Part shown: positions 1 through 40,953 of the stretch, one piece after another
Position numbering within the stretch: the stretch's first letter is position 1
How the letters are laid out: each line of letters begins with the position of its first letter
Notes under the pieces: model-generated
Databases searched by the model: none
What the model was told of the DNA's origin: nothing
Seen by the model: the letters and a program-made list of their open reading frames with translations, nothing else
Position numbers and translations under genes: made by a program
NCBI GenBank assembly: GCA_030950485.1
Contig: JAUZRK010000004.1
Span: 1 to 40,953 of the forward strand
Source of the DNA: Candidatus Dojkabacteria bacterium
GTDB lineage: Bacteria; Patescibacteriota; Dojkabacteria; J137
Reading direction: 5' to 3'
Length of the DNA: 40,953 bases

Positions 1-37
1 TATAGAAATACGATATTTAATACTTACGTTTAAAATC

Positions 38-1000
38 ATGAAACGAATATTACTAACTGGTGGATCCGACTTTATAGGTTCTCATATTCTAAGATCTTTA
101 GTAAAAGAGGGGTATTTTGTTAGGGTTTTTGATGTTAAAGAGAATTCTGCAAATAAAAATATAAAAAACTATGAATATTTTGAAGGTGATATAACTTCAG
201 ATATTTCTATTAATCACGCATTAGAAAATATTGATATTGTATTACATTTAGCTGCTATAGTTTCTAGCTCTAGCTCAAAAACATACTTTAGAATTAACTC
301 AGAAGGTACTAATAAATTAGCAAGAGCATCTGAAGCACACAATATAGAAAGATTTGTTTTTATAAGTTCTATGTCTGCTGCAGGACCTTCAAAAGATAAT
401 AAAAATAATGAAACTAGCGAGTGTAAACCAGCAAATTATTATGGACAGTCAAAGCTAAAAGCTGAGGAGTATTTAAAAGAAACTTCTAATCTTGATTATG
501 TTATTTTAAGACCTTCTGCAGTTTATGGTCCTGGTGCTTACGATACAATTCCTTTATTTAAATTGATGGATGCTAATATCGATATTAATTTCTTGGGACA
601 TTCTCCAAAATTTAAAATGGTATATATAGATGATTTCGTAAGAGCTGTAATAACTGCAATCAAATCTGACAATGTATCTAAGAAAACATATTTCATTGCT
701 CATCCAGAGATAATTGATGACGTTAAGATTTCAAAAGTTCTTAAGTTGGCATTCGAAAAAAGATTTATGTTTCCTATTTTCGTTCCAAAGTTCTTAATAA
801 AGTTCCTTGGTTGTATGGGCAATTTATCTTCAAAAACACTTAAAATCAATCCTTTTATTAATAGTGATAAAGTAAAAGATCTTTTAGGAGATTGGGTATA
901 CTCTTCAAAAAGCTTTATTAATGATACTGACTTCCAATATAAAATTGGATATAAAGTTGGAATGAAAAGAACTGTAAGGTGGTATAAAGAAGATAGATAA
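38..1000 (+). CDS. NAD-dependent epimerase/dehydratase (extended SDR family)
   Basis: A 320-residue extended short-chain dehydrogenase/reductase, of the type that epimerises or dehydrates nucleotide sugars with bound NAD(P). The N-terminal Rossmann motif reads TGGSDFIG (usual form TGGxGFIG). HLAAIV follows at about residue 70, and the catalytic Tyr-Lys pair is in YYGQSKLKAEEY near 134, with ILRPSAVYGPG after it. Length is normal for the family. The ATG at 38 is right because the Rossmann beta strand starts at residue 3; no Shine-Dalgarno is visible. The substrate cannot be read from sequence, and 3-beta-HSD-like or UDP-sugar epimerase roles are both possible. The second Gly of the dinucleotide motif is Asp here, which is unusual. 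Confidence 0.85.
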   Translation: MKRILLTGGSDFIGSHILRSLVKEGYFVRVFDVKENSANKNIKNYEYFEGDITSDISINHALENIDIVLHLAAIVSSSSSKTYFRINSEGTNKLARASEAHNIERFVFISSMSAAGPSKDNKNNETSECKPANYYGQSKLKAEEYLKETSNLDYVILRPSAVYGPGAYDTIPLFKLMDANIDINFLGHSPKFKMVYIDDFVRAVITAIKSDNVSKKTYFIAHPEIIDDVKISKVLKLAFEKRFMFPIFVPKFLIKFLGCMGNLSSKTLKINPFINSDKVKDLLGDWVYSSKSFINDTDFQYKIGYKVGMKRTVRWYKEDR

Positions 1001-1141
1001 GACATACATTTCTTTTACCGCATTAAAGTTGCCTTCACATATGTTAATAATATGTAGTAATTAACTCAAAACTGCAATTATTAACTATACTCATGATATA
1101 TTATATAGCAAGGTACGTCTGGACAAGATTCAATATTAATT

Positions 1142-1788
1142 ATGACTGGTGAAGAAAGAGTTGATGCTATAATTGCGAATGCATTAATGACCTCCAACGT
1201 ATCCGATTTAAACTTAAACTCCAATTTTATAATCACAATGCCTGATGGAACTAGAGGCATTGATGGGAGTTCACTAGAAAACTATATTCAAAATTGCATT
1301 TATAAAATTACTCAAGAAATATGTACTGAAGATTTAGCAAACACTACCATAGATCACTTTGAGAAAGATACTATTAGGTTAATAAAACAAAATACAAATT
1401 TCCTGAATAGGAATAAATATACCAATCTTTTTGAAGAAGTGTTTACGCAAGTATTTACTCATGAATTAAGAACCGAAGTTAATTCTTTTTTATTGCGCCA
1501 AATTGATAGAGAAAATAGAGGAAGCTATACAGTTGACTTTATTATGTTTATGGATAGGGCCATTAAAAAACAGCTGAGTTTTCTATGCAGGCTGCGCTTA
1601 CTACAGCAGGAAATGAAGCAATAACTAATGGTAACTATAAGCTTGCTGAAGCACTTAAAATAAGAAATAGTTACAAAATACAAAACAGAGCTCATTACAA
1701 AACTGCTGAAAAGTATAAATCTATTATAATCGGATTTAGTAAAGCAGTTGAAATCGCTGGAACAACTGTTAGTGCTAGAGAGCATTAA
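1142..1788 (+). pseudogene. Unknown helical protein, frameshifted at an A6 run
   Basis: Two overlapping reading frames (1142-1624 and 1567-1788) form one protein if a single A is added to the A6 run at 1565-1570. The joined reading is ...MDRAIKKTAEFSMQAALTTAG..., about 215 residues. The family is not recognised. The protein is acidic to neutral, probably mostly helical, with no membrane segment or signal peptide. In the first frame, sequence after the run (LSFLCRLRLLQQEMKQ) looks unlike the rest, whereas the second frame resumes an alanine-rich helical pattern, which supports the junction. The defect could be a real mutation, a homopolymer sequencing error, or a site rescued by slippage. Two separate overlapping genes are less likely, because the second has no plausible start region. 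Confidence 0.6.
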
Positions 1789-2083
1789 AAATACAGCCTA
1801 GCGTACGAGGTCGGAACTTTCCTTACAAACCATCAATCGCATTTATTAGTAGATAATCTCAAGGTTTTATTGCGCATTTAAAAAATATGTAAAGAAATTT
1901 TTGATAGGCTGAGGTACGCTAGAAAGAACATTAACTAGAATAAATATAATGCGCTGTAATATGCTAGATTAAAACTATCAATTTCCCCATGCAAAAAAAT
2001 TTAATAGATTGCTGAACATAGAGTAGTAGTTTATCAAATAGATCTGTGTCTAAGTGACAGAAAACTTTGATTAAAGAATACAA
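1789..2083. other. Gene-free stretch with a 9-bp inverted repeat
   Basis: No convincing ORF is present. CTAGCGTAC at 1798-1806 is perfectly repeated in inverted form at 1914-1922, which would close a stem around about 107 nt. The interior has no obvious second long helix and no recognisable tmRNA, RNase P, SRP or 6S signature. It may be the footprint of a small mobile element or a structured RNA. The remainder (1925-2083) shows nothing recognisable. Confidence 0.3.
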
Positions 2084-2614
2084 TTATATACTTAGTTTTT
2101 CATAAGCAATCTCATGAATTCTTCCATATACCTGCCCATAATCATGCCAGGAATATTCACCTTCTATACCTTTATACCAGTTATCTTCTTTTAATTCATA
2201 AAATCTTGTATATAAGTCTTTTAGTCCATCTATGTCTAGCTTGGTAATACTTTTAATATCATCACCAGGTGTATATCTGTTTATTTTAAGCTGGTAAAAA
2301 TACAGATAGGTAATTACATCATAGACTGTGTTATTTCTATCTACTGCATGTATACTAATCTAATCCATTAACTCTAGATCACTCGTGCTTGCTATAATTC
2401 CTAGTTCTTCACTTAGTTCTCTTGCTGCTGAAGAAGCTTCCTCTTCACCTTCATCAATTCCTCCACCTAAAAATCTAGTAATTCCCTCTGGAAAAAAGTC
2501 TGGTTTATTTCCAAGTAAAAACTTACCATCTAGATCTTTACATACTATAAGTGTGTGTCTTTTTCTAAATAAATTTCCGTATGGTAATTGAATTTTTACT
2601 TTTATATCGCTCAT
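2084..2614 (-). pseudogene. NUDIX hydrolase with in-frame TAG
   Basis: The first 84 codons encode a NUDIX domain with a perfect box, GGGIDEGEEEASSAARELSEELGI (split here as GGGIDEGEEEAS and SAARELSEELGI), matching Gx5Ex7REUxEExGU. The frame then meets TAG at 2360-2362 and continues open for a further 92 codons (HAVDRNNTVYDVITYLYFYQ...), ending at TAA 2084-2086. Restored length is 176 residues, normal for a NUDIX protein hydrolysing nucleoside diphosphate-linked substrates. The stop lies after the catalytic box but before the C-terminal half of the fold, so an unrescued product would not fold properly. CAG to TAG is the simplest change. No suppressor tRNA is seen in the window. The substrate is unknown. 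Confidence 0.75.
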
Positions 2615-2672
2615 AGATAATTATTCTGATTTAATTCAGGATAAGTTATGAAATGCCATTATTAATAGTATA

Positions 2673-2746
2673 TACGCCTGGAGGGATTCGAACCCCCAAC
2701 CCCTGGTTCCGAAGACCAGTGCTCTATCCAGTTGAGCTACAGGCGC
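2673..2746 (-). tRNA. tRNA-Arg (anticodon UCG)
   Basis: A 74-nt cloverleaf reads on the minus strand. The acceptor stem is GCGCCTG with CAGGCGT (the first pair is G-U) followed by discriminator A. The D arm is TAGCTCAACTGGATAGAGC. The anticodon stem is CTGGT/ACCAG with loop CTTCGGA, giving anticodon UCG, and the T arm carries GGTTCGAATCC. CCA is not encoded. It reads CGA and probably other CGN codons. Confidence 0.95.
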
Positions 2747-2834
2747 TTATTTAGAATCTTCTAGCTATTATATCATCTTTTAAAATAAAAACACCTGGAG
2801 GTAATATATAAGCAAGATATAATTATAATAAATT

Positions 2835-3443
2835 CTAAATTAAATTTACCACTAGATATATTAAAAGAGAACCAGCTAAAGCTCCAATAAGAAAAACTAA
2901 CCCGTTTCTGTCTAATCCTGTATTTAAATTAGTCCCAGAGTTATTATCATATGCATTATAATCTTGGTCATTTGACTGTTGCTCATTAAATGCAGTCTGA
3001 TCTTGTTGAAATTGATTCTGATTTTGTTGATTACTAAAGTTCTGATCTAATTCTGTATTTGGAGAGTAAGCCTCCTGGTTTGGTCGAGAAACTACTTCTT
3101 GAGTATTCCCTATATTATTAACACTCGGTACATCATTTAAGGTTTGAGGCTGAATAATGGAATTTTGAGCTGTAGTAGTATTTGTATTAGGTCTTTGAGT
3201 ATTATCTATAACATTATTAACTACAGAATTTAATACATTTTTGTTTTCAACTACACCTACTTTTCCTTGAGTCTGAATAGGTTCTTGAATTGAATTTGAA
3301 GTATTATTTATAACCTGACTATTCTGTTGAGGCTGGGCGTTCTGTTGTTGCTGTGTTGGTTTAATAACATTTGCAGGAACCTTAAAATCTCCAAATTGTC
3401 TATTTGAGGCAAGTCCTTGTTTTGTTGGAACAGCATCAGACAT
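2835..3443 (-). CDS. Q/N-rich low-complexity protein with C-terminal membrane anchor
   Basis: A 202-residue protein of unknown family. Residues about 25-175 are dominated by Gln, Asn, Ser and Thr (runs such as QQQQNAQPQQNSQ and NQQNQNQFQQDQ), giving a prion-like disordered segment. A single hydrophobic helix near 180-201 (LVFLIGALAGSLLIYLVVNLI) ends exactly at the C terminus, so the protein is probably tail-anchored with the disordered part in the cytoplasm. The N terminus (MSDAVPTKQGLASNRQFGDF) is not a signal peptide. Composition is very unlike the neighbours, but the reading frame is clean. It may lie in one transcription unit with the unknown gene upstream of it (3501-3944). Function unknown. 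Confidence 0.75.
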   Translation of the reverse strand: MSDAVPTKQGLASNRQFGDFKVPANVIKPTQQQQNAQPQQNSQVINNTSNSIQEPIQTQGKVGVVENKNVLNSVVNNVIDNTQRPNTNTTTAQNSIIQPQTLNDVPSVNNIGNTQEVVSRPNQEAYSPNTELDQNFSNQQNQNQFQQDQTAFNEQQSNDQDYNAYDNNSGTNLNTGLDRNGLVFLIGALAGSLLIYLVVNLI

Positions 3444-3500
3444 AAAAAAAAACTAACTATACTTACTATAGAAAGTTTTAAGTTAAATTGCAATTAAATG

Positions 3501-3944
3501 CTAGGATTCTTTTAAAGTCCAACTTGAGTGAGCATCAACAGATCTTCGTTTATCAACTAAATTAGTAAAATCTAACCTATTATTTTGATCTAGAGAATTT
3601 ATTAAACCAATAATCTCATTTCTATCGTAGAATCTAACAACTTTTATTTCCATCGTAGCTTCTTCCATAGCGTCACTAACATTCATAGGTTTAGTATTTA
3701 TTGGCTTAATATTTCTTACTCGCTCTAACTGATCGATTATTAAAGCCTTATTGAAAGCTGCAGAACTACTTTTAGATTGTAAAGTTATTGCAATTACTCT
3801 TTCATCTACTTCACCTCTCCTATTTCTAACCTCTACAAAAACTCCATTTTTGTCTTTCTGTAAAAGAATAGCTAGATCAGAGTCAGGTAATTCCTTTCTA
3901 TCATCAGCTCGATGTAAATCAAAATCAGCTGGATCTTTTGGCAT
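3501..3944 (-). CDS. Hypothetical soluble protein
   Basis: A 147-residue charged soluble protein, not recognised. It starts MPKDPADFDLHRADDRKELPDSD at ATG 3944. The first half contains beta-rich segments (LAILLQKDKNGVFVEVRNRRGE, VIAITLQS) and the second half is helical with a Met-rich stretch (MNVSDAMEEATMEIKVV). No signal peptide, membrane helix or nucleotide-binding motif is visible. It lies 57 bp upstream of the Q/N-rich gene on the same strand and may share its transcript. No Shine-Dalgarno is present. The frame is intact and codon use matches the neighbours, so it is likely a real lineage-specific gene. Confidence 0.65.
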   Translation of the reverse strand: MPKDPADFDLHRADDRKELPDSDLAILLQKDKNGVFVEVRNRRGEVDERVIAITLQSKSSSAAFNKALIIDQLERVRNIKPINTKPMNVSDAMEEATMEIKVVRFYDRNEIIGLINSLDQNNRLDFTNLVDKRRSVDAHSSWTLKES

Positions 3945-4007
3945 AATTTAAAAGAGTAAAATATAAAATACTTTGAATTCTAAACTTATTAGTCTAAGTA
4001 TTTTAAT

Positions 4008-5704
4008 TTATACATATTTTTTAATTAGTAAACTGGATTTATAAGTGAAAATGAACTCAATTTCTTCAGCTTCTAGTTCTTTTCTATTTAATGATCCACT
4101 TATTAAATCATCTAAACTTACAAATTTATATAAATCAGCTTCGATTTCAGATTTCTTAAACTCTTCTTTAATAAGTTCTCTTAATTTAGTTATATATTTT
4201 ACTGTCAGAACTCTAGTAAGTTCACGTATATAATTAAGGTATTGAGCTTTTTCAATACGGTTTAATAATACTTTCCTTTTAGCTTTACTAACTCCATTTA
4301 ACCATTTATTAACTATCTCATTTTTTGAATCATCTGATTTTACATTATATATAAAAGCCGATTCATCAGTTATATTAATGCTATTACCTAAAAGGTTAAG
4401 TTCTTCATATTCAGCCTTATGAGATTTAAAAGATCTAGCTACAGTGGATGATAAGATTTCAACTAAGGATATTTCATCCCTCTGGATAATTTTCTGTAAA
4501 GAAGACATTTCTCTTCTAGCTAGGAAATTTACTCTAAATACTAGCTCATACTTTTCTAAAAAGATTCGCAAAAAGCCTTCTAAATCAACAATCGCACTAA
4601 ATTCCAAATTTAAATCATTTATAAGGTCACGCTCAATGCTTTTCAAACTATTTTTTGAAACCTTTATAAAGGTTAATTTAATACTATTAAATATACTTAG
4701 ACCTATATTTTTCAGATTTAAGCTAGAAAAGTTTCTAATGCTTAAAGTATGATAATCATAATTTGAAGCTGGCAGAATGCCTTTTAGTTCTTTTGATTTA
4801 TCGACATAAATTTGATTACCAATAATTTTAATAAAATTAGTAGATTTGTATCTAATTCCAAAACCTTTGTATGTGCTAGAGATTGGTCCATCGTCTTTAT
4901 ACAAGTATTCTAAAAAAGAGATCATAAAGGGGTATGCTTTAGGTATAACTTCAGAGATTTCAGTTCTTTCAAAGTAGAAATCATAATCTTTAGGTAAGTT
5001 GTCATCTAAAAAATAAAAGCTATTAAAATTATCTTCAGAAAGAGTAGTTATAGCTCTAGTTTGCACTAAGTATAGTTCATTATTTTTAACAACCCATTCC
5101 ATATCTTGAGGATGCCTGTATAGATCATCAATCTTATAACAAGTATCAATTAATTCTTTAAATATAGGATCTAAGTTTAGTAAACCATATGTATTTCTAT
5201 ATACTTTCAGAACTTCTGGTTTAATTTTCCCAGAAACTAATATCTCATTTGAACCGTTAACAGATTCAATAATCATTTCTCTTCCACCATTTGGATTACG
5301 AGTAAATGTTACACCAGAGAAATCTGCATCAATATACTCTTGTATAATTATGGAGAACTTACTAAGATCACCTGCTAAAAAACCTCAGCATGATGTATTA
5401 TCTTTTCCATATCCTTTGAAAAGTTAAAAGCGTTACTAACCTTACTTTTAAATTGACCAGCATAAGATTAGGAGCTAGAGTCCTCTATTAACGCGCTAGA
5501 TCTAATAATAAATTTAGAATCTCGAAATATCTTAGATATCTCAGAAGAAGTTATATGCTTATATTCTCCCGAAGCAATTTGGTCATTTGTAATGAAATAT
5601 GTATTAGGGATGTTAAAACCAGCATCAGCTAGGAAAGCTAAATTAATAGTCTTTGGTCCTACATTACTAATAAAACTTTCAATTTTACTTAATCCTCTTA
5701 TCAT
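4008..5704 (-). pseudogene. PEP-synthase/PPDK N-domain-like protein, broken
   Basis: The N-terminal piece has FIIRSSALIEDSSS, and sequence just past the stop reads SYAGQFKSKVSNAF. Together these match the ATP-grasp signature RSSAxxEDxxxxSFAGxxxS of pyruvate phosphate dikinase and PEP synthase. The part after 5276 contains FSGVTFTRNPNGGRE and ends the domain with EWVVKNNELYLVQTRAITT. Two lesions separate the parts: TAA at 5468-5470 inside the signature, and a frameshift at the A6 run 5377-5382 (T6 in the gene), where one extra T restores EVFLAGDLSKFSIIIQEYIDADF. Restored length is about 566 residues. After the ATP-grasp domain comes a long helical region, and the phosphohistidine swivel domain is absent, so even the intact ancestor was not a classical PEP synthase. 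It begins one base after the small membrane gene stops. Confidence 0.75.
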
Positions 5705-6006
5705 TTAACTTAAAACCGCTGATTCATTTATAAAGTATGCAATTAAAAATGAAATAACTAAAATTAAGATCAAAGGAATACTCCACTTTGGAATATAAAA
5801 TTTTTCTGAAAATATTTTTAGATATTGATAAATACTTGCTACAAATGTTGATATAGCTGTAAAGGTTACAGCAAAAATAAAACCTAGTTGAGAACCTACC
5901 GAAGCAATAATATCAGGCCGTATTAAAGCTTTAGTAGGAACTATAAAGCTTATATTATAACAATGAAAAAATAGATAACTAAAAACAGTTTTTGAAATTT
6001 ATTCAT
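5705..6006 (-). pseudogene. Small multi-pass membrane protein, frameshifted
   Basis: ATG at 6006 overlaps the TAA of the upstream gene (TAATG), which suggests translational coupling. The frame reads MNKFQKLFLVIYFF and runs into TAA. Adding one T to the T6 run (A6 on the plus strand, 5966-5971) opens the frame to ...SFIVPTKALIRPDIIASVGSQLG... and on to TAA at 5705-5707, about 100 residues. Three hydrophobic segments are visible: residues 5-24, GFIFAVTFTAISTFVASIY, and SIPLILILVISFLIAYFI. The family is unknown. The stop abuts the ATG of the PEP-synthase-like gene, so three genes appear to form one coupled unit. Confidence 0.6.
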
Positions 6007-7052
6007 TATTTACCAATTAATTGATATAAGAAATGTCCTGATATATTTCTAGTACCTCTAGAGTCAGTTACTGTACCGATAACAGTTCCATCAGCATTTT
6101 TATTATTTATGTACTCATGAGCCTCTAATTCAATAACAGTATTATAAATGTCAGGAATCTCAATTACCCATTTACTCGGCTTTCCTTCATCCATTTCAAA
6201 ATCAATGATGTTTGCATCAAAAGCTTTTTTAACATAACCTTCCGCACCATCTTTATAAATTATCCACCTATGTGTTTTATAAGGAAGGTCTTTATTTTCA
6301 ACATCAGTTATATCTAGGTGATAAAAGTTTTCCTCTTCATCCCAGAGTGTAATACTATGAGTTTCACTATTTAATTCATCTCTCCCTTTAAAGATAAGTG
6401 ATTTTGAATAATCGCTAGAGATAATCTGATCAGCAACAGCAAAAACCTCAAATTTGTCTCCATCTACACTAACCTCAGCATCTCCTTCACTTACAGATCT
6501 TATATAATCATTCTTATTTTTAACTATAAAATCTCCATTTAGATTTTCAATATCGATTTCTACATCAGTACCATCAACATCTAAAGTAATCTGGAAGCTC
6601 TCCCGAGTAGATAGGTCAGAAAAATCTTCGTTTATATATTCTTTTATATATCCATTTGGTAGAACGTAACTCTCTTTTTCATTTTCTGAAGTCCAAAGTG
6701 TTCGAGTTTTTCCGTTATAAGAATATAAAAGTGTAGAGTACTGATGATATTGATCCTTTGCTAGTTGTTTCCTTACAACATACATTACAAGATAAAAGTT
6801 CTCTCCTTTGCTATCTTTTCCATGCAAAACAACTCTGTCATAAAGATAATTTCTTAAATAGGAATTTATTTCATCCTCAGTAAAATCATCACAATTTATA
6901 ACTTCTTTATCACATAAATCTAATTTAACATCACCGTAATATTCCTTACTATTAGATTCATTTGGGAAATAATAACGACCAGTGACAAACCCTACAAGCG
7001 AGCTCCAGACAATTGTATTTATAATTAACAAAAGGAGTATTGATTTTTTCAA
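6006..7052 (-). CDS. Signal-anchored extracytoplasmic protein, weakly lipocalin/AttH-like C terminus
   Basis: A 348-residue protein starting at TTG 7052 (MKKSILLLLIINTIVW). It has one N-terminal hydrophobic segment (residues 4-25) that would act as signal anchor or signal peptide; no lipobox is seen. The rest is acidic and beta-rich with many Asp/Glu/Asn, typical of an exported domain. The C-terminal pattern GTVIGTVTDSRGTRNISGHFLYQLIGK (written here in two parts: GTVIGTVTDSRGTR, NISGHFLYQLIGK) resembles the closing strands of AttH/CrtC-like lipocalin hydrolases, but this is a weak resemblance. It is the first gene of a coupled set with the small membrane protein and the PEP-synthase-like protein. 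Confidence 0.7.
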   Translation of the reverse strand: MKKSILLLLIINTIVWSSLVGFVTGRYYFPNESNSKEYYGDVKLDLCDKEVINCDDFTEDEINSYLRNYLYDRVVLHGKDSKGENFYLVMYVVRKQLAKDQYHQYSTLLYSYNGKTRTLWTSENEKESYVLPNGYIKEYINEDFSDLSTRESFQITLDVDGTDVEIDIENLNGDFIVKNKNDYIRSVSEGDAEVSVDGDKFEVFAVADQIISSDYSKSLIFKGRDELNSETHSITLWDEEENFYHLDITDVENKDLPYKTHRWIIYKDGAEGYVKKAFDANIIDFEMDEGKPSKWVIEIPDIYNTVIELEAHEYINNKNADGTVIGTVTDSRGTRNISGHFLYQLIGK

Positions 7053-7086
7053 TTTATATTTATAACTTATAATATCTTATCAAAAA

Positions 7087-7132
7087 ATGTAGTAAGTCGA
7101 TATACAAACACTGCCTTCTCGACTTACTACAT
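7087..7132 (-). terminator. Intrinsic terminator, 14-bp perfect stem
   Basis: ATGTAGTAAGTCGA (7087-7100) and TCGACTTACTACAT (7119-7132) form a perfect 14-bp stem with an 18-nt loop. On the minus strand the stem is followed directly by six T residues, so it terminates the 7176-7596 transcript before the 6006-7052 gene. Confidence 0.85.
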
Positions 7133-7175
7133 ATAATAAGACTAACTAAGTTACAAATGAGGACAAAACAATTGC

Positions 7176-7596
7176 TTAAGCTTCACCATCTTCATCAAAA
7201 TCAAAAAAAGGAATCATTTGAGTCTGATCTAGCTCATCATAAGGTTCGCTAAGAAAGAATGAACTATTATAATAATTATTTTTATTTCTTCCGGCAGTAT
7301 CTAATGCAGCATTTACAATTGTTCTTGAAAATAAAATGACGTTTCTATCATGTCTTGTCTTTGGTTTATCATCATCAGCTACATAGTTAATAGCTAAAAA
7401 ATTTTCTTGAGGTACTCTCCCTTCAGATGTTGCTTTAGAAGTTAAATAAATGACTGCTGGATCATCACGCCGGTCTTTCACTATCCAGCAATGTAACAAA
7501 ATTACTATCAATAGTTACAAATTTTAGATCTGGGTTAGTATCCAAATAATCAGCCATCTCTTCTGGAGATTCTACTATTACTTGTTGTTCGCTCAT
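7176..7596 (-). pseudogene. Hypothetical protein, frameshifted
   Basis: The natural ATG is at 7596 (MSEQQVIVESPEEMADYLDTN...). That frame ends at TGA TGA near 7466, while the downstream frame (DDPAVIYLTSKATSEG...) runs to 7176. Removing one C from the GGCC-type run at 7468-7473 gives DSERRRDDPAV and a protein of about 139 residues. No family is recognised. It is acidic, soluble and ends in a strongly acidic tail (FFDFDEDGEA). It is followed by a strong terminator and is divergent from the HTH-NUDIX gene at 7800. Unlike most lesions here, this one needs a base removed rather than added. Confidence 0.6.
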
Positions 7597-7676
7597 TTGT
7601 TAATGATAAAAATTATAGTTTGGGTCCTAATTTTATGAGAATGATTTATTTAATTGTTAATCAAACCAAAATCATA

Positions 7677-7688
7677 ACGTTATAACGT
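7677..7688. promoter_or_regulatory. 12-bp palindrome in divergent intergenic region
   Basis: ACGTTATAACGT is a perfect palindrome between the divergent genes starting at 7596 (minus) and 7800 (plus). It is a candidate operator for one of them. No regulator has been matched to it. Confidence 0.4.
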
Positions 7689-7747
7689 CAGATTTAATTA
7701 GTGCTATTACAAATGTTATTATTAACAATTAGAATTAAAAAAACAGC

Positions 7748-7785
7748 AAGTCAATATAATTTACATAAAAACAAAAGTCAATATA
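7748..7785 (+). promoter_or_regulatory. Paired 11-bp direct repeats before the HTH-NUDIX gene
   Basis: AAGTCAATATA occurs at 7748-7758 and again at 7775-7785, 27 bp apart, ending 14 bp before the ATG at 7800. The second copy merges into TATACACT, a possible -10 element with a very short leader. The placement suits autoregulation by the winged-helix protein it precedes. The same motif was not seen upstream of the paralogue at 19612. Confidence 0.45.
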
Positions 7786-7799
7786 CACTCTTTTAACAT

Positions 7800-8492
7800 A
7801 TGGATTATCACTATATTCAGCTAGAATTAATTAAATATATATCTTTAAAGCCAGGAAGTATTTTCTCTGATCTTAAATTTCTTGATATCCCATCTAACCA
7901 AACTGCCTACCACATTAAGGAATTAATTAAGCAGAAAATACTTCTTAAAGAGAACGAAAAATACTTTTTATCAAAAGAAGGTAAAAGATTAGCAAATATA
8001 ATAGATATGTGGTCTAGAGCACCTAAGAAAAATATTGAGCCTAAATTAAGCATTAAGTGTCATGTATTCAAAGGAAGTAATATGGAATCAGAAATGGTTG
8101 TAGTTCAAAGGAAGAAAGAACCATATTATGGCTTTCATGGTGTCATGGCTAGTTCTGTAAAATATGAAAAGACATTACTGCAAAACGTAACAGAAGAGCT
8201 TCCAAAAAAACTAGGTTTAATTTCAAAAGATATAAGTTATTTAGGCGTTGCTAATGTAATAAATAAAATAAATGAAGAAGTTGTAGATTCTAAAATATTT
8301 CATTTATTCGTAGTTTTCAATGCAACTGGTAGTTTAATTTCTCCAGAAGGATACAATAATTTTTGGTTAAAACCTGAAGAATTCTTAAAGATCGACAAAA
8401 TACATTACGGACAAAGAGAAATATTTCAAAAAGTTATTTCAGGAAATAAAAATATTTATATTGAATCTGTAAACAACATAGACTCGTTATAA
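7800..8492 (+). CDS. Winged-helix protein with degenerate NUDIX domain
   Basis: A 230-residue protein. Residues 1-70 form a winged helix (QTAYHIKELIKQKILLKENEKYFLSKEGKRLANII). Residues 85-210 have a NUDIX-like fold, with VVVQRKKEPYYGFHGV corresponding to the strand before the NUDIX box. The box itself has decayed to VKYEKTLLQNVTEELPKKLGL, and the catalytic REUxEE glutamates are mostly lost. It is a paralogue of the protein at 18899-19612, which keeps an intact box; both begin with HYIQ and share the HTH layout. The likely role is a transcription regulator that senses a nucleotide without hydrolysing it (inference). It heads the house-cleaning row 8564-10003. Confidence 0.75.
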   Translation: MDYHYIQLELIKYISLKPGSIFSDLKFLDIPSNQTAYHIKELIKQKILLKENEKYFLSKEGKRLANIIDMWSRAPKKNIEPKLSIKCHVFKGSNMESEMVVVQRKKEPYYGFHGVMASSVKYEKTLLQNVTEELPKKLGLISKDISYLGVANVINKINEEVVDSKIFHLFVVFNATGSLISPEGYNNFWLKPEEFLKIDKIHYGQREIFQKVISGNKNIYIESVNNIDSL

Positions 8493-8496
8493 AACT

Positions 8497-8514
8497 ACTC
8501 AAATCTATTTGAGT
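8497..8514 (+). terminator. Weak hairpin after the HTH-NUDIX gene
   Basis: ACTCAAATCTATTTGAGT lies 5 bp after the stop codon and folds into a short AT-rich stem. There is no strong T tract, so it may only attenuate transcription into the DNPH1-like gene. Confidence 0.3.
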
Positions 8515-8563
8515 GACTAAATATATTTAATAGCCTAAAATCTCAGTAATTAAAAATTCTAAA

Positions 8564-8974
8564 ATGAAAATTTATTTCGCTGGATCAATTAGAGGAGGTC
8601 GTAAAGACAAAGAAGTTTACTTTGAGATTATAGAAAGCTTAAAAAGTTACGGTGAAGTACTTACTGAACATGTTGGTTCGTTACCTCTTTCAGCTCGAGG
8701 AGAACATGAGGTTAAAGAGGATTTTATTTATAAAAGAGATATTGAATGGCTAGAGTCTTCAGATATAGTTATAGCTGAGGTTACTAATCCTAGCTTGGGT
8801 GTTGGGTATGAGTTAGCCTATGCTGAGAAATTAAAAATACCAGTGCATTGTTTTTTTAATCCAGAAAAATATCAGTCTTTATCAGCAATGATTCGAGGTG
8901 ATAAATATCTTAATGTATATGATTATAAAGATTTAGAAAAGGTAAATTTAATTTTAAATAATATATTTAAATGA
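8564..8974 (+). CDS. DNPH1-like deoxynucleoside monophosphate N-hydrolase (nucleoside 2-deoxyribosyltransferase fold)
   Basis: A 136-residue protein of the nucleoside 2-deoxyribosyltransferase superfamily, closest in pattern to DNPH1/RCL enzymes that cleave the base from deoxynucleoside 5'-monophosphates. MKIYFAGSIRGGR at the N terminus binds phosphate. YKRDIEWLESSDIVIAEV is the mid-protein motif, and NPSLGVGYELAYA carries the catalytic Glu. Length is normal. It is cytosolic. Its last four bases overlap the start of the MazG-like gene (ATGA), so the two are translationally coupled, which suggests joint removal of abnormal nucleotides. A transferase rather than hydrolase activity cannot be excluded. 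Confidence 0.85.
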   Translation: MKIYFAGSIRGGRKDKEVYFEIIESLKSYGEVLTEHVGSLPLSARGEHEVKEDFIYKRDIEWLESSDIVIAEVTNPSLGVGYELAYAEKLKIPVHCFFNPEKYQSLSAMIRGDKYLNVYDYKDLEKVNLILNNIFK

Positions 8975-9348
8975 ATTCAGCAGAATATATAAAAAAAGCT
9001 CTACGAACTGAGCCAAAGCTAGAATTTACAAAAACTAAGTATATAGATGAAAGACTAGAGCATGCATTTATTGGAATTTGTTCAGAGGCAGGCGAAATAG
9101 CAGATTTATTAAAAAAAGTTAAAATATATAAAAAAAATATTGAAAAAATAGAAATTTTAGAAGAAGCTTCAGATTTACTTTGGTATATTGCAATAATATG
9201 CGATTACTATAAAGTGTCTTTTGAGGAATTAATGGAAATGAATATAAAAAAGCTCAATAAAAGATTTCCAGAAAGCTTCAGTAGTAAAGCGAGAGATAAA
9301 GTAAATAAAGCAAAAGAGTATTCTGAAATGAATAAAGTTATAAATTAA
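8971..9348 (+). CDS. MazG-like nucleotide pyrophosphohydrolase
   Basis: A 125-residue all-helical protein with the MazG/dUTPase-like metal-binding pattern: ICSEAGEIADLLKK (residues about 36-49) and EILEEASDLLWYIAII (about 65-80), i.e. the ExxE...ExxD arrangement that coordinates Mg. Members hydrolyse NTPs or dNTPs to monophosphate plus pyrophosphate. The single-domain length fits the small MazG-like proteins. The ATG at 8971 overlaps the stop of the DNPH1-like gene by 4 bp. In the pair, MazG would produce the dNMP that DNPH1 then cleaves (inference). Substrate specificity is unknown. Confidence 0.85.
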   Translation: MNSAEYIKKALRTEPKLEFTKTKYIDERLEHAFIGICSEAGEIADLLKKVKIYKKNIEKIEILEEASDLLWYIAIICDYYKVSFEELMEMNIKKLNKRFPESFSSKARDKVNKAKEYSEMNKVIN

Positions 9349-9364
9349 GTTTTATAAAATAAAT

Positions 9365-10003
9365 ATGATTAAAGCAATATGTTTCGATTTAGACGGGGTA
9401 TACTTTACTGAAGCAGGAAAGAAAGGCTACGAAAGAAGACTTTTAGAGCTTTCTCCCAAATCACCAGAAGAAGTACGTGAGTTTATATATAACTCAAAGG
9501 CTACCAGAGACCATCACCTGGGACTTCTTTCCATAGATGAGTATCTAAACGAAATGAATGAAGCTTTAGAAGTTAATTTGGACTTTGGAGTGTTTAAAGA
9601 AATATATACTGATTACTATGAAGTAAATCCTGAAATAAAAGAAGTCATTCTTGATCTAAAAGTAAGAGGCTATATAATCTGTGCTTGTTCTAATATTTCA
9701 GAATCTAGAATTAAAGCTTTACAGGAAAAATTTGGTTTCTTTTCAGATTTTGATGCTTTAGTATTTTCTTTTAAAGAAAGAGTGTTTAAACCTGATCAAA
9801 AAATCTTTGAAGCTTTAGTAAGAGAAGCTGGCTGCCTTCCAGAAGAATTAGTATATGCAGATGATAATTAAAATAGATTAGAAGGTGCACGAGAGTTAGG
9901 AATACAGGTTCATAAATACGAGGATATAGACGAGTATACTGAGTTTTTATGTAATGAAGGTGTAAATATTGATAGGTGTAATGAAATCAGCAGTAGAAGT
10001 TAA
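9365..10003 (+). pseudogene. HAD-superfamily hydrolase with in-frame TAA
   Basis: A phosphoglycolate-phosphatase-like HAD hydrolase. Motif I is CFDLDGVYF (residues 5-13), motif II is ACSNIS near 103, motif III is FKPDQKIF with its Lys, and motif IV is VYADDN. Directly after ADDN the frame has TAA at 9869-9871, then continues in the same frame NRLEGARELGIQVHKYEDIDEY... to TAA at 10001, 212 residues in all. The usual family pattern DDxxxNxEGAxxLG runs across the stop, so the gene was once contiguous. All four catalytic motifs precede the stop, so the truncated 168-residue product might keep partial activity, though it loses the last Rossmann strand and helix. It lies 16 bp downstream of the MazG-like gene, probably in the same operon. 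Confidence 0.75.
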
Positions 10004-10015
10004 AATAAATAGAAA

Positions 10016-10115
10016 CCCCGAACTTGATTCGGGGATAACACCGTAGTATTAGTTCTGAATTTAAATGTAAACTTAAGAATCACGCACAGGTGTTAACTCT
10101 GAATCAAGTTCAGAG
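10016..10115. repeat. Inverted pair of REP-like hairpins
   Basis: CCCCGAACTTGATTCGGGG (10016-10034) and CTCTGAATCAAGTTCAGAG (10097-10115) each form a 7-bp stem with a 5-nt loop, and the two cores are reverse complements. The match extends into the flanks (ATAACACC after the first, GGTGTTAA before the second), so this is one about 27-nt element in inverted duplicate, as in bacterial BIME pairs. The first hairpin also follows the HAD gene and could end its transcript. Confidence 0.7.
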
Positions 10116-10160
10116 ATTCAAAATCAATGTTAGAATAATATAAATAGACACAAATTATTT

Positions 10161-10622
10161 ATGACTTGGAAACTACCAAAACCAATAAAAATTTACGAGG
10201 CTCTAGGAGCAGTTGCTGCTGGAAGAGTTAAAGAAGAGGAAAATGAAATAAGGGTATATAACTCATCTGGAGAAAAATACTACATTGTAAGTTTTGATCA
10301 AGAGACAAACTCAATCTATGCAAACGACAATGCAAGCTATTGGCAAGGATACTTAGGATACCCATCAATCGCTTTTCTATTTACTGCAGGATTACTTAAA
10401 TACCGAGATGATATTGCTAATTATTTTAAAGAGGTAAATTGGAAAAAGATTAATGAAAAATATAAGAGAAAGTACGATATGGTTATAGAAGTTGTTTTAT
10501 ATGATGCAGAAAAGATGGGAGGTAAAAGAGACGAAATAGTAGAATATATAGATTCAATAATGACCCAATTAGAGAAATTGAATCTTCAAAAACACGCAAA
10601 AAGGTATCTCCCCCCAAAGTGA
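10161..10622 (+). CDS. Conserved-looking hypothetical protein
   Basis: A 153-residue soluble protein, not recognised. It starts MTWKLPKPIKIYEALGAVAAGRV and has a beta-rich middle (EIRVYNSSGEKYYIVSFDQETNSIYANDN), then an aromatic segment (SYWQGYLGYPSIAFLF) and a helical Lys-rich C terminus. No signal peptide or catalytic motif is evident. The first 60 residues could be a small beta domain, while the rest looks like a helical bundle. The 80-bp gap to ackA contains a heptad repeat, so it may or may not be cotranscribed. The frame is clean and codon use is typical of the window. Confidence 0.7.
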   Translation: MTWKLPKPIKIYEALGAVAAGRVKEEENEIRVYNSSGEKYYIVSFDQETNSIYANDNASYWQGYLGYPSIAFLFTAGLLKYRDDIANYFKEVNWKKINEKYKRKYDMVIEVVLYDAEKMGGKRDEIVEYIDSIMTQLEKLNLQKHAKRYLPPK

Positions 10623-10664
10623 AGTAAAAGAGCATAACTAAGAAAAAAGTTTCATTACTTAAAA

Positions 10665-10699
10665 TACTTTTTACTTAGTACTTTTTACTTTATACTTTT
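10665..10699 (+). repeat. TACTTTT heptad tandem repeat before ackA
   Basis: Five consecutive 7-bp units (TACTTTT, TACTTAG, TACTTTT, TACTTTA, TACTTTT) end 3 bp before the ackA ATG. Similar heptads occur at 27524-27608 and 20968-20993 (minus). TATACT in the last unit could also serve as a -10 element. Confidence 0.6.
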
Positions 10700-10702
10700 A
10701 AT

Positions 10703-11884
10703 ATGAAAATATTAGTAATTAATGCAGGTTCTTCGAGCCTAAAATTCAAGCTTTTTGAACATAAAGATGAAAAAGTATTAGCAAGTGGTCAATTTAAAAA
10801 TCATGCTAAAGACGAGTACTCAATAAAATATAAAGTACTTAATAAAGAAGAGAGAGCTTTAAAGCTAAATGAAAGAGACTACAAATATGCCTTCGACTAT
10901 ATTGGAAATTTGTTAAATGAGGAAGGGATAATAACTAGTGAACAACAAGTTACTGCAATAATTCATAGAATAGTTCATGGAGGAGAAGAGTTTATAAAAC
11001 CTGCAGAACTAAATGATACAAATATAAAGAAAATAGAAGTTTTTAATGAGTTCGCTCCGTTACATAACCCTATAGCATTAGAGAAAGTAAATAACTCTAA
11101 GAAAGTTTTTCATAAGTCTAAACAATTCGGTGTTTTCGATACATCATTCCATCTAACAATGGAGAAAGAAGATTTCCTTTATGGATTACCATATGGATAC
11201 TATGAAAATTTAGGAGTTAGACGATTTGGATTTCATGGAAGCTCGCACGAATTTATTACAAATGAGCTAAAAAAGAAAAAAAAGAAGTTTAAACTTGTCT
11301 CTTGTCATCTAGGTTCAGGTTCTAGCGTTTGTGCTGTAAAAGATGGAATTGCTATAGATAATTCATTTGGGTTTTCTCCAGAAGAGAACTTGATTATGGC
11401 TACTAGATCAGGTGAGATTGATTTTGATGCTGTTATATTCCTAAAAGAAAAACTTATGATGAATGATAAGGAGATTACTGATACTTTAAATAATGATAGT
11501 GGTCTTCTTGGAATATCTGGATATACAAAAGATATGAAGGTACTAATAGATGATTATGATAAAAACCCAAGGGCAAAGCTTGCTGTAGATATGTATGTTT
11601 CTAAAGTAGTTGAGTTTATTGCAAAATTTTATGTAAAACTAGAGGGTATAGATAATCTTGTATTTACAGGAGGAATTGGACAAGGTTCATTTGTTTTACG
11701 AGATCTAATTTGTAAAAAACTCAAGATTATAGGCATAGAGATAGATAAAAAGAAAAATGATGGAGCATTTAATGTAGAAACAAGGCTAGATATAACTGAT
11801 AAAAAATCTAAAACAAAGATTGAAGTCATTCCAACTAACGAGGAATTACAGATGTTGAGGAATGTAGTAGCGGAATACTTTTAA
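10703..11884 (+). CDS. ackA: Acetate kinase
   Basis: Full-length 393-residue acetate kinase of the ASKHA fold, converting acetyl phosphate and ADP to acetate and ATP in fermentation. N7 lies in VINAGSSSLKFK, R89 in HRIVHGGE, and D146 in FDTSFH. GFHGSSHEF follows, then HLGSGSSVCAVKDG for phosphate binding and FTGGIGQGS for adenine. All expected catalytic residues seem present. ATG 10703 is fixed by the N-terminal motif. No phosphotransacetylase is in the window, so the source of acetyl phosphate is not shown. A low-symmetry hairpin follows the stop. It is intact, unlike many nearby accessory genes. Confidence 0.95.
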   Translation: MKILVINAGSSSLKFKLFEHKDEKVLASGQFKNHAKDEYSIKYKVLNKEERALKLNERDYKYAFDYIGNLLNEEGIITSEQQVTAIIHRIVHGGEEFIKPAELNDTNIKKIEVFNEFAPLHNPIALEKVNNSKKVFHKSKQFGVFDTSFHLTMEKEDFLYGLPYGYYENLGVRRFGFHGSSHEFITNELKKKKKKFKLVSCHLGSGSSVCAVKDGIAIDNSFGFSPEENLIMATRSGEIDFDAVIFLKEKLMMNDKEITDTLNNDSGLLGISGYTKDMKVLIDDYDKNPRAKLAVDMYVSKVVEFIAKFYVKLEGIDNLVFTGGIGQGSFVLRDLICKKLKIIGIEIDKKKNDGAFNVETRLDITDKKSKTKIEVIPTNEELQMLRNVVAEYF

Positions 11885-11893
11885 AAAGTGAAG

Positions 11894-11922
11894 CGATAGT
11901 AATACAATTGTATATACTATCG
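11894..11922. terminator. Bidirectional hairpin between convergent genes
   Basis: CGATAGTA and TACTATCG flank an AT-rich core containing ATAC/GTAT, forming a long hairpin between the ackA stop and the convergent DUF1295 gene. It lacks a clear T tract, so strength is uncertain. Confidence 0.5.
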
Positions 11923-11953
11923 TATTTACCATCGTTTAACTTAGCTCCTGGTT

Positions 11954-12757
11954 CTACACCTTCGGCAATCTAGGAATAAATACGCTAGTTTTCCTTTTAT
12001 ACTCCTTCCATTCAGGATCACCTTCATACTTTTTTTCAAGCATTGGAACTCCAGATACAAATAGTAGCAAGTAAGTAATAGTAATTGGGGCAATAATACC
12101 AAAGTACCAGTTATCAGTGCCGATAGTAGCTAGAAAAAATCCCCACCATAAAGTTGCTTCACCAAAGTAGTTAGGATGTCTTGTAAGACTCCATACTCCA
12201 TATTTCATTATTTTAGGAAAATTTGGTCTATTGCTATACTTTTCTTTAATACTGATAAATTGTCTAAGTTGAAAATCTCCTATTGTTTCAAAAAACAATC
12301 CAATTAACCAAATTAATACGCCAGCAATTATATAAAGATTATGATTTGAATCCTTATTATATGTTTGCACTAACAGCATCGGCGTTGAAATGAGCAACAT
12401 TAAAAAACCTTGCAACATATATATTTGTAAGAAAGCTCGTAATTCAAAGAAGCTCCAATTATCTCTCCACTTTTTATATCTCCAGGCTTCAGTTTTTACC
12501 TTTTTTAAATTTCTTGTACCTAGATGTAATGTAAGCCTTAGTCCCCAAACTACAGTCATTAAGACTAGTAAAATATTTAAAAAGTTATAGTTGCCGTTAA
12601 AGAAAAGTGCAACAGAACCGATGAGCATAAAACCTAGCCCCCAAGCTACATCTACAATTCCATTATTTTTAAGGAAATGACCAACAAAATAAAAGTAACT
12701 CATAAAAATAAAAACCGCATATGAGCTTACTATTAATGTATCAATAAATGCATTCAT
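11954..12757 (-). CDS. DUF1295 family membrane protein (steroid 5-alpha-reductase-like fold)
   Basis: A 267-residue polytopic membrane protein with about seven hydrophobic segments. VDVAWGLGFMLIG (near 35) and the C-terminal SLTRHPNYFGEATLWWGF are hallmarks of DUF1295, related to isoprenylcysteine methyltransferases and steroid 5-alpha reductases. The RHPNYxGE segment binds the cofactor, NADPH or SAM, in relatives. The C terminus PMLEKKYEGDPEWKEYKRKTSVFIPR is also typical. Length is normal and no lesion is present. The natural substrate of DUF1295 proteins is not established; a lipid or isoprenoid is likely. It is encoded downstream of the ATPase-winged-helix gene on the same strand, 37 bp away, so possibly cotranscribed. 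Confidence 0.85.
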   Translation of the reverse strand: MNAFIDTLIVSSYAVFIFMSYFYFVGHFLKNNGIVDVAWGLGFMLIGSVALFFNGNYNFLNILLVLMTVVWGLRLTLHLGTRNLKKVKTEAWRYKKWRDNWSFFELRAFLQIYMLQGFLMLLISTPMLLVQTYNKDSNHNLYIIAGVLIWLIGLFFETIGDFQLRQFISIKEKYSNRPNFPKIMKYGVWSLTRHPNYFGEATLWWGFFLATIGTDNWYFGIIAPITITYLLLFVSGVPMLEKKYEGDPEWKEYKRKTSVFIPRLPKV

Positions 12758-12794
12758 AATTCTAAATATTTCAATAAAGTATTATACCTTAAGC

Positions 12795-13933
12795 TTAAAT
12801 AAATTTGGTAGATAACTCATAACCATATTCTTTTCTGGTGATAATTGCTTCTTTCGCTCCAAAACCATCTAGTTTTAGTCTTATTCTCTTTATTAATTGA
12901 TCTATAGCCCAGTCTGAGTGTTTACTCTCGTAGTTTGCCTTCCATATAAGATCCCCGATTTTTTCCCGTGAGATTTTTTCATTTTTTACCAATTCCATTA
13001 AGACAATGTACTCGTTATTTGTTAATTCATTTCTTAAATTAGTTAACGAAATATATAAATTATCATTAACTATATTAAATTTTACTTCTTTATTTTTTAC
13101 TATATTAACCCAGTTACCAAAACCTTTCCACTTTCATCTATAGCATTTAACTCCTTTAGATAGTTAGTAATCCTCTCATCTCCTTTATTACCTAAAAGTA
13201 TTACTTGTTCCTCAGGAATAAATCTACTCCATAGATGACTTATAACTTTATTTATCTCTAAAGATTCAAAAACTTTATCCAGAGAATCATATTTATTTCT
13301 AAGTCGAATAACGGCCTTAAGTAAAGCTGGAGTACCTCCACAAAAATTATAAATAGTTTCCGCAGTTTCATCTGAAATAGATGAATCATTCTCCTTTAAC
13401 CAACTAATAGCAAGCTCTTTTGTAAAATATGGACTCTTAATAACATTAAAAAAGATTAAACCTAAATCATTTATATTTGAATCATTAATAAAATCACTCT
13501 CAATAAATAGAAAGATGAAATTTATTTTCTCATTATTATTTAATTTTAGATTAAGAATATATTTAAGAATATTTGTATCATTAAAATTTGCGTTATCAAC
13601 AACAATTACAAGACTTTTACGAAAGGTTATATCTTTTAGCTTTGAAGTTATATTTTCTTTATTTGAATATAAACGTAACGATTGACCCAGTTGTTCTTCT
13701 ATGAGATCTTTTTCTAATGTTAAATCTATATAAATAAACTCAGTGTTCTCAATCTGCTCTTTAGATAGGTAATCTGACAGACCTGACTGAGTTTGAAGCG
13801 ATGCTCCAAACTCAGTTCGAAATGTTCTTGGCAAGCAAACTAAAGAGACATTGTCTCCTTTTTCTACTAAAGAAAATATTTCTTTAGCATTTTCTTTAGT
13901 TATTGAATGATTTTTATTAAAGAATTTACTCAT
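12795..13933 (-). pseudogene. ATPase-domain / OmpR-type winged-helix regulator, frameshifted
   Basis: Residues 1-260 resemble an AAA/STAND-type NTPase: LVIVVDNANF fits Walker B, and IYNFCGGTPALLKAVIRLR matches the GxP sensor region. The Walker A region (GDNVSLVCLPRTFRTEFGASL, residues about 28-48) lacks GKS/T. The C-terminal frame encodes NIVNDNLYISLTNLRNELTNNEYIVLMELVKN (split here: NIVNDNLYISLTNLRNEL, TNNEYIVLMELVKN) and AIDQLIKRIRLKLDG, an OmpR/PhoB-type winged helix. The two parts join if one A is added to AAA at 13132-13134 (TTT on plus), giving ...AIDEKWKGFGNWVNIV..., about 379 residues. It is divergent from 14035, and the shared promoter region has 14-bp direct repeats fitting this DNA-binding domain. 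Confidence 0.75.
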
Positions 13934-13955
13934 ACGAGAGAATTATATCAATATG

Positions 13956-13989
13956 TCAGCTTAGAGTCACTTATATCAGGTTAGTGTCA
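13956..13989. promoter_or_regulatory. Tandem 14-bp direct repeats, candidate OmpR-type operator
   Basis: TCAGCTTAGAGTCA (13956-13969) and TCAGGTTAGTGTCA (13976-13989) differ at two positions and are 20 bp apart, two helical turns. Tandem direct repeats are the usual target of OmpR/PhoB winged helices, and such a domain is encoded by the gene starting 23 bp away. The site also lies upstream of the divergent 14035 gene, so it may control both. Confidence 0.6.
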
Positions 13990-14034
13990 AGTTCAAAGCA
14001 AGCTATATAAGTACAATATAACTAATAATTTTTA

Positions 14035-14370
14035 TTGCTTATAAATACGGATGAACAGAATCAATCAAGCGTTTGGGATACATCTGAAAGTAAAGACCTA
14101 TACTCAACTCTACAACACGAAGTTGGAGTAGGTTCATTTGAAGACACAGATGAAGCTTTGAGTTTTATTAATATTTCAGAGAGTACTAGAGATAGAGTTT
14201 TACATCTACTTATTTCAGATTGTCAGGCCAAGTACTATATGAATGGTGCTGAAAATAATTTTACAGGTAACAAATCAATAGAAAGAGTTATAAGTGCATA
14301 TTCAACCTATAAAAGAGCTGGTGGACAAAAAATAATTAGTTCAATAGAACAACTTATTAATGAATCATAA
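14035..14370 (+). CDS. Hypothetical small acidic protein
   Basis: A 111-residue soluble protein, not recognised, read from TTG 14035 (MLINTDEQNQSSVWDTSESKD). No ATG gives a sensible alternative. It is acidic at the N terminus and helical later (STRDRVLHLLISDCQAKYYMNG, SIERVISAYSTYKRAGGQKI). No membrane or catalytic motif is visible. It is the first gene of a two-gene unit with the NUDIX hydrolase that follows, and lies divergent to the ATPase-winged-helix regulator across the direct-repeat operator, so it is a candidate target of that regulator. Confidence 0.6.
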   Translation: MLINTDEQNQSSVWDTSESKDLYSTLQHEVGVGSFEDTDEALSFINISESTRDRVLHLLISDCQAKYYMNGAENNFTGNKSIERVISAYSTYKRAGGQKIISSIEQLINES

Positions 14371-14377
14371 AAAATAT

Positions 14378-14932
14378 ATGAAACCAATTGGAAATAAAGA
14401 AATAAAATACAAAGGGAAAATAATAGCTGTTACAAATCAATTATTTGATCTTAACGGAAAAGAAGTAGTATTTGAGTTTGCCGAAAGAGCTCCTGGAGTT
14501 CGAATGATTGTAGAGAAAGATGAAAAAATCTTACTTACAAAAGAGTATAGAAATGAAACTAAAAGCTACGATTATAGGTTAGCTGGTGGAAAAGTCTTTG
14601 ATCGGCTTGAGGATTATTTAGCTTATGTAAATACATCTAATGAAGTTCAAGAAGCAGCTGAAGTTGCATTAAAGAAAGAAGCTAAAGAAGAACTTGGTAT
14701 AGAAGTAATAAGCTCTAAACTTAGTCATGTATCTGTATGTGGAGCAACTATTAATTGGAACCTTTACTATTTCATTATCACTGATTTGAATGAATTAGAT
14801 GAACAAGAATTAGAAGATGGAGAGGATATAAAGTTAAGTTGGTTTAGTAAAGATGAAGTAAGAGAAATATGTTTAAATGGAGAAATTAGTGAGGAGAGGA
14901 GTGCTATTGCCTTATTAAGGTATATTAATTAA
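14378..14932 (+). CDS. NUDIX hydrolase (ADP-ribose pyrophosphatase-like)
   Basis: About 184 residues from ATG 14378; an earlier ATG at 14360 would add six residues and overlap the upstream gene by 11 bp, so 14378 (7 bp after that stop) is preferred. The pattern MIVEKDEKILLTKEYRNETKSYDYRLAGGKVFD, quoted in pieces MIVEKDEKILLTKEYRNE and YRLAGGKVFD, is typical of ADP-ribose pyrophosphatases. The box continues AAEVALKKEAKEELGIE after an insertion of about 17 residues between the AGG strand and the catalytic helix. The helix keeps EAKEELG but has Lys-Glu where Arg-Glu is usual. Probable substrate: ADP-ribose or another NDP-X. The transcript ends at the strong hairpin 14935-14960. Confidence 0.85.
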   Translation: MKPIGNKEIKYKGKIIAVTNQLFDLNGKEVVFEFAERAPGVRMIVEKDEKILLTKEYRNETKSYDYRLAGGKVFDRLEDYLAYVNTSNEVQEAAEVALKKEAKEELGIEVISSKLSHVSVCGATINWNLYYFIITDLNELDEQELEDGEDIKLSWFSKDEVREICLNGEISEERSAIALLRYIN

Positions 14933-14934
14933 AT

Positions 14935-14960
14935 AAAGAGGCAGATAAATCTGCCTCTTT
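14935..14960. terminator. Bidirectional intrinsic terminator
   Basis: AAAGAGGCAGA and TCTGCCTCTTT form a perfect 11-bp stem with a TAAA loop between the convergent NUDIX and bcp genes. The A/T ends of the stem supply a short T tract in both directions. Confidence 0.9.
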
Positions 14961-14970
14961 CAACTAATAT

Positions 14971-15441
14971 TTAAGAGATAATTGACTTTAAATATTCAAA
15001 GACTTCTTCTACATGCCCATTAACTTTTACATCGGGCCAAACTTTAATAATACTTCCTTCTGGATTAATTATAAAAGTTGATCTTACTGTACCCATATAT
15101 TTTTTTCCAAACATAGATTTCTCCTGCCAAACTCCAAAAGCTTTTTGTAACTCCATCTTATCATCAGATAGAATTGTAAAGTTAAGCTTATGTTTTTCTA
15201 TAAATTTATCATGTGAGTCTATCGAATCTTTACTAACTCCAATTACTTCAACCCCTAAATTCTTTATATCTTCATTAAAATCTCTAAAACTGCAAGCCTC
15301 TTTTGTACAACCTGGAGTATCATCTTTTGGATAAAAGTATAAAACTATAAATTTACCTTTATAATCACTTAGAGAAATGTTTTCATCTTTCTGATTTTCA
15401 ATTGCTATATCTGTTGGAACTTTATCGCCTTCCGTTAACAT
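14971..15441 (-). CDS. bcp: Thioredoxin-dependent peroxiredoxin (Bcp/PrxQ)
   Basis: A 156-residue peroxiredoxin of the Bcp/PrxQ class, reducing hydrogen peroxide and organic peroxides with thioredoxin as electron donor in the cytosol. FYPKDDTPGCTKEACSFRD carries the peroxidatic Cys45 and the resolving Cys50 five residues later, the PrxQ arrangement. The later Arg is in GTVRSTFIINPEG. ATG 15441 gives a normal N terminus (MLTEGDKVPTDIAIENQ). It stands alone between the terminator and the Fic-like gene. A peroxidase shows that the cell meets oxygen or peroxide even if it ferments. Confidence 0.93.
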   Translation of the reverse strand: MLTEGDKVPTDIAIENQKDENISLSDYKGKFIVLYFYPKDDTPGCTKEACSFRDFNEDIKNLGVEVIGVSKDSIDSHDKFIEKHKLNFTILSDDKMELQKAFGVWQEKSMFGKKYMGTVRSTFIINPEGSIIKVWPDVKVNGHVEEVFEYLKSIIS

Positions 15442-15537
15442 AAATGTGTTTAATTAATTTGCTTAGTTACTATATTATAAATAATTTGTAGAGTAAAAGA
15501 CAATCTGTAGAAGAAAGTATTCAATAATTAAATCTAA

Positions 15538-16584
15538 CTACATACTAGCTAGCTTGTATTTTGTACCTCTACCTTTACCTTCTGTTTTTATTAGTTTCTT
15601 TCTAACAAGATCTTTCATATCTCTAAATGCAGTCATTGTAGACACATCCATCATATGACAGTAATCCTCTCTTTTTATCGTTGGTACTGTTTGAAGATAT
15701 TTAAGAACTTTAAGTTGTCTTTTATTAAGGTCCAAGAAAGGTTGTTTCTTTGACTTTTCATCTTCAATTATAAATCTATCTATATCTTCTCTAACAGTTA
15801 CTAGTTCTCTAACTAGTCCATCTGTAAAGTTTTCTAACCATAGTGATAAATCATGTGATCTTCTACTTAAGTCAAATGATGCCATTAACTTTTTCTCACT
15901 GTTTTCTAAAAACTTTAGTGTTGAAGTATATATTTTTGAAGACATTCCCTGCTTTAATAGTAAGTAATCTAGTAAAGCGGCAATTGTAAGTTTATTTCCT
16001 GCAATATATGGACTAATTTCCATTAATCTGAATATTAAAACACCTATTCTTACAACAGGAGTAATAACAATCATTGAGTTCAAGTACCAATCGACAAGAT
16101 CTTCTACAGCGGAATCTATTTCATGTGAGGCTATATTAGGATCTCTAAGATCTACATAATTATCCCATCTATCATCAATTTTATCATTCAAATTTCTAAG
16201 TCTAGCATCCCAATTTTCTCTCCATTGAACTATTAAAAGCTTATTTAAGTGCTTTAGTATTGATAAATCAAGCTCAGCATATGAATCAGCTAAAGAAGAT
16301 CTATTAAAATCGATTGTGTTCTTATAATTTACCAATATGTTCTTTCTAACCTCATCGATATCGTCTGGTTTTATACCATTAGCTAACCTCTCTACATCTT
16401 TTATCGTAAGATCTAGGTTCAGTATATGAGCTAAATGGAATAAATCTAAGACTCTAGTATGTGCTGTAAGTTTCGATCTTATATTATAAGTCAGATCTAG
16501 GTTTTGTAGTGTTGTCTTATGAGACTCTAATTTTATTAAACTATCTACTAATTTATCTGTATAGTTAAATATTGGATTGTACAT
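15538..16584 (-). CDS. Fic-fold protein with degenerate active site and C-terminal winged helix
   Basis: A 348-residue protein laid out like Fic-family AMP transferases: N-terminal helices, a Fic core around 150-260, and a C-terminal winged helix 285-346 (LNKRQLKVLKYLQTVPTIKRE, STMTAFRDMKDLVRKKLIK, GKGRGTKYKL). The Fic motif HxFx(D/E)GNGRxxR is replaced by ISPYIAGNKLTI at 190-201: the catalytic His is Ser, the Asp/Glu is Ala, and the GNGR Arg is lost, while GN and the surrounding helices remain (VVRIGVLIFRLMEI before, LLDYLLLKQG after). It should therefore lack normal AMPylation activity, and DNA binding or a regulatory role is more likely (inference). The frame is intact, so this is probably a conserved variant, not decay. 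Confidence 0.75.
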   Translation of the reverse strand: MYNPIFNYTDKLVDSLIKLESHKTTLQNLDLTYNIRSKLTAHTRVLDLFHLAHILNLDLTIKDVERLANGIKPDDIDEVRKNILVNYKNTIDFNRSSLADSYAELDLSILKHLNKLLIVQWRENWDARLRNLNDKIDDRWDNYVDLRDPNIASHEIDSAVEDLVDWYLNSMIVITPVVRIGVLIFRLMEISPYIAGNKLTIAALLDYLLLKQGMSSKIYTSTLKFLENSEKKLMASFDLSRRSHDLSLWLENFTDGLVRELVTVREDIDRFIIEDEKSKKQPFLDLNKRQLKVLKYLQTVPTIKREDYCHMMDVSTMTAFRDMKDLVRKKLIKTEGKGRGTKYKLASM

Positions 16585-16696
16585 TTATATATAATAAAAG
16601 CATCATAATCATAACATATAATTTCAAATTTAACAGCATAAAAGCTTTCAATGAGTTTATATTTAATTTATACTAGATTAAGCTTTACTAAAAAAA

Positions 16697-17125
16697 ATGA
16701 AACCTATACTAATAATTATCGGAATTTTATTAATTGTATCTGCATCATTTCTAATTCTTCCAAAGTACTTAAAAAATAATGAAGTAACTGAAGAGGTTAC
16801 AGATGAACAGACCTATATAAATTCAATTACTGGAGAAACACTTGATATTATAGTTGAGTTGGCTGATTATGAATTTTATCCTAATAGATTCAAAATCAAT
16901 TTAGAGTCAGTATCTAACGAAATAGTTCTTAAGGGAATAAGTGGATATCATAATTTCTCAAGCAATGACTTCTATATAGAGTCACCAATAATTGGACCTG
17001 GTGAAGAACATGTACTTGTTTTACCAACACCAATAAATGTAAAGAAAGGAGATATATTAGAATTCAGATCAACAGTAAATGACGATTCAGAGAAAGGGAT
17101 GATAGGTTATATCGAAATTATTTAG
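16697..17125 (+). CDS. Membrane-anchored cupredoxin-like protein
   Basis: A 142-residue protein with an N-terminal anchor (PILIIIGILLIVSASFLIL, residues 3-21) and an exported domain of about 90 residues. The domain pattern YEFYPNRFKINL, GYHNFSSNDF, then DILEFRSTVNDDSEKGMIGYIEI is that of plastocyanin-like cupredoxins. The first His ligand (GYHNF) and the terminal Met (KGMIG) positions are kept, but the Cys and second His expected in the stretch EFRSTVNDDSEKGM are absent (Ser and acidic residues instead). Type-1 copper binding is thus unlikely; it could bind another ligand or be purely structural. It converges on the PspC remnant; the stops nearly coincide. Confidence 0.7.
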   Translation: MKPILIIIGILLIVSASFLILPKYLKNNEVTEEVTDEQTYINSITGETLDIIVELADYEFYPNRFKINLESVSNEIVLKGISGYHNFSSNDFYIESPIIGPGEEHVLVLPTPINVKKGDILEFRSTVNDDSEKGMIGYIEII

Positions 17126-17373
17126 CGATTTATAATTTCAGCTTCTACAACTTCCCTTGTATTTTTTTCTGAATTAGTAGAAGCTTTTTCTTGAACAAAA
17201 ATCCAAAGTAGTTAGTATAACCAAAATACTGCGGAAAAAGTAGCAAACGAGGTAGCTACAAAAATAACTCTTATTAAAACTAAATCAATAGAGAAATAAT
17301 CTGAAAGACCTGTACTGACTCCTCCTAATAGTGTATTTTCTCTAATTCTATATAGGTTTTTCTCTTTTACCAT
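17122..17373 (-). pseudogene. PspC-domain protein with in-frame TAA
   Basis: The frame from ATG 17373 reads MVKEKNLYRIRENTLLGGVS, then TGLSDYFSIDLVLIRVIF, a clear PspC domain (family form LYRsrxxxxxGGVxGGLaxYfxiDxxlvRxxf). After AVFWLY it meets TAA at 17212-17214 and continues LLWIFVQEKASTNSEK... to TAA 17122-17124, 83 residues in total. Family members read Y-I/L-L-L-W here, so the stop most likely replaces a hydrophobic codon such as TTA or ATA. Only 53 residues would be made, ending inside the second membrane helix. PspC proteins are small inner-membrane envelope-stress factors. The tail overlaps the end of the convergent cupredoxin-like gene. Confidence 0.8.
17140..17185 (+). terminator. 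Possible terminator of the cupredoxin-like gene
   Basis: AGCTTCTAC (17140-17148) and GTAGAAGCT (17177-17185) form a 9-bp stem with a 28-nt loop, followed on the plus strand by a short T run. It lies inside the tail of the convergent PspC remnant. The loop is long, so support is moderate. Confidence 0.4.
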
Positions 17374-17411
17374 AAAAGTTATATAATGATAATTATTATT
17401 TTACACTATTT

Positions 17412-18539
17412 ATGTACATTTTCATTCTGGGTAAGAATAAAAACCTATCTAAGTTAGAGATAAGCAGACATCTCGCTGCTAACTACTCGACTTATAAGAT
17501 TATTGAAAATGCAGATAATTATTTAACTGTAGATATTAAGGATTTTAATCCAGAATCCACAATTAATGAGCTTGCTGGAACACTTAAAATAGGTGAAATA
17601 GATATGAAAACTAACAGTATTGATGAAGTACTTGATAGAGTATTTCTTAATACTAAATTTAATTATTCAATTACTAATCTTAATTTAACTAGTACTGAAT
17701 TAGAAATCGTTGAGCTAAATGTAAAAAAATATTTGAAAAAAAATAAATTCAAAGCCAATTATAAAAAACCTCTTAAAAACATAGTTTCTCCTAGTAAATA
17801 CTCTTCTTGGGAACTAGATAATGGATTTGAGCTAATTGCTTATAAGACAAAAGGGGATTTGAATGTATTAATTACACTAGTTTCAGCTAATACTAATTAC
17901 TATAAAGACTTTGATAATAGTAGACCAGCAAGAAAATTTACACACGGGACTTCATTTAGACTTACTAATTTAATGCTAAATTTATTTAAATTTAATCATA
18001 AAACTCTAGTAGATCCTTATTGTGGTACTGGTACTTTTCTAATAGGAAGTCTTATAAAGGGTTTCTCTGTAATAGGTATTGATAATGAAACGGAATTAAT
18101 AAATACTTCGAGGCAAAATATTGAATGGGCAATAGATTATTATTCTGTAGAAAATGCGAATTATAAATTAATTAAAGGATATTCTGAAAGCACTGATTTT
18201 AAAGCTGATGCTTGTATTTTTGAACCCTATATGGGTCCATTCTTAAAAAAGAAACCAAATAAAGCTCAAGCTACTCAGATAGCAAAACGACTACAGGATT
18301 TATATAAGAAACTATTTGAAAATCTTAAGAATAACCTAAATAGTAAAGCAGAAGTTATTTGTGTTATACCATATTTTGTTACAAATACAGGTGAATCTAT
18401 TAAAATAAATGAGAAAGAAGTTTTTACAAACTTTTTTAAGTTTCAAAAGCTTGAATTAGATATTTCTAACCCAATTACTTATAGTACTCCTGATGGATCT
18501 AATATTGGTAGATATATATACCTTTTAGAGACTAATTAA
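17412..18539 (+). CDS. Trm11/TrmG10-like tRNA (guanine-N2) methyltransferase
   Basis: A 375-residue protein with an N-terminal THUMP-like region (residues 1-150) and a Rossmann methyltransferase domain. LVDPYCGTGTFLIGSLIKGF then VIGIDNE form the SAM-binding motif I and acidic loop of the archaeal/eukaryotic Trm11-TrmG10 type, which methylates guanosine 10 of tRNA at N2. Upstream, RPARKFTHGTSFRLTNLMLNL is also family-like. Motif IV, normally DPPYG, is FEPYMGPFLKKKP: Glu replaces Asp and one Pro is missing. The enzyme may still act on RNA, but this variation needs testing before a specific site is assigned. The gene is intact and divergent from the PspC remnant. Confidence 0.75.
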   Translation: MYIFILGKNKNLSKLEISRHLAANYSTYKIIENADNYLTVDIKDFNPESTINELAGTLKIGEIDMKTNSIDEVLDRVFLNTKFNYSITNLNLTSTELEIVELNVKKYLKKNKFKANYKKPLKNIVSPSKYSSWELDNGFELIAYKTKGDLNVLITLVSANTNYYKDFDNSRPARKFTHGTSFRLTNLMLNLFKFNHKTLVDPYCGTGTFLIGSLIKGFSVIGIDNETELINTSRQNIEWAIDYYSVENANYKLIKGYSESTDFKADACIFEPYMGPFLKKKPNKAQATQIAKRLQDLYKKLFENLKNNLNSKAEVICVIPYFVTNTGESIKINEKEVFTNFFKFQKLELDISNPITYSTPDGSNIGRYIYLLETN

Positions 18540-18778
18540 CTACCAATTTCCATTGACAGGCTTATTTTTTTTGCAATACTTATTAAGTTTGTTTTTAAAC
18601 TATTTTTAGTATTTAGATCTTTAATCTCACTTTCTATTTTTTTTAGTAAATCTTCCAAATCATTCTTTAGATCTGAGTCTATCTTCTTATTGTGGACATT
18701 TTTAAGGAATGCAATATAACCTCTATATTCCTTTTCTCTAATAACATCACTTAAAATTTCAATTTGTTTATTTGTCAT
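18536..18778 (-). CDS. Small Lys/Leu-rich helical protein
   Basis: An 80-residue charged protein, not recognised. It starts MTNKQIEILSDVIREKEYRG and consists of amphipathic helices, with a probable coiled coil at LKNDLEDLLKKIESEIKDLN. No membrane segment is present. Its 3' end overlaps the convergent methyltransferase gene by 4 bp. It may be a small regulator or a structural partner, but nothing identifies the role. The frame and codon use are normal for the window. Confidence 0.55.
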   Translation of the reverse strand: MTNKQIEILSDVIREKEYRGYIAFLKNVHNKKIDSDLKNDLEDLLKKIESEIKDLNTKNSLKTNLISIAKKISLSMEIGS

Positions 18779-18898
18779 TTTTTATTAACTAATATTTACA
18801 AGCGATTATAGATCTTTTTACGTTACAATCAAGCATATTTTTTATAAATTAAAGTAATATTTATATATCCTTTATGATTTCTTCATAAAACTTAATAA

Positions 18899-19612
18899 TT
18901 AGTAGTTTTCTAAATATTTTGAAGCTTCAACAATTTTGATATTAATTGAATCGGATAAAAGCAATTCATATGTCATTTTAAATTCTTCTAATGAATCAAA
19001 TGGTTTTTTAACAAAATCATCTATTTTCTGCACATCAACCCATTTAAACTCCCCCTCTTCGTTAGATTGTAAATCACCCTTTGGATTTTCTATCTTAAAA
19101 TTATAAAAATATTTATCATCAATGATTTCTCCACTTAGGTTCTTAACTACTACGTGCTTGATCAAAAACAGTTCAGCTTTTTTAGTGATGACTAGATTAG
19201 TCTCTTCTTTTAATTCCCTAATTACTGATTCGTTTATGGTTTCTCCAAATTTAACTTTACCTGAAGGGAAACCTTGATTGTTATAAAAGGGGTGTTTCAG
19301 TCTTTTATATAGTAATACTTGTTTTCTTCCGTCATTTTCTCTTACGCAGCAAAATGCTACTAATATTTTGCCTTGCCTTTGTATCTTTTTAGAATCGTTA
19401 TCAATTATAGAGGCGCTCTCTTTTCCTTTATTAGTAAGTGCATAACTTTTATCCTCTTTCTTAACATATCCTAAGCTTATTAGTTTTTTAAGATGAAAAT
19501 TAAATAAATTATTTTCTAAATCATCAAAGGGTCTTAAATTAGTGTAAGTAGCGTTGTCTTTATACAGCAACTTATTTAATATTGCTATCTGTATATAGTG
19601 CATGTCTTCCAT
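18899..19612 (-). CDS. Winged-helix NUDIX protein with intact catalytic box
   Basis: A 237-residue protein with an N-terminal winged helix (residues 1-70; FNFHLKKLISLGYVKKEDKSYALTNKGKE, quoted in parts FNFHLKKLISLGYVK and KSYALTNKGKE) and a NUDIX domain from 80. The NUDIX box SGKVKFGETINESVIRELKEETNL at 117-140 (in parts SGKVKFGETINES and VIRELKEETNL) keeps the full Gx5Ex7REUxEE pattern. It is a paralogue of 7800-8492, whose box is destroyed. NrtR-like regulators use a NUDIX domain to sense ADP-ribose, but their HTH is C-terminal; here the order is reversed. A nucleotide-responsive regulator or an HTH-tethered hydrolase are both possible. Upstream of its start, ATATGC/GCATAT inverted arms surround TACATGTA, a candidate operator. 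Confidence 0.8.
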   Translation of the reverse strand: MEDMHYIQIAILNKLLYKDNATYTNLRPFDDLENNLFNFHLKKLISLGYVKKEDKSYALTNKGKESASIIDNDSKKIQRQGKILVAFCCVRENDGRKQVLLYKRLKHPFYNNQGFPSGKVKFGETINESVIRELKEETNLVITKKAELFLIKHVVVKNLSGEIIDDKYFYNFKIENPKGDLQSNEEGEFKWVDVQKIDDFVKKPFDSLEEFKMTYELLLSDSINIKIVEASKYLENY

Positions 19613-19695
19613 AGAATATAATTTAAATGTTTAATATGCTTATAATACATGTACTTTTAGCATATGTTAGGCAGGTTGAATTGCCTTAAAATTTG

Positions 19696-20967
19696 TTAAA
19701 TTTTGATATTTAATAACTCATCCCACGAGGTTGTATATCTACTTGATATTCTATCCGATCTAACCCTCCATCTTTCTTTATTTATTTCTTTTCCGCTGCG
19801 TACTAATTCAGTTCCAAATTTACTATTTATAAAATCTATGTTTTGCATAAGAGTACTCTTTTGATCCTCGCTACTTTTATTATAACTATGTAACATAGAG
19901 TATTGTATTGAATTCTCGTCTCGTATCCCTGTTATATAAATCCCTGATTTTTTATATCTATAACCATTTTTATATATTAACTTTAGCGCTTCCAGTCCCT
20001 TTTTTATAAAATCAGGAGAGTAGTTACTATAGTTATCTAAAGTCATTGTAGTTGCATTTGAATATGGCTTATCTTCTCCATATTTGCCTGTTCTTATATA
20101 AACAGTAATAAAATTAGCTACAGACTTTTGTTTTCTAAGCTTCCTCAGTGCATTAGAGGTATAGCTTGCAACTGCCTGCTCTAGCTCTTCTATTTTAGTT
20201 ATTGGAGTTCCGAAAGATCTAGTATAGGATATACCTTTTCTAGGCGTTGGATTATTATCTAGTTTAAAACAAGATACGCCATTAATTTCTAGATAGGTTC
20301 TTTCAACCGTAACACTATACTTTTTTCTAATAAAAGCTCTATCGCTATATTTAAAATCTTTAACATTATAAATCCCATCTCCCCTAAGTTTCTCACTTGT
20401 TCTATATCCGATCCCCCATACTTCAGATATATCTAGCTTATTTAATAGATCATCTAACTCAGCTTCTCCAAGGATTGAAAGATCTGTTGTAGAATTAAAT
20501 CTTCGTTGAAGCTTTCCTATCTCATTTGCAATTTTTGCTAATGTTTTAGTTCTAGCAATACCGACAGAAACAGGTAGTCCGATATTTTTCTTTACTGTAT
20601 CTACTATGGAATCTCCTAACGAAGTATATTTATCTATATCATCATCCAGCCTCAAAAAAGCCTCATCTATAGAATATAATTCTATATCGTCAACAAAACT
20701 CATTAAAGTTTTCATAACTCTATTTGATAAGTCTCCATAAAGAATAAAGTTAGATGAAAATATATTTACATTCTTGCTTTCTAAAAGATCTTTAATTTTA
20801 AAGTAAGGAACTCCCATAGCCACCCCCATATCTTTTACTTCCTGAGATCTTGCAACTACACAACCATCATTATTAGATAAAACAATAGTAGGTTTATTCC
20901 ATAGTTTTGGATTAAAGACCCTCTCGCAAGACACAAAGAAATTGTTACAGTCTACTAATGCGTACAG
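19696..20967 (-). CDS. umuC: Translesion DNA polymerase V catalytic subunit
   Basis: A Y-family polymerase of about 423 residues. The first in-frame conventional start (GTG 20934, MSCERVF) would delete the essential YALVDCNNFF segment that binds metal and dNTP. That segment is in frame upstream, and the only plausible initiator is CTG at 20967 (LYALVDCNNFFVSCERVF). SIDEAFLRLD carries the catalytic acidic residues, VSVGIARTKTLAKIANEIGK follows, and the little-finger domain and UmuC C terminus (KSTLMQNIDFINSKFG) are present. It lies 83 bp downstream of umuD on the same strand, presumably an operon. It copies past lesions as part of UmuD'2C. The CTG start, or an ATG to CTG change, is the one oddity. 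Confidence 0.9.
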   Translation of the reverse strand: MYALVDCNNFFVSCERVFNPKLWNKPTIVLSNNDGCVVARSQEVKDMGVAMGVPYFKIKDLLESKNVNIFSSNFILYGDLSNRVMKTLMSFVDDIELYSIDEAFLRLDDDIDKYTSLGDSIVDTVKKNIGLPVSVGIARTKTLAKIANEIGKLQRRFNSTTDLSILGEAELDDLLNKLDISEVWGIGYRTSEKLRGDGIYNVKDFKYSDRAFIRKKYSVTVERTYLEINGVSCFKLDNNPTPRKGISYTRSFGTPITKIEELEQAVASYTSNALRKLRKQKSVANFITVYIRTGKYGEDKPYSNATTMTLDNYSNYSPDFIKKGLEALKLIYKNGYRYKKSGIYITGIRDENSIQYSMLHSYNKSSEDQKSTLMQNIDFINSKFGTELVRSGKEINKERWRVRSDRISSRYTTSWDELLNIKI

Positions 20968-20993
20968 TGAAAGTTATAAGTAATAAGTAAAAA
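20968..20993 (-). repeat. TTACTTA heptads before the umuC start
   Basis: On the minus strand TTACTTA is repeated and followed by TAACTTT, directly before the CTG proposed as umuC start. It resembles the TACTTTT heptads before ackA and after the VanW gene. Confidence 0.4.
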
Positions 20994-20998
20994 AACTC

Positions 20999-21038
20999 TC
21001 TCCTCCATTTGGGAAAGGTGCCCTTTAGGGCTAGGAGA
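20999..21038. repeat. Nested hairpin between umuD and umuC
   Basis: An outer 6-bp stem TCTCCT/AGGAGA (20999-21004, 21033-21038) encloses an inner hairpin AAAGG-TGC-CCTTT (21014-21026). The sequence is GC-richer than its surroundings and looks like a REP-type element dropped into the operon. It could also attenuate umuC relative to umuD. Confidence 0.45.
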
Positions 21039-21050
21039 CTTCACTAGCTT

Positions 21051-21443
21051 CTATCCCTTTATCTTTTTTATCACCCCAGTAACTACTCCCCAAACACTAA
21101 ACTCATTGAACTCTTTCACATTTATAATTTCGTAATTATCATTTTCAGGCTTTAAATACATTTCTTCTCCTGATTTAAAAAATCTTTTTACTGTATATTC
21201 ACTATCTAATACAGCTAAGACAATATCGCTATTTACTGGCTCTAGTGATTTATCTATGACTAGAATATCTCCATTATGTATCCCCGCTTTTATCATCGAG
21301 TCCCCGCTAACTCTAACAAAGAAAGTAGCAGCTGGATGTTTTACTAGATATTCATTTATATCTAAAGTTTTATCTATGTAATCAGTAGCTGGGGAAGGAA
21401 ATCCCGCAGGAACTGAGTCGAGGAATAGTTGTATTGATGACAT
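21051..21443 (-). CDS. umuD: UmuD-like S24 self-cleaving SOS protein
   Basis: A 130-residue S24-family protein from ATG 21443; a TTG nine bases earlier is less likely. SVPAGFPSPATDYID contains the Ala-Gly self-cleavage site. VSGDSMIKAGI holds the catalytic Ser and EYTVKRFF the catalytic Lys. There is no N-terminal DNA-binding domain, so this is UmuD rather than LexA. RecA-filament-stimulated cleavage would convert it to UmuD', the partner of UmuC. It is the first gene of the umuDC pair. The promoter upstream has a perfect TATAAT bracketed by direct repeats, probably the binding site of an SOS repressor encoded elsewhere. Confidence 0.92.
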   Translation of the reverse strand: MSSIQLFLDSVPAGFPSPATDYIDKTLDINEYLVKHPAATFFVRVSGDSMIKAGIHNGDILVIDKSLEPVNSDIVLAVLDSEYTVKRFFKSGEEMYLKPENDNYEIINVKEFNEFSVWGVVTGVIKKIKG

Positions 21444-21462
21444 AATATACAAATCTGGTTTA

Positions 21463-21500
21463 TTACACCTATTATAGTATACTTTACACCTTTAGTCTAA
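21463..21500 (-). promoter_or_regulatory. umuDC promoter with paired AGGTGTAA repeats
   Basis: On the minus strand TATAAT (21471-21476) is preceded, 18 bp upstream, by TTAGAC (21495-21500). AGGTGTAA occurs at 21463-21470 and 21484-21491, 21 bp apart, one just downstream of the -10 box and one in the spacer. This direct-repeat layout could be a repressor operator. It does not match the Gram-negative or Gram-positive LexA boxes. Confidence 0.55.
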
Positions 21501-21558
21501 ACAACAACTTGCGCCGCAATACAATGCACAAATCGATGTTTCAAGTTTAAAATTAGGA

Positions 21559-22179
21559 ATGGAGAGAAAATTATTCTTAAATAAATATAGAGTAGATACT
21601 ATCAGGCTTAAAAATCACGATTATAGAGAAGAAGGCACTTACTTCATTACCATATGTATAGCTAAACGAAAGAGATACTTCGGCAAAGTGATCGATAATC
21701 AAATGCAATTAACTAGAATAGGAGAGATTGCATATAAAAACTGGCTTAACATACCTAACCATTTTAAGAATGTGCAATTAGATGAATTCATTATAATGCC
21801 TGATCATATGCATGGAATTATTATAATATTGCCAGAGGAAATAATGAAAGAGGAAAGAAATAATCTCAAGTTACAGACGTTGCATGCAACGTCTCCACAG
21901 CATGCAATACCTCCACTGCATGCGATATCTCCACAAACAGAAAAATCTATAGATCCCAAAATATCTCAATATTTCTCAGATATAACACCCAAACCTAGAT
22001 CATTATCAACAATACTAAGATCATATAAATCAGCCTGCACAAGAGAAATCAATAAAATAAATCCTGAAATTAAATTCAAGTGGCAGACTAGATTCTATGA
22101 ACATATTATAAGAAACGAAAGGGCATTTACTAATATTAAGAATTATATTAAAAACAATCCTTCAAATTGGAAAAAATAG
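21559..22179 (+). mobile_element. REP-associated tyrosine transposase (RAYT, Y1 HUH family)
   Basis: A 206-residue single-strand transposase/endonuclease of the TnpA-REP type. YREEGTYFITICIAKRKRYFG is the N-terminal strand pair. IIMPDHMHGIIII holds the HxH metal site (HUH motif). KWQTRFYEHIIRNERAFTNIKNYI contains the catalytic Tyr, and NNPSNW closes the family motif. Such proteins cut and mobilise REP palindromes. An unusual linker (residues about 107-126: QTLHATSPQHAIPPLHAISP) is encoded by an 18-bp repeat that includes the element's own palindrome. Further palindromes lie downstream (22204-22300). It could be active or domesticated; no terminal element boundaries are obvious. Confidence 0.9.
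21875..21935 (+). repeat. REP palindrome and 18-bp triplication inside the RAYT gene
   Basis: AGACGTTGCATGCAACGTCT is a perfect 20-bp palindrome at 21875-21894. From 21882 an 18-bp unit is repeated three times (21882-21899, 21900-21917, 21918-21935), each beginning GCATGC and ending CTCCAC plus two bases, and encoding the hexapeptides HATSPQ, HAIPPL and HAISPQ in frame. Confidence 0.85.
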
Positions 22180-22203
22180 AATAGAAAAAATAAAAGAAGC
22201 TCC

Positions 22204-22300
22204 AGTTACAGACGTTGCATGCAACGTCTTAAGTTTATGCGTTGCATTCCAACATCTCAAGGTTTATGCTTTGCAATACAACGCCTCAACGTTTATATTA
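22204..22300 (+). repeat. Cluster of three REP-like units after the RAYT gene
   Basis: The first unit repeats the same 20-bp palindrome (22210-22229); with 6 bp of upstream flank it is 26 bp identical to the copy inside the transposase gene. Two degenerate units follow at 27-29 bp spacing (GTTGCATTCCAACATCTCAA, then TTTGCAATACAACGCCTCAA), each followed by a GTTTAT-type end. This is a REP array next to its likely transposase. Confidence 0.75.
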
Positions 22301-22344
22301 ATAAGGATAGCTTTATTTAATTATTTTAATTAAAAACATCTCTT

Positions 22345-23253
22345 ATGCGACCTTCTAACCTTAAAACAAAAATCTTCCTAGACAGCGGAGATCCTAATGA
22401 TACAAGAAAAATAATTAATCAATTAGGATTCCTAGACGGACAGACAACAAATCCGTCATTAGTAACAAAAAATCCAAAATTTATTGAGATTCAAAAAAAA
22501 GGAGGAGTTTGTAAAGCTGAAGAATTACTAAACGAATATCGAAAACTAGTTGTAGAAATCTCGGAACTAATTCCTGGGAAATCAGTATCGATAGAAGTTA
22601 GTGCTGATTTAGATACAAAAGCAGAGGAAATGGTAGAGCAAGGGCTGGAAATGAATAAGTGGATTGATAATGCACATATAAAACTTCCATCAACAAAAGA
22701 AGGTATTAAAGCAGCTATTAAACTAAGAGAGGAAAATGTTAGAGTTAATATGACTTTAATATTTTCACAAGAACAGACTGCGGCTATTCATAAAGCCATT
22801 AATTCAGAACTTACAGGAGATGTTTTTGTTTCTCCATTTATAGGGAGACTAGATGACATAGATCTTGATGGTACTGATCTCGTAACTAATATTCAAAAAA
22901 TGTACAAAGAGTCTAATTCAAACGTTGAAGTACTTGCAGCTAGCATAAGAGATCTTGAGCACTTCTTATATCTAATCTATTCTGATGTTGACATTATTAC
23001 CACTCCAATGAAAATATTGGAAGAATGGGCGGCTAATGGCCTCGTTATTCCAGACAAGAACGATTTAGATTTTAAGAATGAAAATAAGTATTTTAAAAGT
23101 AGAGATCTTCTAAAAGATAATTCTTTAGATATAGAATATAAAAATATTGACCTGACCAAGGACTGGACAAAAATTGATATTTCTCACCATCTAACAGATA
23201 AAGGACTTACTAAATTTGCGGAAGATTGGAATAAATTGATTGGGAAATGCTAG
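22345..23253 (+). CDS. tal: Transaldolase
   Basis: A 302-residue transaldolase of the class I aldolase fold, exchanging a dihydroxyacetone unit between sugar phosphates in the non-oxidative pentose phosphate pathway. GQTTNPSLV is at 32-40, the Schiff-base Lys is K113 in HIKLPST, and NMTLIFSQEQ, SPFIGRLDD and LAASIRD follow, all in the expected order. Length is between short TalC and long TalA forms, with a longer C terminus. ATG 22345 is well placed. It begins the cluster tal-tktN-tktC-pgi, with a 150-bp gap before tktN that may hold a promoter. The genes are intact. Confidence 0.92.
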   Translation: MRPSNLKTKIFLDSGDPNDTRKIINQLGFLDGQTTNPSLVTKNPKFIEIQKKGGVCKAEELLNEYRKLVVEISELIPGKSVSIEVSADLDTKAEEMVEQGLEMNKWIDNAHIKLPSTKEGIKAAIKLREENVRVNMTLIFSQEQTAAIHKAINSELTGDVFVSPFIGRLDDIDLDGTDLVTNIQKMYKESNSNVEVLAASIRDLEHFLYLIYSDVDIITTPMKILEEWAANGLVIPDKNDLDFKNENKYFKSRDLLKDNSLDIEYKNIDLTKDWTKIDISHHLTDKGLTKFAEDWNKLIGKC

Positions 23254-23403
23254 GTCATAATTATTCTAAGAAGAGTATTTCTTTGTAGATGTGACATGAT
23301 CTCCTGAATAATGCTTCGCTGCCCAGGTGTTCTTTTATATATAACGTATCATTGTAGAAATACTTGCCTTCCACTTTCTTTAATTTTCATCTAAACTATA
23401 GTT

Positions 23404-24261
23404 ATGAGTGGACGAATTGAGAAAAAATCAATAGCTGATCTGCAAAGACTAGCTAATGATATAAGAAAAGATATATTAAAGATGCTTTTAACTGCAGGTT
23501 CAGGACATTCAGCAGGACCTCTAGGAATGGCAGATATCTTTACAGGATTATACTTTGATGTATTAAAACATAACCCAACTCATCCAAAATGGGAGGAGAG
23601 AGACTATGTATTCCTATCAAATGGACACATATGTCCAGTTTGGTATGTAACGCTTGCTTACGCTGGCTATTCTGAAAAAAGTGAGCTTAAAACACTAAGA
23701 AAAATAAACTCAAGATTACAAGGTCATCCTAATAGACTAGACCTCCCTGGAATTGAAAATTCAAGTGGTCCTTTAGGACAAGGTATTTCCCAAGCTATTG
23801 GAGCTGCAGTTGCAGTAGAAATGGACAATAAAAAAAATCAGGTTTACTGCCTAATGGGAGATGGTGAATTAAATGAAGGTCAGTGCTGGGAAGCATTTAT
23901 GTTCGCTGGTAATAGAAGAGTAAACAACCTAACGATTATAATTGATAGAAATAATATCCAAATTGACGGATTTACAGAAGATATAATGCCGTTAGAAAAC
24001 CTTAAAGATAAGCTTGAATCATTTAACTTACACGTACTTGAAATAGACGGACATAACATTGATGAGTTTATAGAGGCTACAAATAAAGCAAAAGCAATCC
24101 ATGCAAAAACTGTAGTAATAATTGCACATACAATCCCTGGTAAAGGAGTTGAATTTATGGAGTTCAAACCAGAATGGCATGGTAAACCACCTAATACTGA
24201 AGAAGCAAAAAAGGGAATAAAAGAAATAAGATCGTTAAAAGATCAGATTGAATGGGACTAA
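23404..24261 (+). CDS. tktN: Transketolase, N-terminal (TPP-binding) subunit
   Basis: A 285-residue protein equal to the N-terminal half of transketolase. SGHSAGPLGMADI, LSNGHICPVWY, and MGDGELNEGQCWEAFMFAGN then IDRNN form the thiamine diphosphate/Mg site (GDG...N). HTIPGKGVEFME is also typical. Transketolase moves two-carbon units between sugar phosphates. Here the enzyme is split into two genes, as in archaea and some streamlined bacteria; the C-terminal subunit follows after 124 bp. The gap is unusual for a subunit pair and contains TAGTG/TAGGT-type low-complexity sequence. ATG 23404 is appropriate. Confidence 0.95.
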   Translation: MSGRIEKKSIADLQRLANDIRKDILKMLLTAGSGHSAGPLGMADIFTGLYFDVLKHNPTHPKWEERDYVFLSNGHICPVWYVTLAYAGYSEKSELKTLRKINSRLQGHPNRLDLPGIENSSGPLGQGISQAIGAAVAVEMDNKKNQVYCLMGDGELNEGQCWEAFMFAGNRRVNNLTIIIDRNNIQIDGFTEDIMPLENLKDKLESFNLHVLEIDGHNIDEFIEATNKAKAIHAKTVVIIAHTIPGKGVEFMEFKPEWHGKPPNTEEAKKGIKEIRSLKDQIEWD

Positions 24262-24385
24262 GAATAGTGGTTAGGTTATAGTGAATAGGTATTAGTGAAA
24301 TACATTAAAAGCAGTGAGCTAATGAAGAATTGCTAGTGATTAGTATTTAAAATTGAAGTTAATTGAAAGTGTAATAAGTATAAAA

Positions 24386-25366
24386 ATGAATAAATCATTA
24401 AACAAGAGTATTTTTGATAAGAAAGTAGAATTAAAATCTACAAGAGATGGCTTCGGAGAAGCGTTAGTTGAAGCTGCAAAGATAAACAAAGAAATTGTTG
24501 CACTATCAGCTGATCTAACAGAATCAGTAAGACTAAATCATTTCAAAGAGCATTTTCCAGAAAGATTTGTTGAAGTTGGAGTTGCAGAACAGAATATGAT
24601 GGGTATAGCTGCAGGAATGGCTATAGCTGGAAAAATACCTGTTGTCGGAAGCTATGCTGTCTTTAATCCTGGACGAAACTGGGACCAGCTTAGAGTTAGC
24701 GTTTGCTATTCTAATTTAAATGTAAAAGTAATTGGAGGACATGCTGGTCTTTCAGTTGGACCTGATGGTGCTACTCACCAAGCTTTAGAAGACATAGCGA
24801 TAACAAGAGTTCTTCCCAATTTAGATGTAATAGTTCCTTGCGATTATGAAGAAGCTAGAAAATCTACTAAAGCAATGTCTGAAATTCATGGACCGCTCTA
24901 TTTAAGACTTGGGCGAACTAGTATTCCAGTTATAACTACTGAAGATACTAATTTTGAGATCGGTAAAGCTGAAATATTTAAAGAGGGTAGTGATGTTACA
25001 ATTGTTGCTTGTGGGATTATGGTTTACCAAGCCCTAGTTGCAGCTAATCAATTAGAGAAAGAAGGAATTAAAGCAGAAGTTATTAATAATCATACTATTA
25101 AACCTCTAGATACAGACACAATAATAAAATCAGCAATGAAGACTAAGTGCATAGTAACAGCAGAGGAACATCAAATTAATGCAGGCCTTGGCTCAGCAAT
25201 AGCAGAAGCGATAGTTAAAGAATATCCAGTAGCGATAGAAATGGTAGGTATCAACAATACATTTGGGGAATCTGGAGATCCAGAAGAACTAATGAAAAAA
25301 TATAAAATTACAAGTAAGGATATTGTAAGTTCAGTAAAGAAAGCAATCGAGAGAAAAACTAAGTAA
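24386..25366 (+). CDS. tktC: Transketolase, C-terminal subunit
   Basis: About 326 residues from ATG 24386 (MNKSLNKSIFDKKVELKSTRDGFG, quoted as MNKSLNKSIF and KSTRDGFG); an upstream in-frame TTG at 24353 would add 11 less typical residues. It contains the pyrimidine-binding domain (DLTESVRLNHF, ERFVEVGVAEQNMMGIAAGMA with the catalytic Glu) and the C-terminal domain (VTIVACGIMVYQAL, AEEHQINAGLGSAIAE). With tktN it makes the complete transketolase heterotetramer. It is 30 bp from pgi and probably cotranscribed with it. No lesion or odd residue was noted. Confidence 0.95.
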   Translation: MNKSLNKSIFDKKVELKSTRDGFGEALVEAAKINKEIVALSADLTESVRLNHFKEHFPERFVEVGVAEQNMMGIAAGMAIAGKIPVVGSYAVFNPGRNWDQLRVSVCYSNLNVKVIGGHAGLSVGPDGATHQALEDIAITRVLPNLDVIVPCDYEEARKSTKAMSEIHGPLYLRLGRTSIPVITTEDTNFEIGKAEIFKEGSDVTIVACGIMVYQALVAANQLEKEGIKAEVINNHTIKPLDTDTIIKSAMKTKCIVTAEEHQINAGLGSAIAEAIVKEYPVAIEMVGINNTFGESGDPEELMKKYKITSKDIVSSVKKAIERKTK

Positions 25367-25396
25367 CTTCATCTCTAAATAAATAGCTACAGACTT

Positions 25397-26704
25397 ATGG
25401 AAATAAATTTCAGTAATTCTAAAATAGATAAAAAAGATCTAGATGAAATGTTAGATTCATCTATTAGCTATACGACTTATCTAAAAGGTGTAATTGAGAA
25501 ATCCGACTATGAAGTAGCTGAAGCTTCTATTAACCTACCTTTTTCAAAAAAAATAATCAGAGAAATTGAAGATTTAGTTAGCCACGTTGATGTTTCTAAA
25601 TTAGAAATAATATTTGTAGTTGGTATTGGAGGCTCAGATCTTGGGACGAAAGCTATTTATGATGGGCTTAAGGGTTATCTTGATGAATATAAATCAAAAT
25701 ATCCCCAAATTATTTTTCTAGATACTATAAACGAAGAAATTATAGAAGAGATTAATGATTTAATAATTAAAGAAGGAAGAATTAGCTCCCTTGAAGAAAT
25801 CTTAATTAATGTAATTAGCAAATCAGGCACTACTACTGAAACAATTTTTAATTTTGAACTTTTATACAAAACACTTAGTCAGTTAGGAGAAAAAATAAAT
25901 GACCGAGTAATTGTTACAACTGATAAGAATTCTAAACTCTGGAAAAAGGCAGATGAGCTAGATATAAGAAAAGTTGCAATACCTAGAATGGTAGGAGGTA
26001 GATTTTCAGTTTTTACTGCAGTTGGTTTATTACCTTTATATTTAGTAGATATTAATATTAGTGAACTTTTACAAGGTGCTAGAAAAGCGGTTAATGATAT
26101 AATAGATTCAAATGATAACAATGCAATTTTTTCTGCATTCTCTATATATAAACACTATCTAAATGGTAAGAATATAATTAACCATTTCTTTTTTATTCCT
26201 AAACTTGAGAGGTTAGGTAAATGGTATAAGCAATTAATCGGAGAGAGTATTGGTAAACAATATAATTTAAGTGGTTATGAAAAACATGTTGGAATTACTC
26301 CAATAACATCTATTGGTTCAACAGATCTTCATTCAATGGCGCAGCTATATTTTGGTGGTCCAAATGACAAATTCAGTTGCTTAATTTATAGAGATGATAC
26401 AGAAAAAGATATTAAGAATGGCTCTCCAATATTTGAAAATCTAGTTGAAGGAATTAAAGGTAAGACTTCTTCTGACGTTATGAATGCAATTTATCAGGGT
26501 GTTAAAAAAGCCTATATAAAAAACTCTATTCCTTTTATGGAGATAATAATGCCAAAACTTGATGCTTACAATATTGGATACTTTTTACAGTTTAAAATGC
26601 TTGAAGTAATGTATTTGGGTAAATTATTAAACGTTAATACTTTTGATCAACCAAATGTTGAAGATTACAAGAAAGAAACGAGGAACTTATTAGAGAAAAA
26701 ATAG
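25397..26704 (+). CDS. pgi: Glucose-6-phosphate isomerase
   Basis: A 435-residue phosphoglucose isomerase of the shorter type, interconverting glucose 6-phosphate and fructose 6-phosphate. VVGIGGSDLGTKAIYDGL and NVISKSGTTTETIFNFELL are the two SIS-domain sugar-phosphate motifs. GGRFSVFTAVGLLPLYLV matches the family signature, with QLIGESIGK and the catalytic His region (GSTDLHSMAQLYFGGP) after it. It links the pentose phosphate genes upstream to glycolysis. It ends the cluster and is followed directly by a strong terminator. ATG 25397 is preceded by no Shine-Dalgarno. Confidence 0.95.
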   Translation: MEINFSNSKIDKKDLDEMLDSSISYTTYLKGVIEKSDYEVAEASINLPFSKKIIREIEDLVSHVDVSKLEIIFVVGIGGSDLGTKAIYDGLKGYLDEYKSKYPQIIFLDTINEEIIEEINDLIIKEGRISSLEEILINVISKSGTTTETIFNFELLYKTLSQLGEKINDRVIVTTDKNSKLWKKADELDIRKVAIPRMVGGRFSVFTAVGLLPLYLVDINISELLQGARKAVNDIIDSNDNNAIFSAFSIYKHYLNGKNIINHFFFIPKLERLGKWYKQLIGESIGKQYNLSGYEKHVGITPITSIGSTDLHSMAQLYFGGPNDKFSCLIYRDDTEKDIKNGSPIFENLVEGIKGKTSSDVMNAIYQGVKKAYIKNSIPFMEIIMPKLDAYNIGYFLQFKMLEVMYLGKLLNVNTFDQPNVEDYKKETRNLLEKK

Positions 26705-26732
26705 GGACTCATACTTATTATAAGTCCCTATT
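26700..26732 (+). terminator. Terminator of the sugar-phosphate cluster
   Basis: AATAGGGACT (26700-26709) and AGTCCCTATT (26723-26732) form a 10-bp stem overlapping the pgi stop region, and the plus strand continues with a T-rich tail. Confidence 0.85.
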
Positions 26733-26748
26733 TATTAGTAATTTATAC

Positions 26749-27424
26749 TTAAAACCCAAACCTTTTGTCTGTATTTAAAACTTCTTCTGGAATAGATAAT
26801 GATTCGTCATTTACATATTGAACTTCCATTTTATAATCTTCAGCAGTGTTATATACAAATAGCGCACTTTCTATATCAAAAAAAATCAGTATTCTCATGA
26901 GTCATATCATATAGTTCATAGCACTTTATTGAAGAATCATTAGGACAATCAACTATTCCTTTATATTCATAATTACTAGAATCTACACTTATAAGATCAC
27001 CTGAAATCTCTTCATCAAAAGATGATTTAGTTTCATCATCATGAGCAAAAAGAGCAAATTCTAATTCATCGCCACCTATAAACCTACCTTCACCATTCTG
27101 ATAAATATATAAGACATTGTTGCTATCATTGAAGTCTATAGCTTCTACATAGATAATTCTATTGATTCTATCAGTACTTATAACTGTCTCATCGCTTACT
27201 CCTGTATATTTAAATTTAATAATTCCCGCAAATCCATCAGCATTCTTATTTACTTTTTCTAAAAACGAATCTATCTCCTCCGCACTCTCCAAATTAGTAT
27301 ATTTAAATTCTTCAGGGTTATTAGATGATTCTTCATCATCCTTCAACACGAAAAAGCCTACGGCTAATATAATAATTATTAGTAAAATAGAAAATAACCC
27401 TAACACTGCCTTATTATTCTTCAT
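26749..27424 (-). pseudogene. Anchored extracytoplasmic protein, frameshifted near the end
   Basis: The frame from ATG 27424 reads MKNNKAVLGLFSILLIIIIL, an N-terminal membrane anchor to about residue 27, followed by an acidic exported domain (ESAEEIDSFLEKVNKNADGF..., IVDCPNDSSIKCYELYDMTH). At the T8 run (A8 on plus, 26878-26885) the frame ends in TGA, giving 182 residues. With one T fewer it continues DIESALFVYNTAEDYKMEVQ and so on to TAA 26749-26751, about 224 residues. The two Cys in DCPNDSSIKC may form a disulfide. The family is not recognised. This lesion is an extra base, opposite to most in this window. Confidence 0.65.
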
Positions 27425-27523
27425 TTAAATATTTTAATAGTTTAAATTGGGAATAGTATCACCTAAGTTTTTAACTTTCCAAATTTCACAAAGAAACTTC
27501 TCCCTATTCCCTTTTTTTATTTT

Positions 27524-27608
27524 TACTTTCTACTTTCACCTTTTAACTTTGTGCTTTTAACTTTTTTGCTTTCAACTTTTTGCTTTCAAGTTTTTACTTT
27601 TTACTTTT
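27524..27608 (+). repeat. Degenerate TACTTTT heptad tract
   Basis: The stretch starts with two TACTTTC units and ends with two TACTTTT units; between them are variants such as TTGCTTTCAACTTT occurring twice. It fills most of the gap after the VanW-family gene and is the largest of three such tracts in the window. Confidence 0.55.
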
Positions 27609-29070
27609 AATTATAGTACCAACTAGTAAACTCATCCTGAAATAGTAACGCACCATTCTCAATAACGTTTCTTTTAAAAGAACCTTTAAACTGAGTTGGA
27701 CTCCATTCATCCCACTTTTTCCAATCATAAAATTCAACATCTCTTTTAGGAGCATCACCTGCAGAATAGATAAAAACATTATGGTATTGATGAGTAGTAT
27801 CTCTAAAATTACTAACTCTTAGAAGAATAGGATAGTCATAGTTATTTTTAAATTTCAAATCTACTTCATAGCCTTCTTTTGCAAAAAAAGTAGAATCCAC
27901 TATATTTAAAGGATAACCCCATCCGTAAGATGAAATGTATGTTCCATGCGATGAACGAGCAGTTACTGGAAGATCTGATTCTAGAGCTGCTCTAAAGATA
28001 GTTGTTGTAGAATTACAAAAACCATTTCCTATAAATGCACCATTTTTAGTTAAGCTTTCTCCTGGAACTTTACCTATTGCTTTAAGATATGAAAACTCTT
28101 CACCTGGCATAATTATAGTCTTATCTACTTCTTTCAATCCATTGACAGCAGTATCAATAATCCATTCAGAATCTTTATATCTTTCTAATTCAAATCTTGT
28201 TTTACCCTTCCCAACTAAATTTGTAAAATCCATAATATTATAATTACTTGAAAGAACTTTAGGCGGTATCAATTTATAAGTAATTGTAATTTCCTTTGTT
28301 TGTACGTTGATGAGAAAGCCAATTAAGTTATTCAATGTACTTTCTAAATCCATAGTTTTTCCATATTTATAGTTTTGGTATAAATATAAATTTTCACCAT
28401 TAACTTCATAATCGCCCTCAAAAGCTGGTTTGTCGAAAATTAATCTCTCGACTGCAAGAAGTGAGTTTAATTTATTTATGTCCGTTACTACCCAGTTGTA
28501 ATTTTCATCAGTCTTTAATAATGGCAATAATGATTCTACGAAGGTTTTGCTAAAGCTTTTTTCTAACTTACTTGTAATTAGCTTTAACTCTTCGTTATAT
28601 TTTTGACAACTATTCAATACATTTTCATCAAAATTCTCAGTTAATAAATCATCAATATTAATACTTACCACTTCATACTCTTCAATTGAACCTGCAATTT
28701 GTTTAAGTTTATAATCATCAATAGAATAGTTATAACGCTCTGATTCACAGTTATAAACTATATTACCTACCTTATATACAAAATCATTATTAGAAAAAGT
28801 AAACGGCAGGTTAGATGATACTAAGTCAGTTTCAAATTTATCAGTAGCTAAATTATAAATACTTGCTAAATTAATTAGTCGATTCTTATCTGAAAACTCA
28901 AGTTTAATACTCTTATTTGTATAATCTAATTTGGAATATTCAACTCCCTTAATTTGAGAATTTTCAGTAGAAGTAACACTTATCTTAAGAGTACTGTAGA
29001 TAATAAGCCCTGCTAGAGAGGACGCTGACATTAAAAATAAAATTATAAGAGTATATAGCTTACTGTTCAT
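27607..29070 (-). CDS. VanW-family exported protein
   Basis: A 487-residue protein with an N-terminal signal anchor (LYTLIILFLMSASSLAGLII, residues 5-24). A region to about 250 resembles the YoaR-type domain found before VanW. The VanW domain spans about 310-440: TIIMPGEEFSYLKAIGKV, AFIGNGFCNSTTTIFRAALESDLPV (in parts AFIGNGFCNSTTTIF and RAALESDLPV), and ARSSHGTYISSYGWGYPLNIVDSTFF (parts ARSSHGTYISSYG, YPLNIVDSTFF). VanW proteins are found on the cell surface of many bacteria and are of unproven biochemical role, probably cell-wall related. Length is normal. It precedes the truncated anchored protein on the same strand but is separated by the heptad repeat. Confidence 0.88.
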   Translation of the reverse strand: MNSKLYTLIILFLMSASSLAGLIIYSTLKISVTSTENSQIKGVEYSKLDYTNKSIKLEFSDKNRLINLASIYNLATDKFETDLVSSNLPFTFSNNDFVYKVGNIVYNCESERYNYSIDDYKLKQIAGSIEEYEVVSINIDDLLTENFDENVLNSCQKYNEELKLITSKLEKSFSKTFVESLLPLLKTDENYNWVVTDINKLNSLLAVERLIFDKPAFEGDYEVNGENLYLYQNYKYGKTMDLESTLNNLIGFLINVQTKEITITYKLIPPKVLSSNYNIMDFTNLVGKGKTRFELERYKDSEWIIDTAVNGLKEVDKTIIMPGEEFSYLKAIGKVPGESLTKNGAFIGNGFCNSTTTIFRAALESDLPVTARSSHGTYISSYGWGYPLNIVDSTFFAKEGYEVDLKFKNNYDYPILLRVSNFRDTTHQYHNVFIYSAGDAPKRDVEFYDWKKWDEWSPTQFKGSFKRNVIENGALLFQDEFTSWYYN

Positions 29071-29105
29071 AAACTATTTTATATCTTTATGAAAGTGATT
29101 GGAAA

Positions 29106-29924
29106 TTAGCTTGATTGACTAGTTTTATCTCTATTTAAATATCCAAATATAAACATACTAAAATCTTTTCTTTCATTTCTCGTCAATACTTCTCTACTTT
29201 TCACTGACATCCCAGTTCTCCCCAATTCTGCTTCTTTAGTGGTATAGCTTAAATTCAAATTTGGAAGATCAATAGCTCCGAGACTTTGCCAAGATACAAT
29301 TTTATCAGCAACCTTTTGTCTAGAAAACCCTAGTGTAGATTTAAGAGCAAAAGTAAAATTACCAGTTAAATATTCTTCTCTTTCAATTAAGACTTGTAAA
29401 TCTAAGACTATAGTGCCAGGATATGCAGTACCATCAGATTCAAGATTATCTAATTGCTCTTGAAAAGGTAAAATTATAATTTCAGTTAGCCTAGAACTTA
29501 AATCATGAAAACGAGGAAGTTCATAAAGATTTGAATAGTCTCGAAAAGACTGGTTAATAGAGATTCTTATAAATTCTGATAAATCCTCAAAAGCAATTTG
29601 ATTCTTATTAACAAGTAGAATTCCATCAATAATATTACCTTCATGAATATTAATGACAGCAGAGTATATTTGATTAGCACTATCTAATACTTTAAGTACT
29701 GAAGCGACAACAACTCCAGTGCTGTCTTTAAGAATGTTAAGTTCATGTGCGATACCATTTTCTAAAAACTTATAGCTGTCGATAACATTGTCTTCAAATA
29801 TTTCATAAGCTTGAAAATCATCTACCCTTATTCCAAAATTATCGAAAATATCTTCAAGTGAGTTACATGATGTTGCTGCATCTCCTAATTCAGCACCTTC
29901 ATCTAGTCTATCTTTTTGATACAT
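29106..29924 (-). CDS. Hypothetical soluble protein
   Basis: A 272-residue protein, not recognised, from ATG 29924 (MYQKDRLDEGAELGDAATSC). The first 130 residues alternate strands and helices (VVVASVLKVLDSANQIYSAV, GNIIDGILLVNKNQIAFEDL), and the C-terminal half is longer-helical with a basic tail (SVKSREVLTRNERKDFS). No signal peptide or membrane helix is seen. Its size and overall layout resemble the broken gene 34599-35419, but no clear sequence match is visible by eye. It ends 36 bp before the VanW-family gene, so cotranscription is possible. Confidence 0.65.
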   Translation of the reverse strand: MYQKDRLDEGAELGDAATSCNSLEDIFDNFGIRVDDFQAYEIFEDNVIDSYKFLENGIAHELNILKDSTGVVVASVLKVLDSANQIYSAVINIHEGNIIDGILLVNKNQIAFEDLSEFIRISINQSFRDYSNLYELPRFHDLSSRLTEIIILPFQEQLDNLESDGTAYPGTIVLDLQVLIEREEYLTGNFTFALKSTLGFSRQKVADKIVSWQSLGAIDLPNLNLSYTTKEAELGRTGMSVKSREVLTRNERKDFSMFIFGYLNRDKTSQSS

Positions 29925-30027
29925 AATATCTACTTAACTAATTGATCAGGATTATATCACAGCAGAATTTTGTAAAAAGATGGATTATTAAAATAAGTTT
30001 TTGTATAATCTCTCTATCTTTAAAAAT

Positions 30028-30100
30028 GCGAACGTAGTTCAATTGGTAGAACGCATCCTTGCCAAGGATGAGGTTGCGAGTTCGAGTCTCGTCGTTCGCT
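30028..30100 (+). tRNA. tRNA-Gly (anticodon GCC)
   Basis: A 73-nt cloverleaf. The acceptor stem is GCGAACG/CGTTCGC with discriminator T, the D arm is TAGTTCAATTGGTAGAAC, the anticodon stem is CATCC/GGATG with loop TTGCCAA, and the T arm is GCGAGTTCGAGTCTCGT. CCA is not encoded. A perfect TATAAT at 30004-30009 lies about 18 bp upstream and is probably its -10 box. The gene reads GGC and GGU. Confidence 0.95.
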
Positions 30101-30235
30101 TATTTAAATACCTTCTTAAGTTTAATACTATTCCATTTGGCAACATCTATTTTCATAGAAATAATTTGCTGAGTATATATATTCAGTTAAATTTTATATC
30201 TAGCCTAGTGAAAGCTAAAATTTCAATTTATAGCT

Positions 30236-31213
30236 TTAACCTAACAATTCTTCAAACTTCTTAGTATTAGAAGCTAGAAAGAATAAGTTATTAATAGATT
30301 TATTTACCTGATCTTTTGCTATAGATAATTCATTTTCTGAAATATCTTCATCTAGAGATCTTGCTAAGTTAAAAATCAACCAACCAAATTTGTTGTTTAG
30401 AGCTGTTTTAAATGATGCAATAAATTCTTCTTTTTTTATTGACTTACCTTCTTTATATTTACTAACTATAAGTCTAATTACTTCCAAATCATGTTCACCA
30501 TCAACCATACTCCAATCTAAAGCAAAACTTACAAGTTCTTCAACAGGGTTAATCCAGCCAACAGACTCCCAACCTATAATATAGGGATTATTATCATCCC
30601 ATATGATATTTTTCATATCTAAGTCCCTATGACTTATAATTAAATTTGAAGAAAGTAACTGGTAGCTCTCTTTAATATCAAATAAATAGTCTGTTATAAA
30701 TTTACTTAGGAATTTTACTTTTTGATCAACTTCGTCAGAAAAAGAATGTCTTTCTATAAGTTCATTCCAATCAAAACTCTTGAAATCTCTTATTTTATAA
30801 CGACTTAATGGATAATGACCTACATCAGTATTATGAATTTTATCTAGTTCTTCTAATAGAAGTAGGATCTTTTCTTGATCTGGCTTAGTTAAAACAATGC
30901 CATCGACCCAGTTATATAAACTGAAGTAAAGCTTATTTACTTTTACAATTTTTGAACCATCTAGACTTGTTATTGCACTAACAGCATTAATTCCATTGTC
31001 AAAAAACTTTTCTGCAATTTCTTCTGAAAGCTCGTAAGAAAGCAATATATCTTTTGTATTTAAAATATTTGGATTAAAAGCTTTAAGTGCAAATTTGTTA
31101 CTTAAAGTTTCAATCTCATACATATTATGTAGAAGTCCTCCCGATACTCCATTAAAATTCTGTAGCCTAACTCCATACTTATTAAGCACTTCTTGTATTG
31201 TATTTCTATCCAT
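30236..31213 (-). CDS. APH/choline-kinase-like phosphotransferase with altered metal site
   Basis: A 325-residue protein of the aminoglycoside phosphotransferase fold (homoserine-kinase/spectinomycin-kinase type). NKFALKAFNP holds the ATP-binding Lys. LIISHRDLDMKNIIWDDNNP at 191-210 has the catalytic HRD and Asn202. The next motif, normally IDWE/IDFE with the Mg-binding Asp, reads YIIGWESVG, so position 214 is Gly (GGT codon, 30572-30574). A single A to G change from Asp would explain it. Without this residue phosphotransfer should be severely reduced, so the gene may be newly inactive or need a partner. The natural substrate, a small alcohol or amino alcohol, is not identifiable. Confidence 0.85.
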   Translation of the reverse strand: MDRNTIQEVLNKYGVRLQNFNGVSGGLLHNMYEIETLSNKFALKAFNPNILNTKDILLSYELSEEIAEKFFDNGINAVSAITSLDGSKIVKVNKLYFSLYNWVDGIVLTKPDQEKILLLLEELDKIHNTDVGHYPLSRYKIRDFKSFDWNELIERHSFSDEVDQKVKFLSKFITDYLFDIKESYQLLSSNLIISHRDLDMKNIIWDDNNPYIIGWESVGWINPVEELVSFALDWSMVDGEHDLEVIRLIVSKYKEGKSIKKEEFIASFKTALNNKFGWLIFNLARSLDEDISENELSIAKDQVNKSINNLFFLASNTKKFEELLG

Positions 31214-31251
31214 TAATTTTGATTAAGTCTATCATTATAGTCTATTTGTGC

Positions 31252-31406
31252 TATAATTACATCGCGTTTAAGTATATCTCCAAGTTCAGAGACAGTGCTT
31301 AAAACATAAAAAGTACTGGAGCACATCCCACATATTCAAAATAATATGCAAATAGAGTTGATGTTTTTCGGTACAAATATAATTAATTTTATTATCGTAT
31401 TGAAAA
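31252..31406 (+). promoter_or_regulatory. Promoter and long leader of the DEAD-box helicase gene
   Basis: TATAAT at 31252-31257 is a perfect -10 box. With a start about 7 bp downstream, the helicase mRNA would have a leader of about 140 nt, far longer than the very short leaders elsewhere in the window. GTGCT/AGCAC and CTCCA/TGGAG could pair alternatively. Long leaders are common for cold-induced helicases, but thermoregulation here is only a suggestion. Confidence 0.5.
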
Positions 31407-32972
31407 ATGAGAGACAATAATAATAGCTCGCCTAGAAGAAGTACTAGTCGAGGTTCATCTAGAGGTTCTACAGGAACTTCAAATACTTCAACAAGATCAA
31501 GTTCTAATTTTAATAGAAGAGGAGGTTCTGATAGAAATGAACGACCAGGCGGAAGCTTCAATAGAAGTAGCAGAGGTGATCATCAAAACGGGTTCAGAAA
31601 AGACAGTGGAAATTTTAATAGAGACAATAACTCTTCAAGTACATCAAGAAGATACTTCTTAACAGGTGGAAATTCAGGAGAAGAAAGATCTGAAAGAAGA
31701 AGCTTTGGAGGTGGAGACAGCTCTAGAGGTGGTTCAAGAGGAGGTAGTAGATTCTCAGATGACAGAAGAAGTAGTGGAGGCTACAGAGGAGGAAGAAGTA
31801 ATGGTGGCGGTGGAAGAGGTGGCCGAGGTGGAAGAGGAGGAAGATATGGAGCAAATGATAAAAAATTAGATAGAAATTTATTTGTAAATGAGGTAGCTGA
31901 AGCTTCTGAAGTAGAAGTATTTAAGGGTATTAAGTATGCAGATTTAAATCTAAACGAGCAATTAGCAAAGAATTTAAAAGACAAAGGATACGAATACACG
32001 ACTGAGATTCAAGACAAAGCTATACCTCTAATCTTAAAGGGAAATGACTTGTTAGGGATTTCAAAGACAGGTTCAGGTAAAACTGGGGCATTTCTAGTTT
32101 CTATGATTGAGAAAATGATCAATGATGGAGGTCAAAAACTAATGGTAGTCGCTCCAACTAGAGAATTAGCACAGCAAATTATAAAAGAAGCTGTAACTCT
32201 ATTAAAAGGAACTCAAATCTTTGCAACGTTAGTAGTTGGAGGTGAAAGTATGGATAGACAAGTTAGAAACCTAAGACAAAGTGATGACATAATAATTGGT
32301 ACTCCAGGAAGAATTGTTGATTTAATTAAAAGAGGACTAGTTAAAATCGAGACCTACAATAATATAATTATCGATGAAGTTGATAGAATGTTCGATATGG
32401 GATTTATAGATGATATAGATTTCATTTTTGATAGTATTTCACCTGAGAGACAATCACTATTTTTTAGTGCAACTCATAACAAAAGTGTAGAAACTATTGT
32501 TACTAGACTAACTAAGGCTTACGAAATTGTTAAACTTTCAAACAACACAGCAAACAAAAGTGTCGTTCAAAGTATTGTAGATTTTTCTCACAGTAGTGAA
32601 AAACCTGAACTTCTAAAAGAGATTTTAGAAAAAGAGGAAGTTGAGAAGGCTATAATTTTTGTTGATACAAAAAGATTCGCTGATGAGGTAGATAGTTTAC
32701 TTTATAAGCTAGGTTACAAAGTTGGAGTTTTACATGGTGATAAAAGACAAGGATTTAGAAAGAGTATGATTAAAAAGTTTAGAGAATCAAGAGTTAATAT
32801 TCTTGTAGCAACAAATGTTGCAGCTAGAGGTATTGATATTGATGATATTACTCACGTAATCAATCTTGATGAACCTAAAAACTATGATGAATATATCCAT
32901 AGAATAGGAAGAACAGGAAGGAATGGAAGTGTCGGTACAGCTTATACTTTTGTAAAGAGAGCGAGATACTAA
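31407..32972 (+). CDS. DEAD-box RNA helicase with N-terminal RGG-rich domain
   Basis: A 521-residue ATP-dependent RNA helicase. Residues 1-150 are disordered and rich in Ser, Arg and Gly (repeats such as SRGGSRGG and GRGGRGGRGG). The helicase core follows: Q motif TTEIQDKAIPLIL, Walker A SKTGSGKTGAF, PTRELAQQ, TPGR, motif II DEVD (323-326, in place of DEAD), SAT at SATHNKS, and HRIGRTGRNG. Bacterial relatives carry such RGG tails at the C terminus, so the N-terminal position is unusual. The likely role is RNA remodelling or ribosome/RNA decay, and the tail may drive condensation (inference). The core is intact and the stop follows motif VI closely (TAYTFVKRARY), so no C-terminal RNA-binding domain is present. 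Confidence 0.95.
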   Translation: MRDNNNSSPRRSTSRGSSRGSTGTSNTSTRSSSNFNRRGGSDRNERPGGSFNRSSRGDHQNGFRKDSGNFNRDNNSSSTSRRYFLTGGNSGEERSERRSFGGGDSSRGGSRGGSRFSDDRRSSGGYRGGRSNGGGGRGGRGGRGGRYGANDKKLDRNLFVNEVAEASEVEVFKGIKYADLNLNEQLAKNLKDKGYEYTTEIQDKAIPLILKGNDLLGISKTGSGKTGAFLVSMIEKMINDGGQKLMVVAPTRELAQQIIKEAVTLLKGTQIFATLVVGGESMDRQVRNLRQSDDIIIGTPGRIVDLIKRGLVKIETYNNIIIDEVDRMFDMGFIDDIDFIFDSISPERQSLFFSATHNKSVETIVTRLTKAYEIVKLSNNTANKSVVQSIVDFSHSSEKPELLKEILEKEEVEKAIIFVDTKRFADEVDSLLYKLGYKVGVLHGDKRQGFRKSMIKKFRESRVNILVATNVAARGIDIDDITHVINLDEPKNYDEYIHRIGRTGRNGSVGTAYTFVKRARY

Positions 32973-33025
32973 GTTTTAAAGAATTTACATATTATATAAA
33001 CATTATTTTCCAGTTATGATTTTCT

Positions 33026-33547
33026 ATGGGAAATTTAACTCTAAGAATTAATACACTATCTGAGCTACTAGGAATTATTCAAAGAATTCATATTGAAAGC
33101 TATGAGCTTGCATTTGAAACATATGACAGAATCTTTGATAATTCAGGAAATATAGGAGTCTTTACTCACTTCGATGATGAGTATAAATACCTTAAAAATG
33201 CTGAAAGGATGGTAAGTAAAGTTAGTGATGATCCTAGTATAAAGTATTTTGAGTTAATAGATCCAATCAATATGCCTTCTATTAAAAACTTCCCAGAAGT
33301 TAGTTATACTCATTTATATTTAAGAAAACCAGATTCTAGTGAATATGGTAATCACTACGGGCATATAGACTTTAATGTTAATGTAACTGAGTTAAAAGAG
33401 ATGCTTAAAGGAATTAAAAAGAATACTAATCAATCAATATATAAGTATGGTGAATTAGAAATGATTGAGTTAAGAAATGAAAAATATAACTCTCTTGCAT
33501 ATATAAATACTCCGGAAATAGCAAAATCTATAAGAAAGAGATTATAG
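33026..33547 (+). CDS. Hypothetical protein
   Basis: A 173-residue soluble protein, not recognised, from ATG 33026 (MGNLTLRINTLSELLGIIQR). Visible features are a helical N terminus, an acidic aromatic middle (THFDDEYKYLKNAERMVSKV), and a His/Tyr-rich segment VSYTHLYLRKPDSSEYGNHYGHIDFN, of which HLYLRKPDSSEYGNHYGHID could place several His for metal or substrate. The C terminus is helical and basic (NTPEIAKSIRKRL). No signal peptide. The gene lies 53 bp downstream of the helicase gene and could share its transcript. It does not look like a shadow frame. Confidence 0.65.
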   Translation: MGNLTLRINTLSELLGIIQRIHIESYELAFETYDRIFDNSGNIGVFTHFDDEYKYLKNAERMVSKVSDDPSIKYFELIDPINMPSIKNFPEVSYTHLYLRKPDSSEYGNHYGHIDFNVNVTELKEMLKGIKKNTNQSIYKYGELEMIELRNEKYNSLAYINTPEIAKSIRKRL

Positions 33548-33601
33548 AATTCTTTTTGCTAATCATCTATAATACTTTTGATTAAATCTTAAATCACATA
33601 G

Positions 33602-34135
33602 ATGAACGAAAATAACAATACCCTTAAACTAATTATTATATTTATAATTATTGTAGTAGTTAGCACTGGTACATTCTTTCTTTTTACATCTGATGAAGAA
33701 AAAAAAGATGAAGATGTAAATACTTCAACAGCAGATCAAATAGATGAATTAAATGACAATACTACTATATCAGAAATTATAAGCCAGCCGGAAATTGCTG
33801 TTCCAGAAGACAATACTTTAGGTGAAACTCCCACTACAAAATATAAAGATGGAACATACACTTCTACAGGTAAATATAACTCTCCAGCGGGATCTGAGTC
33901 TATAACTGTAACTTTGAGTTTAGAAAATGATAAAATCGAGTCACTAAATGTAAAAAGTAATACAAAACATTCTAAGTCTAAAATATACGAGGGCTTGTTT
34001 ATTGATGGTATTAATTATGTAGTTGTAGGAAAAAATATCGATGAGGCAGATGTATCAAAAGTTAATGGATCTTCGTTAACTTCAGGAGGATTCAATCAAG
34101 CTATTAATCAAATTATAAATGAAGATATTATATAA
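33602..34135 (+). CDS. Membrane-anchored FMN-binding-domain protein
   Basis: A 177-residue protein with an N-terminal anchor (LKLIIIFIIIVVVSTGTFFLF, about 8-28), an acidic linker, and an FMN-binding domain (PF04205 type) from about 80. YKDGTYTSTGKY opens the domain, ITVTLSLENDKIESLNV follows, and the end reads KVNGSSLTSGGFNQAINQII. In this family the SGAT-like site is where ApbE attaches FMN to a Thr or Ser; here it is NGSS, with Ser as the only candidate. The domain should face outside the membrane. It overlaps the next gene, also FMN-binding, by 17 bp. Together with apbE and the flavocytochrome nearby it forms a putative electron-export set. Confidence 0.85.
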   Translation: MNENNNTLKLIIIFIIIVVVSTGTFFLFTSDEEKKDEDVNTSTADQIDELNDNTTISEIISQPEIAVPEDNTLGETPTTKYKDGTYTSTGKYNSPAGSESITVTLSLENDKIESLNVKSNTKHSKSKIYEGLFIDGINYVVVGKNIDEADVSKVNGSSLTSGGFNQAINQIINEDII

Positions 34136-34589
34136 GGGTCAAGGTGTATCTGAAACTAATGGTTTATTGCAAGTAATAGCTATTTCTATTTTACTAATTG
34201 CTATAGGGCTGCTTACACTTTTTATAGACCTAAATAATTCAGATAATCAAGAAATACTGATAACTTCATCAGATAAAGATATTATAAACAGAAAATACAA
34301 AGATGGTGAATATACATATACAGCGGAATATGGAGCAACTGATGTTATAGAATCATTTACAATAACACTTTCACTATCAGACGGTTTTATAAATGAGTTC
34401 GAGTTTATAGATCAAGCAAACTTGGGTAAATCTAAGAAATATAATTCTGAATTTAAAACAGCAATAAGTGAGAAAATACTAGGGAAGAAGATTAATAGCA
34501 TTGAAATAGAGAAAATTGCAGGTGCTTCTCTAACTACAAATGCATTCAATTCAGCAATAAATGAAATAAGACTAGAAGCTGCAATTTAG
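34119..34589 (+). CDS. Second membrane-anchored FMN-binding-domain protein
   Basis: A 156-residue protein; ATG 34119 lies inside the end of the upstream gene (17-bp overlap), which indicates coupling. The N terminus MKILYKGQGVSETN precedes one membrane helix (GLLQVIAISILLIAIGLLTLFI, about 15-36). The FMN-binding domain starts YKDGEYTYTAEYG, has FTITLSLSDGFINEF, and ends KIAGASLTTNAFNSAINEIR. The flavinylation-type site is AGAS, with Ser in the acceptor place. It is a divergent duplicate of the upstream protein. In flavin-based electron-transfer systems such domains pass electrons along the cell surface. Confidence 0.85.
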   Translation: MKILYKGQGVSETNGLLQVIAISILLIAIGLLTLFIDLNNSDNQEILITSSDKDIINRKYKDGEYTYTAEYGATDVIESFTITLSLSDGFINEFEFIDQANLGKSKKYNSEFKTAISEKILGKKINSIEIEKIAGASLTTNAFNSAINEIRLEAAI

Positions 34590-34598
34590 AGATAATTA

Positions 34599-35419
34599 TT
34601 ACATCTCTTTTAGAGGATTTTTTGAAACATTATCAGATTCAGCAATTTGATCTTTTGTAATATATACGTTAGTTACTCTTATTCTCTCTAAAGAAACTCC
34701 TTTTCCTACCAGAACTTTAATTAATGTTTCAGAAAAATTCTTCTCATAAAATCTATTTACATCTCTAAGCATTCTTCTAGGACTACCTTCAATACTATCA
34801 GCAGATATTATAATTTCAATTGGATCATCAGAATCAAGTTCTATACTATTAATAATATTTGATATTAAGAGCTCAAATTGTGCTGGGTCTCTAAATATAG
34901 TATCAGGACCTCTTTGGTTACCTATTCCAAAGCCAGTATGAGTTTTAGAGCTAATACCTGTGTTCTTAATCATTTCTTCTTGAATAAATTCGTGCAATTC
35001 AGTTCCATTTTTAAACCTCGAAGCAAGTCTAGCTCCAATTCTTCTTATTGGGTTTGTTATCTCCTCAAAAATTGGATTAGGAATATCTGTAAGTAGACCT
35101 ATAGCCTTTACCCTTGTTTCAGCATATAAATCAGCTAAAAGCTTTCTAGTACCCTCAAACATTCGAGGGCGCACAATACCACCACTAGCTAAAGCAGCAA
35201 AGCTCCAACCGCTCATGTCTACTATCAAAGTATTTTCAAGGTCAGATAAAAAATTATATTTGTAGAACTTTCTACAACATTTTCTTCTGACTCCCGTTCT
35301 TGAATTCTTAACTCAATTATTGGAACTATCATAGAAACATCATCTACATCACATCTGTAGATAAAATCTCCAAATGTTTCAGATCTTTCTGCTTCCTTTT
35401 CAATTACTAGTTCTGACAT
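34599..35419 (-). pseudogene. Hypothetical protein, frameshifted at a T6 run
   Basis: ATG 35419 (MSELVIEKEAERSETFGDFI) opens a frame that ends at TGA 35225 after reading past VESSTNIIF. Adding one T to the T6 run (A6 on plus, 35248-35253) gives ...STNIIFLSDLENTLIVDMSGWSF (in parts STNIIFLSDLENT and LIVDMSGWSF), and the frame then continues to 34599, about 273 residues in total. The family is not recognised. It is soluble, with GFGIGNQRGPDTIFRDPAQFE as a distinctive central segment and LIKVLVGKGVSLERIRVTNV near the C terminus. It lies between the FMN-binding genes and apbE but on the opposite strand, so it is probably not part of that module. Confidence 0.65.
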
Positions 35420-35487
35420 TTTAAAAAACTTAGATAGTATAAATAAATGAGTGTTACAGTTATAATATAAAACCATAAATAAGTAAA

Positions 35488-36393
35488 ATGAATAATATTA
35501 TAGAAATCGAGGTACTTGGTGGGAAATGGTGGATTACTATTTTTAATGAAATTGATAAGGAGGCAGAAAATCAAATCGCTAACAAAATCAAAAACTTACT
35601 TAAGACTTTTGAAAATAACTATTCAAGATTTTTAAATGATTCATACATTTCTCAATTAAATAGAGATAAAGTACTAACAAAATTTCCCGAGGAGTTATTT
35701 GAGCTATTTCAACTTTCAAAAAGCTTTTTTTTAAAATCAAACGGAAATTTTAATATAGCTACTGGACATATCTTAGAAGCGCTTGGCTATAACAGTAAAT
35801 ATAATTTCTATAAGAGGTATTCCGATTCATCGTCAAAAGAATTTGATGAATCAATTTTAGAACTAACAAAAGATAAAATTAGAATAGATGAAGAAGTTAG
35901 AGTTGATTTAGGTGGTATAGGTAAAGGATATATTGCAGATAAAGTTGTAACTCTAATAAAAGATATTGGATATCAGAATTTCATAGTTAATGCTGGAGGT
36001 GATATCTATGTAACTTCAGACATAGGAATGGATGTAACTTTTCCATTAGAAAATCCATTTAATATTAAGGAGAAAATTGGCGAAATAAAAGCCTCAAATT
36101 TAGGTTTAGCAGCCTCCTCTCCATCAAGAAGATTGTGGAGAACTAAAAATACAGATGAAGTCTTCCATCATTTAATAGATACTAAAACAGATTTAAGTAA
36201 GAAAGGTATAGCAGCTGTGTTTACTACTGCAGAAAACACTTTAATTGCTGATGCTGCTGCAACATCACTATTCGTGTGTAATGATGAAGAGAGATCAGAG
36301 ATAGCAGATAGTTTTAATGTTGAATACCTTATTATATATTCTGACAAATCATATTTCAAATCAAAAGGATATTTAGGCAGTTTATTTAACTAA
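35488..36393 (+). CDS. apbE: FAD:protein FMN transferase
   Basis: A 301-residue ApbE. The enzyme splits FAD and attaches FMN covalently to Ser/Thr of target proteins. RVDLGGIGKGYIADKVV (about 133-149), FIVNAGGDIYV, LGLAASSPSRRLW, HHLIDTKT and AAVFTTAENTLIADAAATSLF (parts AAVFTTAENTL and IADAAATSLF) match the family in order, including the Mg-binding Asp/Thr near the end. There is no signal peptide or lipobox: it begins MNNIIEIEVLGGKWWITIF. Usual ApbE proteins are exported lipoproteins, so this one either works in the cytoplasm or leaves by another route. Its probable substrates are the two FMN-binding proteins encoded 0.9 kb upstream. Confidence 0.93.
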   Translation: MNNIIEIEVLGGKWWITIFNEIDKEAENQIANKIKNLLKTFENNYSRFLNDSYISQLNRDKVLTKFPEELFELFQLSKSFFLKSNGNFNIATGHILEALGYNSKYNFYKRYSDSSSKEFDESILELTKDKIRIDEEVRVDLGGIGKGYIADKVVTLIKDIGYQNFIVNAGGDIYVTSDIGMDVTFPLENPFNIKEKIGEIKASNLGLAASSPSRRLWRTKNTDEVFHHLIDTKTDLSKKGIAAVFTTAENTLIADAAATSLFVCNDEERSEIADSFNVEYLIIYSDKSYFKSKGYLGSLFN

Positions 36394-36394
36394 A

Positions 36395-37723
36395 CTATAT
36401 ACTAAACCTTTCCATAAATATTTGTTTAGAACTAACACCTGAGTTCTTCAACTCAGCTTCAACAAACTTCATCATAACTGGCGGTCCACAAATATAGAAG
36501 TTGTAAGCTAACAAGTCATTCTTAAGGTAATCCTTCAAAATTTTAGAGCTAATATATCCACTTTTAAACTTAGTTCCAAGACTTTCTAACTCTTCGCTAG
36601 ATTGATTACTTAACACATGAGTTATTCTCTCACCTAAAATTTTATCAAGTTCTTCAGAATATGGAATATCATTAACTGTTTTATTTCCAAAGAAAAGGTG
36701 TTTTTCATCACTACAATGTCTTAAATTATCTAAAAATGGAGTAATACCAATGCCACCTGCAATATAAACATCTTCTTTTCCTTGGATTGAGTCCTCTTGT
36801 GTAAAAACACCATATGCTCCATCTAATAAAACAATCTCACCAACATTTAATTTAAGTAGCTTTCTAGTAAAATCACCTGATGTTTTAATCGCTAAAGATA
36901 GTTTTTTTGTTTGTTTATCCAATCTTGCAACTGTAAAAGGATGCCCCTCGCCAATCTCATCAGATTGGATATAAATATATTGCCCCATCTTAGGTAGAAT
37001 AGGCGTATTGACTGGTTCAAAGACAAACTCTTTAGTATCATGAGTTATCTCTTTAACTTCAACAAGTCTGTATTTTGATCTAAAGAGACCAAAATGAAAC
37101 AGAATTTTAAATATGAATGTAATAGCAAATATTAAAGCAAGTAAGTCCCAATAAAGCATTAATGATTTATCGGCATTTAATAATGAACCTATTTCTGGAG
37201 CATGTATAAATATTAGTGGAAAAATTATGTAAGAAAGAAAATGCATTCTTTTCCATAATCTATAACTTAATTTTTTTCTTAAAAAAATACTTGTTAAAGC
37301 TATAAATGTAAGTGTATAAAATGCAATTCTTCCAATTGCTACATGAGTTTCAAACTCAGTCTGATTTAAGGTCAGTTCATTAGGTAAAAAAAGATACAAT
37401 AAATTTTCTCCATAAGAATAAATTGTAAGCAATGGATGCATCAATATAAATAAATAACCATATTTACCTATTTTTTTATGTAGTGAATTAACCCAGATTA
37501 AATCAGGAATAACTTTATCAATAAATCTATTTCCAAGAATTACAAGCCATAACAATAAAATCCCACCAACTAAACCTATGATGCTCGCAAAAATACCTAT
37601 ATATAAATCATTCGCTAGAGACTTATCTGAAATTGCAGAGTAATCTGGAAAATCAATAAACAGGAAGATTGGCAGAATACTAGCCAATATAATTAGATAA
37701 AGAGTTATTTTATAGAATTTCAT
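36395..37723 (-). CDS. Ferric-reductase-like transmembrane flavocytochrome (FNR-type)
   Basis: A 442-residue protein. Residues 1-210 have about six membrane helices of the ferric reductase/NOX domain, with likely heme-ligand His in SLHKKIGKYGYLFILMHPLL (79-98), WKRMHFLSYIIFPLIFIHAPE and nearby. Residues 215-442 are a cytoplasmic FAD/NAD(P) module: GHPFTVARL binds FAD, YIAGGIGITPFLDNL binds NAD(P)H, and YICGPPVMMKFVE is the terminal motif. It should pass electrons from NAD(P)H through FAD and heme across the membrane. The stop abuts the convergent apbE stop, and the flavinylated partners lie beyond it. Natural acceptors (Fe(III), oxygen or quinone-free surface flavins) are not known from sequence. 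Confidence 0.9.
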   Translation of the reverse strand: MKFYKITLYLIILASILPIFLFIDFPDYSAISDKSLANDLYIGIFASIIGLVGGILLLWLVILGNRFIDKVIPDLIWVNSLHKKIGKYGYLFILMHPLLTIYSYGENLLYLFLPNELTLNQTEFETHVAIGRIAFYTLTFIALTSIFLRKKLSYRLWKRMHFLSYIIFPLIFIHAPEIGSLLNADKSLMLYWDLLALIFAITFIFKILFHFGLFRSKYRLVEVKEITHDTKEFVFEPVNTPILPKMGQYIYIQSDEIGEGHPFTVARLDKQTKKLSLAIKTSGDFTRKLLKLNVGEIVLLDGAYGVFTQEDSIQGKEDVYIAGGIGITPFLDNLRHCSDEKHLFFGNKTVNDIPYSEELDKILGERITHVLSNQSSEELESLGTKFKSGYISSKILKDYLKNDLLAYNFYICGPPVMMKFVEAELKNSGVSSKQIFMERFSI

Positions 37724-37746
37724 ATATTTTTTTAATCTTTCTTATT

Positions 37747-39531
37747 TTAGGCCATTTCGTACTCACTTAAAACCTTCTTTTGTTTTTCAAACTCTCCTGA
37801 CTGAATGTCGTGAAGTTTCTTATAAACTCCATTTAGTTGCAGCAACTCTTTATGAGTTCCGCTTTCTTTAAGTCCTCCTTTCTCTAATACAAAAATTTTA
37901 TCTGCTTTACTTATAGTAGATAATCTATGCGCTACAGAAATAACGGTTCTATTCTTTGTAAATTTTTCTATGGCCTCTTGAACTAAGACTTTACTTTCTG
38001 AATCTAGTGCGTTTGTAGCTTCATCCAATAACAAGATCTTAGGATCCTTTAGTAAAGTTCTAGCTATTGAGATTCTTTGTTTCTGACCACCAGATAATTT
38101 AACGCCTCTTTCACCAATTTCAGTTTTTACTCCTTTTTTTAATTTACTGACAAACTCCCATGCATTTGCTTTTTCTAAAGCCTCAACTATTTCATCTTTA
38201 GTTGCATTTATTTTTCCATATTTTAGATTTTCTTCAATACTACCAGAGAAGACGTAGCTTTCTTGAAAGACAAACCCAATATGCTTCCTTAAGTCTGCTT
38301 GTGATAAATCTCTTAAGCTAACACCTCCTAGTGTAATATCTCCCGAGGTAGGATCGAAGAATCTACAAAGTAAATTTAATATTGTACTTTTTCCCGAGCC
38401 AGACTTACCAACTAGAGCGGAGAATTTACCTTCTTCAAATTCAATATTCAGATTATTTAAAACATCCTCATCTCCTCCATCATATTTAAACTTCACGTTT
38501 TGAAATTTAAATCCTAAATTCTGAATACTTTTCACCTTGCTTTCTTCCGGATCATTCACCTTTACCGCTGAGTTTAATATTTTCATAAACTTTGCAGACC
38601 TTTCCTTTAAATCTTGAACCTGCCAAATAAACCAATTAATTGTCCAGAATGGGCTTTGGGCCTTGTCTATCAAGAAATATAATAGGATAAATGTTGCGAA
38701 TCCAAATTCTCCGCTTAAGGCTAAATATACAGTGTAAAACTTTATTAAAAGTATTAGAAAGTTTTACAAATATTAATTCAGCTACTTGAGCATAGTCCCA
38801 AAGTCGCTCTCTCTTATGAATTATTTTTACTAACTTGCTGTTAATTTACTCTATATTATTAATTTCTCTTTTCTCATTTAAAAATAACTTTGTAAGCTTT
38901 ACCTGTGGTACAACTTCCCAAACTCTTGTAAATTCTTTATCTGAAATTTTATCTTTCTTTTTAGCTAAAGGTACATCTTTTTTAAACCTTATATAATGAA
39001 TTGAAAATAAATTCCTGTAACTAATATCATTGCTAGTGAAACTTGCCAAGAGATAGTTGCCATTATAATTAATGCTCCTAAAGCTGCTAGAGCATTTCGT
39101 AGGAATTGAGAAGCAGCATCAGTAAAAATCTGCGATGCTCTACTACTAGCACGATTAATTTGATTTAGTTTATTGACTGAGCTTTCTTTACCTAAATATT
39201 CAATATCATGATTAACTAATTTTAGAAATCCAATTTTAAATGTTTCATTCCATACATTCTCTCTAATAACATCTGCAACAGTATGCGAAATCCTATTAAA
39301 TATATCTATTATTACGGTTCCTAAGAATATTAGAATGTAAAAAGGTATTACTTCATTTAAATTAACCTCGCCACCTTTAATCGCTTTTTCTATTAGATCA
39401 TTTATCTCTCTATCTAATAGCGGAAATGCCTGTGTTATTAGACCTTCGGCTATAATTATCGAAAATATAAAGATGATAAATAATTTTCTAAGTCTTTTAA
39501 TTGAAAAGACTAATTTTAGTAAATCTTTCAT
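37747..39531 (-). pseudogene. ABC exporter (fused TMD-ATPase) with three lesions
   Basis: Restored length is about 595 residues, normal for a half-size multidrug/lipid ABC exporter. The membrane part (39531-38990) starts MKDLLKLVFSIKRLRKLF and carries several helices. Lesions: a frameshift at the T4 run (A4 on plus, 39004-39007; one more T gives GIYFSIHYIRFKKD), TAA at 38846-38848 (NNIE*INSKLVK), and a frameshift near 38741-38760, after which YTVYLALSGEFGFATFILLYF resumes. The ATPase is intact: VGKSGSGKST, QESYVFSGSIEENLKYG, LSGGQKQRISIARTLL, LLLDEATNALD, and VAHRLSTI. Multiple lesions make this a probable true pseudogene. It lies 23 bp upstream of the flavocytochrome gene on the same strand. 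Confidence 0.85.
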
Positions 39532-39693
39532 AAATAATGGAGATTAAAAAAATACTGGTTCAATACTTATAACGTATAAGGGTTATAAATCTTTCAATAA
39601 AAATGTAACAAAAAGTGATTTATTCCTAACAATATTTGAAAGTAAATTCAAATAAAGTAATATTTTATTATATTAATTTTTAGTGTAACAAAA

Positions 39694-40167
39694 ATGATAG
39701 AAGTTCTAAATGCAGAAATCAGTGTTATCGGAATAGTTATAGCAGCTATTGCTAATATTTTTCTAGGCATGATTTGGTATGGTCCTCTGTTTGGTAAAGA
39801 ATGGATGAGACTAGTAGGTATAAAAAAGGAAGATACGGAACCAAATCCAAGTAGCTATGCAATTTCAATTGGTTCGGCACTTTTAACTGCTAGCGTAATG
39901 TCTCTTTTTATTTCATACGGTTATATATCTTCTTTACTTGGAGATTTAAATGATGGAGGAATTTTATTTGGAAAATGGGAAGATTATATTGCGGGGATAA
40001 TGGTAGCAATGCTTGCTTGGCTTGGATTTATCGTTACTTCTTCATATAACAAAGTTCTCTGGGAAAGTTCAGATAGAAAGTTATTTATGATTAATGCTTT
40101 TCATCAATTAGCTTCACTAATAATAATGGGAGTAATAGTTGCTGTTAGTATGGATTTAAAAGTTTAA
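39694..40167 (+). CDS. DUF1761 membrane protein
   Basis: A 157-residue protein with four hydrophobic segments. FLGMIWYGPLFGKEWMRLVG (about 23-42) is the family signature of DUF1761, and NAFHQLASLIIMGVIVAVS near the C terminus matches its last helix. The function of DUF1761 proteins is not established. The gene is intact and normal in length. A 10-bp sequence, GTAACAAAAA, is repeated at 39605-39614 and just before the ATG (about 39683). The transcript ends at the hairpin at 40185. Confidence 0.8.
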   Translation: MIEVLNAEISVIGIVIAAIANIFLGMIWYGPLFGKEWMRLVGIKKEDTEPNPSSYAISIGSALLTASVMSLFISYGYISSLLGDLNDGGILFGKWEDYIAGIMVAMLAWLGFIVTSSYNKVLWESSDRKLFMINAFHQLASLIIMGVIVAVSMDLKV

Positions 40168-40184
40168 TTGATTAGTTTTAATAC

Positions 40185-40217
40185 AAAAAAGGGCTCGAGA
40201 AATTCGAGCTCTTTTTT
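40185..40217. terminator. Bidirectional terminator
   Basis: AAAAAAGGGCTCGA and TCGAGC followed by TCTTTTTT pair around a GAAAT loop, with one G-T pair. The A and T ends serve both the DUF1761 gene and the convergent kinase-like gene, whose stop codon overlaps the right arm. Confidence 0.9.
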
Positions 40218-40953
40218 AAGGCTCAAATGTATAAAACTCGGAAAGTATAAGTTTAGAAACATTTGTAATTGATAAATCAAATACAAATCTTGCATCTCTT
40301 TTTCTAGTATGATTTATAAAATCTACAATATCTTGCTGCTTTATCTTGTTTATACCAAGATAAGCATTTCTATCTTTCTCAAAATATTCTACATCTTGTA
40401 GTCTAGGGTTATTATCAGAAAAGTTTGGAATAGCACCATTGTACATAACGGAATAGGCCAAAAGTATGAATGAGTATTGTTGATAATGTGTAATAGAATC
40501 TAAATCCCCATATAGGTTTACTACTGAAATATTTCCTGATTTCAAAACTTTAGGTAGTCTCACTTCTCTAAATAAAGAACTATTCTTCATTCTTCTAGTT
40601 CTTAACCAGTTATTTTGATTACCGAGCTGATTCTTTCCAATTCCAGACAAATGTGGATGAGAAAATAACCCAGCATCAGAGTATGTTAAGAATTTTTTAT
40701 ATTTAAGCTCAGGTGCTAGGTTCTGATATGCTTCCATTTCAACAATTTCAACCATAGCATTATCTCTAACTATTGCTCCACCTAGGTCACCAAAATATAC
40801 ATTTAAATCTTCATCGACATAAAAATTCCAAGGTGTTATATCATTAATAATTATTCTTTGATCAGAAGCAAACTGAACCATCTCACTAAGCTGATTTACG
40901 ATATGAATTCTATTCTCCAATGAAATATTCTCAGCAAGTAAATCATTCAAATT
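40216..40953 (-). CDS. Protein-kinase-like protein, cut by the window edge
   Basis: The C-terminal 245 residues of a larger protein; the frame stays open through 40953, so the start lies outside the window. IIINDITPWNFYVDEDLNVYFGDLGGAIV (in parts IIINDITPWNFYVDED and LNVYFGDLGGAIV) resembles the catalytic loop and DFG segment of eukaryotic-type kinases: Asp and Asn of HRDxxxxN are kept (IND...WN), and DFG is DLG. The His-Arg of HRD is Ile-Asn. The region after it (YSFILLAYSVMYNG) suits the alpha-F helix. A Ser/Thr-kinase-like or lipid-kinase-like role is possible. The ATP-binding lobe cannot be inspected. Confidence 0.6.
   Translation of the reverse strand, partial: NLNDLLAENISLENRIHIVNQLSEMVQFASDQRIIINDITPWNFYVDEDLNVYFGDLGGAIVRDNAMVEIVEMEAYQNLAPELKYKKFLTYSDAGLFSHPHLSGIGKNQLGNQNNWLRTRRMKNSSLFREVRLPKVLKSGNISVVNLYGDLDSITHYQQYSFILLAYSVMYNGAIPNFSDNNPRLQDVEYFEKDRNAYLGINKIKQQDIVDFINHTRKRDARFVFDLSITNVSKLILSEFYTFEP

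Follow-up and report, generated by a model that had tools for sequence, protein, structure and literature searches.

How does a perfect palindrome come to lie inside the coding sequence of the transposase presumed to act on it? The question is raised by a locus in the window, i.e. the whole stretch of 40,953 nucleotides of Candidatus Dojkabacteria DNA analysed here. In this window, the perfect 20-bp palindrome AGACGTTGCATGCAACGTCT lies within a RAYT (TnpAREP) gene, at positions 21875-21894, and the same palindrome is present at 22210-22229, starting 31 bp past the RAYT stop codon, both with 0 mismatches. A reading made from the sequence alone (hereafter the sequence-only reading) had reported a 26-bp identity including this palindrome, in the gene and again downstream, and this was confirmed. 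When the window was shuffled 100 times with dinucleotides preserved, zero matches to AGACGTTGCATGCAACGTCT were obtained, with up to 3 mismatches allowed. The features of the locus are the following.

21559..22179, plus strand: RAYT / TnpAREP gene, 206 aa, subclass-2.4 type (ORF; Pfam Y1_Tnp; Foldseek 4ER8)
21805..21813, plus strand: codons of the HUH motif (H83-M84-H85), invariant across the alignment of 14 relatives
21856..21996, plus strand: linker from the HUH strand to helix alphaC, residues 100-146, predicted disordered
21871..21898, no strand assigned: in-gene REP, TTAC-AGACGTTGCATGCAACGTCT-CCAC, whose minus strand reads as a GTGG foot followed by the hairpin
21883..21936, plus strand: three 18-bp units encoding HATSPQ, HAIPPL and HAISPQ, as read from the sequence
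22144..22146, plus strand: codon of the catalytic Tyr, Y196, motif YIKNNP, invariant in the alignment; YIxNNP is the subclass 2.4 motif
22206..22233, no strand assigned: 3'-flanking copy, TTAC-AGACGTTGCATGCAACGTCT-TAAG, neither strand having a GT[AG]G foot
22240..22295, plus strand: two degenerate palindrome-like units 3' of the flanking copy, seen in the sequence and partly within the computed fold

Next to the RAYT gene, a UmuC-like polymerase gene and an S24 (UmuD/LexA-like) gene adjoin each other at 19696-21452 on the minus strand, and a transaldolase-like gene is found on its other side. Elsewhere in the window, at 14935-14960, the perfect hairpin AAAGAGGCAGATAAATCTGCCTCTTT, with 12-bp arms, is possibly a terminator.

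The RAYT protein matched Pfam Y1_Tnp with a score of 29.5 (cut-off 23), and the NCBIfam model NF047646 (REP_Tyr_transpos) with an E-value of 1.9e-16 and 60.3 bits, a score below the curated cut-off of 80. It has the HUH motif and the single catalytic Tyr with its Y---NP signature (H83, H85, Y196 and N200). In the alignment of 14 relatives, these four residues and Q176 were invariant, and W175 nearly so. The AlphaFold2 model had a mean pLDDT of 72.5, and a pLDDT below 50 over residues 100-146, the linker bearing the repeats. Foldseek ranked 4ER8, the E. coli TnpAREP with a bound REP hairpin, first in the PDB for this model (E=7.9e-6), and 4ER8 was also the sole PDB match by sequence profile at the thresholds used. 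The HUH-Tyr fold is common to the two proteins, but the available text of Quentin et al. (2018, PMC6006769) places the E. coli enzyme in subclass 2.2, unlike the window RAYT. In that same text, subclass 2.4 (RAYT group 4 of Bertels et al.) is characterized by WQ, YIxNNP, a variable beta3:alphaC insertion and no C-terminal tail, as well as by a double-foot REP type and an in-frame REP between HuH and Y. The window RAYT has W175-Q176, YIKNNP, the linker at 100-146, and a protein end 5 residues past YIKNNP. With these motifs, a variable insertion between beta3 and alphaC and no tail, the window gene is a RAYT of the subclass-2.4 type, an assignment made by motifs and by our own profile, A1, and not by the profiles or tree of Quentin et al. 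Relative to that description, the window RAYT differs by its HUH motif, DHMH instead of NH[IFV]H, by the alteration of both REP feet, and by a genome without a dispersed REP family. Several relatives within the window gene's own profile do have NH[ILVF]H.

Both palindrome copies lie within a 37-bp block of 92% identity (21858-21894 and 22193-22229), of which 26 bp are identical. This block extends past the REP, as 10 of the 13 bases ahead of the common GTTAC/TTAC foot match by eye. Because the block is wider than the REP, the copies look like products of one segmental duplication more than of independent REP insertions. On its minus strand, the in-gene copy reads GTGG-AGACGTTGCATGCAACGTCT, with a canonical foot directly 5' of the hairpin, and no other hairpin of the window with a stem of at least 8 bp has such a canonical foot. 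On the plus strand, the GTAG foot is missing from both copies. As ssDNA, the in-gene stretch folded better than all shuffles on both strands, and the 3' stretch on the minus one. The in-gene REP and the units all lie between the HUH and the catalytic Tyr. The sequence-only reading had derived the three 18-bp units from the palindrome and placed their hexapeptides between these two motifs. The placement is correct, but of the three, unit 1 alone is part of the full palindrome, as its 3' half plus foot; the second and third are diverged, incomplete tandem repeats of that half and foot. The genome-wide count suggested by the same reading gave, by pattern searches, two copies in the 1.41-Mb, 92%-complete genome (G000); no third copy was found, not even when 3 mismatches to the 16-bp core were allowed. 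Two copies are fewer than the many dispersed copies expected of a REP. With one perfect copy downstream of the gene and just a short degenerate stretch upstream, the locus also falls short of the RAYT criterion of PMC2817692 (2010).

The same hairpin was found as a REP in other genomes. The double-foot 28-mer GTAGAGACGTTGCATGCAACGTCTCTAC (GTAG-AGACGTTGCATGCAACGTCT-CTAC) has four dispersed extragenic copies in G122, another genome of the phylum, and one-base loop variants of the hairpin are present in G106 (5 copies), G104 and G134. The exact 28-mer also lies inside a RAYT remnant, L205, of G435. Relative to this canonical sequence, the window in-gene copy has 3 differences, all in the feet, and the 3' copy has 5, in the feet as well; the TTAC 5' foot is common to both. 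The nearest RAYT found, L139 of G106 (53.5% core identity over 114 columns), contains the one-base variant GTAGAGACGTTGCAATGCAACGTCTCTAC in the same linker, 14 residues after the HUH versus 21 in the window gene, and in a different reading frame (RRDVAMQRLY versus QTLHATS). Since its hairpin recurs with canonical feet elsewhere, the window palindrome is, by sequence, a REP, and the window gene contains what is probably a substrate of its own product. The self-recognition device imagined in the sequence-only reading would go further than this; genes containing their probable substrate are common in subclass 2.4 and already published.

RAYTs were gathered from 380 sampled genomes belonging to the phylum of the window, and also from other phyla; most genomes were metagenome assemblies, with uneven sampling. 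As most NF047646 matches within the phylum belonged to other classes of RAYT, profile A1 was built, which gave 89 subclass-2.4-like genes (scores of at least 100) and 53 other RAYTs (below 56). Two distant relatives were found in a plasmid collection and one in a phage collection. In-gene palindromes with arms of at least 8 were detected in 70 of the 89 subclass-2.4-like genes (79%), versus 10.4 expected under synonymous recoding, and with arms of at least 10 in 52 of the 89, versus 0.9; related genes being non-independent, these and kindred counts are frequencies, not numbers of independent events. Most in-gene palindromes are located 7-35 residues past the HUH. Far from all orthologues having the same linker without the palindrome, which would have refuted the sequence-only reading, most relatives have a palindrome there, usually unlike that of the window. 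Exact matches of at least 18 nt between a gene and its own flanks were found at about a fifth of the loci (19%), and at none when flanks were swapped between loci. Among the listed canonical GTAGAGACG REPs, 14 of 75 are inside RAYT genes totalling 15.5 kb, an enrichment biased upward, as such RAYTs guided the choice of genomes and pattern.

The position and number of these inserts vary. At least three insert sites are used: after the HUH, in the early loop (L124, L187), and in the alphaC-beta4 gap of Bacteroidota genes. When frames are anchored on the foot, plus-strand feet are distributed 33 : 14 : 0, the frame that reads TAG never being used. Unit number goes from 2 to 5 among closely related Bacteroidota genes, where, as in the window, partial copies come after a complete REP: in the alphaC-beta4 gap, RAYTs L009, L011-L016 and L018-L020 have 2-5 in-frame GELQFAPT-type repeats, of which the first forms a complete hairpin and the rest are partial. 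One of them, L019, has an extra repeat copy past the W-Q region, and its Tyr motif is missing. This second copy without a later YIxNP fits indiscriminate insertion, in which only loop insertions leave a working gene. A further arrangement was seen in L134, L159, L161, L166, L168 and L187, namely two inverted in-frame hairpins bounded by a GTAG foot and a CTAC foot at opposite ends, which is REPIN-like; L187 seemingly has two such inverted pairs.

The explanation that we consider quite likely is that the REP of the window RAYT, a GT[AG]G foot with a AGACGTTGC..GCAACGTCT hairpin, also lies inside its own subclass-2.4 type gene, and is tolerated in a disordered loop. We infer that the REP would have arrived at the DNA level, probably when this RAYT or a related one cut and joined ssDNA, and that it would have survived merely as a tolerated insert, owing to an in-frame landing in the disordered beta3-alphaC linker. 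The 3' half of the palindrome would later have undergone two in-frame tandem duplications, and a further copy of the REP-bearing segment lies just past the gene. Tolerance in a loop, one of the two options of the sequence-only reading, is supported by the canonical-footed hairpin elsewhere, the predicted disorder of the loop, the differing frames of relatives and the variable copy number. Some observations count against mere tolerance: no empty site was found among the close relatives of the window gene found here, plus-strand GTAG feet are missing from the window copies, and the 79% frequency, together with identical REPs in RAYTs just 53-58% identical, is more than would survive simple neutral decay if re-insertion were not frequent.

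The frequency and the shared REPs also speak for a selected self-target, where the REP would be kept since RAYT binding or nicking of its own gene or mRNA autoregulates, or links the enzyme to its substrate. The REPs shared at 53-58% RAYT identity are embedded in linkers that barely align, and over 57 genes the similarity of in-gene REPs follows RAYT identity (Mantel r=0.31, reached in 0 of 2000 permutations). Moreover, the minus strand of the window's in-gene copy offers a usable GTGG foot, and the copy forms a good ssDNA fold. However, repeated insertion of the cognate REP accounts equally well for this tracking. The palindrome is missing in about a fifth of the subclass-2.4-like genes, its position, frame, strand and number are all variable, and a single base change disrupts it in L024 relative to the 93%-identical L023. 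We therefore hold selection as a self-target to be unlikely.

Selection might also act on the linker peptide itself, e.g. as a binding tail, the palindrome being then a by-product of codons. The three hexapeptides do resemble each other, and frame 0 is commoner than frame 1 (33 vs 14), but synonymous recoding yields palindromes in 10 genes of 89, versus 70 in reality, the 3' copy is non-coding, and the linker peptides encoded by relatives are unrelated, which makes this very improbable. A function of the peptide was set aside as encoded peptides and frames differ among relatives. Finally, a local palindrome duplication or replication slippage independent of REPs, which the finding of only two copies in the genome and the duplicated block extending past the REP would suit, is hardly credible and is contradicted for the palindrome itself by the same hairpin being a REP in other genomes and lying within another RAYT remnant, slippage being likely for units 2 and 3 only.

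With the cognate REP tolerated in a loop as the preferred reading, the window case is a further example of a published habit of subclass 2.4, and no new phenomenon. In the available text of Quentin et al. (2018, PMC6006769), in-frame REPs inside tnpAREP genes, as a rule located between HuH and Y, are described as unique to this subclass, and it is proposed that they may affect TnpAREP activity little. In open-licence papers, our literature search for in-gene REPs, whether reported later or from Patescibacteria, gave nothing beyond that study. Intragenic REPs in other genes were described by Di Nocera et al. (2013, PMC3733652); these and the Rickettsia palindromic elements are likewise palindromic repeats tolerated in frame in coding sequences, but they occur in many unrelated genes, whereas the window REP lies in its own presumed transposase. 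What is new here, relative to the part of Quentin et al. available, is the synonymous-codon null for the frequency, the use of two frames and the tracking of RAYT relatedness. Also added are the growth by partial tandem copies, the altered feet, and palindromes inside the genes of two other RAYTs of this genome, which by score are of another class: L126 (G000:C1:86316-86349, 17-bp arms), with a related palindrome near the gene at 86780-86817, and L196 (G000:C10:48888-48927, 20-bp arms). The same genome has a RAYT remnant with an internal stop, L195 (G000:C18:43790-44008), and the hairpin GGGACAGGTTTCAAACCTGTCCC ahead of it.

In-gene REPs could be a selected cis element: by recognising the coding strand of its own gene, or the mRNA, the transposase would limit its expression and tie its specificity to its substrate. 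We regard this as unlikely, but if true it would explain both the frequency of about 80% and the co-variation of REP sequence with the protein. A RAYT from a phylum of small genomes joins a published oddity, and with the numbers added here, whether such a REP is a tolerated parasite or a self-target becomes a testable question.
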